Below, one piece after another: positions 1 to 64,000 of a DNA stretch of 64,000 bases (positions are counted from its first letter, which is position 1; every line of letters starts with the position of its first letter). Origin of the DNA: Ralstonia pickettii DTP0602 (GTDB taxonomy: Bacteria > Pseudomonadota > Gammaproteobacteria > Burkholderiales > Burkholderiaceae); the NCBI GenBank assembly GCA_000471925.1, contig CP006667.1:1612001-1676000 (forward strand), read 5' to 3'. Both the position numbers and the translations under genes were made by a program. The notes below the pieces were generated by a model. It worked only from the letters and a program-made list of their open reading frames with translations, was not told the DNA's origin and ran no database searches.

Positions 1-78
1 GCATGGCGGCTGGCGGTGCGCGGCGCGCGGGCTGAGTGGGACAAGGTGCAGGCAGAAATCGCGGGAGGCAGGGCATGA
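1..78 (+). CDS. ABC transporter permease, C-terminal end (LivM-like), partial
   Basis: Reading frame 1 is open from the first base and ends in TGA at 76-78. It encodes a short charged tail (ending AEWDKVQAEIAGGRA) like the cytoplasmic C-terminus of LivM-type permeases. The stop overlaps the ATG of the next gene (ATGA at 75-78), which is typical of the livHMGF operon. Only about 25 residues are visible, so the assignment rests mainly on position before livG and livF. Confidence 0.6.
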   Translation, partial: AWRLAVRGARAEWDKVQAEIAGGRA

Positions 79-848
79 CGGCGGCGCTGGAACTGACCGA
101 TGTACGCAAGAAGTTCGGCCAGACGGAGATCATCCGCGGCGTGAACCTGAACATTGCCAAGGGCGAGCGCCACGCGCTGATCGGGCCGAACGGGGCGGGC
201 AAGTCCACCACCTTCAACCTGATCTCCGGCCGCTTTGCGCCGACCAGCGGCACGGTGCGGCTGAACGGCGAGGAGATCGGCGGGCTGCAGCCCTTCGTGA
301 TCAACCGCATGGGGCTGTCGCGCAGCTTCCAGATCACCAATATCTTCCACCGGCTGTCGGTGTTCGAGAACCTGCGCTGCGCGGTGCTGTGGTCGCTCGG
401 CTACAAGTACTCGTTCTGGCACAGGCTGACGGGCCTGCGCGATGCGCGCGAGCGCGCCGAGGAAGTGCTGGAGCTGATCGGCATGCAGCACCGCCGCGAT
501 TCGCAGGCCGGCTTGCTGACCTACGCCGAGCAGCGCGCGCTGGAGATCGGCATCACCATCGCCGGCGGCGCCGAGGTGATCCTGCTGGACGAGCCCACCG
601 CGGGCATGAGCCGCTCCGAGTCCGACCATGCGGTCGAGCTGATCCGCAAGGTCACCGTGGGCAAGACGCTGGTGATGGTGGAGCACGACATGAGCGTGGT
701 GTTCGGCCTGGCCGACCGGATCTCGGTGCTGGTCTACGGCGAGGTGATCGCCACCGACACGCCGCAGGCGATCCGTAACAACCGCAAGGTCAAGGAAGCC
801 TACCTGGGCACCACGCTGGACGAAGACACCACCGAAGGAGCGCACTGA
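75..848 (+). CDS. livG: Branched-chain amino acid type ABC transporter ATP-binding protein
   Basis: Cytoplasmic ATPase subunit of a HAAT-family importer (branched-chain amino acids, amides or small aromatic acids). A 257-residue product has a canonical Walker A (GPNGAGKST, about residue 40), a LivG-type Q-loop region, and Walker B with the D-loop (VILLDEPTAGMS). The usual LSGGQ signature is replaced by a degenerate LTYAEQRALEI, which is common in LivG proteins. The start at 75 is preferred to upstream in-frame ATGs because it overlaps the stop of the preceding permease and follows GGGAGGCAGG. It overlaps livF by the ATGA at 845-848. Substrate cannot be inferred from this subunit; fatty-acid genes lie close by, but the terminator at 1580 separates the units. 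Confidence 0.9.
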   Translation: MTAALELTDVRKKFGQTEIIRGVNLNIAKGERHALIGPNGAGKSTTFNLISGRFAPTSGTVRLNGEEIGGLQPFVINRMGLSRSFQITNIFHRLSVFENLRCAVLWSLGYKYSFWHRLTGLRDARERAEEVLELIGMQHRRDSQAGLLTYAEQRALEIGITIAGGAEVILLDEPTAGMSRSESDHAVELIRKVTVGKTLVMVEHDMSVVFGLADRISVLVYGEVIATDTPQAIRNNRKVKEAYLGTTLDEDTTEGAH

Positions 849-1561
849 TGGGCAAGCGCATGCTGGACGTCAGGGGCCTGCACGCCTACTACGGCAAGAG
901 CCATATCCTGCACGGGGTGGATGCCCATATCGACGAAGGCGAGATCGTCGCGCTGCTGGGCCGCAACGGGGTGGGGCGCTCGACCATGGCCAAGGCCATC
1001 CTGGGGATGGTCAAGGCCGAGGGCTCGGTGAAGTTTCGCGACGAGGAGATCCTGGGGCGGCGCACCTTCGAGATCGCGCACCTGGGGATCGGCTATGTGC
1101 CGGAGAACCGGGATATCTTCCCGACGCTGACGGTGCGGCAGAACCTGTTGCTGGGCGAGAAGCGCAACCCGCGGCAGGCCAAGCCGCGCTGGTCGGTGGA
1201 GGACATGTTCAATATGTTCCCGCGGTTGAAAGAGCGGGAAAACACCTCGGCCGGCGTGCTGTCAGGCGGCGAGCAGCAGATGCTGACGCTGTGCCGCACG
1301 CTGATGGGCGACCCCGACCTGATCCTGATCGACGAGCCGACCGAAGGGCTCGCGCCGATGATCGTGACGCTGGTGGGCGATTACCTGAAGACGCTGAAGG
1401 AGCGTGGGGTGTCGGTGTTGCTGATCGAGCAGAAGCTGGCGATTGCGCTGGATATCTCGCAGCGGGTCTATGTGATGGGACACGGGCATATCGTGTTCGA
1501 GGGGACGCCCGCGGAGTTGAAGGCGAATTCGCAGGTGCGGAAGGAGTGGCTGGAGGTTTGA
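848..1561 (+). CDS. livF: Branched-chain amino acid type ABC transporter ATP-binding protein, Walker A Lys replaced by Arg
   Basis: Second ATPase subunit of the same importer (237 residues), translationally coupled to livG by ATGA. It has an intact signature (LSGGEQQ), Walker B (LILIDEPTEGL) and switch His region replaced by EQK (LLIEQKL), as in many LivF proteins. The P-loop reads GRNGVGRST, with Arg at the position where nearly all ABC ATPases have the catalytic Lys. The codon is CGC at about 976-978. From memory, some betaproteobacterial LivF homologues share this GVGRST form, so it may be a lineage variant rather than a defect. The gene ends just before a strong bidirectional terminator. 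Confidence 0.88.
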   Translation: MGKRMLDVRGLHAYYGKSHILHGVDAHIDEGEIVALLGRNGVGRSTMAKAILGMVKAEGSVKFRDEEILGRRTFEIAHLGIGYVPENRDIFPTLTVRQNLLLGEKRNPRQAKPRWSVEDMFNMFPRLKERENTSAGVLSGGEQQMLTLCRTLMGDPDLILIDEPTEGLAPMIVTLVGDYLKTLKERGVSVLLIEQKLAIALDISQRVYVMGHGHIVFEGTPAELKANSQVRKEWLEV

Positions 1562-1579
1562 GCCGACCAGACCCAATGC

Positions 1580-1609
1580 AAACGGCCCGCGCATTTGCGC
1601 GGGCCGTTT
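1580..1609. terminator. Bidirectional rho-independent terminator between livF and the permease
   Basis: A perfect 13-bp stem (AAACGGCCCGCGC with its complement, 1580-1592 and 1597-1609) has a 4-nt loop. The A/T ends give a U-tract in both directions, which suits the convergent livF and permease genes. Confidence 0.85.
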
Positions 1610-1629
1610 GGCTTAAGGCGGGAAACGGC

Positions 1630-3165
1630 TCAGGCCGCCAGCTTTTCCCGGGCCTCGACCTGAGGCTTCGGCAACTCGAACGGCATATCCTCGTAATCGA
1701 TCATCCGAGTCTTCTTCACGACCCGATATCCCCACCACAGCGCCAGGAACGCCGGCACGCCGATATAGGTCGCAACGATCTCCGGCCAGCGGTTCGGGAT
1801 ATCCGCGAACGCCTGGTAGTTCTGCCCGGCCACGATCACCACGCACAGCACCCCGGCAAAGATCGGCCCGAACGGATACAGCGGCGACCGGTACGCCAGC
1901 ATGCTGACGTCATACCCCTGATGCACCAGCCCGCGGCGGAAGCGGTAGTGGCTGACGGCAATTCCGAGCCACGCAAAGAAGCCCGTCATGGCCGAGGTAT
2001 TGAGCAGCCACAGGTACACCGCCTTGTCCCCGAACAGCGAACTGAAGAAACACAGCGCGCCCACGCCAGTGGTGAGCAGCAGCGCATTGAACGGCACGCC
2101 ATTCACCGTCAGCTTGCCAAAGGCCCGCGGCGCGCGGCCGCTGACCGCCAGGCCATAGAGGATCCGGGTGGACACATACATGCTCGAGGTACCGGCCGAC
2201 AGCAGCGCGGTCAGCACCACGGCATTCATCAGGCCCGCCGCAAAGGCCAGCCCGGCGTGGCGGAACACTAGCGCGAACGGGCTCACGCCGACGTCGGTGA
2301 CGTCATTGCGCAGCAGGCTGGGATCGGTATAGGGAATCAGCACCCCGATGATCAGGATGGCAATCACATAGAACAGCAGGATGCGCCAGAAGGTCTGCCG
2401 GATCGCGCGCGGGATGGTCTTGGCCGGGTTTTCCGCCTCCCCGGCGGCCACGCCAACGGTTTCCGTGCCCTGGAACGAGAACCCCGCAATCATCGCCACC
2501 CCGAACATGGCCGGGATGCCGCCGACAAAGGGCGCGTCGCCGAGCGTGAAGTTGTGCCAGCCCGATTGCGGCCCGCCCTTCATGATGCCGAAGATCATCA
2601 GCAGGCCCACGCCCAGGAACACCACCACGGTTACCACCTTGATCAGCGCGAACCAGTACTCGGCCTCGCCGAAGCCGCGCACCGAGAAGGCATTGAGCAC
2701 GAACATCAGCAGCAGGAAGGCCGCGCTCCAGACCACCCCTGGCACATGAGGGAACCAGTACTGCATCACCAGTTGCGCCGCGGTCAGCTCCACGGCGATG
2801 GTCACCGCCAGGCTGAACCAGTAGTTCCAGCCCAGCGCGAAGCCGAAGCCCTCATCGACATAGAGCGCGCTGTAGGTGACGAAGGAGCCAGCCACCGGCA
2901 TATGGACGGCGAGCTCGCCCAGGCTGGTCATCAGGCAGTAAACCATCAGGCCGAGCAGCACATACATCAGCAGCGCGCCGCCGGGCCCGGCCTGTGCGAT
3001 CGAGGCGCCCGAGGCGACGAACAGCCCCGTGCCCACGGCGCCGCCGATGGCGATCATGGTCAGGTGGCGGGCCTTGAGCTTGCGCTTGAGGTCGTCATGC
3101 TCTACCACCGGGTGCTGGTGCTGGTGCTGGTGCTCGTGCGGGTGTGAATGTGAATGGGAAGACAT
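1630..3165 (-). CDS. APC-family amino-acid permease with His-rich N-terminus
   Basis: Inner-membrane proton-coupled amino-acid importer of the AAT branch (GabP/AnsP/LysP relatives), 511 residues. The first helix carries the family motif GGAVGTGLFVASG, followed by about 12 hydrophobic segments and a soluble C-terminal tail. The start at 3165 (MSSHSHSH...) is chosen over 3219 because the upstream codons look like leader sequence. The first 18 or so residues are an alternating His/Ser/Gln stretch with 8 histidines, encoded by CAC/CAT and CAG codons near 3110-3160, and are unlike standard permease N-termini. The gene is a single unit, convergent with livF and divergent from fadB. The exact substrate is not readable; GABA, proline, aromatic or basic amino acids are all possible. 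Confidence 0.88.
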   Translation of the reverse strand: MSSHSHSHPHEHQHQHQHPVVEHDDLKRKLKARHLTMIAIGGAVGTGLFVASGASIAQAGPGGALLMYVLLGLMVYCLMTSLGELAVHMPVAGSFVTYSALYVDEGFGFALGWNYWFSLAVTIAVELTAAQLVMQYWFPHVPGVVWSAAFLLLMFVLNAFSVRGFGEAEYWFALIKVVTVVVFLGVGLLMIFGIMKGGPQSGWHNFTLGDAPFVGGIPAMFGVAMIAGFSFQGTETVGVAAGEAENPAKTIPRAIRQTFWRILLFYVIAILIIGVLIPYTDPSLLRNDVTDVGVSPFALVFRHAGLAFAAGLMNAVVLTALLSAGTSSMYVSTRILYGLAVSGRAPRAFGKLTVNGVPFNALLLTTGVGALCFFSSLFGDKAVYLWLLNTSAMTGFFAWLGIAVSHYRFRRGLVHQGYDVSMLAYRSPLYPFGPIFAGVLCVVIVAGQNYQAFADIPNRWPEIVATYIGVPAFLALWWGYRVVKKTRMIDYEDMPFELPKPQVEAREKLAA

Positions 3166-3666
3166 CAGGGTCGCTGGAACTTCCGCCGGCCCGGCGTCTT
3201 GTGGAGGCCTGGGCGGCAAAAAACGAAAAGCCGCGAGTCTACCGCGTCTTTTTCAGCGAGTCGTCCGACCGGGCCAAATAAAAGTCCGATACTGAGTTTA
3301 GAACCGGCCCTCGGTTGGTCTCGCATGTGCTGTAATCGGCATTCATTCGGACGCGGCAGCGCGAATTTTCCGGCTAATGGGGCGCCCGTCATGCATCCCG
3401 GTAAGGGCCACAATTCACGCCGTTCATGCAATAGGAAAACCGCCAAAATTAAAATTGAACGACCGTGCTATTTTGTGTATGCTTGTTTCGCCCAACAGCC
3501 TGAAGGCGTTGATGGGCGCGGGAATGCGGCAAGTCGGGCGGAGGGTTTACCCTCCCGCGGTGCCAGCCACCCGGGCAGCAAACGGCCATTACAGGCCGTG
3601 CAGGAGCGGTAAAAAATGAATTCGAGAATTCGAATCCCGAGACAACTTCTGAACAAAGGAACCAGC
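3166..3666. other. 500-bp divergent intergenic region (permease / beta-oxidation operon)
   Basis: No convincing gene is seen here. The region is AT-richer than its surroundings around 3430-3480 and must hold the promoters of both the permease and the fadB operon. It contains an operator-like box at 3457-3468. A purine-rich ribosome site (AAAGGA, about 3655-3660) precedes the fadB start at 3667. Confidence 0.6.
3457..3468. promoter_or_regulatory. Operator-like box GAACGACCGTGC upstream of fadB
   Basis: GAACG-AC-CGTGC is an imperfect dyad flanked by A/T runs (TAAAATT before, TATTTT after). The same box with the same left flank recurs at 21414-21425, where the dyad is perfect. GAACGNNCGTTC-type dyads are typical TetR-family operators, so a fatty-acid-responsive TetR regulator is the natural guess. 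No such regulator gene is present in the window. Confidence 0.5.
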
Positions 3667-5748
3667 ATGACAGCGCAGTATCAGGTTCAGGACGGCGTAG
3701 CCGTCATCACGCTCGACAATCCCCCTGTCAACGGCCTGGGTCACAGCACCCGGCTTGGCATCGTCGAAGGCATGACCCGCGCGCTGGACGATGCCGCCGT
3801 CAAGGCGATCGTCATCACCGGCGCTGGCAAGGCATTCTCGGGCGGCGCCGACATCCGTGAATTCAATACGCCCAAGGCCATGCAGGAGCCGACGCTGCAC
3901 TCGGTGATCCGCGTGCTGGAAGCATCGTCCAAGCCGGTGGTGGCTGCGGTGCACTCGGTCGCCATGGGTGGCGGCCTGGAGCTGGCGCTGGGCTGTAACT
4001 ACCGCGTGGCGTCCAAGGGCGCGCAGATCGCGCTGCCGGAAGTGAAGCTGGGCCTGCTGCCCGGCGCCGGCGGCACGCAGCGCCTGCCGCGCGTGATCGG
4101 CCTGGAGGCCGCGGCCAACATGATCGTGTCGGGCACCCCGGTGCTGTCCGAGAAGTTCGCCGGCACCAAGCTGTTCGACGAGATCGTCGACGGTGATGTG
4201 CTGCCAGCAGCGGTCAAGTTTGCGCAGAACGTTGGCGCCGCCACCGGCCCGCACCCGAAGGTGCGCGACCTGAAGGTGCGCCACGAGAACCCCGAAGGCT
4301 ACCTGGGCTTTGCCCGCAACACCGTTGCCGCGATGGCCAAGAACTTCCCGGCGCCGCTGAAGTGCCTGGAAGCGGTGGCCGGCTCGCTCAAGCCGTTCGA
4401 GCAAGGCCTGAAGGAAGAGCGCGAGGGCTTCCTGTTCCTGGTCACCACGCCGGAATCGCGCGCGCTGCGCCACGCCTTCTTCGGCGAGCGTGCCGCCAGC
4501 AAGATCCCCGACGTGCCTGAAGGCACCGCGACCCGCAAGATCGAGAAGATCGCCGTGATCGGCGCCGGCACCATGGGTGGCGGCATCAGCATGAACTTCC
4601 TGAACGCCGGCATCCCGGTCACCATGCTGGAAACCAAGCAGGAAGCGCTGGACCGCGGCGTGGCCACGATCCGCAAGAACTACGAGAACAGCGCCAAGAA
4701 GGGCAAGCTCACGCAAGAGAAGGTCGAGCAGCGCATGGGCCTGCTGAGCACCACGCTGTCCTATGACGACCTCAAGGACGCCGACCTCATCATCGAGGCC
4801 GTGTTCGAGGAAATGGGCGTCAAGGAGACCGTGTTCAAGAAGCTGGATGAAGTCGCCAAGCAAGGCGCGATCCTGGCCTCGAATACCTCCACGCTCGACG
4901 TCAACAAGATCGCTTCGTTTACCAAGCGTCCGCAGGACGTGGTCGGCATGCACTTCTTCAGCCCGGCCAACGTGATGAAGCTGCTGGAAGTGGTGCGCGG
5001 CGAGAAGACCGGCAAGGATGTGCTGGCCACGGTCATGCAGATCGGCAAGAAGATCAAGAAGACCGCGGTGGTGTCGGGCGTGTGCGACGGCTTTATCGGC
5101 AACCGCATGATCGAGCAGTACAGCCGCCAGGCCGGCTACCTGCTGGACGAAGGCGCGCTGCCCGAGCAGGTCGACAAGGCCATCGAGAAGTTCGGCTTTG
5201 CCATGGGCCCGTTCCGCATGGGCGACCTGGCTGGCAACGACATCGGCTGGGCCATCCGCAAGCGCCGCGCGGTGGACAAGCCGGACATCCAGTATTCCAA
5301 GACCGCCGACCTGCTGTGCGAAATGGGCCGCTTCGGCCAGAAGACCGGCGCGGGCTGGTACGACTACAAGGCGGGCGACCGCAAGCCGTACCCGAACCAG
5401 CAGGTCAACGACATGATCGTGCAGCACTCGAAGGACCTGGGTATCACGCGCCGCAAGATCTCTGACGAAGAGATCGTCGAGCGCCTGGTGTTCGCACTGG
5501 TCAACGAAGGCGCCAAGATCCTGGAGGAAGGCATTGCTTCCAAGGCTTCGGATATCGACATGGTGTACCTGACCGGCTACGGCTTCCCGCTGTTCCGCGG
5601 CGGCCCGATGCTGTACGCGGACCAGGTCGGCCTGTACAACGTGGCGCTGGCAATGAAGCGCTACGCCAAGGGCTACCACGGTGAAGCCTGGCAGGTCGCG
5701 CCGCTGCTGCAGAAGCTGGCGGACGAAGGCAAGGGTTTCAACGGCTAA
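3667..5748 (+). CDS. fadB: Bifunctional enoyl-CoA hydratase / 3-hydroxyacyl-CoA dehydrogenase
   Basis: Cytoplasmic beta-oxidation enzyme: hydrates trans-2-enoyl-CoA and oxidises the 3-hydroxyacyl-CoA with NAD. The product has 693 residues. An N-terminal crotonase domain (about 1-190) carries the oxyanion segment GGADIREF and the catalytic-loop region LPEVKLGLLPGAGG. A NAD-binding Rossmann fold starts near residue 290 (AVIGAGTMGGGI), with the dehydrogenase His in HFFSP and two C-terminal 3HCDH domains. The start at 3667 follows AAAGGA; the upstream in-frame ATG at 3616 lacks a ribosome site. It heads a long same-strand run of acyl-CoA genes. Architecture resembles FadJ/MFP more than the short FadB'-type hydratases. 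Confidence 0.93.
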   Translation: MTAQYQVQDGVAVITLDNPPVNGLGHSTRLGIVEGMTRALDDAAVKAIVITGAGKAFSGGADIREFNTPKAMQEPTLHSVIRVLEASSKPVVAAVHSVAMGGGLELALGCNYRVASKGAQIALPEVKLGLLPGAGGTQRLPRVIGLEAAANMIVSGTPVLSEKFAGTKLFDEIVDGDVLPAAVKFAQNVGAATGPHPKVRDLKVRHENPEGYLGFARNTVAAMAKNFPAPLKCLEAVAGSLKPFEQGLKEEREGFLFLVTTPESRALRHAFFGERAASKIPDVPEGTATRKIEKIAVIGAGTMGGGISMNFLNAGIPVTMLETKQEALDRGVATIRKNYENSAKKGKLTQEKVEQRMGLLSTTLSYDDLKDADLIIEAVFEEMGVKETVFKKLDEVAKQGAILASNTSTLDVNKIASFTKRPQDVVGMHFFSPANVMKLLEVVRGEKTGKDVLATVMQIGKKIKKTAVVSGVCDGFIGNRMIEQYSRQAGYLLDEGALPEQVDKAIEKFGFAMGPFRMGDLAGNDIGWAIRKRRAVDKPDIQYSKTADLLCEMGRFGQKTGAGWYDYKAGDRKPYPNQQVNDMIVQHSKDLGITRRKISDEEIVERLVFALVNEGAKILEEGIASKASDIDMVYLTGYGFPLFRGGPMLYADQVGLYNVALAMKRYAKGYHGEAWQVAPLLQKLADEGKGFNG

Positions 5749-5779
5749 TACGGCCACGAGGGTTCAGCCAGGAGCGGCC

Positions 5780-6424
5780 ATGAACACGACCATCGGACCG
5801 GCCGATTGCCTGCTGGTGATCGACGTGCAGAACGACTTCATGCCGGGCGGCGCGCTTGCCGTGCTCAATGGCGATGAGGTGGTGCCCGTCATCAACCGGC
5901 TGGCGCGCGCGTTCGGGCACGTGGTGCTGACGCAGGACTGGCATCCGGCCGCGCACGTCTCGTTCGCGGCCAATCATGCCGGCACGCAGCCGTTCCAGTC
6001 GCTCACGCTGCCGTACGGGCCGCAGGTGCTGTGGCCGGTGCATTGCGTGCAGGACACGCCGGGCGCCGCGCTGCATGCGGGCCTTCACGTGCCGCACGCG
6101 CGGTTGCTGATCCGCAAGGGCCACCATGCCGACGTGGACAGCTACTCCGCCTTCCTGGAGGCGGACCGCACCACGCGCACCGGGCTGGCCGGCTACCTGC
6201 GCGAGCATGGCGTCAGGCGCGTGTTCTGCGCCGGGCTGGCGACGGACTACTGCGTGGCATGGAGCGCGCTCGATGCGCGCGCCGCGGGCTTCGAGGCCGC
6301 GGTGATCGAGGATGCCTGCCGCGCCATCGACCTGGAAGGGTCGCTGGCGCAGGCGTGGCAGGACCTCGGCGCCGCCGGCGTCGCCCGTGTCATGTCCGCG
6401 GATGTGCTCAAGGGCCAGGGCTGA
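5780..6424 (+). CDS. pncA: Nicotinamidase / pyrazinamidase
   Basis: Isochorismatase-fold cytoplasmic hydrolase that deamidates nicotinamide to nicotinate for NAD salvage (214 residues). The catalytic triad is visible: Asp in VIDVQNDF, Lys in IRKGHHAD, and Cys in [10 protein letters not shown]. The metal-site motif [10 protein letters not shown] is also present. The start at 5780 follows AGGAGC. The gene lies 31 nt after fadB and 47 nt before the thiolase, on the same strand, so it is probably cotranscribed with beta-oxidation genes. That places an NAD-precursor enzyme next to NAD-consuming dehydrogenases. Confidence 0.9.
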
Positions 6425-6471
6425 ACCGAACCACCGAACTGAAAGACACAAGAGATTCCGAGGAGCAAGAC

Positions 6472-7650
<1,179 letters not shown>

Positions 7651-7689
7651 CTGCCGACAAAGCCGGCACGCTGCCGGTTTGCTCCCCCG

Positions 7690-7796
7690 CCCGCTTGCGG
7701 GAGAGGGGCAGGGGGTGAGGGCAAGCGGTGGCATACCGCCGGCCTGTACTTCGTAGTACCGTCCGGCCCTCACCCCAACCCTCTCCCGCATGCGGG
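7690..7796. repeat. Dispersed palindromic intergenic repeat (REP/MITE-like)
   Basis: Two arms of about 31-33 nt (7690-7722 and 7766-7796) are imperfect inverted complements, and each contains its own small palindrome (CCCGCNTGCGGG) next to GAGAGGG/CCCTCTC. The central 43 nt separate them. The whole can fold into a long hairpin in RNA and DNA. Similar CCCTCTCCCGC elements are scattered in intergenic regions of many Burkholderiales and gammaproteobacteria. Here it sits inside the presumed operon, between the thiolase and the acyl-CoA dehydrogenase genes. Confidence 0.75.
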
Positions 7797-7897
7797 AGAG
7801 GGAGCACCCATGCGGTGCGATTCAAAGCCCTGGCGGTTCGCACAAGAAGGCAACAAGAATTCACGGCGCACCACGCAGTGCGCCGCATGGAGACACC

Positions 7898-9760
7898 ATG
7901 TCGATGATCCTTTCCCGCCGCGACCTGAACTTCGTGCTGTACGAATGGCTCAAGGTCGACGAGCTGACCCGCATCCCGCGCTATGCCGACCACTCGCGCG
8001 AGACCTTCGATGCAGCGCTGGACACCTGCGAGAAGATCGCCACCGACCTGTTCGCGCCGCACAACAAGAAGAACGACCAGCAAGAACCGCATTTCGACGG
8101 CGAGACCGTCAGCATCATCCCCGAAGTCAGCACCGCACTGAAGGCCTTCTGCGATGCCGGGCTGATGGCCGCGGGCCAGGACTATGAGCTGGGCGGCATG
8201 CAGCTGCCGGTGGTGGTGGAGAAGGCCGGCTTCGCTTATTTCAAGGGCGCCAACGTCGGCACCAGTTCCTACCCCTTCCTGACCATCGGCAACGCCAACC
8301 TGTTGCTGACGCACGGCACGCCGGCGCAGGTCGAGACCTTCGTCAAGCCGGAGATGGAAGGGCGCTTCTTCGGCACCATGTGCCTGTCGGAGCCGCAGGC
8401 CGGGTCGTCGCTGTCCGACATCACCACGCGCGCCGAGTACGAGGGCGATTCGCCGCTGGGCCAGCAATATCGCCTGCGCGGCAACAAGATGTGGATTTCC
8501 GCCGGCGAGCACGAGCTGTCGGACAACATCGTCCACCTGGTGCTGGCCAAGATCCCCGGCCCGGACGGCAAGCTGATCCCGGGCGTGAAGGGTATCTCGC
8601 TGTTCATCGTGCCCAAGTACCTGGTCAACGAGGACGGCTCGCTCGGCGAGCACAACGACGTGGTGCTCGCCGGCCTCAACCACAAGATGGGCTACCGCGG
8701 CACCACCAACTGCCTGCTCAACTTCGGCGAAGGCATGAAGTACAAGCCGGGCGGCAAGGCCGGCGCGATCGGCTACCTCGTGGGCGAGCCGCACAAGGGC
8801 CTGGCCTGCATGTTCCACATGATGAACGAGGCGCGCATCGGCGTCGGCCTGGGCGCGGTGATGCTGGGCTATACCGGCTACCTGCATGCGCTCGACTACG
8901 CGCGCAACCGCCCGCAGGGCCGCCCGGTCGGCCCCGGCGGCAAGGACGCGGCCAGCCCGCAGGTCAGGCTGGTCGAGCACGCCGATATCCGGCGCATGCT
9001 GCTGGCGCAGAAGAGCTACGTCGAAGGGGGCCTGGCGCTGAACCTGTACTGCGCGCAGCTGGTCGACGAGGAAGAAGCGGCCGCCGCCTCCGGTGACGAG
9101 ACCACGCACGCGCGCCTCGCGCTGCTGCTCGACATCCTGACGCCGATCGCCAAGAGCTGGCCGTCGCAATGGTGCCTGGAGGCCAACAACCTGGCGATCC
9201 AGGTGCACGGCGGCTATGGCTATACGCGCGAGTACAACGTCGAGCAGTTCTACCGCGACAACCGCCTGAACCCGATCCACGAAGGCACCCACGGCATCCA
9301 GGGCCTGGACCTGCTGGGCCGCAAGGTGGTGATGAAGGATGGCGCGGCGTTCAAGCTGCTGGGCGACCGTGTGCAGGACACGATCAAGCGAGCGCTGTCC
9401 GCCGACGATGCCGAACTGGCGCAGCAGGCGCGCGCGCTCGGCGCCGCCACCACGCGCCTGGCCGAGGTCACGCAGACGCTGTGGAGCGCGGGTGACCCGA
9501 ACGTGACGCTGGCCAATGCATCCATCTACCTGGAGGCCTTCGGGCACGTGGTGGTGGCGTGGATCTGGCTGGAGCAGGCGCTGGTGGCACAGGCCGGGCT
9601 GAAGCAGGCGGGCGGCAAGGAAGACGAGGATTTCTATCGCGGCAAGCTGGCCGCCGCGGCCTACTTCTTCCGCTGGGAACTGCCCAAGGTCGGACCGCAG
9701 CTGGACCTGCTCGAAACGCTCGACCGTACCACGCTGGATATGCAGGACGCGTGGTTTTGA
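7898..9760 (+). CDS. Acyl-CoA dehydrogenase, long three-domain type
   Basis: FAD-dependent first step of beta-oxidation (620 residues). It has the ACAD N-terminal, middle (MCLSEPQAGSSLSDI) and C-terminal helical domains, plus an extra C-terminal domain of about 120 residues. This is the long DmdC/FadE5-like subgroup rather than the 380-residue subgroup. The flavin-contact segment HGGYGYTREYNVEQFYRD and the loop HEGTHGIQGLDLLGRK are well conserved. The start at 7898 (ATGTCGATGATC) matches the family N-terminus SxILSRRDLNFxLYEWL; an ATG two codons later is an alternative. It is separated from the thiolase by a palindromic repeat. Confidence 0.92.
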   Translation: MSMILSRRDLNFVLYEWLKVDELTRIPRYADHSRETFDAALDTCEKIATDLFAPHNKKNDQQEPHFDGETVSIIPEVSTALKAFCDAGLMAAGQDYELGGMQLPVVVEKAGFAYFKGANVGTSSYPFLTIGNANLLLTHGTPAQVETFVKPEMEGRFFGTMCLSEPQAGSSLSDITTRAEYEGDSPLGQQYRLRGNKMWISAGEHELSDNIVHLVLAKIPGPDGKLIPGVKGISLFIVPKYLVNEDGSLGEHNDVVLAGLNHKMGYRGTTNCLLNFGEGMKYKPGGKAGAIGYLVGEPHKGLACMFHMMNEARIGVGLGAVMLGYTGYLHALDYARNRPQGRPVGPGGKDAASPQVRLVEHADIRRMLLAQKSYVEGGLALNLYCAQLVDEEEAAAASGDETTHARLALLLDILTPIAKSWPSQWCLEANNLAIQVHGGYGYTREYNVEQFYRDNRLNPIHEGTHGIQGLDLLGRKVVMKDGAAFKLLGDRVQDTIKRALSADDAELAQQARALGAATTRLAEVTQTLWSAGDPNVTLANASIYLEAFGHVVVAWIWLEQALVAQAGLKQAGGKEDEDFYRGKLAAAAYFFRWELPKVGPQLDLLETLDRTTLDMQDAWF

Positions 9761-9807
9761 ACGGCCCTCGCCCCATCCCCAAAGACAAGAGAACGAAGGA
9801 AGACAAC

Positions 9808-10590
<783 letters not shown>

Positions 10591-10700
10591 GCGGGGCAAT
10601 CCGGCGCCGCGGCTTGGCGGAACGCCGGATTGCGCTCAAACTTGGGGCCGGCGCGAGGCGGCTGCCTCGCAGGTACTCATTTTCCGGACTTGCATTAGCC

Positions 10701-11138
10701 ATGAACCAGTTCAAAGGGCCCCTGACCCATATCCCCTTCCTCGCCGACCTCGGCGTGACCTGCAGCCTGGCTGAAGGCGGGTGCAGCGAGATCGCGCTGC
10801 CGATCCTCAAGCGTCACGAGAACAGCTGGGACATGGCGCACGGCGGCGTGATCATGACGCTGCTCGACGTGGCCATGGCCGTGGCCGGCCGCAGTGCCGA
10901 CGCGGACGGGCGCGGCGTGGTCACCATCGAGATGAAGACCAGCTTTATGGCGCCCGGGCGCGGCACGCTGACCGCGCGCGGCACCACCGTGCATCGCACC
11001 ACCACCATGGTGTTCTGCGAAGGCGAGATCGTCGACGCCGACGGCAAGACCGTGGCGCGCGCGTCGGGCACCTTCAAGTACATCCGGCGCATGCCGCCGC
11101 AGCGTCCGGGCGAGACCGATACCGGCGCCGACGGCTGA
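10701..11138 (+). CDS. PaaI-family hotdog thioesterase
   Basis: A 145-residue hotdog-fold acyl-CoA thioesterase with the family motif HGGVIMTLLDVAMA (about residues 50-63). Such enzymes release CoA from stalled acyl-CoAs. The start at 10701 is chosen because the homologous segment begins with MNQFKGPLTHIPF; a longer in-frame start at 10614 would add 29 unlike residues. It lies on the same strand as the beta-oxidation genes, 110 nt after the SDR. Confidence 0.85.
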   Translation: MNQFKGPLTHIPFLADLGVTCSLAEGGCSEIALPILKRHENSWDMAHGGVIMTLLDVAMAVAGRSADADGRGVVTIEMKTSFMAPGRGTLTARGTTVHRTTTMVFCEGEIVDADGKTVARASGTFKYIRRMPPQRPGETDTGADG

Positions 11139-11244
11139 GCGCCGGCAAGACGAAAGTACGCGGGGCGGCGCTGCCGCCCCCCCGCCTTGCAGTATCCAGG
11201 CAGTTTCCATGCTGTTTCCACATTCCTAATGGAAGGAACCGATC

Positions 11245-12255
11245 ATGTCCAATACGTTCAAGCGCATCGTCCTGGCCTCGCGTCCCGAGGGCGCGGTAAC
11301 GCCGGCCAATTTCCGGCTGGAAGAAGTGCCCGTGCCGCAGATCGCCGACGGCCAGGTGCTGGTGCGCAACCACTACCTGTCGCTGGATCCGTATATGCGC
11401 GGCCGCATGAACGACAGCAAGTCCTACGCCGCGCCGCAGCCGCTCAATGAAGTGATGATCGGCGGCACCGTGGGCGAGGTGGTGGAAAGCAAGAACAGCA
11501 AGTTCAAGCCGGGCGACAAGGTGGTCGGCATGTTCGGCTGGCAGGAAATGGGCGTCAGCGACGGCACCGGCCTGCAGCAGGTCGATACCACGCATATCCC
11601 GCTGTCGGCCTACCTGGGTTCGGTCGGCATGCCGGGTGTGACCGCCTGGTACGGGCTGAACAAGATCATCATGCCCAAGCCGGGCAAGACCATCGCCGTG
11701 AGCGCCGCATCGGGCGCGGTTGGCAGCGTGGTCGGGCAGCTCGCCAAGCTGGCCGGCTGCCGCGCGGTCGGTTTTGCAGGCGGCAAGGACAAATGCGATT
11801 ACGTAGTCAACGAGCTGGGCTTCGATGCCTGCATCGACTACAAGGCGGCGAAGGATCCCAAGGAGCTCTACACGATGCTCAAGGAGGCCACGCCCGACGG
11901 CATTGACGGCTATTTCGAGAACGTCGGCGGCGATATCCTGGATGCCGTGTTGATGCGCATGAACGCCTTCGGCCGCATCGCCATGTGCGGCATGATCGCG
12001 GGCTATGACGGCCAGCCGGTGCCGCTGAAGAACCCGCAGTTGATCCTGGTGTCGCGCCTGACCATCGAGGGCTTTATCGTGTCGGAGCACATGGAGGTCT
12101 GGCCGCAGGCGCTGAAGGAACTGGGCACCGCCGTCGCGCAGGGCAAGCTCAAGTTCCGCGAGAGCATTGCCGAAGGGCTGGCCAGCGCGCCGGAGGCCTT
12201 TATCGGCTTGCTCAAGGGCAAGAACTTCGGCAAGCAACTGGTCAAGCTGGCCTGA
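11245..12255 (+). CDS. NADP-dependent MDR-family oxidoreductase
   Basis: Zinc-free medium-chain reductase of the leukotriene B4 dehydrogenase/CurA group (336 residues). It probably reduces alpha,beta-unsaturated carbonyl compounds with NADPH. It has the family-specific N-terminus (SRPEGAVTPANF), the substrate-loop LGSVGMPGVTAWYGL and the nucleotide motif AASGAVGSVVGQLAK. No zinc-binding Cys cluster is seen. The ribosome site GGAAGGA precedes the ATG at 11245. In this operon it could handle unsaturated or branched acyl intermediates. Confidence 0.88.
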   Translation: MSNTFKRIVLASRPEGAVTPANFRLEEVPVPQIADGQVLVRNHYLSLDPYMRGRMNDSKSYAAPQPLNEVMIGGTVGEVVESKNSKFKPGDKVVGMFGWQEMGVSDGTGLQQVDTTHIPLSAYLGSVGMPGVTAWYGLNKIIMPKPGKTIAVSAASGAVGSVVGQLAKLAGCRAVGFAGGKDKCDYVVNELGFDACIDYKAAKDPKELYTMLKEATPDGIDGYFENVGGDILDAVLMRMNAFGRIAMCGMIAGYDGQPVPLKNPQLILVSRLTIEGFIVSEHMEVWPQALKELGTAVAQGKLKFRESIAEGLASAPEAFIGLLKGKNFGKQLVKLA

Positions 12256-12346
12256 GCGGTTTGAGTGAAGGGCCGGCGGCGCGCCTGCGGGCGTGCTGCC
12301 GGCCACGCAGTTCATGACAACGCAGGCAGAACAAGAGGAGACACCC

Positions 12347-13189
12347 ATGAACGCCCCGCAAGTCACTGAGCGCGCCGACGAGATCGGCGCCGGCCTGTCC
12401 GAAGAGGTCAAGGCCCGCTACCGCAACCTGCCGCGCCCGCCGCAATTCGCCACCGCCGCCGAGGAGCGCCTGCACCGCAAGCAGCGCCTGGCCGCGGCCT
12501 TCCGCTTGTTCTCGAAGTTCGGTTTCGACGAGGGCGTTGCCGGCCATATCACCGCGCGCGACCCGGAATTCACCGACACCTTCTGGGTCAATCCCTTCGG
12601 CGTGCATTTCAGCCAGGTCAAGGTGTCGAACCTGATCCGCTGCGATCACCACGGCGACGTGGTGGAGGGCGATTACCCGGTCAACGCCGCGGCCTTCGCC
12701 ATTCATTCGCGCGTGCACCAGACCCACCCCGACGCGGTGGCTGCGGCGCACTCGCACAGCACCTATGGCCGCGCCTGGTCCACGCTGGGCCGCCCGCTCG
12801 ATCCGCTGACGCAGGACGTGTGCGCGTTCTACAACGACCATGCGCTCTATGACGACTTCGGCGGCGTGGTGGTGGAGCTGGACGAAGGCCAGCGCATCGC
12901 CAACGCGCTTGGCCAGAACAAGGCCGCGATCCTGCAGAACCACGGCCTGCTGACGGTCGGCAAGACCGTGGACGAGGCGGCGTGGTGGTTTATCACGATG
13001 GAGCGTTCGTGCCAGGTGCAGCTGCTGGCCGAAGCCGCCGCCGCGCGTACGCAGGCACCGCTGAAGATGATCTCCGACGCGGCCGCGCGCCAGTCTTATT
13101 CGATCGTCGGCACGGCGCAGGCGGGCTGGTTCCAGTTCCAGCCGCTGTACGCCCGCATCGTCAAGGAACAGCCCGACCTGCTGGACTGA
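12347..13189 (+). CDS. Class II aldolase/adducin-family protein
   Basis: A 280-residue class II aldolase/adducin domain protein. The metal-site region AAHSHSTYGRAW and a later NHGLLTVGKT segment are conserved, so a divalent-metal active site is likely. The start at 12347 follows AGAGGAGA. The family includes sugar-phosphate aldolases and decarboxylases, but this subgroup is usually found beside acyl-CoA or SDR genes and its substrate is not established. The genes around it suggest retro-aldol cleavage or hydration of a hydroxy-acid intermediate, which is inference. Confidence 0.83.
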   Translation: MNAPQVTERADEIGAGLSEEVKARYRNLPRPPQFATAAEERLHRKQRLAAAFRLFSKFGFDEGVAGHITARDPEFTDTFWVNPFGVHFSQVKVSNLIRCDHHGDVVEGDYPVNAAAFAIHSRVHQTHPDAVAAAHSHSTYGRAWSTLGRPLDPLTQDVCAFYNDHALYDDFGGVVVELDEGQRIANALGQNKAAILQNHGLLTVGKTVDEAAWWFITMERSCQVQLLAEAAAARTQAPLKMISDAAARQSYSIVGTAQAGWFQFQPLYARIVKEQPDLLD

Positions 13190-13283
13190 GCTGACATCGC
13201 CCGGGCCAGAAGGAGTTGCCGCAACACGGCCGCCGACGCGCGGCCCTCCACGCAATCGTTCCACACACAGGGAGCTGGATCGC

Positions 13284-14219
13284 ATGGCCGACATCATTCT
13301 TCACCAGTACGCGACCTCGCCGTTCTCGGAAAAAATCCGCCTGCTGCTGGGCGCCAAGGCGCTGGCGTGGCAGGCCGTGGAAATCCCCGCCATCCTGCCC
13401 AAACCCGACCTGTTGGCGCTGACCGGCGGCTACCGCCGCACGCCGGTGATGCAGATTGGCGCTGACATCTATTGCGACACCGCGCTGATCTGCGAGGTGC
13501 TGGACGCGCTGGCGCCCACGCCGGCGCTGTTTCCGCCGGAACAGGCCGCCGCGGCGCGGCTGGCGGCCGCGTGGTTCGATACCGCGTTGTTCACCGCGTC
13601 GGTGACCTATGTGTTCCAGCCGGCCGGCGTCGCCAGCATGCTGGGGCACCTGTCACCGGCACAGATCCAGGCTTTCACCGCCGACCGCAAGGCCATGCGC
13701 GGCGATACCAATGCGCTGCGCATGCCGCTGGCCGAGGCGAGCGCGCTGCTGCACGAGACCTTCAGCCTCCTGGAAACGCAGTTCGCGGCCGGCATCGCGC
13801 ATGTGGCCGGGCCGGCGCTGTCGGTGGCGGACTTCTCGCTGTACCACAACCTCTGGTTTATCCGCCGCGCGGGCGCGCTGGCGCAGTTGCTCGAGGCGTA
13901 TCCGCGGCTGCAGGCCTGGTATGCGCGCATGAACACCTTCGGCCACGGCCGCCCGCACGTGATCGACAGCGAGGACGCCATTGCCGCGGCCCGCAGCGCC
14001 GACCCGGTGGCGCTGGAGCAAGGCGTGGTTGCCGATGGCGGGCTGGAGGCGGGCGACCCCGTCACTGTCACGCCCACCGACTACGCGCGCGACCCGGTAG
14101 CCGGCGTGCTGCTGTCCCTGACGGCGATCCGCGTCACGCTGCGCCGCCAGGACACGCGCGCGGGCGCGCTCAACGTGCATTTCCCGCGGCAGGGCTACCA
14201 GGTGCGGCGTGCCGCCTGA
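13284..14219 (+). CDS. Glutathione S-transferase family protein with C-terminal extension
   Basis: The N-terminus (HQYATSPFSEKIRLLLGAKAL) is a thioredoxin-like GST domain, with Ser/Pro at the usual glutathione-activation position. A helical GST C-terminal domain follows to about residue 230. At 311 residues the protein is some 80 residues longer than a typical GST. The extra segment is rich in acidic and hydrophobic residues and looks like a beta-rich add-on. It sits between the aldolase and an SDR in the same operon, suggesting detoxification or thiol-dependent isomerisation of an intermediate. Confidence 0.82.
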   Translation: MADIILHQYATSPFSEKIRLLLGAKALAWQAVEIPAILPKPDLLALTGGYRRTPVMQIGADIYCDTALICEVLDALAPTPALFPPEQAAAARLAAAWFDTALFTASVTYVFQPAGVASMLGHLSPAQIQAFTADRKAMRGDTNALRMPLAEASALLHETFSLLETQFAAGIAHVAGPALSVADFSLYHNLWFIRRAGALAQLLEAYPRLQAWYARMNTFGHGRPHVIDSEDAIAAARSADPVALEQGVVADGGLEAGDPVTVTPTDYARDPVAGVLLSLTAIRVTLRRQDTRAGALNVHFPRQGYQVRRAA

Positions 14220-14277
14220 GCGCGCGCCGCGCACCGCCCGCCGTTCCCACCACGATTCACGCGACAGGAAAGACGAC

Positions 14278-15180
14278 ATGAAGGATTTCTCCAACAAGGT
14301 GGCCGTGATCACCGGCGGCGCCTCGGGCTTTGGCAAGGAGTTCGCACGCATCGGCGCCGACCTCGGCATGAAGCTGGTGCTGGCCGACGTACAGGAAGAC
14401 GCGCTGGACACCACCGTGGCCGAGTTCAAGGCGCGCAACGTGCCGGTGATCGGCCTGCGCACCGACGTGTCCCGCGCCGACCAGGTGCAGGCGCTGGCCG
14501 ATGCCGCGATCGAGGCCTTCGGCGAGGTCAACCTGCTGTTCAACAACGCCGGCGTGGGTGCGGGCGGCTTGATCTGGGAGAACTCCGAGAAGGACTGGGA
14601 GTGGGTGATGGGCGTCAACCTCTACGGCGTGGTGCACGGCGTGCGCATCTTCACGCCGCTGATGCTGGCCGCCGCGGATAAAGATCCGTCGTATCAGGGC
14701 CATATCGTCAACACGGCATCCATGGCGGGCTTGCTCAATCCGCCGGCGATGGGCGTGTACAACGTGTCCAAGCACGCGGTGGTGTCGCTGTCGGAAACGC
14801 TGTACCAGGACCTCGGGCTGGTCACGGAGCAGGTGCGCTGCTCGGTGCTGTGCCCGTACTTCGTGCCCACCGGCATCAACCAGTCGCAACGCAACCGGCC
14901 CGCCGACCTGGCCAACCAGGCGCCGCCGACGCGCTCGCAGCTGGTGTCGCAGGCGCTGTCGGACAAGGCCGTCGGCTCCGGCAAGGTCACCGCGGCCGAG
15001 GTCGCGCAGAAGACCTTCGATGCCATCCGCGAAGAAAGCTTCTATATTTATTCCCACCCCCAGGCGCTGGCACCCGTGCGCCAGCGCTTCGAGGACATCG
15101 TCGGGCAGCGCAATCCCGGCGATCCGTTTGCCGACAAGCCCGAGGTCCGCGCGGGCCTGGTGGCCGCGTTGCGCGGCTGA
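14278..15180 (+). CDS. SDR-family oxidoreductase
   Basis: Second classical short-chain dehydrogenase of the run (300 residues). It carries the cofactor motif TGGASGFG, NNAGVG and the active-site YNVSK. The start at 14278 lies in the 3' flank of the GST stop with a GACAGGAAAGAC ribosome site. The longer C-terminus (after about residue 220) resembles SDRs annotated as 1-deoxy-11-beta-hydroxysteroid type, but substrate cannot be read. Its stop is 30 nt before the next start. Confidence 0.87.
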   Translation: MKDFSNKVAVITGGASGFGKEFARIGADLGMKLVLADVQEDALDTTVAEFKARNVPVIGLRTDVSRADQVQALADAAIEAFGEVNLLFNNAGVGAGGLIWENSEKDWEWVMGVNLYGVVHGVRIFTPLMLAAADKDPSYQGHIVNTASMAGLLNPPAMGVYNVSKHAVVSLSETLYQDLGLVTEQVRCSVLCPYFVPTGINQSQRNRPADLANQAPPTRSQLVSQALSDKAVGSGKVTAAEVAQKTFDAIREESFYIYSHPQALAPVRQRFEDIVGQRNPGDPFADKPEVRAGLVAALRG

Positions 15181-15210
15181 ATGCAACGCGACCAACGAGG
15201 AGGACCGCAT

Positions 15211-16152
15211 ATGGAGAACGCCATGGCCGCACCCGCCGCCGTGATCCGCCACCTGCAATACGCCAGCCTGCCCAACGGCAGCCGACTGCACTATGCCAGC
15301 GCGGGCGAGCGGGGCAAGCCATTGATGCTGTTCGTGCATGGCTTCCCTGAGTTCTGGTTTGAATGGGAAGCGCAGCTGGCCGAATTCGGGCGCACGCATT
15401 TTGCCGTGGCACCCGACCTGCGCGGCTATAACCTGTCGAGCAAGCCTGCCGCGGTCGAGGCCTACAAGCCGCGCCATATCGTCGAAGACCTGGTGCAGTT
15501 CGTCAGTGCCCTGGGCTATGACCAGGCCGTGGTGGTGGCGCATGACTGGGGCGGCGCGATCTGCTGGAACCTGGCGATCCAGTTCCCGCAACTGGTGCGG
15601 CAGCTTGTCATCGTCAATTCGCCGCATCCCTACCTGTTCGCCAAGGCGCTGGCCACGGATCCGGAGCAGCAGGCCGCTTCCGCCTACATGAACTGGCTGC
15701 GCAAGCCGGGCGCGGAAAAGGCACTGGCGGCCAACGACTTCGCGCTGCTGGACCGGATGCTGGCCGATGCCGACGGCAAACCTGCCGCATGGTTCACCGA
15801 CGAGACGCGGGCGAGGTACCACGCCGCCTGGTCCCAGCCCGGTGAGGACGGCGTCCATCCGCTTGCCGGCGGCGTCAATTTCTACCGCGCCTCGCCGATG
15901 CATCCGCCAGGCGAGGGCGAGCCGCCGCCCGACATTTCGCGCCTGGACCCGGCCGCCTTCGTCATCAAGGTGCCCACGCTGGTGATCTGGGGCGAGCGCG
16001 ACCGCGCGCTGCCCAAGTCGCTGCTGGACGGGCTGGGCGAGTTTGTGCACGACTTGCGCGTGGAACGCATTCCAGAGGGCAGCCATTGGGTGATCCACGA
16101 ACAGCCGGAGCGGGTCAACCTGTTAATCCGGAGCGCGCTGCCGGCTACGTAA
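15211..16152 (+). CDS. Alpha/beta hydrolase, epoxide hydrolase-like
   Basis: A 313-residue alpha/beta hydrolase. HGFPEFWFEW gives the oxyanion region, HDWGGAI contains an Asp nucleophile instead of Ser, and the charge-relay acid lies in VIWGERDRAL with His in GSHWVIHEQPE. Asp nucleophile plus HGFPE is diagnostic of epoxide hydrolases or haloalkane dehalogenases; two Tyr of the cap would decide. The start at 15211 follows a strong GAGGAGG; the ATG at 15181 lies directly after the previous stop and lacks one. Last gene of the run before a terminator. Confidence 0.86.
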   Translation: MENAMAAPAAVIRHLQYASLPNGSRLHYASAGERGKPLMLFVHGFPEFWFEWEAQLAEFGRTHFAVAPDLRGYNLSSKPAAVEAYKPRHIVEDLVQFVSALGYDQAVVVAHDWGGAICWNLAIQFPQLVRQLVIVNSPHPYLFAKALATDPEQQAASAYMNWLRKPGAEKALAANDFALLDRMLADADGKPAAWFTDETRARYHAAWSQPGEDGVHPLAGGVNFYRASPMHPPGEGEPPPDISRLDPAAFVIKVPTLVIWGERDRALPKSLLDGLGEFVHDLRVERIPEGSHWVIHEQPERVNLLIRSALPAT

Positions 16153-16171
16153 GACGTCCGCCAACCGCTAC

Positions 16172-16199
16172 AGCCCCGCCTTGATGGCAGGGCTTTTTG
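16172..16199 (+). terminator. Rho-independent terminator after the acyl-CoA operon
   Basis: AGCCCCGCC pairs with GGCAGGGCT (one mismatch) around the loop TTGAT, followed by TTTTTGTT. It lies 20 nt after the hydrolase stop. Confidence 0.7.
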
Positions 16200-16354
16200 T
16201 TGCCTGCCGCAGGGCGGACAGGTGCGATTTGCGTCCCATGCATACCCATACGCACGCGATGCGCAGGTGGCGTAACGTCAACCCAAGGGCGCGCACATCT
16301 GCCCAAAGACGTCTGAAGCATTTACTGAATAATCAGTACGAGACCGGTTCTTTA
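16200..16354. other. Non-coding flank left of the IS element
   Basis: About 155 nt between the operon terminator and the left inverted repeat. No reading frame with coding character is seen. The sequence is probably the remnant of the original intergenic region into which the element inserted. Confidence 0.4.
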
Positions 16355-16472
16355 TTAAGCCGAAGTTCCATGGTGACGCCGCCGCTGCGGCGTCGCGAAG
16401 CCCTTTTCCTGATTGAGGAATCGGCTCATCGGGGGGCGTTCGATGCCCTCATTTTGTAGTCACTAAAAGTTC

Positions 16473-16500
16473 TTGACATTGGCGGGTTTTCTCCTATTCT
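16473..16500 (+). promoter_or_regulatory. Sigma-70 promoter of the transposase
   Basis: TTGACA (16473-16478) and TATTCT (16495-16500) are spaced by 16 nt. The transposase ATG follows only 7 nt after the -10 box, so the transcript would be leaderless or nearly so. Confidence 0.65.
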
Positions 16501-16507
16501 GCTGGCT

Positions 16508-18244
16508 ATGCCAGCCCGAAACGGAACCGCTCACGTCGTTACGACGACCCGCAAGTACAAGGACCAGATCTATCGCACCCACCTGTTGCGGCGCAGTTAC
16601 CGCGAGGACGGCGTGGTCAAGAACGAGACGCTGGGCAACCTGTCCCACTTGCCCGAGGCACTGATCGAGATCATCCGCCGCTCACTCAAGGGCGAGACCT
16701 TCGTGCCGCTGGGCGAGGCGTTCGAGGTGACACGCTCGCGCGCTCACGGCCACGTGCAGGCGGTGGCCACGGCCATGCAGCGTCTGGGCTTTGCCTCGCT
16801 GATCGCCTCCAAGCCCTCGCGCGAGCGCGACCTGGTGCTGGCGATGGTGGCCGCGCGCATCGCGGCGCCGCACACGAAGCTGGCCACCACGCGCTGGTGG
16901 CACACCAGCACCCTGGCGGAGGACTTCGGCGTGACCGAGGCCAACGAGAACGACCTGTACGCGGCAATGGACTGGCTGCTCGCGCGCCAGGGCACAATCC
17001 AGAAGAAGCTCGCCGCGCGCCACTTGAGCGCCGGTGGCCTGGTGCTGTATGACCTGAGCTCCAGCTACTTCGAGGGCAGCACCTGCCCGCTGGCCAAGCT
17101 TGGCTACAGCCGCGATGGCAAGAAGGGGCTGCTACAGGTCAACTACGGCTTGCTCACCGATGCGCGCGGCTGCCCAGTGGCGGTGTCGGTGCATGAGGGC
17201 AACGTGGCCGACAGCCAGACCTTCATGCCCGAGGTGCGGCGCCTGCAAGAGGAATTTGGTCTCTCCCGATTGGTCATGGTGGGCGATCGCGGCATGATCT
17301 CCAGCAAGGCCATCGACCAGATGCGCGAAGGCGGTGACCTGGGCTGGATCACCGCGCTCAAGAGCGCCTCGATCCGCCCGCTGCTCGAGCAAGGGCAACT
17401 GCAGCTTGGCCTGTTCGACGAGCGCAATCTGCTGGAGCTGAGTTCACCGGACTATCCGGGCGAGCGGCTGGTGGCGTGCCGCAATCCGGAACTGGCCAGG
17501 CTACGTGCCCACAAGCGAGAAGAGTTGCTGGCGGCCACCGAGGCGTGCCTGCAGCCGATCGTTGCCCGCGTGCAGGCGGGCAAGCTTGCCGGGCGCGATC
17601 AGATCGGCCTGCGCGTGGGCAAGGTGATCGACAAGTACAAGGTGGCCAAGCACTTTGCGCTGAGCATCGACGACGCGGCCTTCACGTTCAGCCGCAACAG
17701 CGAGGGCATCGCCCGCGAGGCGGCGCTCGACGGCCTCTACATCATCCGCACTTCGGTGAGTGCGGCGCAGATGGACTCGGCCGAGTGCGTGCGCAACTAC
17801 AAGGCGCTGGCCAACGTGGAGCGCGCGTTCCGTTCGCTAAAAACGGTGGACCTGAAGGTGCGGCCAATCCATCACCGCACGGCCGATCGGGTGCGTGCGC
17901 ATATCCTGCTGTGCATGCTGGCCTACTACGTCGAATGGCACATGCGTGAGGCTTGGCGCGAACTGATGTTCGCCGACCCGGATCAGGCCGCCAAGGCCAC
18001 GCGTGATCCGGTGGCGCCTGCCGTGCGCTCTGCGGCAGCGCTGGCCAAGGCGGCGCGCCACACACTTGACGACGGCACGCCCGTGCACAGCTTCTCGAGC
18101 TTGATGGCCGAACTCGCCACGATCGTGCGTAACACCTGCCGCACACCCAGCGCTGGCGCTGAAGTGCCGACGTTCGAACTCGTCACCACGGCAAACGCGA
18201 AACAGAAGCAGGCTCTGGAATTGCTTCAGCAAATCCGCGTGTAG
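16508..18244 (+). CDS. IS1634-type DDE transposase
   Basis: A 578-residue transposase with an IS1634-like N-terminus (YRTHLLRRSYREDGVVKNETLGNLSHLP, positions about 22-49) and DDE_Tnp_1 catalytic core. Candidate catalytic residues are Asp182 (LYDLSSSYFEG), Asp260 (VGDRGM) and Glu438 (NVERAFRSLK), the last in a YREK-like context. The frame is intact, so the element may still be active. No ribosome site precedes the ATG at 16508, consistent with leaderless translation from the promoter at 16473-16500. Confidence 0.88.
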   Translation: MPARNGTAHVVTTTRKYKDQIYRTHLLRRSYREDGVVKNETLGNLSHLPEALIEIIRRSLKGETFVPLGEAFEVTRSRAHGHVQAVATAMQRLGFASLIASKPSRERDLVLAMVAARIAAPHTKLATTRWWHTSTLAEDFGVTEANENDLYAAMDWLLARQGTIQKKLAARHLSAGGLVLYDLSSSYFEGSTCPLAKLGYSRDGKKGLLQVNYGLLTDARGCPVAVSVHEGNVADSQTFMPEVRRLQEEFGLSRLVMVGDRGMISSKAIDQMREGGDLGWITALKSASIRPLLEQGQLQLGLFDERNLLELSSPDYPGERLVACRNPELARLRAHKREELLAATEACLQPIVARVQAGKLAGRDQIGLRVGKVIDKYKVAKHFALSIDDAAFTFSRNSEGIAREAALDGLYIIRTSVSAAQMDSAECVRNYKALANVERAFRSLKTVDLKVRPIHHRTADRVRAHILLCMLAYYVEWHMREAWRELMFADPDQAAKATRDPVAPAVRSAAALAKAARHTLDDGTPVHSFSSLMAELATIVRNTCRTPSAGAEVPTFELVTTANAKQKQALELLQQIRV

Positions 18245-18344
18245 ACAGAAACTGGAACCCTGGGAATCACGATAAGTGCCTGTCGCAAAAGGGGAAACTC
18301 GCCCAGGCGGCTGGTGAACTTCGGATTAAGGGCTGGCTTCCGTC

Positions 18345-18546
18345 TAAGCATCCGGTAGATGCCGACGCGGTTGCCGTAGTCGCGCAGCGTGAAATGGCGC
18401 AGGTCCGGATACGGCATGGTCATGTTGCCCGGCGCCACCACCGGCCTGCCCGTCGGGTTCAGCGGGAAGAACTGCAGGCTCACGTTCACCCACAGCGCCA
18501 GCTTCCTGCCGCCCGGCCATCGGACCGGCGCGCGGCTTGCCAGCAT
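18345..18546 (-). pseudogene. Polysaccharide-deacetylase gene, N-terminal fragment (inverted piece)
   Basis: On the minus strand this encodes the typical start of a polysaccharide/chitin deacetylase-like protein: RWPGGRKLALWVNVSLQFFPLNP, then MPYPDLRHFTLRDYGNRVGIYRML (in positions 18520-18347). The homology stops at about 18345, after which the frame runs into non-homologous sequence toward the IS right end. The continuation of the same protein is found on the opposite strand at 18550, so the gene has been broken by an inversion. Confidence 0.75.
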
Positions 18547-18549
18547 CGG

Positions 18550-18620
18550 CTGCGTGCCTTCGACCGCTATGGCGTGCGCCCGACCTTTGCCGTCAATACG
18601 CGGCTGGCGCAGCGGTATCC
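18550..18620 (+). pseudogene. Polysaccharide-deacetylase gene, internal fragment
   Basis: Plus-strand frame encodes LRAFDRYGVRPTFAVN followed by TRLAQRYP, the segment expected directly after YRML in deacetylases of this family. Homology ends at about 18618, where it is fused to a porin fragment. Together with 18345-18546 it shows that the two pieces were once contiguous in one orientation. Confidence 0.7.
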
Positions 18621-19382
18621 AACCCCGGCGACATGGATAACCTGAACAACTCCAACCGCGTCAACAACGCGATCAAGTACCGCAGCCAGAACTACGGTGG
18701 CTTCAGCTTTGGCGGGGTCTACAGCCTGGGCGGCGTGGCCGGGTAGCCGGCGCGTAACCAGATATGGTCGCTGGGTGCCGGCTACGGCAGTGGCCCGCTG
18801 CAGCTTGGCATCGGTTACCTGAACGTAAAGAACCCCAACACGTCGTTCTACGGCACCGGCGTCACCGCCAATACCACCGGCTCGGCACCGCTGAACACGC
18901 TGACCAATATCGGCTCGCCGGTGCTGTCGGGCTATGCGTCGGCGCGGTCGGAGGAAGTGTTTGCCGCGGGCGCGGCCTACAGCTTCGGCGCTGCCACGGT
19001 GGGCACCACATACTCGAACACACGCTTCAAGGATGTGGGCGATTTGTCGTCCGGCCCGAATCCCTTTGGCAACCGCGGCACCGCCACCTTCAACAACGTG
19101 GATTTGAGCTTCAAGTACCAGCGGACGCCGGCCCTGCTGACGGGCGTGGCGGCCGATTACGCGAAGGGCAGCGGCATCCATGACGCGAGCTACCGTCAGT
19201 TCGTGTTGGGTGCGGACTACAACCTGTCAAAGCGCACCGACGCCTACCTGATGGCGATCTACCAGAAGGCATCGGGGACCGATTCCACCGGCCGCAGCGC
19301 GGTGGCCGCGATCAACGGCGTGCGCGCGTCGGCCGGTGACAGCCAGACGGTGTTCCGGGTGGGCCTGCGCCACAAGTTCTGA
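18621..19382 (+). pseudogene. Gram-negative porin, N-terminally truncated with internal stop
   Basis: Encodes the C-terminal two thirds of a Burkholderiales-type trimeric porin: DNLNNSNRVNNAIKYRS, NYGGFSFGGVYSLGGVAG, later YGSGPLQLGIGYLN, and the terminal beta-strand ending FRVGLRHKF with the outer-membrane Phe. The frame is continuous except for an in-frame TAG at 18744-18746 inside GVAG-stop-PARNQ, where intact porins usually have Ser. The signal peptide and roughly the first 110-130 residues are missing because of the junction at about 18620. The product cannot be a functional porin. Confidence 0.85.
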
Positions 19383-19423
19383 CGCAGCAGGGAGTGGCCG
19401 CGGGGCAGACCCCGCGGACCGCT

Positions 19424-19945
19424 TCAGGTCAGACGCTCGCGGTATAGCCGGTAGTTCTCGTCGTCGAAGCAGACGAAGGTCACCTGCTCGATCTCGGGCG
19501 TCACGGCCAGCGCCTCGCGTACGGCCGCGATGGCGACATCCGCCGCGCGCTCGCGCGGGAAGCCATAGATGCCGGTGCTGATATTGGGGAAGGCCAGCCT
19601 GCGCAGGTGATGCTGCGCCGCCAGCCGGATGCTGTTGCGGTAGGCGTTGGCGAGCTGTTCGTCCTCGCCCTGGCCACCGCCGTGCCAGACCGGCCCGACC
19701 GCGTGGATCACGTACGGTGCGGGCAGGCGCCCGCCGGTGGTGATCACCGCCTCGCCGGTGGGGCAGCCGCCTTGCGCGTCGCGGATCGCGCGGCAGGCCT
19801 CCATGATGGCGGGGCCGCCGGCCCCGTGGATGGCGCCGTCGACCCCGCCGCCGCCCAGCAGCCCGCTGTTGGCCGCGTTGACGATGGCATCGACTTCCAT
19901 CCGGGTGATGTCGCCATGGACTACCTGCAAGTGCTCGCCGGTCAT
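19424..19945 (-). CDS. Macro-domain protein (ADP-ribose/O-acetyl-ADP-ribose hydrolase)
   Basis: A stand-alone 173-residue macro domain of the YmdB/MacroD type that binds ADP-ribose and removes mono-ADP-ribose or the acetyl of O-acetyl-ADP-ribose. Signature segments are [30 protein letters not shown] (residues about 11-40) and [12 protein letters not shown]. The gene is convergent with the porin remnant and has its own start with a GGAGACAAC site. It is not obviously part of an operon with the upstream alcohol dehydrogenase, 82 nt away on the same strand. Confidence 0.92.
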
Positions 19946-20027
19946 GTTGTCTCCTGCTCAGTGGAGGGAGGGCCGCCGGCCGGTCCGGCTCAATTGACCG
20001 GCCGGCGGGTATGCGCTGCGTAGGGCA

Positions 20028-21176
20028 CTACATGGATTGCTCAAGCATACGCCGATAATCCTCGGCGCTGGCCTCTTTCGGATTGGTCTTGTGGCAGTGG
20101 TCGACCAGCGCGCCCGCAATCACCTTGTCGAACATGTCTTCGGTGACGCCCATCTGGCGCAGCCCGGTCGGCAGACCCAGGCGCGCGGTCATGTCGTGCA
20201 CGGCCTGCGCGAGATCGGCATCCTCGGCCAGGTGCATGGCGCGGCGCAGGCGCGCATAGCGGTGGTCGCGCACCACAGTGAGCGCGTCGGCGTTGAAGCG
20301 CAGCACCGCGGGCATCACCACCGCATTGAGCGTGCCGTGATGCAGGCCGGTGCGGCCGTCGATCTTCAGCCCACCGAGCGGGTGCGACAGCGAATGCACG
20401 CAGCCCAGCCCCTTCTGGAACGCCATCGCGCCCTGCATCGACGCGCTCATCATGTTCAGCCGCGCCTCGCGGTCCTGGCCGTCGCGGGTGGCGCGCTCGA
20501 TATGGGCCCAGGCGCGCTCCAGGCCATCCAGCGCGATACCGTCGGCGGGCGGGTTGAAGGCGGGCGCGAGGAAGGTCTCGACGCAATGCGCGATCGCGTC
20601 CATGCCGGTGGCGGCGGTCAGGCCCGCGGGCAGCCCCAGCGTCAGTTCGGGGTCGCAGACGGCGGACTTGGGCAGCAGGTGCCAGGAATGGAAGCCCAGC
20701 TTGCGGCCGTCGTCGAGGATGATGATGGCGCCGCGCGCCACTTCGCTGCCGGTGCCGGAGGTGGTGGGCACGGCGATCAGTGGCGCGGCCTGGTCGGTGA
20801 TCTTGGCGCTGCCGCCTTCGATGGTGGCGTAGGTGGTCAGCTCGCCCGGATGCGTGGCCAGGATGGCGATGCCCTTGGCCAGGTCGATCGACGATCCGCC
20901 GCCCACCGCCACCAGCCCGTCGCAGCCGGATTCCCGATACTGCGCCGCGGCCTTGCGCACCATGGCCTCGGTCGGGTTCGACGGGGTTTCGTCGAACACA
21001 GCGACGTCAAGGCCCTGCATCGCATCGATGGCGCGCTGGGCCACGCCGGCGGCGACCACGCCCTTGTCGGTCACCAGCAGCGGGCGGCGGATGCCGATGC
21101 GCTCGCATTCGGACTTGAGCAGGTTTACCGCGCCGAAATCCAGGTGGATGTGGGTCAGATAGTAGATAAACGCCAT
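20028..21176 (-). CDS. Iron-containing (group III) alcohol dehydrogenase
   Basis: A 382-residue NAD(P)-dependent, metal-type alcohol dehydrogenase. The cofactor loop VGGGSSIDLAKG, the segment TTSGTGSEV, and metal ligands in DAIAHCVE and GCVHSLSHPLGG (Asp and three His, with HHGTLN) are all present. Substrates in this family range from 1,3-propanediol to 4-hydroxybutyrate and maleylacetate. Divergent from the esterase gene at 21521, sharing a 344-bp promoter region. It ends with a conserved but short tail. Confidence 0.9.
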   Translation of the reverse strand: MAFIYYLTHIHLDFGAVNLLKSECERIGIRRPLLVTDKGVVAAGVAQRAIDAMQGLDVAVFDETPSNPTEAMVRKAAAQYRESGCDGLVAVGGGSSIDLAKGIAILATHPGELTTYATIEGGSAKITDQAAPLIAVPTTSGTGSEVARGAIIILDDGRKLGFHSWHLLPKSAVCDPELTLGLPAGLTAATGMDAIAHCVETFLAPAFNPPADGIALDGLERAWAHIERATRDGQDREARLNMMSASMQGAMAFQKGLGCVHSLSHPLGGLKIDGRTGLHHGTLNAVVMPAVLRFNADALTVVRDHRYARLRRAMHLAEDADLAQAVHDMTARLGLPTGLRQMGVTEDMFDKVIAGALVDHCHKTNPKEASAEDYRRMLEQSM

Positions 21177-21520
21177 GTCTGCTTGTCTCCTGTTGTTATC
21201 TGTCGCGAATCTGCCAGCAAAGCTGCCCGGATGGGAAGCTGGCCAGGCGCGCTGCCTTGCGTTTCAATGGAGTTTCGAGTGAGTTTCAGTAGCCCTCCGG
21301 CGCGCATCAGCCGATCATCGCGCAAAAACTCGCCGCGTGGCAGACTGGCTCGGGGTTTTCGGGGTTATCTCGTACTGCCGGGACCCTGGAACATCTGGCA
21401 TCATACTAAAATCGAACGACCGTTCACAATTCGAACTTCTCCCGATGCGGGCGGCGCGCAACGCACCTTTTAAGCACCTTTGCCCGCCGCCGGTCCCGGG
21501 TCTCGAAACCACTGATCTTC
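21177..21520. other. Divergent promoter region between alcohol dehydrogenase and esterase
   Basis: No gene is seen. The region holds a perfect 12-nt dyad at 21414-21425 and an AT-rich stretch just upstream (about 21400-21412) that could serve as a -10 region for the esterase operon. The remainder shows no clear hairpin or motif. Confidence 0.45.
21414..21425. promoter_or_regulatory. Operator-like perfect dyad GAACGACCGTTC
   Basis: GAACG-AC-CGTTC is a perfect interrupted dyad preceded by TAAAATC. It matches the fadB upstream box (3457-3468 with its flank) at 16 of 18 positions. It sits about 100 nt before the esterase start, in a place where a repressor would block transcription. Confidence 0.55.
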
Positions 21521-22528
21521 ATGTCCGCCGTCCCGTCCTCCGTCCCTGCCACGCCCGGCATGCCATCCAGCCCGCTCGACCCGCAGATCGCGGCGCTGCT
21601 GGAGCTGATCGCGCGCGCCAGGCGGCCGCCGATCCATGCGATGGACCCGGAAGACGCCAAGATCGCTTACGAGAAGAGCGCGCCGATCCTCGACATCAAC
21701 CCGCCGGCGGTGCACGCGGTGGAAGACCTGCACGTGTGCGCGCGCGACGGCCATGGCATCCCGGTACGGCTGTACGCGCCGCGTGAGGCGAGCTGGGCCG
21801 AGCCGCTGCCGCTGCTCGTGTATTTCCACGGCGGCGGCTTCACGGTGGGCAGCGTCAATTCGCACGATGCGCTGTGCCGGCTGCTGTGCGGCCAGGCCGA
21901 TTGCATGGTGCTGTCGGTGGACTACCGGCTCGGGCCGCAATGGCGCTTCCCGACCGCGGCCAACGATGCCTTCGACGTGCTGCACTGGGTCTTCGAGGAA
22001 GCCGCACGGCTGGGCGCCGACCCGGCACGCATCGCGCTTGGCGGCGACAGCGCCGGCGGCACGCTGGCCGCGGCCTGCGCGGTCGAGGCACGCAATACCG
22101 GCCTGGCGCCGGTGCTGCAGCTGTTGATCTATCCCGGTACCTGCGCGCGCCAGGACACGCCGTCACACCGCGCACTGGCCGAGGGCTACCTGCTGACGGC
22201 GGAGATGATCCGCTGGTTCTTTGCCCAATACCTGGACCAGGACGCCAGCCGCGACGACTGGCGCTTCGCGCCGCTGGACGGCGGTGGCAGCGGCGCGGAC
22301 GTGGGCGGCGTGTGCCCGGCCTGGATCGCCGTGGCCGGCTACGACCCGCTGCATGACGAGGGCGTCGCCTACGCCGACAAGCTGCTCGGAGCGGGCGTGG
22401 CCGCCACGCTGGCGGATTACCCCGGCATGATCCACGATTTCTTCAAGCTGGGCCGGTTCGTGCCGGCGGTGGCGCAGGCGCATGCCGACGCCGTCGCCGC
22501 GCTGCGCGCCGCGTTCGGCCACCCTTAA
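21521..22528 (+). CDS. Alpha/beta hydrolase, HSL-type esterase
   Basis: A 335-residue esterase of the hormone-sensitive-lipase family. Oxyanion motif HGGGF (YFHGGGFTVGS), nucleophile GDSAGG, acid Asp in GYDPLHDEG, and the C-terminal His in IHDFFKLG are all visible. The protein likely hydrolyses short-chain acyl esters in the cytoplasm, as no signal peptide is seen. It is followed on the same strand by a Bug protein and a thioesterase, and preceded by an operator-like dyad shared with the beta-oxidation operon. Confidence 0.9.
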   Translation: MSAVPSSVPATPGMPSSPLDPQIAALLELIARARRPPIHAMDPEDAKIAYEKSAPILDINPPAVHAVEDLHVCARDGHGIPVRLYAPREASWAEPLPLLVYFHGGGFTVGSVNSHDALCRLLCGQADCMVLSVDYRLGPQWRFPTAANDAFDVLHWVFEEAARLGADPARIALGGDSAGGTLAAACAVEARNTGLAPVLQLLIYPGTCARQDTPSHRALAEGYLLTAEMIRWFFAQYLDQDASRDDWRFAPLDGGGSGADVGGVCPAWIAVAGYDPLHDEGVAYADKLLGAGVAATLADYPGMIHDFFKLGRFVPAVAQAHADAVAALRAAFGHP

Positions 22529-22577
22529 AACCAATAAATTTTCAGCAGTAACTCGCAGCACAAGGAGACATAGTCAA

Positions 22578-23561
22578 ATGCAACGCCGCCACTTCCTCGC
22601 CCGCGCGGGCCTCGTCGCCGCTACCGCGGCCATGGGCCTTGCCGCCATGCCTGCCCAAGCCCAGGCCGACAAGTTCCCGCAGCGCCCGATCCGCCTCCTG
22701 ATCGGCTACACCGCCGGCGGCTCCACCGATATCCCGTTCCGCGTGCTGGCCGACAACGCCTCCAAGATCCTCGGCCAGCCGGTGATCGTCGAGAACAAGC
22801 CGGGCGCGGGCGGCGTGCTGCCCGCGCAGATGATGCAGTCGACCGCACCGGACGGCTACACGCTGGCGCAGGTCGCGATGCCGGTCTACCGCCTGCCGTA
22901 CACCACCAAGATCAACTGGGACCCGGTCAAGGACCTGAGCTACATCATCAACCTGGCCGGCTACTCGTTCGGCCTGGTGGTGCCGGCCGATTCGCCGATC
23001 AAGACCATGCAGGAGTACATCGCCTACGCCAAGGCCAACCCGGGCAAGCTCACCTACGGCTCGCCGGGCTCGATGACGACGCTGCACCTGACCATGGAAG
23101 AGCTGGCGCTGAAGCAGGGCGTGCAGTTCTCGCACATCCCCTACAAGGGCAACGCGGAGTCGATGCAGGCGTTGCTGGGCGGCCACGTGATGTCGGTGGC
23201 CGACACACCGGCATGGGCGCCGTACGTGGAGCAGGGCAAGCTGCGCCTGCTGTCGACCTGGGGCGAGAAGCGCTCGGCGCGCTTCCCCAACGTGCCGACG
23301 CTGAAGGAGCTGGGCATCGGCATCGTGCAGACCTCGCCGTTCGGCCTGGTGGCGCCCAAGGGCACCGATCCCAAGATCGTGCAGAAGCTGCATGACGCCT
23401 TCAAGAAGGCGATGGAAATGCCCAACTACCGCGAATCGCTGGCCAAGTTCGACATGGAGCCGTACTACATGAACAGCCAGCAGTATGCGCAGTTCGCTGC
23501 CGAGACCGTCAAGAAGGAAAAGGCGATCATCGAGAAGCTGGGGCTGGCCAAGCCACAGTAA
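22578..23561 (+). CDS. Bug-family periplasmic binding protein, twin-arginine-type signal
   Basis: Tripartite-tricarboxylate (Bug) substrate-binding protein, 327 residues. The N-terminus MQRRHFLARAGLVAATAAMG carries RRxFL, a twin-arginine-like motif, ahead of a cleavage region PAQAQA. The mature part has the Bug signatures PIRLLIGYTAGGSTD, VVENKPGAGG and the conserved APDGYTL. Most Bug proteins have no adjacent TctAB permease, as here; the ligand is unknown and often a carboxylate. The start at 22578 follows AAGGAGACA. Confidence 0.9.
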   Translation: MQRRHFLARAGLVAATAAMGLAAMPAQAQADKFPQRPIRLLIGYTAGGSTDIPFRVLADNASKILGQPVIVENKPGAGGVLPAQMMQSTAPDGYTLAQVAMPVYRLPYTTKINWDPVKDLSYIINLAGYSFGLVVPADSPIKTMQEYIAYAKANPGKLTYGSPGSMTTLHLTMEELALKQGVQFSHIPYKGNAESMQALLGGHVMSVADTPAWAPYVEQGKLRLLSTWGEKRSARFPNVPTLKELGIGIVQTSPFGLVAPKGTDPKIVQKLHDAFKKAMEMPNYRESLAKFDMEPYYMNSQQYAQFAAETVKKEKAIIEKLGLAKPQ

Positions 23562-23672
23562 GCCTGACGCCGTTTCCGTTCACCCAGGCCGCTGCGCCTG
23601 CCGGCCCCGCCGGCGGGCCGGCGGCCTGATTGCTTTGCCAAGCCAGGAACAACAAACAAGGAGACCACGCCA

Positions 23673-24110
23673 ATGGCCAAAGAGGAATTCCGCCACAGCA
23701 TGCCGCTGCGCGTGCGCTGGGCCGAAGTCGATCCGCAGTCGATCGTCTTCAACGCGCACTACCTGACCTATTGCGATATCTGCGTGACCGAGTACTGGCG
23801 CGCGCTGGGGATCCGCTATCCCGAAGACGTGCTGCACGCACATGGCGTGGATATCTTCGTGGTCAAGTCCACGCTGGAATACCACGCTTCGGCGCGCTTT
23901 GACGATGTGCTGGATATCCGCGGGCGCATGGCTCGGCTGGGGCGGTCCAGCATGTTGTTCCGGGTGGAGATGTATCGCGGTAACGAGCACCTGATTACCG
24001 GGGAGATCGTCTATGTGTGTGCGGATCCGGCTACACAGAAGTCGGCCGCGATCCCGGGGCAGGTAAGGGAGATTATTGAAGGGTATGAGGTGGTGAGGCC
24101 GGCGGTGTGA
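23673..24110 (+). CDS. Hotdog-fold acyl-CoA thioesterase (YbgC/4-HBT-like)
   Basis: A 145-residue hotdog thioesterase of the 4-hydroxybenzoyl-CoA thioesterase family. The active-site helix region VRWAEVDPQSIVFNAHYLTY has the family Asp, and the core beta-strand RGRMARLGRSSMLFRV fits. It presumably hydrolyses an acyl-CoA made by another enzyme. It follows the Bug gene by 111 nt on the same strand and has a strong AAGGAGA ribosome site. Role in the esterase-Bug group is inferred from position. Confidence 0.88.
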   Translation: MAKEEFRHSMPLRVRWAEVDPQSIVFNAHYLTYCDICVTEYWRALGIRYPEDVLHAHGVDIFVVKSTLEYHASARFDDVLDIRGRMARLGRSSMLFRVEMYRGNEHLITGEIVYVCADPATQKSAAIPGQVREIIEGYEVVRPAV

Positions 24111-24165
24111 CGCGACCTGTGACACAAAGATGTTGGTAAGTACTGAGCGCTTGCCTAGAATCGGT

Positions 24166-24181
24166 GTGAGCCAGTGCTCAC
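24166..24181. promoter_or_regulatory. Inverted repeat upstream of EF-hand gene
   Basis: GTGAGC-CAGT-GCTCAC is a perfect 6-bp dyad, 72 nt before the EF-hand start. It may be an operator or a small hairpin; function is unknown. Confidence 0.35.
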
Positions 24182-24252
24182 AGAGGATCTTCGCTGCCGA
24201 AGCATTCTTTGCAAGAAGGCAATGTCGAATCACAAATCATGAGGAGACGGCA

Positions 24253-24621
24253 ATGACCGTGCGTAAGCTGCATGCAGTCGGCTTGACAGTGATGATGGCG
24301 CTCGCTTTTACAGGGGCGAGCGCCCAGCAGAAACCGGAATCAACAGCCCAACCAGGCGCAGAATCCACCCAGATTCCGCCAGCGCCATCGACTACCGCCG
24401 AAGTCAAGGCCAGAATCGCCGAGCGTTTCAAGACTGCCGATACCAACCACGACGGGAAGCTAAGCCGCGAAGAAGCCCAGGCAGGCGCGCCGGTAGTTTA
24501 CAAGCACTTTGACAAGATCGATGTCAAGAAGTCGGGTTACGTCACCGAACGTCAAGTCGGTGCGTACTGGACATCGAAGTCCAAGGCACAGCAACAGAAA
24601 GAGGATCCCATCTGGAACTGA
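24253..24621 (+). CDS. Small secreted EF-hand protein
   Basis: A 122-residue protein with a Sec signal peptide (MTVRKLHAVGLTVMMALAFT, cleaved near ASA-QQ). A low-complexity Pro/Thr/Gln region leads to one canonical EF-hand (DTNHDGKLSREE) and a second degenerate loop (DKIDVKKSGYVTER). It is likely periplasmic and may bind Ca2+. The start at 24253 follows GAGGAGACGG; a longer in-frame start at 24130 is rejected because the leader would be non-signal sequence. It is a single gene convergent with denD. Confidence 0.85.
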   Translation: MTVRKLHAVGLTVMMALAFTGASAQQKPESTAQPGAESTQIPPAPSTTAEVKARIAERFKTADTNHDGKLSREEAQAGAPVVYKHFDKIDVKKSGYVTERQVGAYWTSKSKAQQQKEDPIWN

Positions 24622-24722
24622 CGTCTGCTCCTCTGCTTGGTCCGATCCCCTTTCCCGCGCGCGGAAAAGGGGGCCGGCCTGCGGGAGATGCCGGCGTGTC
24701 GCAATAAGGACGCCGGCCTGGC

Positions 24723-25697
24723 TTACTTGCTCAGCCCGGCATCCTCCATATAGGCCCGAATCACCTCATCGAAGCTCGCATCGCTCTGGAACCCCAGCGA
24801 CTGCGCACGCTCCGCATTCCACGCCGCCGGCCACGTGCCGACGATCTTCTCGACACGTTCCTCACGCTCCCACGTGACGCGATCCGCCACCGCATCGCCT
24901 GCCACGCGGCGTAGCGCATCGACCATGCCAGCCGCCGTGACCGACAACCCCGGCAGGTTGACCACGCGGCGATTACCCAGCCGCTCGCCAGCCAGCTCGA
25001 TGCCATTGACCAGCGCCGCCACTGCCGCACGCGGCGACAGCAGCCACAGCGGCGTTTCCGGTGCCACCGGGCAGTTGGCAGCGACGCCTGACAGCGGCTC
25101 ACGGATGATGCCGCTGGCGAACGACGAGGCTGCCGCATTGGGCTTACCCGGACGCACGCTGATGGTCGGCAGGCGCAGCACGCGCCCGTCGACAAAGCCG
25201 CGGCGGCTGTAGTCCGACAGCAGCAACTCGCCGATGGCCTTCTGCACGCCGTACGACGATTGCGGGTTCAGCGCGGTGTCGTCCTGCACCACCGGCGGCA
25301 ATTCGCCGCCGTAAACCGCGACCGAGCTGGTGAACAGCACGCGTGGCTGGTGGCCCAGTTCGCGGCAGGTTTCGAGCAGCGCGCGCGAGGCGTCCAGGTT
25401 GACGCGCATGCCCAGGTCGAAGTCGGCCTCGGCCTGGCCGCTGACCACGGCCGCCAGGTGAAACACGGCGCCGGTGTCCTTGTCGATGGCCTGGCGCAGC
25501 ACGGCCGGGTCGGACAGGTCGCCCGTCACCACGCGCACGCGCGCATCGTCCAGACCTTGCGGCGCCACCACGTCGAGCAGCGTCAGTTGGTCGATGGCGA
25601 CGGGCTGGCCGTCCAGGTTCAGGGTGCCGCGTTGCAGCAGCAGCCGGGCGAGTTGCAGGCCAAGGAAGCCGGCGCCGCCGGTAATCAGTACGTTCAT
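24723..25697 (-). CDS. denD: D-erythronate dehydrogenase (NAD-dependent epimerase-type fold)
   Basis: An extended SDR (324 residues) with the Rossmann motif TGGAGFLG and active-site YGVQK. It belongs to the family shown in C. necator H16 and relatives to oxidise D-erythronate to 2-oxo-D-erythronate, feeding OtnI, OtnK and OtnC. The assignment follows from position in a complete set of these genes. The start at 25697 (MNVLITGG) is chosen over the long extension to 25820. Last gene of the minus-strand run. Confidence 0.88.
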   Translation of the reverse strand: MNVLITGGAGFLGLQLARLLLQRGTLNLDGQPVAIDQLTLLDVVAPQGLDDARVRVVTGDLSDPAVLRQAIDKDTGAVFHLAAVVSGQAEADFDLGMRVNLDASRALLETCRELGHQPRVLFTSSVAVYGGELPPVVQDDTALNPQSSYGVQKAIGELLLSDYSRRGFVDGRVLRLPTISVRPGKPNAAASSFASGIIREPLSGVAANCPVAPETPLWLLSPRAAVAALVNGIELAGERLGNRRVVNLPGLSVTAAGMVDALRRVAGDAVADRVTWEREERVEKIVGTWPAAWNAERAQSLGFQSDASFDEVIRAYMEDAGLSK

Positions 25698-25734
25698 GGC
25701 AGGAGAGATTCGTTCTTTGGGTTTGCGCGAAGGA

Positions 25735-26517
25735 TCAGCGGCCGAGGTAAGGCTTGAGCCAGCCCAGGCCCTCGGAAGTGCCGGCGCGGGGGCGATATTC
25801 GCAGCCGATCCAGCCGTCATAGCCGAGCCCGTCGATGACCTCGAACAGGTAGGGGTAGTTCAGCTCGCCCAGGTCCGGTTCATGGCGGTCGGGCACGCCG
25901 GCGATCTGGATATGGCCGATGCCGGGCATGTCGCGCTTCAGTTTCATCGCGATATCGCCCTCGACGATCTGGCAGTGGTAGCAGTCGAACTGCACCTTCA
26001 GGTTGGCCGCGCCGATCTCCTTGCAGATCGCCTGCGCGTCGTCCTGGCGGTTCAGGAAGTAGCCCGGCATGTCGCGCGTGTTGATCGGTTCGAGCACGAT
26101 GGTGACGCCCTGCGCCGCGGCGGCCTTGGCGGCAAAGGCGACGTTCTCGAGGTAGGCGGCGCGGTGGCGGGCGCGGTCGGCAGCGGCCGGCACCAGTCCC
26201 GCCATCACATGCACGCGGTCATTGCCGATCACGCCGGCGTATTCCAGCGCGCGGCCGACGGCGTCGCGGAACTCCGCCTCGCGACCCGGCAGCGCGGCCA
26301 GGCCGCGCTCACCGGCTGCCCAGTCGCCCGGCGGGGCGTTGAACAGCGCCTGCGTGAGACCGTTCGCGTCCAGGCGCGCGCGCAGCTCGGTGGCGGCGTG
26401 CTCGTACGGGAACAGGTACTCCACCGCCCGGAAGCCGTCCGCCGCGGCTGCGGCGAAGCGGTCCAGGAAAGCGTGCTCGTTGTACATCATCGAGAGGTTT
26501 GCGGCGAAGCGCGGCAT
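25735..26517 (-). CDS. otnI: 2-oxo-tetronate isomerase (hydroxypyruvate isomerase family)
   Basis: TIM-barrel isomerase of the Hyi family, 260 residues. It starts [20 protein letters not shown] and has metal/catalytic Glu segments ([30 protein letters not shown]). In the DUF1537 pathway it converts 2-oxo-tetronate to 3-oxo-tetronate. It is flanked by denD and the transporter, 37 nt from denD. Confidence 0.9.
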
Positions 26518-26584
26518 GGGAACTCCAAAGCAGTAGTACGGAACCGGCCCGATCGAGGCCAGGTCGAAAGCGGGCCGGCCAGGA

Positions 26585-27958
26585 TCAACGGTTGACCAGT
26601 TTAGCGGGCGTCAGCCACACCAGCACGGCGCCGACGACCAGGATCGCGGACAGCACGTACATGGGCAGCTGCGTACTGTGTGTCATGTCCTTCAGCGCGC
26701 CGACCATGTACGGCGACACGAAACCGGCCAGGTTGCCGACCGAATTCACCACGGCAATACCAGAAGCGGCGGCAATGCCCGACAGGAACGAGGTCGGCAG
26801 CGACCAAAACAGAGGCGCGCAGGTCAGCACTCCGGCAGCGGCCAGCGACAGTGCGGCGATGGCCACCGTTGTATTGTTGGTGAACGAGGCAGCAATGGCA
26901 AAGCCCAAGGCACCCATCAGCGCCGGCACGATCAGGTGCCAGCGGCGCTCGCGGCGTGCGTCGGCGCTGTGGCCCAGGATGTTCATCACGACCACGGCGC
27001 AGATAAACGGGATCGCCGACAGCAGGCCGATGTTCAGGTTTCCGGTCACGCCGCTGGCCTTCACCAGCGTCGGCATCCAGAAGGTCAGCGCGTACTGGCC
27101 GGTGACGAAGCAGAAGTAGATCAGGCACATCCACCACACGCGGCGGTCGGAGAACACCGCGCCCAGCGAGTGGCCATGGGCCTTGCCGGCGGCGGTGGCG
27201 GCGTTATGGGCGTTGCGCTGGTCTTCCTCGATATTGCGCTTGAGCACGCGCTTTTCATCGGCGTCGAGCCACGGCGCCTTGTCGATGCCGTCGCGCAGCA
27301 CGAAGATCGTCACCACGCCGATCACAAACGCGGGCAGCGCCTCGATCAGGAACATCCATTGCCAGCCGCGCATATCGTGCACGCCGTTGAAGGCATCCAT
27401 GATCCAGCCCGACAGCGGGTTGCCGAACATGCCCGCGATGGGGATGCCCGACATGAACAGCGCGATCATCTTGCCGCGGCGGTTGGCCGGGAACCAGTAG
27501 GTCAGGTACAGGATCACGCCAGGGTAGAAGCCCGCTTCGGCCAGGCCGAGCAGGAAGCGCATCACGTAGAACTGGGTCGGCGTCTTCACGAACAGGAACA
27601 GCGCCGAGATGATGCCCCACGTAATCATGATGCGCGCGATCCAGATGCGCGCGCCGATGCGGTGCATCAGCAGATTGCTGGGCACCTCGAACAGGAAGTA
27701 GCCGATAAAGAACAGGCCGGCGCCGAGGCCGAACACGGTTTCGGAGAAGGCCAGGTCCTGCCCCATCTGCAGCTTGGCGAAGCCGACGTTGACGCGGTCG
27801 AGGTAGGCGACCACGTAGCACAGCATCAGGAACGGCATGACGCGCCAGAACACCTTGCTGTAGGCGCGCTTTTCGATCTGGGCTTCGGTGTCCAGCCGGG
27901 CGTTGCCGCCCAGGCTGTCATAGGCAGGCACGCTGGCCGCCGGTTGGTTTGGATTCAC
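26585..27958 (-). CDS. MFS transporter, ACS family, likely tetronate uptake
   Basis: A 457-residue 12-TM major facilitator of the anion:cation symporter family (tartrate/galactonate transporter-like). The first helix is preceded by [21 protein letters not shown] and the A-motif region [14 protein letters not shown] is present. The start codon is GTG at 27956-27958, supported by GGAG 8 nt upstream. Located between otnI and otnC, it probably imports L-threonate and/or D-erythronate. Confidence 0.9.
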
Positions 27959-28094
27959 GGTGGTCTCCGGGTATGTGGTGGGTCTGGTCTAGTAATGCGG
28001 CGGCGCGCGGAATGCAGGCATGCGCGTCCCCCGCGCGGTGGCCGCAAGGCAACCGCGCCGGGTGAAGCCGTCGTTTATCGGGGAAAAGCGGTTG

Positions 28095-28760
28095 TTACCA
28101 GCGCGCCTGGAAGGCGTCGCGCAACTCAGCCAGTGCGCCGTCGGGCAGCGCCGCGCGGGCGGCGAAGCCCGGCGCGTCTTTCATCATCAGCCATAGCTTG
28201 GCGGTCTCCTCCAGTTCTTCCAGCGCGAACGCGGCGCGCGAGACGCTGGACTCCCACACCACCGGGCCGAGCCGCTCCAGCAGCACGCCGCGCACCTGCG
28301 CGGCCAGCGTGGCCACGCGCGCGGCCACCGCCGGGTCGCCGGGTCGATGGTAGGGAATCAGCGGGATATGGCCGACCTTCATCACGTAGTACGGCGTGAG
28401 CGGCGGCAGTACGTCGTCCGGTTGCCAGACACCGGCCAGCGTCAGGGCCACGAGGTGCGTCGAGTGCGTATGCACCACGGCGTGCGCCCCGGGGTTGTTG
28501 TCATAGATCGCGCGATGCAGCGTGAGCGTCTTGGAGGGCTTGTCGCCCGACACCCAGCTGCCGTCGGTGGCCACCTTGGCGACCGCGGCCGGGTCCAGCA
28601 TGCCCAGGCACGCGTCGGTGGGCGTGATCAGCCAGCCGTCATCGAGCCGTGCGCTGATATTGCCGGCCGAGCCGACGGTATAGCCGCGCTGGTAGAGGCT
28701 GGCGCCGATGCGGCAGATCTCTTCGCGCAGCTTGCTTTCCGTGCTCACTACTGTGTTCAT
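28095..28760 (-). CDS. otnC: 3-oxo-tetronate 4-phosphate decarboxylase (class II aldolase family)
   Basis: A 221-residue class II aldolase-family protein with zinc-ligand region VVHTHSTHLVALTL and GSAGNISARL near the start. In the characterised pathway OtnC decarboxylates 3-oxo-tetronate 4-phosphate to dihydroxyacetone phosphate. Its ATG overlaps the otnK stop (ATGA at 28757-28760), so the two are translationally coupled. Confidence 0.92.
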   Translation of the reverse strand: MNTVVSTESKLREEICRIGASLYQRGYTVGSAGNISARLDDGWLITPTDACLGMLDPAAVAKVATDGSWVSGDKPSKTLTLHRAIYDNNPGAHAVVHTHSTHLVALTLAGVWQPDDVLPPLTPYYVMKVGHIPLIPYHRPGDPAVAARVATLAAQVRGVLLERLGPVVWESSVSRAAFALEELEETAKLWLMMKDAPGFAARAALPDGALAELRDAFQARW

Positions 28761-30058
28761 TGAGCGCCTCCGAGCTGACGCAGCGCTTCGTCAAAGAAGT
28801 CCGGGCCGCCGAAGTTGCCCGACTTGAGCGCCAGCGCCAGCGGCGTCGCGCCCAGCGTGACCGTGGCCGGCACGCCCGGCGCGATCTGCGCGCCGATGCG
28901 CAGCGCGCGCACGCCCAGCGCCTGCACCACCGCGCCCGAGGTCTCGCCACCGGCGACGACGAAGCGGCGCGTGCCACGTGCCAGCAGCCCGGCGGCAACC
29001 GTGGCCAGGCACTGCTCGACCAGGTGGCCGGCGCGCTCGACGCCCAGCTCGGCCTGCACGGCCTTGACCTCATCAGGGCTGGAGGTCGCGTAGACCAGCA
29101 CAGGTTCGTCATGACTTTCGGCAAAGTCCAGCGCCACGTCGGCAACGGCCTCGCCGCGCGCCAGCGCGAGCGGGTCGATGCGCAGCGCGGGGCGGCCTTG
29201 CTCCAGCCAGCGAGCTACCTGCCCGTTGGTCGCGCGCGAGGCGCTACCGGCTAGCACCACGCCCGGGCCGTCGATGGCCGGGACTGCGTCGGCGTCGCCG
29301 CGCTGCGGCAGCAGGCCGGCGCGGCGGAAGTTCTCGGGCAGGCCCAGCGCGATGCCGGAGCCGCCGGTAATCAGCGGCAGGTTGGCGCAGGCCTCGCCCA
29401 GCGTGAACAGGTCCGCGTCGGACACCGCATCGGCAATCGCCATGCGCACGCCGTCTGCGCGCAGCGCGGCGATGCGCTCTGCGCTCGCCTGCGCGCCACG
29501 CGCCACGGCGTCGTAGCGCAGCAGGCCGACCTTGTTCTTGCTCTGGCGCTGCAGCACGCGCACCAGGTTGGCGTCGGTCATCGGCGTCAGCGGATGGTGC
29601 TCCATGCCCGATTCATTCAGCAGCACATCGCCCACGAACAGGTGACCACGGAAGATGGTGCGGCCGTTCTCGGGAAAGGCTGGGCAGGCGATCGTGAAAT
29701 CGCTGTCCAGCGCGGCCAGCAGCGCGTCGGTCACCGGGCCGATATTGCCGGCGTCGGTCGAATCGAAGGTCGAGCAGTACTTGAACACGAACTGGCGGCA
29801 GCCCTGCGCGCGCAGCCACTGCAGCGCGGCCAGCGACTGCGCCACGGCCTCCACGGCGGGGATGGTGCGGGATTTGAGCGCCACCACCAGCGCATCGGCT
29901 TCGCCGATATCCTGCACCGCGCCCACGTCGGGCAGGCCGATGGTCTGCACGGTGCGCATGCCGTTGCGCACCAGCGTGTTGGCGAGGTCGGTGGCGCCGG
30001 TGAAATCGTCGGCGATGCAGCCCAGCAGCGGGCGATGGGCGAGGGTGCCTGCGGTCAT
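28757..30058 (-). CDS. otnK: 3-oxo-tetronate kinase (DUF1537 family)
   Basis: A 433-residue DUF1537 kinase: N-terminal DDFTGATDLANTL segment, substrate-binding region near residues 80-110 (FKYCSTFDSTDAGNIG), and C-terminal glycine-rich nucleotide part (VVAGGETSGAVVQAL). It phosphorylates 3-oxo-tetronate at O4 with ATP. The start at 30058 (MTAGTLAHRPLLGC) lies just downstream of ltnD; the frame is open much further upstream but overlaps ltnD, so the long version is rejected. Confidence 0.93.
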   Translation of the reverse strand: MTAGTLAHRPLLGCIADDFTGATDLANTLVRNGMRTVQTIGLPDVGAVQDIGEADALVVALKSRTIPAVEAVAQSLAALQWLRAQGCRQFVFKYCSTFDSTDAGNIGPVTDALLAALDSDFTIACPAFPENGRTIFRGHLFVGDVLLNESGMEHHPLTPMTDANLVRVLQRQSKNKVGLLRYDAVARGAQASAERIAALRADGVRMAIADAVSDADLFTLGEACANLPLITGGSGIALGLPENFRRAGLLPQRGDADAVPAIDGPGVVLAGSASRATNGQVARWLEQGRPALRIDPLALARGEAVADVALDFAESHDEPVLVYATSSPDEVKAVQAELGVERAGHLVEQCLATVAAGLLARGTRRFVVAGGETSGAVVQALGVRALRIGAQIAPGVPATVTLGATPLALALKSGNFGGPDFFDEALRQLGGAQ

Positions 30059-30072
30059 CTTCGTTTCCCCTC

Positions 30073-30966
30073 TTACCCGGCCTTGCCCGGCAGTTCGATG
30101 CCCGGGAAGATCTTGATCACGGCCGAATCGTCCTCGCCGCCGTGGCCGGCGGTGGAAGCCATCATGAACATCTGGTGCGCGGCCGCCGACAGCGGCAGCG
30201 GGAATTTGCTGTTGCGCGCGGTGTCGAGCACCATGCCCAGGTCCTTGACGAAGATGTCGACCGCGGACAGCGGCGTGTAGTCGCCCTTCAGGATATGGGG
30301 CACGCGGTTCTCGAACATCCACGAGTTGCCTGCGCTGTGCGTGATCACGTCATAGAGCGCATCCGGGTCCACGCCTTCGCGCAGGCCCAGCGCCATGGCC
30401 TCGGCGGCCGCGGCGATATGCACGCCGGCCAGCAGCTGGTTGATGATCTTGACCTTGGAGCCCGCGCCATGCGCGGCGCCCAGGCGGTACACCTTGCCGG
30501 CGATGGCGGCCAGCACGTCCTCGGCCAGCGAGTAGGCCTCGGCCGGGCCGGAGGTCATCATGGTCATTTCGCCGCTGGCGGCGCGGGCGGCGCCGCCGGA
30601 GACCGGCGCGTCCAGCATCAGCAGGCCTTGTTCGGCGAGGCGGCGGCCCAGCGTCTCGGCAAAGCCCGGCGGCACCGTGGCGCTGGAGATCACCAACGTG
30701 CCAGGCTTCATCGCGGCGGCGGCACCGTTGGCGCCGAACAGCACGGCCTCGGTCTGCTGCGCGTTGACCACCAGCGTCAGCACCACCTCGCAGCGGCTGC
30801 CCAGTTCGGCGGGCGAGGCGCACGGCACGCCGCCCGCATCGGCGAAGCGCTGCAGCACTTCGGGCCGCAGGTCGCAGGCATGCACGTTAAAGCCGGCACG
30901 CAGCAACGACTGCGCGACACCGTAGCCCATGGCACCAAGGCCGATGACGCCGATATTCCTGGACAT
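30073..30966 (-). CDS. ltnD: L-threonate dehydrogenase (beta-hydroxyacid dehydrogenase family)
   Basis: A 297-residue NAD-dependent beta-hydroxyacid dehydrogenase. The dinucleotide motif GLGAMGYGVA, the SG-loop DAPVSGGAARAASG, and the catalytic-Lys segment GAGSKVKIINQLL are intact. In the tetronate pathway LtnD oxidises L-threonate to 2-oxo-tetronate. It lies 14 nt before otnK and follows the regulator gene. Confidence 0.92.
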   Translation of the reverse strand: MSRNIGVIGLGAMGYGVAQSLLRAGFNVHACDLRPEVLQRFADAGGVPCASPAELGSRCEVVLTLVVNAQQTEAVLFGANGAAAAMKPGTLVISSATVPPGFAETLGRRLAEQGLLMLDAPVSGGAARAASGEMTMMTSGPAEAYSLAEDVLAAIAGKVYRLGAAHGAGSKVKIINQLLAGVHIAAAAEAMALGLREGVDPDALYDVITHSAGNSWMFENRVPHILKGDYTPLSAVDIFVKDLGMVLDTARNSKFPLPLSAAAHQMFMMASTAGHGGEDDSAVIKIFPGIELPGKAG

Positions 30967-31018
30967 AGGGGGACTCCTGAATCAGATACGGGAAATGCGT
31001 TGGATGGTGTTGGCCGCG

Positions 31019-31807
31019 TCAGTTGGACGCGCCGCGGGCGCCGGCTTCATCGCCGGCCTCGCCGTTTTCATCGGCGCCCAGCTGGGCCAGCCGGCGCGCG
31101 GCGTTGAACATATGGTTCTGCGCGGCATTGCGCGCGGCCAGCGGATCGCCGGCGCGGATCGCCGCGACGATGGCCTGGTGTTCTTCGCGCACCTGGCGCG
31201 AGAAGTCGGCGCGGCGCGCCTCGTTGGTGCGGGTCACGCGCGTGGCGGCTTCCAGGTACTGGCTGAGGAATTCCAGCGTTTTCAGGAAGTAGGGGTTGCC
31301 GGTGGCCCCCGCGATGGCGCGGTGGAAGGCCACGTCAGCGGCCACGCCGTCGCCGCCTTGCTCGACTTCCTCGTCGAGGCGCGCCAGCGCGGCGTCGATG
31401 GCCGCCATCGACGCATCGGTGCGGCGCATGGCGGCCTGCGCGGCCACCTCGGCCTCGATCGCGCGGCGCAGCTCGACGATCTGCAGCACCGATTCCAGCG
31501 TGCCGGTATCGGTATAGTCGATGCGCAGCGGCCGGATGCCGGCCTGCAGCGTGACGAATACGCCGCTGCCCTGGCGCGACTCGACCACGCCTTCATACTT
31601 GAGCCGGGAGATCGCCTCGCGCACCACGGTGCGGCTGACCCCGAATTCCTCCGACAGCACCGCCTCGGTCGGCAGCTTGTCGCCGCGGGCAAAGGCGCCG
31701 CCCTGGATCTTGTCCAGCAATTGTTCGGCGACGTTGTCGGTCAGGGCGCGGGCAGGGACTTTCTGGAACACGGAAGTCTCCGGGTCATTGGGTAATAAGG
31801 TCATCAT
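31019..31807 (-). CDS. FadR/GntR-family regulator of the tetronate cluster
   Basis: A 262-residue GntR-type regulator. The N-terminal winged helix (LPTEAVLSEEFGVSRTVVREAISRL, residues about 47-71) is followed by an all-helical FCD ligand domain with metal-binding His/Asp positions (DVAFHRAIAGATGNP, MFNAARR). It heads the minus-strand tetronate operon and probably senses a pathway acid. ATCATACAAAT at 31803-31813 overlaps its ATG and resembles a GntR half-site, which would allow autoregulation; that is weak evidence. Two adjacent ATGs (31807, 31804) are possible starts. Confidence 0.88.
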   Translation of the reverse strand: MMTLLPNDPETSVFQKVPARALTDNVAEQLLDKIQGGAFARGDKLPTEAVLSEEFGVSRTVVREAISRLKYEGVVESRQGSGVFVTLQAGIRPLRIDYTDTGTLESVLQIVELRRAIEAEVAAQAAMRRTDASMAAIDAALARLDEEVEQGGDGVAADVAFHRAIAGATGNPYFLKTLEFLSQYLEAATRVTRTNEARRADFSRQVREEHQAIVAAIRAGDPLAARNAAQNHMFNAARRLAQLGADENGEAGDEAGARGASN

Positions 31808-31971
31808 ACAAATTTGCTAAGAGGATGCCTCCCCGGGCAAACCCTAGTCTGGTGCGCGAAATGCCGTCTTTGATCCACTTTGGTGCGATATGCGCGACCC
31901 GCAGCACTGGCGTATCATTGGCGCCCGCCCGGATTCGGGCGCTGCCATTCAACCAGCCTGATTGCACCGCC

Positions 31972-32400
31972 ATGCCAGTCACCGTCCTGATCTGCCCCTG
32001 GTCCGAAGCCCGCGAACGCGCGCGCGCCATCCGCTACACCGTTTTCGTCGAGGAGCAGGGCGTGCCGGTGGAGCTGGAATGGGATGAATGGGACGAGCCG
32101 AGCTGGCATGCGCTGGCGCTGGCCGAGGACGGCACGCCGGTCGCCACCGGGCGGCTGCTGCCCGACGGCCATATCGGCCGCATGGCCGTGCTGGCAAGCG
32201 CGCGCGGCACCGGCGTCGGTGCGCTGGTCTTGAAAGCGCTGATGGAGCAGGCGGAGCAGCTCGGCTATCCGGAACTGGTGCTCAACGCCCAGACCCACGC
32301 CGCGCCGTTCTATGCGCGCGTGGGCTTTGCGCAGGTCGGGGAGGAATTCGAAGAGGCCGGCATCCCGCATATCGAGATGCGCAAGCGGCTGGCGGACTGA
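31972..32400 (+). CDS. GNAT-family N-acetyltransferase (ElaA/YjcF-like)
   Basis: A 142-residue acetyltransferase with the acetyl-CoA motif VLASARGTGVGALVLKALM (R-G-x-G-x-G/A form). The N-terminal RYTVFVEEQGVPVELEWDEWD resembles the ElaA/YjcF group. The start at 31972 is preferred over 31825 because upstream residues lack coding character. It diverges from the tetronate regulator and is convergent with the NRDE-family gene. Substrate unknown. Confidence 0.87.
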   Translation: MPVTVLICPWSEARERARAIRYTVFVEEQGVPVELEWDEWDEPSWHALALAEDGTPVATGRLLPDGHIGRMAVLASARGTGVGALVLKALMEQAEQLGYPELVLNAQTHAAPFYARVGFAQVGEEFEEAGIPHIEMRKRLAD

Positions 32401-32414
32401 GGTCCGCCAGGCAA

Positions 32415-33242
32415 TCAGCGCGGCGCCTGCACGATGCCGGTGTCGCGCGACAGGTTCAGCGTGCCGTGGTAAGTGACGTCGCCCGCGCGCCCGCCGGCGT
32501 CGAAGCTGCGCTCGCTCAGGTCGAAGCGGCCGTCGTGGCGCACGCGCAGCACCGTGCTGGCACGCGTGCCATACATCGGCGAGCGGATAAACGCGGACGA
32601 CAGCAGCTTTTCCCATTCCGGCGCAACGCCCGTCGACGGCAGCTCGAAATCCGCCGCCTGCCGTTCGTCGGCCAGCATCTTCAGATAAGGCTCGGCGCTG
32701 ACATTGGCCTGGCCGCTGTCGGCCGCCAGTACCTCGGCCAGCGCGCCCACGCGGCTGCGCACCTTGGGCCAGGGCGTGTCGAGCAAGGCATTGGACAGGC
32801 CGTACAGGCCCGGGCGCAGCCGTTGCGGTTGGCGCGAGGCCGAGCGATTGCTGTACCACCAGAGTTCGCGCAGGTCGCTGGCCAGCAGGTTGAAGCCGTT
32901 ATAGCAGCCGTCTTCGCCGGCCAGCCCGTCGAGGTAGTCGAACGGGGCCTCATGGCCGCGCAGGAAGCCGGCCACCAGCTCGCCGCGCGAACGGGCATCG
33001 GTGCGTTTCTCGGACGGGGCGCGGTAGTTGGTCAGCGCGGCAAAGCGGCCGTCGGCATTGACGCCCATCCAGGTGCCGGGCTCGCCGATGACTTCCGCCA
33101 GGTCGCGCCCGGCCAGCACGTGCGGCGCTTCCTGCCACCAGTGCGCGGCCGCCGCGGGGCGGGCATAGAATTCATCGCGGTTGCCGGCGACGACCAGGGC
33201 ATAGTCCGGGTGGGATTGCCAGGCAACCAGGATCAGACACAT
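32415..33242 (-). CDS. NRDE/TANGO2-family protein
   Basis: A 275-residue protein starting MCLILVAWQSHPDYALVVAGNRDEFYARP, the defining NRDE motif after an N-terminal Cys. The family is an Ntn-hydrolase-like group of uncertain biochemical role (TANGO2 homologues affect haem/lipid handling in eukaryotes). The N-terminal Cys2 is retained. It lies upstream of nothing obvious and convergent with the GNAT gene; ygfZ and the DUF4936 gene follow on the same strand. Confidence 0.9.
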   Translation of the reverse strand: MCLILVAWQSHPDYALVVAGNRDEFYARPAAAAHWWQEAPHVLAGRDLAEVIGEPGTWMGVNADGRFAALTNYRAPSEKRTDARSRGELVAGFLRGHEAPFDYLDGLAGEDGCYNGFNLLASDLRELWWYSNRSASRQPQRLRPGLYGLSNALLDTPWPKVRSRVGALAEVLAADSGQANVSAEPYLKMLADERQAADFELPSTGVAPEWEKLLSSAFIRSPMYGTRASTVLRVRHDGRFDLSERSFDAGGRAGDVTYHGTLNLSRDTGIVQAPR

Positions 33243-33318
33243 CGCTTTGCTTCCTTTACCGCCGGGGCGCTGCTGCGCAATATCCCGGCGTACTTCGCAT
33301 CATCGGCAGCCCGGACGC

Positions 33319-33609
33319 CTACAGCACGTCCAGGTCGATAAAGTGTTCGGCCCGCCGCTCGCCGTCCACCCACTGGTCCAGCCCGCTCTGGCGCCACAGG
33401 CCTTCCAGCGTGGCATCGAAGGCGGGCGGCACGTCGGCGTAGCACTCCATCCAGGTCTGCACGCCGGCGCGGGTTTCGGGCCTGCGCATCAGCGTACCAC
33501 CAATTCCGGTAGCCTCGGCAACCGTCTCCATCCAGCGGTGCCAGTGCGGCAACGCCTCGGTGGCGACGGCCTCGGGCACGTGAAAATAGACGTACAGATG
33601 GTCACTCAT
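33319..33609 (-). CDS. DUF4936-family protein
   Basis: A small 96-residue protein beginning MSDHLYVYFHVPEAVATEAL. This is a short betaproteobacterial family seen next to ygfZ; I recognise it from that context, and no biochemical function is known. The start at 33609 is 16 nt after the ygfZ stop. Longer upstream in-frame codons overlap ygfZ and are rejected. Confidence 0.75.
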   Translation of the reverse strand: MSDHLYVYFHVPEAVATEALPHWHRWMETVAEATGIGGTLMRRPETRAGVQTWMECYADVPPAFDATLEGLWRQSGLDQWVDGERRAEHFIDLDVL

Positions 33610-33625
33610 GGCAGGTCCTGTCGGT

Positions 33626-34654
33626 TCAGCCGGCGGCCTGGGCGGCTTCGCCGAGCGGTACTTCGTAAGGCAAGACGGCGGTCGCCAGCGCGGCGCCTTC
33701 GGCACTGCCCAGGCGCAGCGCCGACGTTGCGGCACCGACGGCCGCGTCGATCTTCAGCTCGGCCAGTCCGGCCCAGCCGCCTTGCGGCGCGGGCGCGGCG
33801 TTGACGATCATGCCGCACGGCTGGCCCGGGTCTTCCGGCCTGAAAATCTCGGCCGCGGGTGCCGGCACCTCGCCTTCGCCCTGCACCAGCCACATGCGGC
33901 GCTTGAGCGTGCCGCGGTACTGGCTGCGTGCCACCACCTCCTGGCCGGGATAGCAGCCCTTGCGGAAATTGACGCCGCCCACCAGCTCGTAGTTGATCAT
34001 CTGCGGCACGAACTGCTCCTGCGTGGCCGCGACGATGCGGGGCAGGCCGGACTGCACTTCGAGCCAGTCCCAGAACGACGACGGGGCGCTTTGCAGCGTG
34101 GCCGTCAGCGCGGCGCGCACGGCCTCGGCCTTGTCGGCCGGCAGCACGATTTGCCAGCGCGGCTGGCCGGCGGCATCGGGCAGGCGGATCACGGACGTAC
34201 CGTCGGCGCTAACTGCAGAGAAGGCCGCATCCGGCACAGGCAGGCCAGCGGCTTCCAGCGCCTTGGCGGCGCCGGTCCCGGCAACCCCGAGGATCGCGCT
34301 GGCCGGGGTGATATCGCTAAGCTTGGCCTTGGAGCGCAGCACGAACATCGACAGGCGCTTCTGCACCGCCGGCTGGATATCGGCCGACAGCTGCAGCACG
34401 ATGCCTTCGGCATCACGCCACATCAGGAATGTGGCGAGCAGGCGACCCTTGGGCGAGCAGTAGCCGGCCAGGCGTGCGGCGCCCGGCTTCAGGTCTTCGA
34501 CCGCATTGGTCAGCTGGGTATGCAGGAAGCTGGCGGCATCGTCGCCGGCTACGCGGATCAACCCGAGCCCGGCGGGGGCGCAGACGATTCCGCCTGCCTG
34601 CAGGGCATCATGGCTGGCGGCGAGTTCCGGGGCTTGGGCATTCATCACTGGCAT
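33626..34654 (-). CDS. ygfZ: Folate-binding Fe-S cluster repair protein YgfZ
   Basis: GcvT-like folate-binding protein of 342 residues used in repair of certain Fe-S enzymes. The family signature KGCYPGQEVVAR is present with its key Cys, and the N-terminal fold (FLHTQLTNAVEDL, YCSPKGRLLATFL) is conserved. The start may be 34654 or three codons later (34645). It diverges from mltG across a 222-bp gap, a common arrangement in Burkholderiales. Confidence 0.93.
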   Translation of the reverse strand: MPVMNAQAPELAASHDALQAGGIVCAPAGLGLIRVAGDDAASFLHTQLTNAVEDLKPGAARLAGYCSPKGRLLATFLMWRDAEGIVLQLSADIQPAVQKRLSMFVLRSKAKLSDITPASAILGVAGTGAAKALEAAGLPVPDAAFSAVSADGTSVIRLPDAAGQPRWQIVLPADKAEAVRAALTATLQSAPSSFWDWLEVQSGLPRIVAATQEQFVPQMINYELVGGVNFRKGCYPGQEVVARSQYRGTLKRRMWLVQGEGEVPAPAAEIFRPEDPGQPCGMIVNAAPAPQGGWAGLAELKIDAAVGAATSALRLGSAEGAALATAVLPYEVPLGEAAQAAG

Positions 34655-34876
34655 TGCGTGGCAATCGTCGAGGCAAAACGGGAGAGGGAAGGCACCGGTC
34701 GTGCAGGCTTCACGGCGTATTCGGCGCGGCGCCGGAGCCGCTGCACAGGGTCGGTGCGAGGCTGCCGGTTATTATATGGGGCTATGAGATTTTCGGCCGG
34801 CGCCAGCAGTACGTGACGTTAAGCGGCGGTGCGCAAGCCCACCGATGCCCGGTCAGCCGCCCCCAACTCCTGATAC

Positions 34877-35872
34877 ATGAAACGTTTCTTCCTTCGCCTG
34901 GGATTTGCCGTGCTGGTGTTTGCGCTGGCAGCCGTCGGCGCGTTCGCGTGGTGGGCCAATCAGCCGCTAACCCTTAAAAACTCGCCGGTGGAAGTGGTGA
35001 TCAAGCCCAATTCCAGTGTCGCCAGCGTCGGCCGGCAGATCCAGCGCGGCGGCGTCGGCATGGACCCGCGGCTGTTCATGCTGCTGGTGCGCCTGACCGG
35101 GCACGGCCCGGACCTGAAGGCCGGCGGCTATGAATTCGAGACCGGCGCCACGCCGCTGTCGATCATCGGCAAGCTGGCGCGCGGCGAGGTCACGCACTAT
35201 GTGGTCACCGTGATCGAGGGGTGGGAATTCCGCAAGATGCGGGCTGCCGTTGACGCCAACCCGGCACTGCGGCACGACACCCAGGGCATGTCCGAGGCGG
35301 AGCTGATGAAGGCGATCGGTGCGGCCGAGGCCTCGCCCGAGGGACTGTTCTTCCCAGACACCTACCTGTTCGCGCGCGGCAGCAGCGATATCGAACTGTA
35401 CAAGCACGCCTACCGCGCCATGCAGCGCCGCCTGAACGAAGCCTGGAACGCGCGCGCGCCCGACCTGCCCTACAAGACCCCGTATGAGGCGCTGGTGATG
35501 GCATCGATCGTCGAGAAGGAAACCGGCCAGGCCGCCGAGCGCCCGATGATCGCCGCCGTATTTCTCAACCGGCTGCGCAAGAACATGATGCTGCAGACCG
35601 ACCCGACCGTGATCTACGGCCTGGGCGAGCGCTTCGACGGCGACCTGCGCAAGCGCGACCTGCAGACCGACACCCCGTACAATACATACACCCGCACCGG
35701 CCTGCCGCCCACGCCGATCGCACTGCCGGGGCTGGCCTCGCTGGCGGCGGCCACCGCGCCGGCGCCGTCCGACGCGCTGTACTTCGTCGCCCGCGGCGAC
35801 GGCAGCAGCCATTTCTCCAACTCGCTTCCCGAACACAACCGCGCGGTCGACAAGTACCAGCGCGGCAAATAG
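34877..35872 (+). CDS. mltG: Endolytic murein transglycosylase MltG
   Basis: Inner-membrane anchored lytic transglycosylase that cuts nascent glycan strands and sets chain length (331 residues). One N-terminal TM segment ([20 protein letters not shown]), a LysM-like domain, and the YceG catalytic domain with the active Glu in [11 protein letters not shown]. Conserved [12 protein letters not shown] and [14 protein letters not shown] follow. Its stop is 7 nt from the tmk start, so the two are coexpressed. Confidence 0.95.
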
Positions 35873-35879
35873 GCATTCC

Positions 35880-36491
35880 ATGCGCGGAAAATTCATCACT
35901 TTCGAAGGCATCGACGGCGCCGGCAAGAGCACCCATATCGACTGGGTCGCCGGCCGCCTGCGCGCGCGCAGCGGCGTCCCCGGCGTGGTCACCACCCGCG
36001 AGCCGGGCGGCACGCCGCTGGGCGAGGACCTGCGCCAGATCCTGCTGCACCGCAAGATGCACCTGGAAACCGAGGCGCTGCTGATGTTCGCCGCCCGGCG
36101 CGAGCACATCGCCGAGGTCATCGCGCCCGCGCTGGAGCGGGGCGACTGGGTGATCTCCGACCGCTTCACCGACGCCACCTTCGCGTACCAGGGCGGGGGC
36201 AGGGGCTTGTCGACGCAGCGGCTCGAAGTGCTGGAGGACTGGGTGCAGGACGGCCTGCAGCCGGACCTGACGCTGCTGTTCGACGTGCCGCTGGAAACCG
36301 CCAGCGAACGGCTTGCCGGTGCGCGCTCGCCGGACAAGTTCGAGGCCGAATCCCGCGCTTTCTTCCAGCGCACCCGCGACGAGTACCTGCGCCGGGCCGC
36401 GCAGTCGCCGCAGCGCTTCCGCGTGATAGACGCCACCCGCAGCATTGAAGAGATTCGCGAAGAACTCGAAGCTATCATTGCAACGCTTTGA
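35880..36491 (+). CDS. tmk: Thymidylate kinase
   Basis: A 203-residue dTMP kinase with P-loop [11 protein letters not shown], the DRx motif in [18 protein letters not shown], and the C-terminal region typical of type II bacterial enzymes. It supplies dTDP for DNA replication. It follows mltG by 7 nt and precedes holB, the standard order in this lineage. Confidence 0.97.
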
Positions 36492-36608
36492 TTTTGTGCC
36501 GATATACGTGGGCCGTGATATCTCCGCGATCCGCACTGATGCGAAATCCGCAACACGGCTCGTATCTCAGGTAAAGCCTTAAATTTTGCTTCTAACCCAC
36601 TGATTCGC

Positions 36609-37646
36609 ATGCTCTATCCCTGGCAGAAGGAAGACTGGCAACGGCTCGGCGCGCTGCGCGAACGGTTGCCGCATGCCTTGCTGATCCATGGCCAGCAAGG
36701 CATCGGCAAGCGCGACCTGGCGCTGCATTTCGCGCAGGGTCTGCTGTGCGAGGCGCCGCTGCCCGATGGCCAGCCCTGCGCCCAGTGCGCCGCCTGCCAC
36801 TGGTTCAGCCAGGGCAACCACCCGGATTTCACCGTGGTGCGGCCCGAGGCGCTGGACGCGTCGGCCGAGCCCGAGACCGACGAGGGCGGCAAGAAGAAGG
36901 CGCCCAGCAAGATCATCCGCATGGAGCAGGTGCGCGCGCTGATCGAGGCCGTGGGCGTGGGCACGCACCGCGCCGGGCTGCGCGTGGTGGTGGTGTACCC
37001 GCTCGATGCGCTGCAGGCCGAGGGCGCCAACGCGCTGCTCAAGACGCTGGAAGAGCCGCCGTCGTCTACTGTGTTCCTGCTGGTGACCGACCGGCTCGAC
37101 CGCATCCTGCCGACCATCCTGTCGCGCTGCCGCCAGTTCTCGGCCCAGCGCCCGACGCCGGAGGCCGCGCTGGCCTGGCTGCGCGGGCAGGGCGTGGCGG
37201 ATGCCGAAGCCCAACTGGCCCAGGCCGGCGGCTCGCCGCTGACCGCGCTGCACGCGGCCGAGGCCGAGGAGCAGCCGCTGCAGCGCTGGCTGGTCGGCCA
37301 GCTGGGCGCGGGCGCGGCCTTTGACGCCTCCGCTGCGGCCGAGCAACTGCAGAAGCTGCCGGTGCCCGCCGTGCTTGGCATCCTGCAGCGCTGGACGTAC
37401 GATCTGCTGAAGCTGCGCCTGGATGGCGGCGAGGGCACCGCGCCGCCGTCTTTGCCACATTCCTTGCCGCGTTATTTCCCCAAGGAGCGTGCCGCGCTGG
37501 CGCGCTGCGCCGGGGCCACCGACGCGCACCGACTTCAGGCCTATGCGACGCGGCTGACCGCGCATCGACGCAGCGAAAACCATCCGCTGGCGGCACGCCT
37601 GGTGATGGAGGCGGTATTCCTGGAGTACCGCCAGCTGTTCCGGTAG
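36609..37646 (+). CDS. holB: DNA polymerase III subunit delta'
   Basis: Clamp-loader subunit, 345 residues. Degenerate P-loop HGQQGIGKRDLA, zinc-binding Cys in PCAQCAACHW, and the SRC-type motif LSRCRQFS are present. A charged insertion (DEGGKKKAPSKI) follows the zinc module. It lies between tmk and pilZ as in other Burkholderiales. Confidence 0.94.
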   Translation: MLYPWQKEDWQRLGALRERLPHALLIHGQQGIGKRDLALHFAQGLLCEAPLPDGQPCAQCAACHWFSQGNHPDFTVVRPEALDASAEPETDEGGKKKAPSKIIRMEQVRALIEAVGVGTHRAGLRVVVVYPLDALQAEGANALLKTLEEPPSSTVFLLVTDRLDRILPTILSRCRQFSAQRPTPEAALAWLRGQGVADAEAQLAQAGGSPLTALHAAEAEEQPLQRWLVGQLGAGAAFDASAAAEQLQKLPVPAVLGILQRWTYDLLKLRLDGGEGTAPPSLPHSLPRYFPKERAALARCAGATDAHRLQAYATRLTAHRRSENHPLAARLVMEAVFLEYRQLFR

Positions 37647-37712
37647 CGCAGCAAGGTTTCAGAACAAAGCCATAACAATAAGCAGCACCGATAGTCATTC
37701 AGGGGGTCAACC

Positions 37713-38105
37713 ATGAACACAGCAGTTGCCGGCGCATCGCCGGAAGCGCCTACCGGCAGCGGGGCGGCCTCGCGCCCCAATGTCCTGTCCCTATCGATCA
37801 AGGACCAGGCCGGGCTGTATGCGGCCTACATGCCGTTCCTGGCGCGCGGCGGCATCTTCGTCCCGTCAAACCGGCCGTTCCGGCTGGGCGAGCAGGTGTT
37901 CCTGGTACTGTCGCTGCTGGACCGGCCGCAGAAATACCAGATCGCGGGCCATGTGGCCTGGATCACCCCGGCGGGCACGCCGATGAAGACCCCCGGCGTC
38001 GGCGTGCATTTCCCCGACGACGACAACGGGCGCAACCTGCGCCGCGCGGTGGAGGAGATTCTGGGCAAGACGCTGGAGTCCGGGCGCCCCACGCAAACCT
38101 TATGA
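37713..38105 (+). CDS. PilZ-domain protein
   Basis: A 130-residue PilZ protein, 67 nt after holB. Seen are LSIKDQAGLYAAYMPFLARGGIFV and a second half GVGVHFPDDDNGR. The N-terminal RxxxR c-di-GMP motif is not evident, as in type IV pilus assembly PilZ proteins. The position after holB matches classical pilZ, so a role in type IV pilus biogenesis is likely. Confidence 0.88.
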   Translation: MNTAVAGASPEAPTGSGAASRPNVLSLSIKDQAGLYAAYMPFLARGGIFVPSNRPFRLGEQVFLVLSLLDRPQKYQIAGHVAWITPAGTPMKTPGVGVHFPDDDNGRNLRRAVEEILGKTLESGRPTQTL

Positions 38106-38142
38106 ACGTTGCGAAGTTGTTGTCGCAACCTATTGATTTTCA

Positions 38143-38667
38143 ATGAATTCATCGGAATTTTCCCTGCGTATTGCCGAGCCCCGCGACCTGCCGGGCATCG
38201 TCGCCATCTATAACAGCACCGTGCCGTCGCGCATGGTCACCGCCGATACCGAGCCGGTCACCGTGGCCTCGCGCCAGGCCTGGTTCGACGCGCACCAGCC
38301 CGGGCGCCGGCCGCTATGGGTTTGCGAGGACGCCGACGGCCAGATGGCCGGCTGGATGAGCTTCTCTGACTTCTACGGCCGCCCGGCCTATGGCGGCACC
38401 GCCGAGGTGTCGATCTACCTGGACACGCAGCGCCGCGGGCAGGGGCTGGGCCGCTACCTGCTGCAGCAGGCCATCGACCATGCGCCCCAGGTCGGCGTGA
38501 ACACGCTGCTCGGCTTTATCTTCGGCCACAATGCGCCCAGCCTCGGGCTGTTTGAGGCGATGGGCTTCACGCGCTGGGGCGACCTGCCGCGCGTGGCCGT
38601 GCTCGACGGCGTCGAGCGCGACCTGATCATCCTCGGTCGTCGCGTGGCCGGCGCCCGGCAGGCCTGA
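38143..38667 (+). CDS. GNAT acetyltransferase, phosphinothricin acetyltransferase-like
   Basis: A 174-residue GNAT enzyme of the Pat/YncA group: IAEPRDLPGIVAIYNSTV at the start, SFSDFYGRPAYGGTAEVSIYL in the core, and acetyl-CoA loop RRGQGLGRYLL. Members acetylate methionine sulfone/sulfoximine or phosphinothricin-like amines; the physiological substrate is open. It interrupts the usual pilZ-tatD neighbourhood. Confidence 0.88.
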   Translation: MNSSEFSLRIAEPRDLPGIVAIYNSTVPSRMVTADTEPVTVASRQAWFDAHQPGRRPLWVCEDADGQMAGWMSFSDFYGRPAYGGTAEVSIYLDTQRRGQGLGRYLLQQAIDHAPQVGVNTLLGFIFGHNAPSLGLFEAMGFTRWGDLPRVAVLDGVERDLIILGRRVAGARQA

Positions 38668-38702
38668 ACCGGGCCTGCGCGCCCCCGCATAAGAGATTTC
38701 CC

Positions 38703-39497
38703 ATGTTTGTTGATTCCCACTGCCATATCGATTTCCCCGAGCTGGCTGCGCGGCTGCCGGAGCTGCTGGAGAACATGCGCGCCAACCAGGTCACGCATGC
38801 GCTGTGCATTTCCGTCACGCTGGAAGACTTCCCGCGCGTGCTGGCGCTGGCCGAGCAGCATCCCAACCTGTACGCGTCGGTCGGTGTCCACCCGGACTAC
38901 GAGGAAGGCGAGGACCCGACGCTCGAGCGCCTGGTAGAACTGTCCGCCCACCCGCGCGTGGTCGGCACCGGCGAAACCGGGCTGGACTACTACCGCCTGA
39001 ACGGGCGCAGCATCGCCGAAATGGAATGGCAGCGAGAGCGCTTCCGCACCCATATCCGCGCGGCGAAGCAGACCGGCAAGCCGCTGATCATCCATACCCG
39101 CTCATCGGCCGACGACACGCTGCGCCTGATGCGCGAAGAGAACGCGCGCGAAGCCGGTGGCGTGATGCACTGCTTTACCGAGACCTGGGACGTCGCCCGC
39201 CAGGCGCTGGACGAGGGCTTTCATATCTCGTTCTCCGGCATCGTCACCTTCAAGAGCGCGGCCGACCTGCAGGAAACCGCGCGCAAGGTGCCGCTGGAGC
39301 GCATGCTGATCGAGACCGATTCGCCCTACCTGGCGCCGGTGCCGTACCGCGGCAAGACCAACGAACCGGCCTGGGTGCGCCATGTGGGCGAGTTTATCGC
39401 TCAGCTGCGCGGGGTGCCGGTGGAGCAGGTAGCCGAGCAGACTACCGAAAACTTTTTCAATCTATTCAGGCATATCGACAGGAATTCTCATGTTTGA
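38703..39497 (+). CDS. tatD: TatD-family metal-dependent deoxyribonuclease
   Basis: A 264-residue TIM-barrel metal hydrolase. Metal ligands are visible: DSHCHID near the start, TGETGLDYY, HTRSSADDT, HCFTE, and the ETDSPYLAPVPYRGKTNEP block. The YcfH/TatD group acts as a 3'-5' DNase in DNA repair. It overlaps the ankyrin gene by 8 nt, so the two are coupled. Confidence 0.95.
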   Translation: MFVDSHCHIDFPELAARLPELLENMRANQVTHALCISVTLEDFPRVLALAEQHPNLYASVGVHPDYEEGEDPTLERLVELSAHPRVVGTGETGLDYYRLNGRSIAEMEWQRERFRTHIRAAKQTGKPLIIHTRSSADDTLRLMREENAREAGGVMHCFTETWDVARQALDEGFHISFSGIVTFKSAADLQETARKVPLERMLIETDSPYLAPVPYRGKTNEPAWVRHVGEFIAQLRGVPVEQVAEQTTENFFNLFRHIDRNSHV

Positions 39498-40257
39498 CAT
39501 GAAATTTGTCCGCCGTGCCGCCGGCGCCGTGGTGCTGGCCGCGGCCACGCTGGCGCAGGCCGCGCCCGCCGACGACATGCGCAAGGCCGTCGAGTTCGAC
39601 GACGCCAACACCGTAAAGAAGCTGCTCGCCAAAGGCGTCGATCCCAACCTGGTGGACAGCCGCGGCAACCCGGCGCTGGTGCTGGCGCTGCGCGAGAAAT
39701 CGCTGAAGGTGGCCACGGTGCTGATCCGCGCCAAGGACATCGACTTCGACAAGGCCAACCCGGCCGGCGAGACGCCGCTGATGATGGCGGCGCTGCAGGG
39801 CCAGCTTGACATGGTCAAGCTGATGGTCGACGAGATGGAGGCCGAGATCAACAAGACCGGCTGGACGCCACTGCACTACGCGGCCACCAACGGCCACAAC
39901 AACGTGGTCAAGTACCTGGTCGAACATGCCGCCTATATCGATGCCGAAAGCCCCAACGGCACCACGCCGCTGATGATGGCTGCGCGCGCCGGCCATATCG
40001 AGACCGTCAAGCTGCTGCTGGACGAGGGCGCCGACATGCGCCTGAAGAACCAGCAGGGCATGACCGTGATCGACTTTGCCGAGCGCTACAACCAGGCCGA
40101 GATCGCCAAGGGTCTGAAGGACCGCTGGCAGAAGCTGTATCCGCAGACGCCGATCGTGGCGGCGCCGCCGCTGAAGGCGCCCACCGGCGAGCCGGGCGGG
40201 CAGCGGCCCGCGGCCCAGCAACCCGCGGCGCAGCAGCCCAAGACCAAGGGCTGGTAA
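39490..40257 (+). CDS. Periplasmic ankyrin-repeat protein
   Basis: A 255-residue protein with a signal peptide (VRRAAGAVVLAAATLAQAA) and about five ankyrin repeats: DSRGNPALVLALREK, NPAGETPLMMAALQGQ, KTGWTPLHYAATNGHN, SPNGTTPLMMAARAGH and KNQQGMTVIDFAERY. A Pro/Ala/Gln-rich tail ends the protein. Starts at 39490 and 39499 are both possible. It likely mediates protein binding in the periplasm; partner unknown. Overlap with tatD is a conserved neighbourhood in Burkholderiales. Confidence 0.9.
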   Translation: MFDMKFVRRAAGAVVLAAATLAQAAPADDMRKAVEFDDANTVKKLLAKGVDPNLVDSRGNPALVLALREKSLKVATVLIRAKDIDFDKANPAGETPLMMAALQGQLDMVKLMVDEMEAEINKTGWTPLHYAATNGHNNVVKYLVEHAAYIDAESPNGTTPLMMAARAGHIETVKLLLDEGADMRLKNQQGMTVIDFAERYNQAEIAKGLKDRWQKLYPQTPIVAAPPLKAPTGEPGGQRPAAQQPAAQQPKTKGW

Positions 40258-40272
40258 GCGCGGAGCGCGGCG

Positions 40273-40662
40273 ATGGCCGTCGGCGCACGCCTGCGCCAGT
40301 GGGCGCGCCGGCTCAAGGCGAACCTGCTGACGCTGTGGTTCTGCAGCCGCCACCCCGGCACGCCGTGGGGCGCGCGACTGCTGGCCGCGCTGGTTGCGGC
40401 CTATGCCTTCAGCCCGATCGACCTGATCCCGGACTTCATCCCGGTGCTGGGCTATGTCGATGACGTGCTGCTGGTGCCGCTGGGCATCTGGCTGACGCTG
40501 CGGATGATTCCGCCTGCGGTGAAGGATGAATGCCGTGGCCGGGCCGAGGCGTGGCAGGCCACGCAGGCAAAACGGCCGCGCAATCGCGCGGCCGCCGTGC
40601 TCATCGTGCTGGTGTGGGTAGTGCTGGCGTGGCTGGCGTGGCGCTGGCTGGCGCGGGCCTAG
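40273..40662 (+). CDS. YkvA-family (DUF1232) membrane protein
   Basis: A 129-residue protein with the DUF1232 core [29 protein letters not shown] and a C-terminal TM helix ([18 protein letters not shown]). Function unknown. Its TAG stop lies in the 4-nt palindrome CTAG, which on the other strand is the egtB stop. Confidence 0.9.
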
Positions 40663-41948
40663 ACATCGTCCGCCAGCCGCACCCCGGTGAACTGCCAGCG
40701 CTGGTGCGGATAGAAGAAGTTGCGGTACGTCGCCCGGATATGCGATTCCGGCGTGACGCACGACCCGCCTCGCAGCACCATCTGGCCGCTCATGAACTTG
40801 CCGTTGTACTCGCCCACCGCGCCGGCCCTCGGGCGGAAGCCCGGATATGGCAGGAACGCGCTGCCGGTCCATTCCCACACATCGCCGAACATCTGGCGCA
40901 GCACGCCCGAGGTGTTCTGCCGGTCCGGCAGCGGCCGCAGCGCGCGCCCCTCGACGAAATTCCCCGTCGCCGGCAGGCTGCGCGCCGCGTGCTCCCATTC
41001 CGCCTCGGTCGGCAGCCGGCGTTCGGCCCAGCGCGCAAAAGCCTCTGCCTCGTAGAAGCTGACATGCGTCACCGGGCTGTCCGGGTCGACCGGATGCATG
41101 CCGCGCAGCGTCATCTGCCACCACGTGCCCTCGCGCGCCTCCCAGTAGAGCGGGGCCTGAATGCCTTGCTCGCATACCCAGCGCCAGCCGTCCGACAGCC
41201 ACAGGCCCGCGGTCTGGTAGCCGCCGTCCTCGATAAACTCGAACCATTGCCGGTTGCTGACCGGATGCGAACACAGCAGGAACGGCTGCAGGTAGACCTT
41301 GTGGCGCGGCCCTTCGCAGTCAAAGGCAAAGTCCTCGCCGCCATGGCCGATCTCGACCACGCCGCCGTCAAAGCCGATCCAGTCGGGCGCGGGCCGCGGG
41401 TCGGCGATCACCGGCGCGGTCAGCTCCGGCGCGAGGGCGGGGCGCAGCGGATTCTGCGCGAACAGGTGCAGGATGTCGGTCAGCAGCAGCTCCTGGTGCT
41501 GCTGTTCGTGCTGGAGGCCGAGCGTGATCAGCGCGGCTTCGTCGTCGGTCTGGGCCTTGCCCAGCAGCGACATCATCGATTCGTCCACACCCTCGCGGTA
41601 GGCCAGCACCTCGTCCAGCGAGGGGCGGCTGAGCAGCCCGCGCTGCGGGCGCGGGTGGCGCTGGCCGACGGCCTCGTAGTAGGAGTTGAACAGGTAGCGG
41701 TAGTCCGGGTCCACCGGCTCGTAATCGGGGATGCGCGCGGCCAGCACGAATTCCTCGAAGAACCAGGTGGTGTGCGCGAGATGCCATTTTGCCGGGCTGG
41801 CGTCGTCCATCGACTGCACGGTGGCATCGGCATCGGACAGGTCGGCCACCATGGCTTCGGTGGCGGCGCGTACATGGCGATACTGCGAAAGCAGGGCGGG
41901 TTCGTGCGGGGGATGGACGGCGGCGGCGGGCAACAGGGCTGAAGTCAT
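40659..41948 (-). CDS. egtB: Ergothioneine-biosynthesis protein EgtB (hercynine sulfoxide synthase type)
   Basis: A 429-residue nonheme-iron sulfoxide synthase. The N-terminal DinB-like domain carries Fe ligands in [14 protein letters not shown] and [14 protein letters not shown]. The C-terminal formylglycine-generating-enzyme-like domain has [18 protein letters not shown] and [10 protein letters not shown]. It joins hercynine to a thiol donor. No egtD methyltransferase is adjacent in this window, which is unusual for the pathway. Its stop codon is shared in CTAG with the convergent YkvA-family gene. Confidence 0.92.
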
Positions 41949-42038
41949 GCGGGCTCCCGGAGATGGATCGGTCGATGACTGCAGGCGGCCTGCCAGCCCG
42001 GGCTTGCGCCCTGCGCCAGCGCGCCGCCCATGGCACGC

Positions 42039-42056
42039 GGGGCGCCGTAGCGCCCC
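42039..42056. terminator. Hairpin between azoR and egtB
   Basis: GGGGCGC-CGTA-GCGCCCC is a perfect 7-bp stem, 77 nt downstream of azoR (minus strand) and 91 nt upstream of egtB. No U-tract follows, so it is only a tentative terminator. Confidence 0.4.
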
Positions 42057-42132
42057 GATCCATCATAGACCTGATCTGTCCCCGGGGCGAGCCGGCGCCG
42101 TCCTACAGCGCCTGGCTCCCACCGTCGGCGCC

Positions 42133-42753
42133 TCAGGCAGCCAGGCGGCTGGCGTCGTTCAGCGCCGCGATCTCGGTGCGGGCGCTGGCCAGGCCGGCTT
42201 CGCGGAACTGCGGACCCATGGCCAGGCCGTGGGCGCGCACGTAGGTGATGTCGGTGATGCCGAGGAAGCGGAACACCACGTCGACGGTCTTCTCGTGCAG
42301 GTCCAGTTCATTGGCATCCTGGCGCACGCCGCCACGCGACGACACCACGATCACGCGCTTGCCGCCGGCCAGGCCCACCGGGCCGTTCTCGGTGTACGTG
42401 AAGGTGCGGCCGGCCTGCGCAATGCGGTCGATCCAGGCCTTGAGCTGGCTCGGGATGCTGAAGTTGTACTGCGGCACGCCCACCACCAGCACGTCGGCGG
42501 CCAGGAACTCGGCCAGCCATTGCTCGGTGCGCTGCAGCTCGGCTTCCTGCACGGCGTTCAGGCCGTCCTTGGGGCCGCCCAGCACGGGCAGCAGGTTGCC
42601 CGACAGGTGGGCCGGCGCGTCCGTGTCCAGGTCGCGCACGGTCACGGTGGCGCCCGGGTTGGCGGCGACCAGGTCGGCCACCACGCTGGCGGTCAGGGTG
42701 CGCGAAACGGAGTTGTCGCCGAGGACGCTGGAATCGATCTGCAGGATGTTCAT
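42133..42753 (-). CDS. azoR: FMN-dependent NADH-azoreductase
   Basis: A 206-residue flavodoxin-fold NADH:quinone/azo reductase. N-terminus MNILQIDSSVLGDNSVSRTL, FMN-loop segment VPQYNFSIPSQLKAWID and SSRGGV motif match AzoR. The start at 42753 is chosen over an upstream Met (42825). It diverges from a LysR gene across 171 bp containing a long inverted repeat, so LysR control is likely. Confidence 0.93.
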   Translation of the reverse strand: MNILQIDSSVLGDNSVSRTLTASVVADLVAANPGATVTVRDLDTDAPAHLSGNLLPVLGGPKDGLNAVQEAELQRTEQWLAEFLAADVLVVGVPQYNFSIPSQLKAWIDRIAQAGRTFTYTENGPVGLAGGKRVIVVSSRGGVRQDANELDLHEKTVDVVFRFLGITDITYVRAHGLAMGPQFREAGLASARTEIAALNDASRLAA

Positions 42754-42809
42754 GTCTTTCTCCACAAGGTGCGGTTGCGATGGAAGAAAGATACTGGCTG
42801 CCCATTGGT

Positions 42810-42849
42810 ATCGGTAGTGAGGCAAAATGCAAAGGATTGTTCTACCGAT
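42810..42849. promoter_or_regulatory. Inverted repeat in the azoR/LysR divergent promoter
   Basis: ATCGGTAG (42810-42817) and CTACCGAT (42842-42849) form perfect 8-bp arms 24 nt apart. The placement between the two divergent starts suits a LysR or other dimer-of-dimers operator for azoR. Confidence 0.5.
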
Positions 42850-42924
42850 GCAACGCCAATCTGGCGGCTATTCCGGCCATTCTCCTGCCAGATAAGCCCT
42901 GCGCGGTGATCCTGGAGCCTTTCC

Positions 42925-43872
42925 ATGCAAGACCTCAACGACCTGTCCCTGTTCGCCCAGGTGGTCGAACACGGCAGCTTTTCCGCCGCCAGCCGCGCCA
43001 CCGGCGTGCCCAAGTCGCGGCTGAGCCGGCGCATTGCCCAGCTCGAGCGCGACCTGGGTGTGCAGTTGTTGCGCCGGACCACACGCCAGGTGCGCGTAAC
43101 GCCGCTCGGCGAGTCCTTCTACGAACGCTGCCGCGCCATGCTCAAGGAGGCCGAGGCCGCCCGCGAAGTCATCGAGCAGGCGCGCGAGCAGCCCGGCGGC
43201 GACCTGCGGGTGAGCTGCCCGGTTGGCGTCGCCCAGAACCTGCTGGCGCCGGCCATCGGCCTGTTCATGCGCGCCAACCCGGCGGTGCGGATCGAACTGG
43301 AAGCCACCAACCGGCGCGTGGACGTGATCGGCGAGGGCTTCGACCTGGCGCTGCGTGTGCGCGACGTGATGGAAGACTCCAGCCTGGTGGTGCGCACCTT
43401 CGGCGAAAGCCAGGTGATGCTGGTGGCGAGCCCCGCGCTGCTCGACAGCATCGGCCGGCCGCGCACCGCCCAGGCGCTGGATGGCATGCCGGGCGTGGGT
43501 CAGAAGCCGCACGACGGCAAGCATGTCTGGACGCTGCGCAGCAAGACCGGCGAATCGGTCCAGATCGCCTACGACCCGCGCCTGATTACCGATGAATTTG
43601 CGCTGCTGCGCGAGGCGGCCATCGCCGGCGTCGGCGTCGCGATGCTGCCGCGCATGTATTGCCGCGAGGCGCTGGAGAACGGCGAGCTGGAGCTGGTGCT
43701 GCCGCAGTACGAGATGCCGGTCGGCACGCTGCACGCGGTGTTCCCGTCGCGCAAGGGCGTGACGCCGGCCACCCGGCGCTTCCTCGATTTTCTCGGCGAG
43801 GTCCTGCCCGAGTGTGTGCAAAAGGTCGGCATGCATGAGCCACGGCAGCCGGCGATGCACCGGGTGGTGTAG
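42925..43872 (+). CDS. LysR-family regulator, likely of azoR
   Basis: A 315-residue LysR regulator. The winged-helix segment (LSLFAQVVEHGSFSAASRATG) is typical of the CrgA/YhaJ subgroup, followed by a periplasmic-binding-like effector domain. It is transcribed divergently from the azoreductase gene, the classical LysR/target arrangement. The inverted repeat at 42810-42849 lies between them. Confidence 0.92.
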   Translation: MQDLNDLSLFAQVVEHGSFSAASRATGVPKSRLSRRIAQLERDLGVQLLRRTTRQVRVTPLGESFYERCRAMLKEAEAAREVIEQAREQPGGDLRVSCPVGVAQNLLAPAIGLFMRANPAVRIELEATNRRVDVIGEGFDLALRVRDVMEDSSLVVRTFGESQVMLVASPALLDSIGRPRTAQALDGMPGVGQKPHDGKHVWTLRSKTGESVQIAYDPRLITDEFALLREAAIAGVGVAMLPRMYCREALENGELELVLPQYEMPVGTLHAVFPSRKGVTPATRRFLDFLGEVLPECVQKVGMHEPRQPAMHRVV

Positions 43873-44095
43873 CGCGGCGCACAGCGTGGCTGGCAACGTT
43901 GAGGCTGGCAAGTGGTGGGTCCGCCGCATCCTGGTGAAGCCATCGTTCATCCTTGCGGCTTTACCTTCACGCCGGCTCGCACTAAGGTACATGGGGCGGA
44001 CCCTGCGCGTGAGGGTAAAGGCGCATGGCTGTGGCCGGCACCGGCCCGGCTTGTCCGCCCTGGATTTCGGCATTTAACTCGGCAAGGAGAATGGC

Positions 44096-44515
44096 ATGGG
44101 TGGCTCTCAGGGTTCCCAGGACTTGGGCAAGGCGCTGCTGCGCATCGTGCTTGGCGTGCTGATCCTGTTGCACGGGATCGCCAAGCTGACTGGCGCCTCC
44201 GGCATCGGCTTCGTGGCGAAGGTGGTCGCGAACGCCGGGCTGCCGGAGTGGGTCGCCTATGGTGTCTATATTGGGGAAGTGGTGGCGCCGATCCTGCTGA
44301 TCATCGGGTTGTGGAGCCGGCTGGCGGCGGTGATCGTCGCCCTCAACATGCTGTTCGCGCTGGGGCTGGTGCACAGCAAGCAGTTCGGCATGCTGTCCGA
44401 TACCGGCGGCTGGGCGCTGGAACTGCAGGGCATGTACCTGGGCGCGGCGCTGGCGGTGGCCCTGCTGGGTGCCGGCCGCCTCAGCGTGGGTGGTCTCAAC
44501 GGCAAGCTGAACTAG
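44096..44515 (+). CDS. DoxX-family membrane protein
   Basis: A 139-residue four-helix membrane protein of the DoxX family: ALLRIVLGVLILLHGIAKLTGA, GLPEWVAYGVYIGEVVAPILLIIG, and two more helices. Members often accompany redox enzymes; nothing specific is known for this one. It follows the LysR gene by 223 bp with a AAGGAGAATGGC ribosome site. Confidence 0.88.
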   Translation: MGGSQGSQDLGKALLRIVLGVLILLHGIAKLTGASGIGFVAKVVANAGLPEWVAYGVYIGEVVAPILLIIGLWSRLAAVIVALNMLFALGLVHSKQFGMLSDTGGWALELQGMYLGAALAVALLGAGRLSVGGLNGKLN

Positions 44516-44639
44516 TCCGGCGGCTTGCCGGAGTCCACGGTGCCGCGGCGCGTCCCGGCGCCGCTGGCGATGGCGGACTGAAGAAGACGGACTGCAAGGG
44601 CTGCGCCCACGCGCGGGTGCGGCCTCACGGAGGTGTATC

Positions 44640-45209
44640 GTGAAATCCTTCCGGCTGTTGTGCCCTGCGGTGGCCGTGGCGGCACTGACCCTGGCAGGCT
44701 GTGCCAGCGTGCCCGACATCAAGACCGACTACAGCCGCACCACCAACTTCAGCGCGTACCGCAGCTTCGGCTTTGTCGACAATCCCGGCACCGACCGGCA
44801 GGGCTACGAAAGCCTGACCACCCAGTACCTGAAGTCCGCCGTGCGTCGTGAGATGGACGCGCGCGGCTACCGCTACGCACCGCAGTCGCCCGACCTGCTG
44901 GTCAACTTCAACACGCAACTGCAGGAGAAGGTGCAGGTCAGCCCGTCACCGGCGCCGATGATGGGGTACTACGGCTACCGCGGCGGTCTGTACGCGCCCT
45001 GGCCGGGCTACGGCTTCTACAACGACGTCTACACCTACACCGAAGGCACGCTCAATATCGACCTGGTCGACCGCAGGGAAAAGAAGCTGGTGTGGGAAGG
45101 CGTGGCAGTGGGCAGCGTCGATGCGCGCGACCAGGCCAACGCGCAGCAGCGTATCGACAAGGTGGTGGCGCAGATCTTCGCCAAGTACCCGTTCCGCGCC
45201 GGGCAGTAG
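44640..45209 (+). CDS. DUF4136 lipoprotein
   Basis: A 189-residue lipoprotein with signal sequence and lipobox LTLAGC, Cys near residue 21, followed by TDYSRTTNFSAYRSFGFVDN typical of DUF4136. A Tyr/Gly-rich loop (GYYGYRGGLYAPWPGYG) sits in the middle. The start codon is GTG at 44640, backed by GGAGGT at 44629-44634. Function unknown. Confidence 0.87.
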   Translation: MKSFRLLCPAVAVAALTLAGCASVPDIKTDYSRTTNFSAYRSFGFVDNPGTDRQGYESLTTQYLKSAVRREMDARGYRYAPQSPDLLVNFNTQLQEKVQVSPSPAPMMGYYGYRGGLYAPWPGYGFYNDVYTYTEGTLNIDLVDRREKKLVWEGVAVGSVDARDQANAQQRIDKVVAQIFAKYPFRAGQ

Positions 45210-45227
45210 CGACGGGCTTGCTACCGG

Positions 45228-45587
45228 CTAGGCCGGCGGCACCGCGCGGTCGATGGCATCGGCGACGAAGGCATCCACCGGCTTGGGCGCCGACCACAGG
45301 TAGCCCTGGCCAAGGGCGCAGCGCAGCGCCACCAGCGCGCTGCGCTGCGCGTCGGTCTCGACGCCTTCGGCCACGCATTCGAGCCCCAGGTCCAGGGCCA
45401 TGCCGATCATGCTGCGGCAGATGGCGGCGCGCGGCCCGGGGCGGTCGATTTCGGCGGCGAAGGAGCGGTCCAGTTTCAGTTGTGTGAAGGGCAGGTCCGC
45501 CAGCAGCTTGAGCGTCGGGATGCGGGATTTGCCGCATGGTAGCGCCGCACGGCGGAGAGAACCATCAACTGGCGCAGAGTTTGCCAT
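45228..45587 (-). pseudogene. EAL-domain gene remnant (3' half)
   Basis: Minus-strand frame encodes the second half of an EAL domain: [53 protein letters not shown]. The EAL motif and the DDFG region that should precede it are absent; sequence before about residue 24 ([13 protein letters not shown]...) has no EAL homology. The product lacks the catalytic residues for c-di-GMP hydrolysis. It looks like the tail of a larger signalling gene left upstream of ftsK. Confidence 0.75.
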
Positions 45588-45702
45588 GCTGCCCCGTGGA
45601 AAACGCGCAGCAGATGCACGGCGTTACGAATATTTGCGCTTTCCGACCCAATGGCGCCCTGCCATAACCGCTACAATCGCTGCCCGTAGTTTTGAACATG
45701 GC

Positions 45703-48700
45703 ATGTCGATAATGGGTTTTGGCTGGTTCGGATTCTCGACCTTCTGGGTAGTGCCGCTGATCTGGCGGCTGGTCTCGCGTTGGCTTGCCGGCGAGCGCCG
45801 GCTCGCGGGGCCGGGCTCGCTGCGCGTGTGGCTTGGCACGCTGGCGGTGCTGTGCGCCAGCGCCAGCCTGGAAGCGCTCACCGGCGGCGCCGAACCGGAA
45901 TCGAGCGCCGGGGGCTCGGCCGGCCGCGCGCTGGCCGGCCTGATGGGCAACCTGTTCGGCTGGACCGGTGCGCTGCTGCTGATGCTGGGCGTGCTGGCGC
46001 TGGCCGCGCCGATGGTGTTCGGCGAGACCTGGCGCAATCTGTTCTCGCGCAAGCCGCGCCGCGCGCCGGCTGCCGATGCCGCGCCGGACGAAGCGCCGGC
46101 CGTGTTCGCCGCCACGCAACCGCTGCGCGAGACCGAGCGCCGGGATGCCACCGTAGTCGGCAATGCCGGCTGGGCTGCTCCGACCCCGCGCCACCGCAGC
46201 TTCGAAGCCGTGTCCGCACGCCGCCAGCCTGCCTGGCAGCCGCCGCGCCGCACGCGCGAATCCCCGCCGCAGCCGGGCGAGATCTGGCTGCACCATGCCG
46301 ATTCTCCCGGGGCGGTGAAGCCGGCGCGCGCGTCGTCGCCGGTGCCGCCTGTGCAGCCCGCGCCGGCACCGGCACCGCGCCCCGCGCCGCCGGCGGCGCG
46401 CAAGCCTGTCAATACCGCCACGCCGGCACCCGCGGCGGCGTCGCGGCCGGCGCAAGCGCTGCGCGCGACTGTCGTCAGCAGCCCGTTCCGCCAGCCGCGG
46501 CCGCTGGATCGTGCGGCGATCACGACGCTGCCGGAGGCTGCCGGCAAGACGGCTACGGCGACCGTTGCAGCGGCTGCCGTAGCGGCACCGGCTGCGGGGG
46601 CATCCGCCGCGCCTGCGCCGGTTGCGGCCACCGTGGCTGCGACCGAGCCGGTGGCCGCCCCGGCACCGTCTGTTGCTATTAATGAAGCCGAGGCGCCGAT
46701 GGCGGCCGAGGCGAGTGCCATCGCAGCGCCGGCCCAGCCCGGTTCCGCAGTGGGCGCGGTGGACGCTGCGGCTGAAGCGGACGATGCGCCGGACGCCATC
46801 GCCGACGAGGCCGATGAAGTCACGCTGGCCGCCATCCGCCAGGAAGCGCTGGACCTGCTGGCCGAACTGCAGGCCTTGTCGCGCAAGTCGGCAGTGCTCC
46901 AGCCTGTTCCGATGCCGGAAGCTGCGATCGAGCCGGAGACAATCGCCGCCACCACGGAGACGGCTGCCGATATTCCCGCCGATCCGGAACTTGCCGCGCC
47001 CGACAGCATCGCTCCGCAAGCGCAAGCGCAAGCGCAAGCGCAAGCGCAAGCGCAAGCGCAAGCGGAAGCGGAAGCGGAAGCGGAAGCGGAAGCGGAAGCG
47101 GAAGCGGAAGCGGAAGCGGAAGCGGAAGCGGAAGCGGAAGCGGAAGCCGAAGCCGAAGCCGAAGCCGAAGCCGAAGCCGAAGCCGAAGCCGAAGCCGAAG
47201 CCGAAGCCGAAGCCGAAGCCGAAGCCGAAGCGGAAGCCGAAGCCGACGCGGAAGCCGAAGCCGAAGCGGAAGCTGACGTCCAGCTGGAGGCGGTCCAGGC
47301 CGACTCAGCCACCATTGCGGACGACCTCGCCGAAGCCCTCGAGGCCGAGCTTGAAATCACCGGTGCCGAGGCCGTTGCGCAAGCGGTGGCCACCACGGCG
47401 ATGGCGGAGGAGGGGAGTGCGCCGGAGCCCTTCGAGGAGCCGGCAGCGTCCGACAGCGACACCGAAGCGCTGATGGATGCCAACGGACTGGTCGAAGAGG
47501 ACGCCGATATCGTCGCGGAAACCACGGCGCCTGTCGAAGCTGCTGAATCCGTCGAAGCCGTCGAAACAGTGGAAGCTGCCGAAGTAACCTCGGAAGCCGT
47601 GGAAGCCGTGGAAGCCGTGGAAGCCGTGGAAGCCGTGGAAACGGTCGAAACGGTCGAAACGGTCGAAGACACCGAACCCCCGGCCAACCTCCCGCCGCCG
47701 GTTCCGGCAGCCAAGCCCCGTATCGTGCTGCCCGCCGTGGTCGGCCGCACCGTGCCGCTGGCCACCGCCCAGCCCACCGCAGTTCCCGCGTCGGCCCCGG
47801 TTCCACCGGTACCGCCAGCACCGCGCCCGGTCGTCGACTACCGCCTACCGCCCTTCGACCTGCTCGAAAGCGAGGTCGACAGCGCCGAGCAGGTCTCGGA
47901 AGAACGCCTGCGCGAAACCGGCGAACTGATCGCCCAGCGGCTGGCCGAGTTCAAGGTGCCCGTCGCCGTGGTCGGCGCCGGCGCCGGCCCGGTCATCACG
48001 CGCTTCGAGGTCGAACCCGCCATGGGCGTGCGCGGCGCGCAGGTGGTCGGGCTGATGAAGGACCTGGCACGCGCGCTGGGCGTGACCTCGATCCGCGTGG
48101 TCGAGACCATTCCCGGCAAGACCTGCATGGGGTTGGAGCTGCCTAATGCGCGCCGGCAGATGATCCGCCTGTCCGAGATCGTCAACGCCGCCTCGTTCCA
48201 GGCGCACCATTCGCGGCTGGTGCTGGCGATGGGCAAGGACATCACTGGCAACCCGGTCGTCACTGACCTGGCGCGCGCACCGCACCTGCTGGTTGCCGGC
48301 ACCACCGGTTCGGGCAAGTCGGTGGCGGTCAATGCCATGATCCTGTCGATGCTGTACAAGGCCACGCCGGAAGACGTGCGCATGATCATGATCGACCCCA
48401 AGATGCTCGAGCTGTCGGTCTACGAAGGCATTCCCCACCTGCTGGCGCCGGTGGTCACCGACATGAAGCAGGCCGCGCACGCGCTCAACTGGTGCGTCGG
48501 CGAGATGGAGAAGCGCTACAAGCTGATGTCCGCGCTGGGCGTGCGCAACCTCGCCGGCTACAACCAGAAGATCCGCGCCGCCGAGGCCGCGGAGCAGAAG
48601 GTGGCCAACCCGTTCTCGCTGACCCCGGACGCACCCGAGCCGCTGTCGCGTCTGCCGATGATCGTGGTGGTGATCGACGAGCTGGCCGACCTGATGATGG

Positions 48701-49317
48701 TCGCCGGCAAGAAAATCGAAGAACTGATCGCGCGCCTGGCACAGAAGGCGCGCGCCGCCGGCATCCACCTGATCCTGGCCACGCAGCGCCCGTCGGTGGA
48801 CGTGATCACCGGCCTGATCAAGGCCAATATCCCGACGCGGGTGGCGTTCCAGGTTTCGTCCAAGATCGATTCGCGCACCATCCTCGACCAGATGGGCGCG
48901 GAGAGTTTGCTCGGCCAGGGCGACATGCTGTTCCTGCCGCCGGGCACCGGCTACCCGCAGCGCGTGCATGGCGCCTTTGTCGCCGACGACGAAGTGCACC
49001 GCGTGGTCGAGCACTGGAAGCAGTTCGGCGAGCCGGATTACGATGAAGCCATCCTCGCCGGCGACCCGGCCGAGGCCAGCGGCGCCGACCTGTTCGGCGA
49101 CGGCGGCGGCGATGGCGAGGCCGACCCGCTCTACGACGAGGCCGCCAGCTTTGTGCTGACCAGCCGCCGCGCCTCGATCTCGGCGGTGCAGCGCCAGCTG
49201 CGCATCGGCTACAACCGTGCGGCGCGGCTGATCGAACAGATGGAAGTCGCGGGGCTGGTGTCGCCGATGGGCCGCAACGGCGCGCGCGATGTGCTGGCGC
49301 CGGGGCCGGGCGACTGA
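45703..49317 (+). CDS. ftsK: DNA translocase FtsK with expanded (QA)/(EA) linker
   Basis: Septal DNA translocase, 1204 residues from the ATG at 45703 (an ATG at 45712 is an alternative). About three N-terminal TM helices ([46 protein letters not shown]), fewer than the four of classical FtsK. A linker of about 600 residues follows, rich in Ala/Glu/Pro and holding the repeats at 47017-47274 and 47593-47664. The motor begins near residue 712 ([12 protein letters not shown]) with Walker A GTTGSGKS, Walker B-like [12 protein letters not shown] and the C-terminal winged-helix gamma domain ([23 protein letters not shown]). The upstream open frame to 45400 is non-homologous and rejected. Confidence 0.93.
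47017..47274 (+). repeat. Hexanucleotide microsatellite in the ftsK linker
   Basis: 43 consecutive hexamers in frame: 8 x CAAGCG (47017-47064), 13 x GAAGCG (47065-47142), 14 x GAAGCC (47143-47226), then 8 mixed units (with one GACGCG and a GAAGCT end). They encode (QA)8, (EA)30, DA and (EA)4, residues about 439-524. Three pure blocks with one-base differences suggest successive slippage expansions. Confidence 0.97.
47593..47664 (+). repeat. Nine-base repeats in the ftsK linker
   Basis: 5 x GAAGCCGTG (47593-47637) followed by 3 x GAAACGGTC (47638-47664) encode (EAV)5(ETV)3. They are a second in-frame slippage tract, distinct from the hexamers upstream. Confidence 0.93.
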
Positions 49318-49349
49318 GGTCCCCGCGCCACGACCTTCGGGAGGCACGG

Positions 49350-49691
49350 ATGAAGCCTGAGCATGGAAACCTGCTGGCAGATGTGCCGGCGAATGCGGCA
49401 GAGGAGATTTTCCAGCCGCTGCTGGCGCGCCCCGGCCTGAAGATCGAGCGCATCGTCTCCAACGGCCAGAGCAGCCCTGAGGGGTTTTGGTACGACAGTG
49501 CGGACGATGAGTGGGTGCTGCTGGTCAGCGGCAGCGCCGCGCTGGAACTGGAAGGCCAGCCAGGGCTGCATATGATGCAGCCTGGCGACTGGCTGCACTT
49601 GCCCGCGCATTGCCGGCATCGCGTGGCGTGGACCGATGCGACGGGGCCGACGGTTTGGCTGGCGGTGCATCACGGGGGCGTCGACAGCTAG
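49350..49691 (+). CDS. Cupin-domain protein
   Basis: A 113-residue cupin: WYDSADDEWVLLVSGSAALELEG and PGDWLHLPAHCRHRVAWTD carry the two cupin motifs with His/Glu metal ligands. It follows ftsK by 32 nt with GGGAGG as ribosome site and is convergent with the accessory catabolic island. Similar small cupins are called phosphoribosylaminoimidazole-like or metal-dependent regulators; substrate unknown. Confidence 0.88.
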   Translation: MKPEHGNLLADVPANAAEEIFQPLLARPGLKIERIVSNGQSSPEGFWYDSADDEWVLLVSGSAALELEGQPGLHMMQPGDWLHLPAHCRHRVAWTDATGPTVWLAVHHGGVDS

Positions 49692-49703
49692 CCATGCTGT
49701 GCG

Positions 49704-50015
49704 TCAATGCGCTGATCCGGCATGTCCGAGAACGCGCATCGCGTCGTCCAATTCCAGCCGGACCATGGCGCCCGCACGCATGGCTTCATCGAGACGGGCA
49801 ATCACCACCGGCCCGGCCGTCGACCTGACCGTGGCCAAGTGCACGTCTTCACCGCACTGCGCGCCGACGCGATGGCGCACAACCGTTGTTTCCTCGATCG
49901 TGCCCCCTTCCGCGACCTGCTCTTCCCAGTCCGACGCGCCGCAGTGCGGGCAGAAATAGCGCGCGGGAAATAGCACCGCGTCGCATTGCCGGCAATGAAA
50001 AACGATAAGGTTCAT
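49704..50015 (-). CDS. Zn-ribbon/OB-fold protein (DUF35 type)
   Basis: A 103-residue protein with a rubredoxin-like zinc ribbon, CRQC and CPHC (residues about 8-11 and 22-25), followed by an OB-fold half (TTVVRHRVGAQCGEDVHLATV). DUF35 proteins bind and hold acyl-CoA for a thiolase-like partner, as in steroid side-chain aldolase pairs. Its ATG overlaps the stop of the thiolase-like gene (ATGA at 50012-50015), so a complex is likely. Last gene of the island. Confidence 0.87.
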   Translation of the reverse strand: MNLIVFHCRQCDAVLFPARYFCPHCGASDWEEQVAEGGTIEETTVVRHRVGAQCGEDVHLATVRSTAGPVVIARLDEAMRAGAMVRLELDDAMRVLGHAGSAH

Positions 50016-51181
50016 CTCGATTCCTGGTCCACCCGCTCGAGTACCACGGCGTTCGCGCACATGCCGTAGCGATATTCGACCATGCCATAGCCGCTCACGG
50101 CCGCAAGGCGCGCGCCAGCCACCTGCCGTGCGCCGGCTTGCGCGTGCAACTGGGTAAGCGCTTCGACCAATCCATGCATGCCCCCGGCGGCGCCCGCCTG
50201 GCCGGCGGACAACTGGCCACCAGACGTATTCACCGGCAAATCATGCGAGGCGATGCGTGCAATCAGGCCACGCAGATCCCCGTCTGGCGCAAAGCCGAGA
50301 TCGGCCAATTGCACCAGCGCCATGACCGGGTAATCGTCATACACCGACACCAGATCCATGTCCTGCGGACCGGCGCCGGCCTGCCGCCACAGATCGTCCG
50401 CCAGCGCGACCAGCCCGGTCTGTAGCCCGTCACCGGTCTGATGATCGAGGTTATAGCGGCATTGCAGCGCCCGCACGCGTACGGCAATGCCCGCGCGGCG
50501 CGCCAGATCGGCTCGGGCCACGACCACCGCATTCGCGCCGCAGACCACGGGCACGCAATCGAAACGGCCCAGCGGATCCGCAATCATGGGTGCGGAAAGG
50601 TATTCGTCGAGCGTCAGCGGCGTGCGATATACCGCGCCTGGATTTCGCGCCGCCCAGGCGCGCTGCGCCACGCACAAGGTGCCGTAGTCGTGCCTCGTCA
50701 ATCCGTGACGACGCGCATGCCGTTGGGTCAGCATGGCGAACACGCTATTCGGCCCCCCGTGTTCGAGAGGCCTCAGATACGTCCTAGTCGTCAGGTTGTA
50801 GTGCTCGATCAGTTGCTTGAAGTCGGCCGGCGTAAAGCGATCGCCACTCAGCAGTACGATCACGGATGCGTCGCCGCACTGTATCGCTCGCACGGCGTGC
50901 TGCAACAGATTGATGGCGCTGGCGCCACCATGGCAGTCGTCCATGGACCAGCGGGGACTGAGGCCAAGCCGCCAGGCCATATCGATCGCATGATCGGGAG
51001 CCAGTGTGAATGAGGCCACGCCGAGCCCGTCAACCTCGCTCGAGGTGAATCCTGACTGGACGAGCGCGGCACTGAACGCCTGCGCCAGCAGGTCTGCGGT
51101 GCTCTCCTCCGCTGCTTGGCGGCGGTATGGCACCTCCACGCCGGCGGCCAGCACCACGTTGTCATAATCGCTAATCGTCAT
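50012..51181 (-). CDS. Thiolase-like protein with catalytic His replaced by Gln
   Basis: A 389-residue SCP2-thiolase relative. The Cys nucleophile position is kept (Cys83 in MDDCHGGASAI). In place of the usual NTHGG...GHxG, the C-terminal segment reads NTSGGQLSAGQAGAAGG, with Gln328 at the general-base His. A second Cys is at 375 (YGMCANAVVL). These changes argue against normal thiolysis; retro-aldol, decarboxylation or acyl transfer are possible, as known for thiolase-like partners of DUF35 proteins. The start at 51181 is preferred over 51292. Coupled to the DUF35 gene and 80 nt after the CoA ligase. Confidence 0.86.
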   Translation of the reverse strand: MTISDYDNVVLAAGVEVPYRRQAAEESTADLLAQAFSAALVQSGFTSSEVDGLGVASFTLAPDHAIDMAWRLGLSPRWSMDDCHGGASAINLLQHAVRAIQCGDASVIVLLSGDRFTPADFKQLIEHYNLTTRTYLRPLEHGGPNSVFAMLTQRHARRHGLTRHDYGTLCVAQRAWAARNPGAVYRTPLTLDEYLSAPMIADPLGRFDCVPVVCGANAVVVARADLARRAGIAVRVRALQCRYNLDHQTGDGLQTGLVALADDLWRQAGAGPQDMDLVSVYDDYPVMALVQLADLGFAPDGDLRGLIARIASHDLPVNTSGGQLSAGQAGAAGGMHGLVEALTQLHAQAGARQVAGARLAAVSGYGMVEYRYGMCANAVVLERVDQESR

Positions 51182-51260
51182 TCGATGAGTTTGTTGCGTC
51201 GCTGACTGGTCCGGGCGTCCATAGCGCTCATAAGATTCGAGCGCACACCACCCACTGAAT

Positions 51261-52943
51261 TCATGAGCGCTTGAGCCGGTATCCTGAAGCATCCAGGTCC
51301 CAGGTCTGTTCGGTTACGCCGCGCTCACGCAATTTGTACTTCTGAATCTTGCCGTTTTCGGTTTTTGGCAGGTCAGGCGTGAATTCCAGATACCTCGGCA
51401 CCGCAAAATAGGGTAACCGCGGTTCACAGAACTGGATCAACGCCATCGGATCGATCTGCGCATCACGGCGCAGTACGACCATCGCCATCACCTCATCTTC
51501 CGCCAGCGCGGAGCGCACCGCGAATACCGCGGCAGTCTCGACCGCGGGATGGCTGAGAATGACCTGCTCCACCTCGTACGACGAAATGTTCTCGCCGCGG
51601 CGACGAATGGCGTCTTTTTGCCGGTCCACGAATCGGAAGTAGCCATCCGCTTCGCGCACCACGCGGTCGCCCGTGTGAAACCAAAGGTTGCGCCACGCGT
51701 CTACCGTCTTTTCCGGCATGCCGAAATATCCGGTGGCGAACGCGAACGGTTGCTCGGCGCGCAGAATCAGTTCGCCCGGCTCGCCGTGCGGTACCTGCTG
51801 GTCATTGTCATTCACCACGCGCGCCTCGAACCCGGCGACAACCTGGCCCATATAGCCCGCGCGTTGCTGCTGAATGCCGCCGCCAATCGCGAAATTGGTT
51901 TCGGTAGATCCATAGCCATCGAGTAGACGAATGCCGGAGCGTGCCGTGAAGTCTTCCTGAAATTTCCCTGGCACGCCGGGCGCCAGCGCAATGCGTACGG
52001 TATGGGCGCGCTCGGCCGCCGCAATCGGGCGCCCCAGCAGAATCGGAACCATGGCGCCGAGCACGAAAGTCACCGTTGCCCGCGTTTCTACCAGGCTATC
52101 GAAGAAACGGCTGGCGGAAAACCGACGGTCCGCCACCAGCGTGGCGTCATGGATCAATGCCTGATAGAAGCTGTTCAGCGCATTGGTATGGAACAGCGGC
52201 AGGCAGGTGTAAAGGACATCCCCTGCCGTCACACCGAGATGATGCCCCGTATAGTGGGCCCACCAATAGAACTGGGCGTGCGGGCAAATCACGCCCTTCG
52301 ACAGCCCGGAAGTGCCCGAGGTGTACAGGATGGCCAGTGGGTCGCCATCCGTCAACGCAGCAGGAGGGACCGCGGTGCCGAGCGGCGGCATTGGTATGGG
52401 TTCCCACTGCGACGGCAGCGGAGCGTCGGCCGACACCTCGCCAATCAACCAGATCCGTTCGAGCGCGAGACCAGGGGCGTCCAGCGCCGTGACTGCGCCG
52501 ACCAGATGGGATTCCGCTACCAGCAGGCGCGCACCGGAATTCCGCAGAATGTGTTCGAGTTGCAGACCCCGTGAGGCGGTGTTGACAGGCACCACGACCG
52601 CGCCCAGCCAGGCACAGCCGAGCACGACCTCCATGAATTCGACGCGGTTGGAACATAACAAAGCCACGCGGTCGCCGCGCGTGATTCCCTGGTCGGCAAG
52701 ACTGCCCGCCCGCCGCGCTGCAATCGTACAGGCGTCGTTGCCCGTCCACTGCGTCGTGCGATCCGAGAAGAGGGGCGCGTCGCCGTTACGCGCCGCCCGT
52801 GCGGCCAGCAGGGCAGGCAACGTGTACCCGGTCGCACCATCAGGTATGGAATCGAGTGAAACATCTGTAGATTGAATCTGCATTCTCATCTGCGCGAACT
52901 CTATCGATTTTTGATAACTTTGATTGGAAACCTGGCGCAGCAT
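51261..52943 (-). CDS. AMP-dependent acyl-CoA ligase
   Basis: A 560-residue adenylate-forming acyl-CoA synthetase. AMP-binding motif YTSGTSGLSKG, ATP/AMP loops GYGSTET and HTGDRV, and the C-terminal catalytic Lys in LPKTENGKIQKYKLR are intact. It would activate a carboxylic acid to its CoA thioester. The first ATG at 52943 overlaps the porin stop (TGATG); later ATGs at 52889 or 52883 are possible starts. Substrate is unreadable; context suggests an acid released by the M20 hydrolase. Its codon and GC use (59-60% by eye in places) is slightly below that of neighbouring core genes. Confidence 0.9.
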   Translation of the reverse strand: MLRQVSNQSYQKSIEFAQMRMQIQSTDVSLDSIPDGATGYTLPALLAARAARNGDAPLFSDRTTQWTGNDACTIAARRAGSLADQGITRGDRVALLCSNRVEFMEVVLGCAWLGAVVVPVNTASRGLQLEHILRNSGARLLVAESHLVGAVTALDAPGLALERIWLIGEVSADAPLPSQWEPIPMPPLGTAVPPAALTDGDPLAILYTSGTSGLSKGVICPHAQFYWWAHYTGHHLGVTAGDVLYTCLPLFHTNALNSFYQALIHDATLVADRRFSASRFFDSLVETRATVTFVLGAMVPILLGRPIAAAERAHTVRIALAPGVPGKFQEDFTARSGIRLLDGYGSTETNFAIGGGIQQQRAGYMGQVVAGFEARVVNDNDQQVPHGEPGELILRAEQPFAFATGYFGMPEKTVDAWRNLWFHTGDRVVREADGYFRFVDRQKDAIRRRGENISSYEVEQVILSHPAVETAAVFAVRSALAEDEVMAMVVLRRDAQIDPMALIQFCEPRLPYFAVPRYLEFTPDLPKTENGKIQKYKLRERGVTEQTWDLDASGYRLKRS

Positions 52944-54061
52944 CAGAAGCGCATGCGGATCCCCGTGGCAACGATGCTGACATCGTCACCGGGCTGACTC
53001 AAGGCAACCCCGGCGAGCGAGCCGATTGCGTTCTTCTGGTTCAGCACATAGCCAAGGCGGGCATACAAGGCCGTGGTCTTCGACATGTTGTAGTCGTAGC
53101 CCAGCCCAATCGCGAGCGAGTCGCCACTGGCCTTGCCTGCCACGTTGCGATAGACCGCGGAGAACTTGATGACACCGGGCCCCGTTGGAACGCTGAGACC
53201 GACCATATGACTGGTCGCAATGAAGTATCCGGCGCGGTCAGGGTTCGTCATGTTGAACTCGTAAGTGGCGTTGGTACCGCCAGGGAAGGAATACATCCCG
53301 CCGGCACCCAACCACCTGTTCCTCACCGAGGACACGGTCGCGGTGGGATCCGTATTGATGATGTTATAAAACACCCCGAGGTAGAGCGGGCCACTTGCGT
53401 ACTCAAGTTGAGCCCCGTGGAAGCTGGATTCGGGATAGCCTGGCGTGGTGACGCCGCGCGGCGCATGCAGATATTCGAACTGGAAGCCGCCGAGGATCGG
53501 GGTGGTGTAGGAAATGGCGTCGCTGATGCGGGAATCGCCGATGGTGGCACCCCTTCCCAGATCGGAACTCAAGCTGACCAGCGATGCAAGGGGGGAGAAA
53601 GCTCCCACGCCCAGGAACGGATCAATCGCGATCGACAGCTGGGTTGGATACTGGCGTCCCAGCTTGATTCTTCCCCACTGCCTGGAAATCAGTGAAATGT
53701 TGGCTTCGCGATTGAAAAGACTGGATTCACCCTCTGCGGTGGTAGCGCCTGCGCTCCCATTTTTCAACTTGAGCCCGCTCTCCAGGTTGAAAGCCACGGA
53801 CAGTCCGTTACCCAGATGTTCAACACCAAGCAGCCCGAAGCGCGAGGTCGCGCCTGCGCCGCTCTCTGACTGCAGCAGGCGATTGCTCCCCGCACGCGAA
53901 TACTGGATGCCGGCATCGGCGACACCATAGAGGCTGAGTCCGCCTGATCCCGGCATCGGATCGGGTTTCAGGATTTGGAAAGATTCTGCCGCGGATACGG
54001 CAGTTGCTAAGCAAACTGGAAATGCAGCCAGATATCTGGGTATCTGCTTGATCAAAGACAC
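52943..54061 (-). CDS. Outer-membrane porin of the accessory island
   Basis: A 372-residue Gram-negative porin of the Burkholderiales type. Signal peptide (LAAFPVCLATAVSAAE), first strand SGLSLYGVADAGIQYSRAG, eyelet-loop region and final strand ISIVATGIRMRF ending in Phe. It starts a minus-strand run with the CoA ligase and thiolase-like genes, with stop/start overlap, so it is probably a substrate-specific channel for the pathway acid or amide. Confidence 0.9.
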   Translation of the reverse strand: MSLIKQIPRYLAAFPVCLATAVSAAESFQILKPDPMPGSGGLSLYGVADAGIQYSRAGSNRLLQSESGAGATSRFGLLGVEHLGNGLSVAFNLESGLKLKNGSAGATTAEGESSLFNREANISLISRQWGRIKLGRQYPTQLSIAIDPFLGVGAFSPLASLVSLSSDLGRGATIGDSRISDAISYTTPILGGFQFEYLHAPRGVTTPGYPESSFHGAQLEYASGPLYLGVFYNIINTDPTATVSSVRNRWLGAGGMYSFPGGTNATYEFNMTNPDRAGYFIATSHMVGLSVPTGPGVIKFSAVYRNVAGKASGDSLAIGLGYDYNMSKTTALYARLGYVLNQKNAIGSLAGVALSQPGDDVSIVATGIRMRF

Positions 54062-54233
54062 GTCTTCCTCCGGTTTTTATTATCTGAATCTTGAGCAGGC
54101 CGCGACCACATCGCGCCCGGCGTGCAGCTGTTAATCTACGAATGCCTGAGTTAGAAGTCCCACGCGGCCGGTGGCGGTGGAATGCCTCGGAGAGTCGGGA
54201 ATTTGTGAAGGTGCGAGTTCGCTTCGACGACTG

Positions 54234-54257
54234 TCCGCAGCAATGCATTGCTGCGGA
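54234..54257. promoter_or_regulatory. 24-nt perfect palindrome upstream of the porin operon
   Basis: TCCGCAGCAATG is followed at once by its exact complement CATTGCTGCGGA, with no spacer. This is a strong candidate for a dimeric-regulator operator. It lies about 170-190 nt upstream of the porin start (54061, minus strand). Confidence 0.65.
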
Positions 54258-54278
54258 TCACAGCCGGCAACAGAGTCG

Positions 54279-54307
54279 CATTCGTCCCGGAAACCCGGGA
54301 GCGAATG
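54279..54307 (-). terminator. Hairpin downstream of the Bug gene
   Basis: CATTCG/CGAATG and TCCCGG/CCGGGA form two stacked 6-bp stems with a one-base bulge and a 4-nt loop. It lies 92-120 nt after the Bug stop; the U-tract is weak. Confidence 0.5.
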
Positions 54308-54398
54308 AATCTTGGCCCGCAACTGCGGAATAGGGCCTCGCTTCCGCTATTCGGGTAACCTGGATCGCATCAATATTCGAGACAGCTGATCGGTGGCC

Positions 54399-55358
54399 TC
54401 AGTTGCTGACAATAGACTTGTACCGCTGCGTCTCCATCTTGATCAGCTCGAGGGCGTCTTCGTCGTCACGCGCAGGAACGCCGATCGCATCGTCAAGGTG
54501 TCGACGGAACTGCGGGCTGTGTAGCGCGCTTTGCAGCGTCGACTTCAGCTTCCCGACCACGGGAGCGGGGAGGTTCTTCGGGCCGGCGAGAACAAACCAG
54601 CCCGTCACATCGTAGCCCTTCAGCAAGGGGTGCTCGGCTACCGTAGGAACGTTCGGGAATTTGGCGGACCTCTCCTTTGTGGTCACTGCGATGGGTACGA
54701 CCTTACCCGCATCAATCAGAGCCTTCGCCGATGCGATTCCCATCACGCCAACCTCGAGGTTGTTTCCCGCGAGATCAGTACCCAACGGCGCGACGCCACG
54801 ATATGGAACGTGGGTCATACGGGTATTGGTTCTTTGCATCAGGGACTCCATCGCATAGTGCAGCATCGAGCCGATCCCCGACGTGCCATAACTCAGCGCG
54901 CCAGGCGCGCTCCTCATGCGCTTGATGAGGTCGTCGGTCGTCCGGATACCACTTTTCGGGGAGGCCAGGATCATCGCACCCTGATGCTCCACTACGCCGA
55001 TATAGGTGAAGTCCTTTGACCCGTCATACGCCTGCTGCGGATTGAACAACCTGGTCGCGACCAGCTCGTTGGTGGAACCAAGCAGCAGCGTGTAGCCGTC
55101 CGGCGCGGCGCGTGCCACCTTTTGCGCGGCAATCGCTCCGGTGGCGCCACCGATATTCTCGACAACAACAGTTGCCCCAAGCGAGGTGGAAAGGGCTTGC
55201 GCCAGCGCTCTGGCGGCAACATCGGAAGAGCCACCCGGGGGATACCCCACGACGAGCGAGATGGGCTTGGCCGGATATGCACTTTGTGCTTGCACAATGC
55301 CACAAAATGAACAAATTCCCAGCATTGCGATGGTGTTAAGAATCGTCTTGAGCTTCAT
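54399..55358 (-). CDS. Bug-family periplasmic binding protein of the accessory island
   Basis: A 319-residue Bug (TctC-like) substrate binder with a Sec signal (IAMLGICSFCGIVQAQ), unlike the RR-type signal of the other Bug gene at 22578. Mature signatures YPAKPISLVVGYPPGGSSD, VVENIGGATG and APDGYTLLLG are present. It is expressed from the same strand as the M20 hydrolase upstream and the porin operon downstream. The ligand is probably the carboxylate substrate of the island. Confidence 0.9.
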   Translation of the reverse strand: MKLKTILNTIAMLGICSFCGIVQAQSAYPAKPISLVVGYPPGGSSDVAARALAQALSTSLGATVVVENIGGATGAIAAQKVARAAPDGYTLLLGSTNELVATRLFNPQQAYDGSKDFTYIGVVEHQGAMILASPKSGIRTTDDLIKRMRSAPGALSYGTSGIGSMLHYAMESLMQRTNTRMTHVPYRGVAPLGTDLAGNNLEVGVMGIASAKALIDAGKVVPIAVTTKERSAKFPNVPTVAEHPLLKGYDVTGWFVLAGPKNLPAPVVGKLKSTLQSALHSPQFRRHLDDAIGVPARDDEDALELIKMETQRYKSIVSN

Positions 55359-55409
55359 CGGCTTCTCGTGAAATGATCAGAAAGTCTCGGCTTGCGTTCA
55401 CTGGCTGGA

Positions 55410-56834
55410 CTAGCCGCGTGCGGGGGGAGGCATGACCTCGGGCGGGATCGGGCACTCATAGGGACGCTGGCCTCTCTTGCGTTCTAGTTCCTGCCTGGCT
55501 TCGCGCAAGGTGTCAGGCGTTCCGGCAAGATCGATGGCCGTTGCGGCCAACGTTTTCGCTGCCAGCAGCATCCCCTTGTGAGCAAGGGATAGCTTGCCCT
55601 GGGCCACCATTTGCCATGAATGAAAGCCGGTTCCCCACGCATAGCAGGCGGTCAGGCATTGTGTTGTCGGAACGACCCAGCTGACATCGCCGACATCCGT
55701 CGACCCGGTGACGGGGCGTTTGATGTCGGGGTGATAGGGAAGGACTTCGGTAATGATGGGTCTGGGATCGCGCAAGGCAGCGGCAAAATGACGCGAGCTG
55801 TTGGCCAGGTCATCCGCATTCACCGTGTTCTGTATTTTGGCTGCAAAGTCGGTTTCGCTTGCATTGACTTCCAGTCCGCCAAGCGCCCGCATGTTGCGAT
55901 CCAGGATCGCATCGAACGTGTCATTGTGGAGGATGTTCGAGCAGGCCTTATCGAAGATGATTTCCAGGCGCGTGCCCGTCATCAATGCGGCACCTGCGGC
56001 AATATCCTTGACGCGTTTGAAGAGATCGATCGCTTCTTCGCTGCGCGGGGCACGGATCGTGTAAAGAACCTCGGCAAGGACTGGGATGACATTAGTGGAT
56101 ACTCCCCCCGAGTTGATGTAGGCAAAATGCACGCGCGCCTCGTCAGGCATGTGCTCGCGGAGATAGTTGACTCCGATGTTCATCAGTTCCGCCGCGTCAA
56201 GCGCGCTTCGCCCCAGGTGCGGAGCCAATGCCGCATGTGACGACTTTCCGTGGAAACGGAAATAGGCCTGCACATTGGCGAGGGTGGCATTCATGAACAC
56301 GGAGTTGGCGACGGACGGGTGCCAGCTCAGGGCCACGTCCAGGTCATCGAACAGGCCGTCGCGGGCCATGAAGGTCTTGCCGGCGGCTGCCTCCTCGGCC
56401 GGGCACCCGTAGAAGCGGACCGTGGCGTCGATGTTGTTTGCTGCAAAGTAGTCCCTCGCGACCACCGCAGCCAGGTGGGCCGCAGACCCAAGGAGATGGT
56501 GACCGCAGCCATGACCGTTACTCGTGGCCGCGCCCGCGGCGGGCATGCAGGTGAGCGCGCCGCTTTCCTGACTCAGCCCGGCAAGTGCATCGTACTCCCC
56601 GAGAAAGCCGATCACGGGCCCTCCCGAGCCGGCTTCGGCGACGAAGGCCGTTGGCATGTGTGCCACGCCTCGATTGACCTTGAAGCCCGCCTCCTCGATC
56701 AGCGAGGCGTGCAACTCGGCTGAGCGAAACTCCGCATAGCGCATTTCGGCCAGCGACCATATTTCGTTGGCCAGGGAGATGTATCGGTCCTGCTTCGCTT
56801 CGACGAGGTCCACGACACTTGCTATATGCTTCAT
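55410..56834 (-). CDS. M20-family amidohydrolase (AbgB-like)
   Basis: A 474-residue metal-dependent amidohydrolase close to p-aminobenzoyl-glutamate hydrolase subunit B. Metal/catalytic motifs are GHGCGHHLLG, CPAEEAAAGK, and the C-terminal STDVGDVSWVVPTTQ. The lid-domain block SSHAALAPHLGRSALDA follows the Glu pair. It would cleave an N-acyl amino acid or aryl amide. Divergent from a LysR gene, probably its regulator. Confidence 0.91.
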   Translation of the reverse strand: MKHIASVVDLVEAKQDRYISLANEIWSLAEMRYAEFRSAELHASLIEEAGFKVNRGVAHMPTAFVAEAGSGGPVIGFLGEYDALAGLSQESGALTCMPAAGAATSNGHGCGHHLLGSAAHLAAVVARDYFAANNIDATVRFYGCPAEEAAAGKTFMARDGLFDDLDVALSWHPSVANSVFMNATLANVQAYFRFHGKSSHAALAPHLGRSALDAAELMNIGVNYLREHMPDEARVHFAYINSGGVSTNVIPVLAEVLYTIRAPRSEEAIDLFKRVKDIAAGAALMTGTRLEIIFDKACSNILHNDTFDAILDRNMRALGGLEVNASETDFAAKIQNTVNADDLANSSRHFAAALRDPRPIITEVLPYHPDIKRPVTGSTDVGDVSWVVPTTQCLTACYAWGTGFHSWQMVAQGKLSLAHKGMLLAAKTLAATAIDLAGTPDTLREARQELERKRGQRPYECPIPPEVMPPPARG

Positions 56835-56881
56835 ATACGTTCCAGGTGATCTACGCGGCGCGTGCCACGGCTCGAAGGGGA

Positions 56882-56900
56882 TGCATCCTTGGGCGATGCA
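56882..56900. promoter_or_regulatory. Dyad in the M20/LysR divergent promoter
   Basis: TGCATC and GATGCA are 7 nt apart and lie between the divergent M20 and LysR starts. Possible LysR site; only 6-bp arms. Confidence 0.35.
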
Positions 56901-57008
56901 ATATCACCGGGCAAAGCATATTTGGTCGGGCGGGGGTTCGGTAGGCAGCTATTTGTGTCGCCGTTCACCATTGGTTGCCCTGGCTCTCAACCCAATTTTT
57001 TGCTCGAA

Positions 57009-57977
57009 ATGAAGCTTCATCAACTCCGCGCACTTGTGGCGATCGCCGACAGCGGAAGCATCCGGAATGCGGCCAGGGCCACCTCCCACTCACCGGCCGC
57101 CATCACCAAAGCGGTCCGTGAACTGGAAGACGAAGTCGGGGTGACCTTGATCATTCGCGAGACGACGGGCATCACCTTGACCCAGGCCGGGCACGTCCTG
57201 CTGGAACATGCGCGTCTCACTGTGGGTGTGCTGGCGCGCGCCCGGCAGGAAATGGACGTCTTTGCCGGAAAGCGGAAAGGGACCCTGGCGGTTGGTATCC
57301 CGGCCTGGCTGGGCATGACCTTGCTTGGCGAAATCGCCGGCCGCTTCCAGCTGCAGATGCCGGACACCCGGCTCGAGTTCTTCGAGAGCCTGCTTACGGT
57401 AACGGTGCCAAAGCTTCGCGATGGCACGCTTGACCTCTCGATAGGGCGAATGTACTTGTCCCAGTCGGAGGAGTTCGCCCAACTGCCGCTCTTCTCGACC
57501 GGATACGCCGTGGTGGCGCGAGCTGGCCATCCACTGGCCGAGTGCCGGACGCTACAGGACCTTAAAGGAGCCACCTGGATTCTGAATCGTGATTTCGCGG
57601 GGGAATCCGATGGCGTGGTCGAGAGCGCATTCAGCGACTATTGCGCCCGTTACTCTCCCCGCATCCATATCTCGCACTCAAGCGTGATAGCCACGAACCT
57701 GATCGCCAGCACGGACTTTCTCAGCCTCATGCCCTGGCCATTGGCGGAATTATTGTTGGCAAAAGACGGGCTTTGCGTGTTGCCGATCAGGGATGCGCTG
57801 CCAGATGCCAGGATCAGCATCACGCATCGGCGTGCAGTGCCATTGGGCGCGGCGGCCAAGTGTTTTATCGACGCAACCATGGCTGTGATACGGGAGTCAG
57901 CCAACTCGACAGATCCCGCCAAACGACGCTTCTTTCGCGCGATTGAGTGTCTGCTCGATGATGGCAAGTCGAAATGA
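57009..57977 (+). CDS. LysR-family regulator of the accessory island
   Basis: A 322-residue LysR regulator. Helix-turn-helix region MKLHQLRALVAIADSGSIRNAARATSHSP leads to an effector domain with the GIPAWLGMTLLGEIA beginning. The start at 57009 (ATGAAGCTTCATCAA) matches the family; the longer frame from 56862 lacks homology. Transcribed divergently from the M20 gene, it is the natural sensor of the island substrate. Confidence 0.9.
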   Translation: MKLHQLRALVAIADSGSIRNAARATSHSPAAITKAVRELEDEVGVTLIIRETTGITLTQAGHVLLEHARLTVGVLARARQEMDVFAGKRKGTLAVGIPAWLGMTLLGEIAGRFQLQMPDTRLEFFESLLTVTVPKLRDGTLDLSIGRMYLSQSEEFAQLPLFSTGYAVVARAGHPLAECRTLQDLKGATWILNRDFAGESDGVVESAFSDYCARYSPRIHISHSSVIATNLIASTDFLSLMPWPLAELLLAKDGLCVLPIRDALPDARISITHRRAVPLGAAAKCFIDATMAVIRESANSTDPAKRRFFRAIECLLDDGKSK

Positions 57978-58061
57978 CATGAAGGGCCACGCACGGAGCA
58001 GGCAGTCGCCCGGGCGGACAGGCGGCTTGCTTAAGGGTTCGCTTCGCCTTTGGCCCGTTGC

Positions 58062-59456
58062 TCAGTAAATGTTCTCCACGCGGTCTTGTTGCCCGCGGAT
58101 TTCCTCGGGACTGAGCACGATATAGCCCAGGGATTTCAGCAGCTGCACGGCCTCCAGTTCCGCATCCAGGTACACCGGCCGCTCGGGGCGGCGCGCGCTC
58201 GGCGCGGTCGGCGGCAAGGCGGTGCGGGCGTGTGGAGCGGGTGCTGCCTTGCCATCCGGCCACCTGGCAGTCAGGATGCGGCAATGCTCCAGGTTGGGCT
58301 TCCAGGATACGTCGACGGCGGCATTGAACCTCGCGGTGCAAAGCCGCAGCCGCTTCAGCGCCTTCAGCCAGTTGACGAAGGTGTCGCGCTGTGAGGACTG
58401 GTAACCCTTCAGGAGGGTATTGAGATGGTCCTGCGCAGTGCCCCCGTCGGTGGCGTGATCCTCTTCGAGTAACGAAATCTCAAGCGCCACGCGCTGGCGT
58501 CCGTCCTGATCGTAGATCGCACATTCGCCGTCGAGCACGCCTTCGTGCAGCAATTCGCACAGCAGTGCCCAGGTTCTTGGATTCTTGTCGAGCCGGCCTT
58601 CGAGGGTTGGGTCCAGCTGGCCGAGAATGTCAGGAATGGGGCGATTCTTGTCCGACTGGACGGCCAATGCGAAAGCCAGCGCGTTGTCCGATGGCCGCTC
58701 GCCGCGTGCCAGCATCTGCAGGGACGCTTCCGTAAGTTCGCGGATTTCCGCGGCGGTATCCACCGCATGCATCCATGCATAGTCATCCAGACTTGCGCAC
58801 AACTTGCGCGCGGGCCGGGCCAGCTGGCCAGCCAGCCTCTGGACAAAACTTGTGCAGACAGCGCAGCGACATTCCAGGCGGCCAGCATGCAGGAACCCGG
58901 CGTACAAGCGCTCCTGATGCCCGCAGTGCGCGCATTCGACTGAAAAACCGCCTTGCCGCGCCGGCCGCTGCGTCGCGAGCAGCCCATCGACCTGGAAGTG
59001 CGCCGGTCCGTCGCAGCATGGACAGATCCATTGCAGCTTGTGCGCGCCGTCGCGAGGTGCCACCGTCCGGTCAAACTGGCGCTCGATGGCGCTGCTCGGA
59101 ATGCCCTGCGACCGCCCTAGTACATCTGCCGAGTAGCGCCAATAGCAATAGGAGTGGGCGGCCGCGGCCGCCTCCGGGGCCAGGCGCTGCAACGCTGGCA
59201 GAAGTTGGGTATTGCGCCGGATCTCGTTCTGCATCGAATCGACCAGCGCCACGCCGCCGGGCATCGCTGCCTCGAGTGCGGCGCGGCTCTGTTCGACGAA
59301 ATCCGGCACATGGGCCTGGCGGATGAAGTCCTCGTTCTCCAGCCAGAACAAATGCCCGGGGAGCGCTTCCAGTGACTCGATGCCATCCCGGACTTCCGAC
59401 ATGCCCGGGCAGGCGAGAAACGTGAAGGGTCTGCTAAACAGGAAAGCATTTGTCAT
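58062..59456 (-). CDS. Orphan cysteine-rich protein of unknown function
   Basis: A 464-residue protein I do not recognise. The centre holds three cysteine knuckles: CPCC (residues 145-148), CAHC (175-178) and CRCAVC (196-201), about 18-27 residues apart, which suggests one or two zinc-binding modules. Outside these it is helical and charged, with no signal peptide or TM segment; a Pro/Ala-rich segment near 410-430 precedes a short C-terminal helix. It has no clear operon partner. A 15-nt palindrome sits just upstream of the start. A DNA- or RNA-associated role is possible but unproved. Confidence 0.8.
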   Translation of the reverse strand: MTNAFLFSRPFTFLACPGMSEVRDGIESLEALPGHLFWLENEDFIRQAHVPDFVEQSRAALEAAMPGGVALVDSMQNEIRRNTQLLPALQRLAPEAAAAAHSYCYWRYSADVLGRSQGIPSSAIERQFDRTVAPRDGAHKLQWICPCCDGPAHFQVDGLLATQRPARQGGFSVECAHCGHQERLYAGFLHAGRLECRCAVCTSFVQRLAGQLARPARKLCASLDDYAWMHAVDTAAEIRELTEASLQMLARGERPSDNALAFALAVQSDKNRPIPDILGQLDPTLEGRLDKNPRTWALLCELLHEGVLDGECAIYDQDGRQRVALEISLLEEDHATDGGTAQDHLNTLLKGYQSSQRDTFVNWLKALKRLRLCTARFNAAVDVSWKPNLEHCRILTARWPDGKAAPAPHARTALPPTAPSARRPERPVYLDAELEAVQLLKSLGYIVLSPEEIRGQQDRVENIY

Positions 59457-59465
59457 GTTTTGTCA

Positions 59466-59480
59466 GCGGGGTATCCCCGC
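59466..59480. promoter_or_regulatory. Palindrome GCGGGG-TAT-CCCCGC before the orphan gene
   Basis: Perfect 6-bp arms end 10 nt before the minus-strand start at 59456, overlapping where its ribosome site should be. It could be an operator or a translation-blocking hairpin. Confidence 0.5.
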
Positions 59481-59762
59481 CCACGAGCCTGCAAACGCCC
59501 CGCGTGCGATAGTCTCACCCCGTGACTGTGGCAAAGCCGATCGCGCGGAGCGCGCATGCCTGATGGCGCGGTCCGCTTTTGGGGACTTCCCCCTTCTTTT
59601 TTTGAAGCTGGCAGATTTGTACCTGCCGCATGGGACAGCATAGGCGACACTGCCGCTTCCTGACAAAGGAATCGAGAACCACTCTCACAATGAGAAATCT
59701 CCCCCGATGCCTGCAAACTTCGCGCCGGAAGGGAAATCCTCATGGACGCAACAGCACAGCAG

Positions 59763-59788
59763 GCAGGCAGCCTTGATGGGCTGCCTGC
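59763..59788 (-). terminator. Hairpin after the CMD/peroxidase operon
   Basis: GCAGGCAGCC and GGCTGCCTGC pair perfectly over 10 bp around the loop TTGATG, 25 nt downstream of the minus-strand stop at 59813. No clear U-tract. Confidence 0.55.
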
Positions 59789-59812
59789 TCCCGCTGTAGC
59801 CGTGTCACATGC

Positions 59813-60409
59813 TTATGCGCCTGTCTCCTGCGGAAACACCGGCTCCCCCAGATTCAGCATCAACCGGTTCGCCCACGCAAAAATGGCAACCGAGTGGATC
59901 AGATCCAGGATCTCCCCATCCGTCACGCCTGCCTCGCGCAGCGGCTTGAGCTGTTCGGCAGTGACCTCGGCCGGCCGCTCCGTCAGTTCGATCGAGAACC
60001 GGGCGATCGCCTGCTCGCGTGCCGTGGTGCCGGCGGTGCGCGGGTTTTCGAACACCTCCCGGATTACGTCATTGCGCTTGGCCAGCTGCTCGAAGCGCTG
60101 CGCATGGACCGACGCGCAATACACGCAGCCGTTGATGCGCGACACCACCGTGGTCGCCAGCTCGCGCTCGGCGCGTGGCATGCCGCCGGGGGCATACATG
60201 ATGGCGTTGAAAGCGGTGGAGCGCTGGCGCAGGATCTCGGGCTGGTGGACCAGGAAGCGGTAGTAGTCCTGGACCTTGGCCTTGGGGTGGCTTTCTTCGA
60301 GCACGGCGATCTGCTCGGGCGTGGCCTGGTCGAGTTCGACCACGTCGAGCCAGGCTTTCCAGTCCAGCACTTCGTTGGTGAAACCGTGGGATTTGATGAT
60401 CTCGCTCAT
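59813..60409 (-). CDS. Alkylhydroperoxidase-domain protein (CMD/AhpD-like)
   Basis: A 198-residue AhpD-fold protein. The redox Cys pair lies in INGCVYCASVHAQRF (CxxC with following His), and MPRAERELATTVV and GVTDGEILDLIHSVAIFAWANRL fit the fold. From memory it resembles the peroxidase member of a pair often found with a second CMD protein and flavin enzymes. Its stop and the upstream start overlap (ATGA at 60406-60409), so it is coupled to the CMD gene. Confidence 0.88.
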   Translation of the reverse strand: MSEIIKSHGFTNEVLDWKAWLDVVELDQATPEQIAVLEESHPKAKVQDYYRFLVHQPEILRQRSTAFNAIMYAPGGMPRAERELATTVVSRINGCVYCASVHAQRFEQLAKRNDVIREVFENPRTAGTTAREQAIARFSIELTERPAEVTAEQLKPLREAGVTDGEILDLIHSVAIFAWANRLMLNLGEPVFPQETGA

Positions 60410-60942
60410 GCCTGGGCTCCGGCGGCGGTGTCGTTCAGGGATTTCAGCGCATCCAGGCCGGCCACCAGCCGGACCTGGTACGACAGGAAGGCGATCAGCT
60501 GCGCCAGCGTGACCACGGCCGGCGTACTCAGGCCTGCGGCGGGCAGCGCCTGCAGCGCGGCCTGGTCGCCTTCGACGGGCTTTTCGATCAGCGTGCGGGT
60601 GAAGGCCAGCATGGCGCGCAGGCGCGCATCGGCGATATCTTCGGCCTGGCCTTCGGCTGCGATGCGGATGTGGCCGGCATCGGCTGCGCTCTGTTCGAGC
60701 CGCGCGCGGTAGTGCGCCGCCAGCGCCGGCGAAGGCGTCAGGCGCGCCGCATACAGCGCGACCAGCAGGCGCTCGGCCAGCGACAGGCCGGGCAGGGCAG
60801 GGTCGAACAGCGCGTCATAGCTGCCTTGCGTGGCGGCCACGACCTTGTCGCGCTGGTGGCGCAGCGCGTGCGTGGCGCCGCCCGGCGCAAGGCCGGTGAG
60901 CTGGTCGATCAGGTCGACCGCGGAGGCGGGGGGCTGGGTCAT
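60406..60942 (-). CDS. CMD-domain protein
   Basis: A 178-residue carboxymuconolactone-decarboxylase-like protein. No CxxC is seen, so it is probably the non-redox partner of the adjacent AhpD-like gene. The start at 60942 (MTQPPASAVDLIDQL) is chosen over 61023 because the upstream part lacks homology. It is coupled to the following peroxidase-type gene by ATGA overlap. It lies 33 nt after the flavin monooxygenase gene. Confidence 0.82.
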   Translation of the reverse strand: MTQPPASAVDLIDQLTGLAPGGATHALRHQRDKVVAATQGSYDALFDPALPGLSLAERLLVALYAARLTPSPALAAHYRARLEQSAADAGHIRIAAEGQAEDIADARLRAMLAFTRTLIEKPVEGDQAALQALPAAGLSTPAVVTLAQLIAFLSYQVRLVAGLDALKSLNDTAAGAQA

Positions 60943-60974
60943 CGGAATCTCTTCGTTCAGGTCGGGTGTCAGGT

Positions 60975-62444
60975 TCAAACCTTGGCGGCGGTGCGCTGCG
61001 CCGGCGGCCGGGCCGGCGTCCATTCGTCGCCAAAGACTTCGGGCTCGGCAAAGTCCTGCAGCGCGGTGTAGTGCAGTTCGACGTCTTCCTGGTACAGCAG
61101 CGCGGCAATGCCCTGGCCGAGCCGGCGCGCGCCGTCGCTGATGGCGGGGATGTCGCCCGACACGGTGCCGTGCGACAGCGCTGCCGGATAGCAGAAGCAG
61201 TGGATGCGCGTGAGGCCCGGGCAGGCGCCTGGGGTCTTCTCCCGGAATTCAAAGGCTTCGCCGAGGTCGGGCGAGTCGGACAGCTCGCGGTCCTCCTGTC
61301 CATGCGGCGGCGTGTAGCGGTCGCGCCAGTAGCGGATATGCGGGGCGAAGGCAGCAAACTCCGCCCGCGTTTCCAGCGCGATGCGGAAGCCCGTCGAGAA
61401 GATCAGGAAATCGAGTTCGAAGGTGCCCTGCGGCGTCTGTACATACAGCACGTCGCCTTGCGCGTCGATCGATTCCAGCCCGGCACCGAAGTTGAAGTAC
61501 GCATTGGCATGGCGCGACACGCGCAGCGTGCTGCCGCGTGGCGGCGGCACCTGCTGCGTGTTGATGTAATTGCGCAGCCGCCATTTCCATGCGTCGGGCA
61601 GCCCGGAATGGCCGTGCGTCAGGCCCGGGTTGCCGGCGCCCTTGCTCTTGTTGACGCGCGGGATGTCCTGGCGACGCACCAGCATTTCGACGCTGGCGGC
61701 ACCGGCTTCCAGCGCAGTCGCGGCGCTGTCCATGGCCGAGGCACCGGCACCCACCACGCCCACGCGCTTGCCGCGCAGCGTGGCGTAATCCATCTCGTCG
61801 GACGAGTGCGCCCACAGGTGGCGCGGCAGCTGGTCGGCCACCGGCGGCACGTAGGCGCCGCCCAGGCCGTCGCGGCCGGTGGCCAGCACCACGCGGCGCG
61901 CCAGCACGGTCTGCGGGCCGTCCGGGGTCTGCATCGACAGCGCCACCAGCCCGTCGGCGCGCGGCACGATCTGCTCGACTTGGTGGTCGTTGCGGATATC
62001 CAGCGCTAGGACCTGCCGGTACCAGCGCAGGTAGTCCATCCACTGCAGCCGCGGGATCTTGTCCAGCGCCTGCCACGCGGCCTCGCCGAAATGCGCTTCG
62101 AACCAGGCGCGGAAGGTCAGCGCCGGCAGCCCCAGCGCGGGGCCGGTGAGCTGCTTGGGCGAGCGCAGCGTCTCCATGCGCGCGGTGGTGGCCCACGGGC
62201 CTTCGAAGCCTTGCGGGGCACGGTCGAAGGCGCGCACGCGGATGCCCAGCTGCGTCAGCGTGGCGCAGGCCGCGAGCCCCGCCATGCCGCCGCCGATGAT
62301 GGCGACGTCGAGCACGTCGTGTCCGTCGTGGGTGCGCGGCATGGTCCAGGCCTTGGCCGGCAGTTCCAGCCAGGACAGGTCCTGGCGCAGGCGCGCTTCG
62401 AGCGCGGCCAGGCCAGCAAGGGTGGGAGCGGGTTGGTCAGTCAT
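60975..62444 (-). CDS. Flavin-dependent NAD(P)-binding monooxygenase/oxidoreductase
   Basis: A flavoprotein of about 489 residues with two Rossmann motifs, IIGGGMAGLAA near residue 48 and VVGAGASAMDSAA near 228. The segment VVLATGRDG before the second motif and the STGFR block are present. The FMO-type FxGxxxHxxxY/F linker is not clearly seen, so Baeyer-Villiger or FMO assignment is open. The start at 62444 overlaps the LysR stop by 8 nt; ATG at 62462 is an alternative. It leads the CMD pair. Confidence 0.87.
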   Translation of the reverse strand: MTDQPAPTLAGLAALEARLRQDLSWLELPAKAWTMPRTHDGHDVLDVAIIGGGMAGLAACATLTQLGIRVRAFDRAPQGFEGPWATTARMETLRSPKQLTGPALGLPALTFRAWFEAHFGEAAWQALDKIPRLQWMDYLRWYRQVLALDIRNDHQVEQIVPRADGLVALSMQTPDGPQTVLARRVVLATGRDGLGGAYVPPVADQLPRHLWAHSSDEMDYATLRGKRVGVVGAGASAMDSAATALEAGAASVEMLVRRQDIPRVNKSKGAGNPGLTHGHSGLPDAWKWRLRNYINTQQVPPPRGSTLRVSRHANAYFNFGAGLESIDAQGDVLYVQTPQGTFELDFLIFSTGFRIALETRAEFAAFAPHIRYWRDRYTPPHGQEDRELSDSPDLGEAFEFREKTPGACPGLTRIHCFCYPAALSHGTVSGDIPAISDGARRLGQGIAALLYQEDVELHYTALQDFAEPEVFGDEWTPARPPAQRTAAKV

Positions 62445-63447
62445 GGCTTGAGGGTCCGGCATCTTGTGAGAGCGTTTCGGCGTCGGCGCTGGCGTCGCCA
62501 TAGAGCGATTGCAGCAGCGCACCGTGTTCGGCTGGCGCGCGCCGCACCAGGTCGGGCAGCAGTGCGGCAGCGGCGTCGGCCACCGCCTGCACCAGTCCCA
62601 GCACCGCGGTGCTGGCGGGGCGCGCCTGCGGCGTGATCACGCCGAAGTAAAAGGGAATATCGGCATCGATCGGCCGCACGGCGATATCGGCCAGCGGCAG
62701 GCCGCGCGCGGTCACCGGCTCCAGCACCGCGATGCCTAGCCCGGCGCGCACCAGCGTCAGCGCGCTGATCGAGGTGTTGGTGTCGATCACGCCAGCTGCT
62801 GGCACGCCTGCGCCGGCCAGCGCGCGGTCCACGCGCCGGCGCAGGCGGTAAGGGTTCTGCATGGTGACGATGCGGCGCGCGCCGCAGTCGTGCAGGGCGA
62901 TGGACACCTGCGCGGCGAGGGGATCGTCGGCGCGGACAGCTGCCACGCAGGCGGACTGGCCGATCCAGTGCACGATCACGCCGCGGTGCTCCAGCGGCAG
63001 GCTGTTCAGGCCGATCTCGGCGGCGCCGGTCAGCACCGCGTGCACCACCTGTTCCGGCGACACGCTCTGCACCTCGACGCGTTCGGGCGTGCACAGCCCG
63101 CGTTCGAAGGCGAGCGCCAGCGCGGGCGGCAACAGCCCGGCGGCAAGCGCCGGCGTGGCGGCTATCCGCAAAGGGCGGCCTTCACCGCGCGCCAGTGCCG
63201 CGGCCCGCATGCGGATCTGCTGCATGCCGGTCAGCGTCTGCTCGACCTCGTCATAGAGCAGGAAGCCCTGTTCGGTCGGGCTTACGCGGGGGCCGCTGCG
63301 AGTGAACAGCGCAAAGCCCAGCTCGGCCTCCAGCTCCTGGATCAACCGCGTGATCGCCGGTTGCGAACGGCCGAGCAGCCGCCCGGCGGCGGTGACGCTG
63401 CCGGTGGTCACGACTGCGGCGAAGGCTTCCAGTTGCCGGATTTCCAT
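62437..63447 (-). CDS. LysR-family regulator
   Basis: A 336-residue LysR regulator: MEIRQLEAFAAVVTTGSVTAAGRLLGRSQPAITRLIQELE is a clear winged helix (residues about 1-40). The effector domain is longer than average and ends in a hydrophilic tail. It overlaps the flavin oxidoreductase gene, so it is cotranscribed with it rather than divergent from it. It is divergent from the ABC binding protein at 63549. Confidence 0.9.
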   Translation of the reverse strand: MEIRQLEAFAAVVTTGSVTAAGRLLGRSQPAITRLIQELEAELGFALFTRSGPRVSPTEQGFLLYDEVEQTLTGMQQIRMRAAALARGEGRPLRIAATPALAAGLLPPALALAFERGLCTPERVEVQSVSPEQVVHAVLTGAAEIGLNSLPLEHRGVIVHWIGQSACVAAVRADDPLAAQVSIALHDCGARRIVTMQNPYRLRRRVDRALAGAGVPAAGVIDTNTSISALTLVRAGLGIAVLEPVTARGLPLADIAVRPIDADIPFYFGVITPQARPASTAVLGLVQAVADAAAALLPDLVRRAPAEHGALLQSLYGDASADAETLSQDAGPSSHD

Positions 63448-63548
63448 GGCGGAGGTTGATGTATGCGTAATTCGGATTCTGATGCCTTAATCATGCAGTT
63501 GGCAAATACTATTTAGGGATAAGACCATGCGGCAGCTATGATGTAGCG

Positions 63549-64000
63549 ATGCCGGGCGCACACCGGTTCACCATCGGGACAGACGATTTGGCTTGGATCC
63601 GTGGCAGTCGGCGTATCGGAAAGGCAGGGCGAACGCTGTGGCAGCTTGGGGCGTGGGTGCTGGCTGGAGCACTCGCAGCCGCCACGCCTGCGCAGGCGGC
63701 GGATGCTTTGCGCGTCGGCTCCAAGCGCTTTACCGAGTCCTACATCCTTGGCGAACTGCTGACGCAGGCGGCAGGCCCGCCCGGCATCGCCCAGCACTTG
63801 CCGGGCCTGGGCAACACCGCGATCGTGTTCGAAGCGCTGAAGGCCGGCAGCATCGACCTGTATCCCGACTACACCGGCACGCTCGCCGCGGAAATCCTGA
63901 AGCTGCCGCACGGCGCCGGGCTCGACGCCATCCAGAAGGCACTGGCGCCAATGGGATTGGGCGCGGCGATCCGGCTAGGCTTCGAGAACACCTACGCGCT
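63549..64000 (+). CDS. Osmoprotectant-type ABC binding protein, N-terminal part (runs past the window)
   Basis: An open frame from ATG 63549 to the window end encodes a basic leader with a hydrophobic signal (LWQLGAWVLAGALAAATPAQA), then ADALRVGSKRFTESYILGELL. This is the signature of OsmF/YehZ-ProX glycine-betaine/choline-type binding domains, and LKAGSIDLYPDYTGTLAAEIL fits it. At least 150 residues are visible. The frame has no stop, so a permease fusion, as in some betaproteobacteria, cannot be excluded. Confidence 0.85.
   Translation, partial: MPGAHRFTIGTDDLAWIRGSRRIGKAGRTLWQLGAWVLAGALAAATPAQAADALRVGSKRFTESYILGELLTQAAGPPGIAQHLPGLGNTAIVFEALKAGSIDLYPDYTGTLAAEILKLPHGAGLDAIQKALAPMGLGAAIRLGFENTYA

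What the first reader, a model, noticed from the sequence alone, without database searches (positions are those of the whole stretch)
49704..57977. Uncharacterised uptake-cleave-activate-split pathway island
Six minus-strand genes with a divergent LysR: M20 amidohydrolase, Bug binder, porin, acyl-CoA ligase, thiolase-like protein and Zn-ribbon/OB protein, several overlapping by ATGA or TGATG. Together they form a full logic: import an amide, hydrolyse it, activate the acid with CoA, and cut or rearrange it with a noncanonical thiolase-like pair. I cannot match the set to a named pathway.
Basis: partly seen in the sequence, partly recalled or inferred. Interest (0 to 1): 0.7.

Follow-up and report, generated by a model that had tools for sequence, protein, structure and literature searches.

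The report
Probable spent-auxin salvage gene island
A soil bacterium carries an inserted gene island that most likely takes up oxidised, inactive remains of the plant hormone auxin and cuts off their side chain to feed on them, using an enzyme that looks like a thiolase but should work as an aldolase.

Summary
The seven genes are real and correctly named; two of five within-operon junctions overlap. I place its core, ligase–thiolase-like–Zn-ribbon (DUF35), in the bacterial auxin (iad) pathway. Homologues in Ruegeria and Sulfitobacter are the iad genes F–G–H, where H is a DUF35–SDR fusion. In ten Paraburkholderia loci the window-type thiolase/DUF35 pair sits beside an iad Rieske oxygenase, an IadF-type ligase and (nine of ten) IadJ. 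The thiolase-like protein has the Sal/Ltp2-aldolase fold but not the thiolase catalytic residues; a YDDY motif marks its clade, while 15 outgroup rows read YDAF/YDCF. Isatin hydrolase is in all 4 Cupriavidus genomes that have the gene (12 of 60 overall); this genome's copy lies ~1 Mb away beside a 2-oxoacid oxidoreductase and a salicylyl/anthraniloyl-CoA-type monooxygenase. Best reading: dioxindole-3-acetate (dioxIAA), an inactive plant auxin product, is joined to CoA and cut by retro-aldol cleavage to isatin plus acetyl-CoA; the M20 enzyme may free dioxIAA from amino-acid conjugates. The island has no auxin oxygenase, is G+C-poor and interrupts a conserved locus. Substrate and activity are untested. 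New variant of a known kind.

The parts
49704..50015 (-). stand-alone Zn-ribbon/OB (DUF35, ChsH2-like) subunit; matches the N-terminal half of the IadH fusion
   Evidence: zf-ChsH2 36.5 bits; ChsH2 of 6ok1 E 8e-5; aligns to residues 43-117 of the R. pomeroyi fusion, E 3e-10, both CxxC pairs kept
50012..51181 (-). thiolase-like retro-aldolase candidate (IadG-like; YDDY clade)
50330..50341 (-). YDDY motif (residues 281-284 of the 389-aa protein), candidate Tyr281/Asp283 dyad
   Evidence: 72/72 window-type and 17/17 iad-type rows (five loci counted twice), 120/120 listed database homologues; outgroup YDAF/YDCF 15/15
50192..50230 (-). NTSGGQLSAGQAG loop: Gln in place of the thiolase histidine; two Gln spaced as in CtSal
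51261..52943 (-). ATP-dependent acyl-CoA ligase (PRK06155; IadF-like)
   Evidence: NCBIfam 840.1 bits > cut-off 722; 31% to R. pomeroyi IadF; start codon uncertain
52943..54061 (-). outer-membrane porin (Porin_4)
   Evidence: 133.6 bits; 58-68% homologues near the M20 at 6 of 9 places in the genus of G313
54399..55358 (-). Bug/TctC periplasmic binding protein
   Evidence: 189.5 bits
55410..56834 (-). M20 amidohydrolase, proposed (di)oxIAA-amino-acid hydrolase
   Evidence: TIGR01891 258 bits > 153.75; HGCGHH, AEEA, WHPS and GTGFHSWQ stretches present (motifs recalled)
56835..57008 (.). divergent M20/LysR promoter region, 174 bp
   Evidence: a crude scan found no LysR-box-like palindrome
57009..57977 (+). 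LysR regulator (conserved part; the listed ORF starts at 56862)
   Evidence: HTH_1 + LysR_substrate; profile matches begin at about residue 50
58062..59456 (-). unknown 464-aa protein that travels with the island
   Evidence: no Pfam/NCBIfam match; present with the island in L166, no match in the ten empty sites

Best explanation
The island is an oxygenase-free branch of the iad auxin pathway that feeds on auxin already oxidised by the plant. Porin and Bug bring in dioxindole-3-acetic acid (dioxIAA/DOAA), probably as its Asp/Glu conjugate; the M20 enzyme releases the acid; the ligase makes dioxindole-3-acetyl-CoA. That thioester carries a tertiary beta-hydroxyl, so the thiolase-like protein with its DUF35 partner should cleave it by retro-aldol reaction, giving isatin and acetyl-CoA (Tyr281 as base, Asp283 where CtSal has Cys304). 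Isatin is hydrolysed by the isatin hydrolase encoded ~1 Mb away, then oxidatively decarboxylated by the 2-oxoacid oxidoreductase encoded beside it to anthraniloyl-CoA, and attacked by the flavin monooxygenase/reductase of the same locus. Shown here: gene identities, kinship to IadF/G/H, motif, gene substitution and co-occurrence. Inferred: every reaction, the substrate, the direction of transport and the LysR effector. Recalled chemistry: DOAA-CoA is a beta-hydroxy, not a beta-keto, thioester. My confidence is about 0.7 for the ligase-aldolase part and 0.45 for M20 acting on dioxIAA conjugates.
Against: No enzyme was assayed. 62 of 76 loci show no isatin-hydrolase-like cyclase within 10 kb (some contigs are short); the commonest Burkholderia form has SDR + dienelactone-hydrolase-like genes instead (DLH 22/76). 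Some markers also ring in controls: Bug 3/18, IadJ-like SDR 3/18, the TPP enzyme 1/18, the second SDR 1/18. Eight of 12 Cupriavidus genomes with isatin hydrolase lack Thl, so that enzyme has other uses. The order-level co-occurrence is mostly physical linkage in iad operons. The window ligase is only 31% identical to IadF. M20 lies within 10 kb of Thl in only 4/76 loci (two pairs of close kin), 6 of 9 M20 places have no Thl nearby, and five M20 homologues of 53-57% elsewhere in the order have none. The nearest solved relatives of the M20 are HmrA and a PM20D2-like Xaa-Arg dipeptidase, not plant ILR1. Fold scores for CtSal tie with true thiolases (BbsB 44.4, 6et9 44.3). The iad preprint proposes a ketothiolase and a reductive removal giving C8H7NO2, not isatin.
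Confidence: 0.6

Rival explanations
1. Same ligase-retro-aldolase module, but the M20 enzyme, Bug and porin serve another N-acyl amino acid; the two modules are neighbours by chance of island assembly or act on a different beta-hydroxy acid.
For: M20-LysR with two M20 paralogues is its own unit at 9 of 9 places (LysR 55-62%; a 58-68% porin at 6), with Thl within 10 kb at only 3; nearest solved M20 relatives are HmrA and a Xaa-Arg dipeptidase; Bug is not conserved with the rest.
Against: The modules are adjacent in Cupriavidus, in L017/L018 and at L178; both would suit acids bound to amino acids, which exist in plants.
Confidence: 0.35
2. The thiolase-like protein is a true thiolytic thiolase of an aryl beta-oxidation, like benzoylsuccinyl-CoA thiolase BbsAB, after oxidation by an enzyme encoded elsewhere.
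For: Thiolase fold; BbsB ties CtSal in Z (44.4); the iad preprint calls IadG a ketothiolase.
Against: BbsB model 60.8 bits against a cut-off of 750; no conserved nucleophile Cys, Gln for the active-site His, YDDY for HDCF; no hydratase or 3-hydroxyacyl-CoA dehydrogenase among the island's named genes.
Confidence: 0.12
3. Side-chain aldolase for a steroid, bile-acid or diterpenoid substrate (Sal, Ltp2 or DitF type).
For: CtSal and TcLtp2/ChsH2 are the nearest characterised aldolases; some database relatives are named DitF.
Against: 34 of 76 loci (counted from the rows) have an isatin-hydrolase-like, IOR, IadD-like or 3-hydroxyanthranilate-dioxygenase gene within 10 kb against 0/18 controls; the catalytic Cys or His of Sal/Ltp2 is Asp here. 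Steroid genes were not searched for.
Confidence: 0.06
4. No pathway: genes of separate operons that happen to lie together.
For: Bug is not conserved with the other genes; Bug-porin gap of 337 bp.
Against: Same gene order in C. necator A5-1 and Cupriavidus sp. UYMMa02A; island absent as a block from ten empty sites; G+C 61% against 68-69% in the flanks.
Confidence: 0.05

Closest known systems
iad auxin-degradation pathway (Variovorax iadC-K2; R. pomeroyi homologue)
   Same: homologues of IadF, IadG and the DUF35 half of IadH; IadI-type isatin hydrolase in the genome
   Different: no Rieske oxygenase IadCDE in the island (best genome match 31%), DUF35 not fused to an SDR, LysR for MarR, M20 + Bug + porin added
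CtSal-CtShy and TcLtp2-ChsH2 thiolase-like steroid aldolases
   Same: thiolase fold with DUF35 partner, YD-motif tyrosine, no thiolase nucleophile, Gln pair as in CtSal
   Different: third motif residue is Asp (YDDY) where CtSal has Cys and TcLtp2 His; indole-type context near part of the loci
benzoylsuccinyl-CoA thiolase BbsAB
   Same: thiolase-like subunit of the same fold, partnered by a Zn-ribbon protein
   Different: far below the BbsB family cut-off (60.8 of 750 bits)
plant GH3-DAO-ILR1 auxin inactivation
   Same: ILR1 also hydrolyses oxIAA-amino acids; it is placed in the same amidohydrolase family (recalled)
   Different: here a bacterial salvage of its end product rather than inactivation of auxin

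Membership tests
iad auxin pathway | Rieske oxygenase IadCDE in the locus | tested here: not met
   none among the island's genes; best IadD match in the genome 31%
iad auxin pathway | IadF-type acyl-CoA ligase next to the thiolase-like gene | tested here: inconclusive
   homologous, 31%, but the window ligase passes PRK06155 (840/722) and R. pomeroyi IadF does not (356/722)
iad auxin pathway | thiolase-like IadG; clade with YDDY motif | tested here: met
iad auxin pathway | IadH: DUF35 fused to SDR (as in R. pomeroyi) | tested here: not met
   DUF35 half only
iad auxin pathway | IadI isatin-hydrolase-type cyclase | tested here: met
   not in the island; at G000:C1:648.4-649.2 kb, 455 bits to 5nmp
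iad auxin pathway | IadJ dehydrogenase | not tested
   the genome was not searched for it; none in the island
iad auxin pathway | IadR MarR regulator | tested here: not met
   LysR instead
Sal/Ltp2 thiolase-like aldolases | thiolase fold with DUF35 partner gene | tested here: met
Sal/Ltp2 thiolase-like aldolases | catalytic Tyr of the YDxx motif | tested here: met
   Tyr281 invariant
Sal/Ltp2 thiolase-like aldolases | Sal Cys304 (or the second Tyr of Ltp2) | tested here: not met
   Asp283; Gln at the Ltp2 Tyr344 site
Sal/Ltp2 thiolase-like aldolases | retro-aldol activity on a beta-hydroxyacyl-CoA | not testable with these tools
   needs enzyme assay
canonical or SCP2 thiolase | nucleophilic Cys, active-site His, HDCF-type motif | tested here: not met
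M20D amidohydrolase (TIGR01891) | score above curated cut-off and metal-binding stretches | tested here: met
   258/153.75; stretches (motifs recalled)
IAA-amino-acid hydrolase (ILR1 type) | hydrolysis of IAA/oxIAA-amino acids | not testable with these tools
   no entry so named among the ten PDB hits at E<=1e-3, which does not exclude it

The most novel reading that the evidence does not exclude
Bacteria have an oxygenase-free catabolic module for the plant's inactive auxin product: dioxIAA and its Asp/Glu conjugates are imported, deconjugated and cleaved to isatin + acetyl-CoA by a new catalytic class of thiolase-fold aldolase (Tyr-Asp dyad, YDDY). The same class, including IadG, performs the unresolved side-chain removal of the iad pathway.
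Probability: 0.4. Interest if true: 0.78.

Novelty: new variant of a known kind. Interest (0 to 1): 0.62.

Why it matters
The step that removes the acetyl side chain in bacterial auxin degradation was assigned from annotation in the one paper I found on it (ketothiolase, reductive removal; PMC12633357, passages). A YDDY thiolase-fold aldolase with a DUF35 partner gives a concrete, testable mechanism for it. It also suggests a guild in Cupriavidus, Paraburkholderia, Burkholderia relatives and Actinomycetota that eats spent auxin, a catabolite that exceeds oxIAA 50-200-fold in rice and Brachypodium, without touching active auxin. That would be a different ecological role from the auxin-destroying Variovorax.

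Tried and rejected
Considered and dropped: (a) ibuprofen-type IpfF-IpfD-IpfE deacylation (recalled; search listed no paper on those genes, though it did list the Alcaligenes paper noted below; Patulibacter medicamentivorans carries the trio, L057); (b) carnitine-type substrate, suggested only by a CaiC-family score below cut-off; (c) WHOP/iif indole island (PMC12538310, passages), a different gene set; (d) IAA oxygenase elsewhere in the genome: IadD best 31% and no match to a flavin-monooxygenase-like protein from a Caballeronia locus, but I had no true IacA sequence, so an iac route is not excluded; (e) LysR-box search in the 174-bp intergenic region, nothing; (f) promoter and terminator scans at chance level; (g) survey of IAA degraders PMC11630574: none of six terms found in its text.

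Limits of counts: the genome-contig scan used VYDDYPVM as one of six patterns, so YDDY in those loci is partly by construction. Sets not chosen by that pattern also show it: seven iad-type loci (five, two) and the 120 proteins listed of 6,518 found (checked). In one search five iad loci were counted twice (L083-086, L098 = L132-136), eight duplicate or own loci were left out and matches under about 250 residues (L080, L081) fell out; the tree used 100 of the 105 rows, the five duplicates dropped. The 76 loci include several from one genome or species and some short contigs. Controls are Cupriavidus stretches only, 18 of 20 asked (two did not exist), while cases span phyla. In one search the hypergeometric tests count the own genome, and the order test supposes that searches drew the same 200 genomes (the handles agree). 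Only the L018 and own-genome cyclases were compared with solved isatin hydrolases; the others are 43-97% identical to L018's. Empty-site test: 13 stretches fetched of 52 genomes with the cupin; two carry the island, ten show cupin followed by the right-flank genes (gap up to 1.5 kb; in L162 the FAD gene lies further off), one (L158) lacks the right flank.
Full report
What is there. The finding's seven genes exist where stated. Families are zf-ChsH2, Thiolase_C_1, AMP-binding, Porin_4, TctC/Bug, M20 and LysR; the ligase passes the NCBIfam equivalog PRK06155 and the M20 passes TIGR01891. Starts need correction: the thiolase-like protein most likely begins at 51181, the Zn-ribbon gene at 50015 and LysR near 57009. 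Only porin/ligase (TGATG) and thiolase/Zn-ribbon (ATGA) overlap.

It is an island. G+C is 61.0% for 49704-57977 against 68-69% in the flanks, and the 12 lowest of 223 sliding 8.3-kb windows all overlap it. The same block stands at the same site in the C. necator A5-1 genome (G041, L166). In ten of eleven island-less Cupriavidus stretches the cupin gene is followed, with a gap of at most 1.5 kb, by the peroxidase-related and CMD genes that lie beyond the island here. The unit that comes and goes includes an unknown 464-aa gene at 58062-59456.

What the core is. A scan of genome contigs with the thiolase-like protein gave 76 loci. A ligase of at least 45% identity lies on the same strand within 6 kb in 56 of 76, any ligase on the locus in 69, and a DUF35 match within 2.5 kb in 65. 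So ligase-thiolase-DUF35 is a real module. It occurs in Burkholderiales, Bradyrhizobium, Pseudomonas viridiflava and Actinomycetota.

Link to auxin. Plasmid homologues at about 40% identity sit in Ruegeria pomeroyi and Sulfitobacter operons: reductase (Ruegeria), Rieske alpha and beta, AMP-ligase, thiolase, SDR, cyclase, SDR. In R. pomeroyi the 412-aa 'SDR' after the thiolase is zf-ChsH2 + OB_ChsH2_C + SDR. This is the iad order described for Variovorax: IadCDE oxygenase, IadF acyl-CoA synthetase, IadG 'acetyl-CoA acetyltransferase', IadH dehydrogenase, IadI annotated kynurenine formamidase, IadJ dehydrogenase (PMC12633357, passages read). PMC9613470 (passages) counts an R. pomeroyi MarR among IadR. 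I therefore read the window trio as counterparts of IadF, IadG and the DUF35 half of IadH. The window DUF35 aligns with residues 43-117 of the R. pomeroyi fusion (E 3e-10).

A natural swap experiment. Ten Paraburkholderia loci (L014, L016, L019, L020, L023, L027, L028, L035, L036, L055) carry a Rieske protein 53-54% identical to that of R. pomeroyi, an IadF-type ligase (in L014, the one compared, 54-59% to Ruegeria/Sulfitobacter IadF against 33% to the window ligase) and, in nine of them, IadJ (51-54%). Beside these, on the other strand, stands a thiolase of the window type (78-80% to the window) with its stand-alone DUF35. They form one clade close to the window clade. There the product of the iad ligase should be handed to a window-type enzyme, so the substrate class is probably the same.

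Downstream genes fit. Within 10 kb of the thiolase, 14 of 76 loci have an isatin-hydrolase-like cyclase (controls 0 of 18), 9 have IOR subunits (0 of 18), 7 have 3-hydroxyanthranilate dioxygenase + ACMSD + RidA (0 of 18); Bug, SDR and TPP markers ring in controls too (3, 3 and 1, and 1 of 18). The cyclase of L018 scores 467 bits to isatin hydrolase 5nmp. The window's own genome has, about 1 Mb away, a cyclase at 455 bits to 5nmp together with porin, MFS, IOR alpha/beta and a PRK08255-type salicylyl-CoA hydroxylase/oxidoreductase (1368 bits, cut-off 1078), which I read as acting on anthraniloyl-CoA. In the genus, isatin hydrolase is in 12 of 60 genomes and in all 4 with the thiolase; in the order in 7 of 200, in all 5 with a YDDY thiolase and in 0 of 11 with only the outgroup type (hypergeometric 0.001 and 8e-9, the second inflated by linkage in iad operons). 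DOAA, isatin and isatinic acid were reported as IAA products in Pseudomonas LY1 (PMC8383072, passages).

Why spent auxin. No oxygenase stands in the island; the best IadD match in the genome is 31%, and a Caballeronia flavin-monooxygenase-like query found nothing (not a true IacA). Plants make the substrate: dioxIAA accumulates 50-200 times above oxIAA in rice and Brachypodium, and ILR1 hydrolyses oxIAA-Asp/Glu (PMC8608799, passages). PMC10390838 cites dioxIAA-Asp and dioxIAA-Glu from rice roots (passage). That gives the M20 enzyme a plausible job.

The M20 module. In the genus of G313, 8 of 144 genomes have an M20 of at least 80% identity, at 9 places. Five more distant M20 homologues (53-57%) in the order have no thiolase nearby. 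So M20-LysR is a second unit that has met the first more than once. L178 carries the SDR+DLH form. I hold M20 action on dioxIAA conjugates at about 0.45.

Against and open. Most loci lack isatin hydrolase nearby, and the commonest Burkholderia form has SDR + DLH genes with no explained role. The preprint's data (C8H7NO2, dioxindole by formula, accumulating without IadI) differ from isatin as first product; the SDR half of IadH could reduce isatin to dioxindole, and the window lacks that half, so here isatin is predicted. This is inference.

Literature. Searches (open-licence PMC papers only; several lists were cut to their best 12-20 rows) listed no paper that I recognised as describing an oxygenase-free DOAA pathway or an aldolase role for IadG; the term 'aldol' does not occur in PMC12633357. 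Subscription papers were not searchable. All papers were seen as passages, not whole.

Verdict. A real, inserted catabolic island; the core is a new variant of the iad auxin pathway. Mechanism likely, substrate unproven.

Noticed in passing
window 45400-49317: FtsK carries a long Glu-Ala repeat (EAEAEA...) in its linker.
   Followed up: no
window 58062-59456: 464-aa protein without Pfam or NCBIfam match that is present or absent together with the island.
   Followed up: partly
L053, L056, L060 (Alcaligenes): Carry the ligase-thiolase-DUF35 trio; an A. faecalis nitrification paper (PMC11160463, passage) reports an uncharacterised 7-gene cluster with ligase, thiolase and DUF35_N up-regulated at low C/N, perhaps the same cluster.
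   Followed up: no
L104 and L021, L022, L030, L031, L079: Burkholderia/Caballeronia form adds 3-hydroxyanthranilate dioxygenase, ACMSD and RidA (and, identified in L021, a 2-hydroxymuconic semialdehyde dehydrogenase): a different fate for the aromatic amine.
   Followed up: partly
L057: Patulibacter medicamentivorans I11 (recalled as an ibuprofen degrader) has ligase, YDDY thiolase, DUF35 and an isatin-hydrolase-like cyclase.
   Followed up: no
L044, L047, L061, L105 (Actinomycetota): Cyclase next to a TPP enzyme: possible isatinate decarboxylase instead of IOR.
   Followed up: partly
L008/L138 (C. necator A5-1, second copy): Ligase-MFS-thiolase-DUF35-isatin hydrolase with IOR alpha/beta beside it: the proposed DOAA-to-anthraniloyl-CoA route in one place with no oxygenase marker found.
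   Followed up: partly
L167 (Cupriavidus sp. UYMMa02A): Island genes match in split pieces, as if frameshifted, in a draft contig.
   Followed up: no
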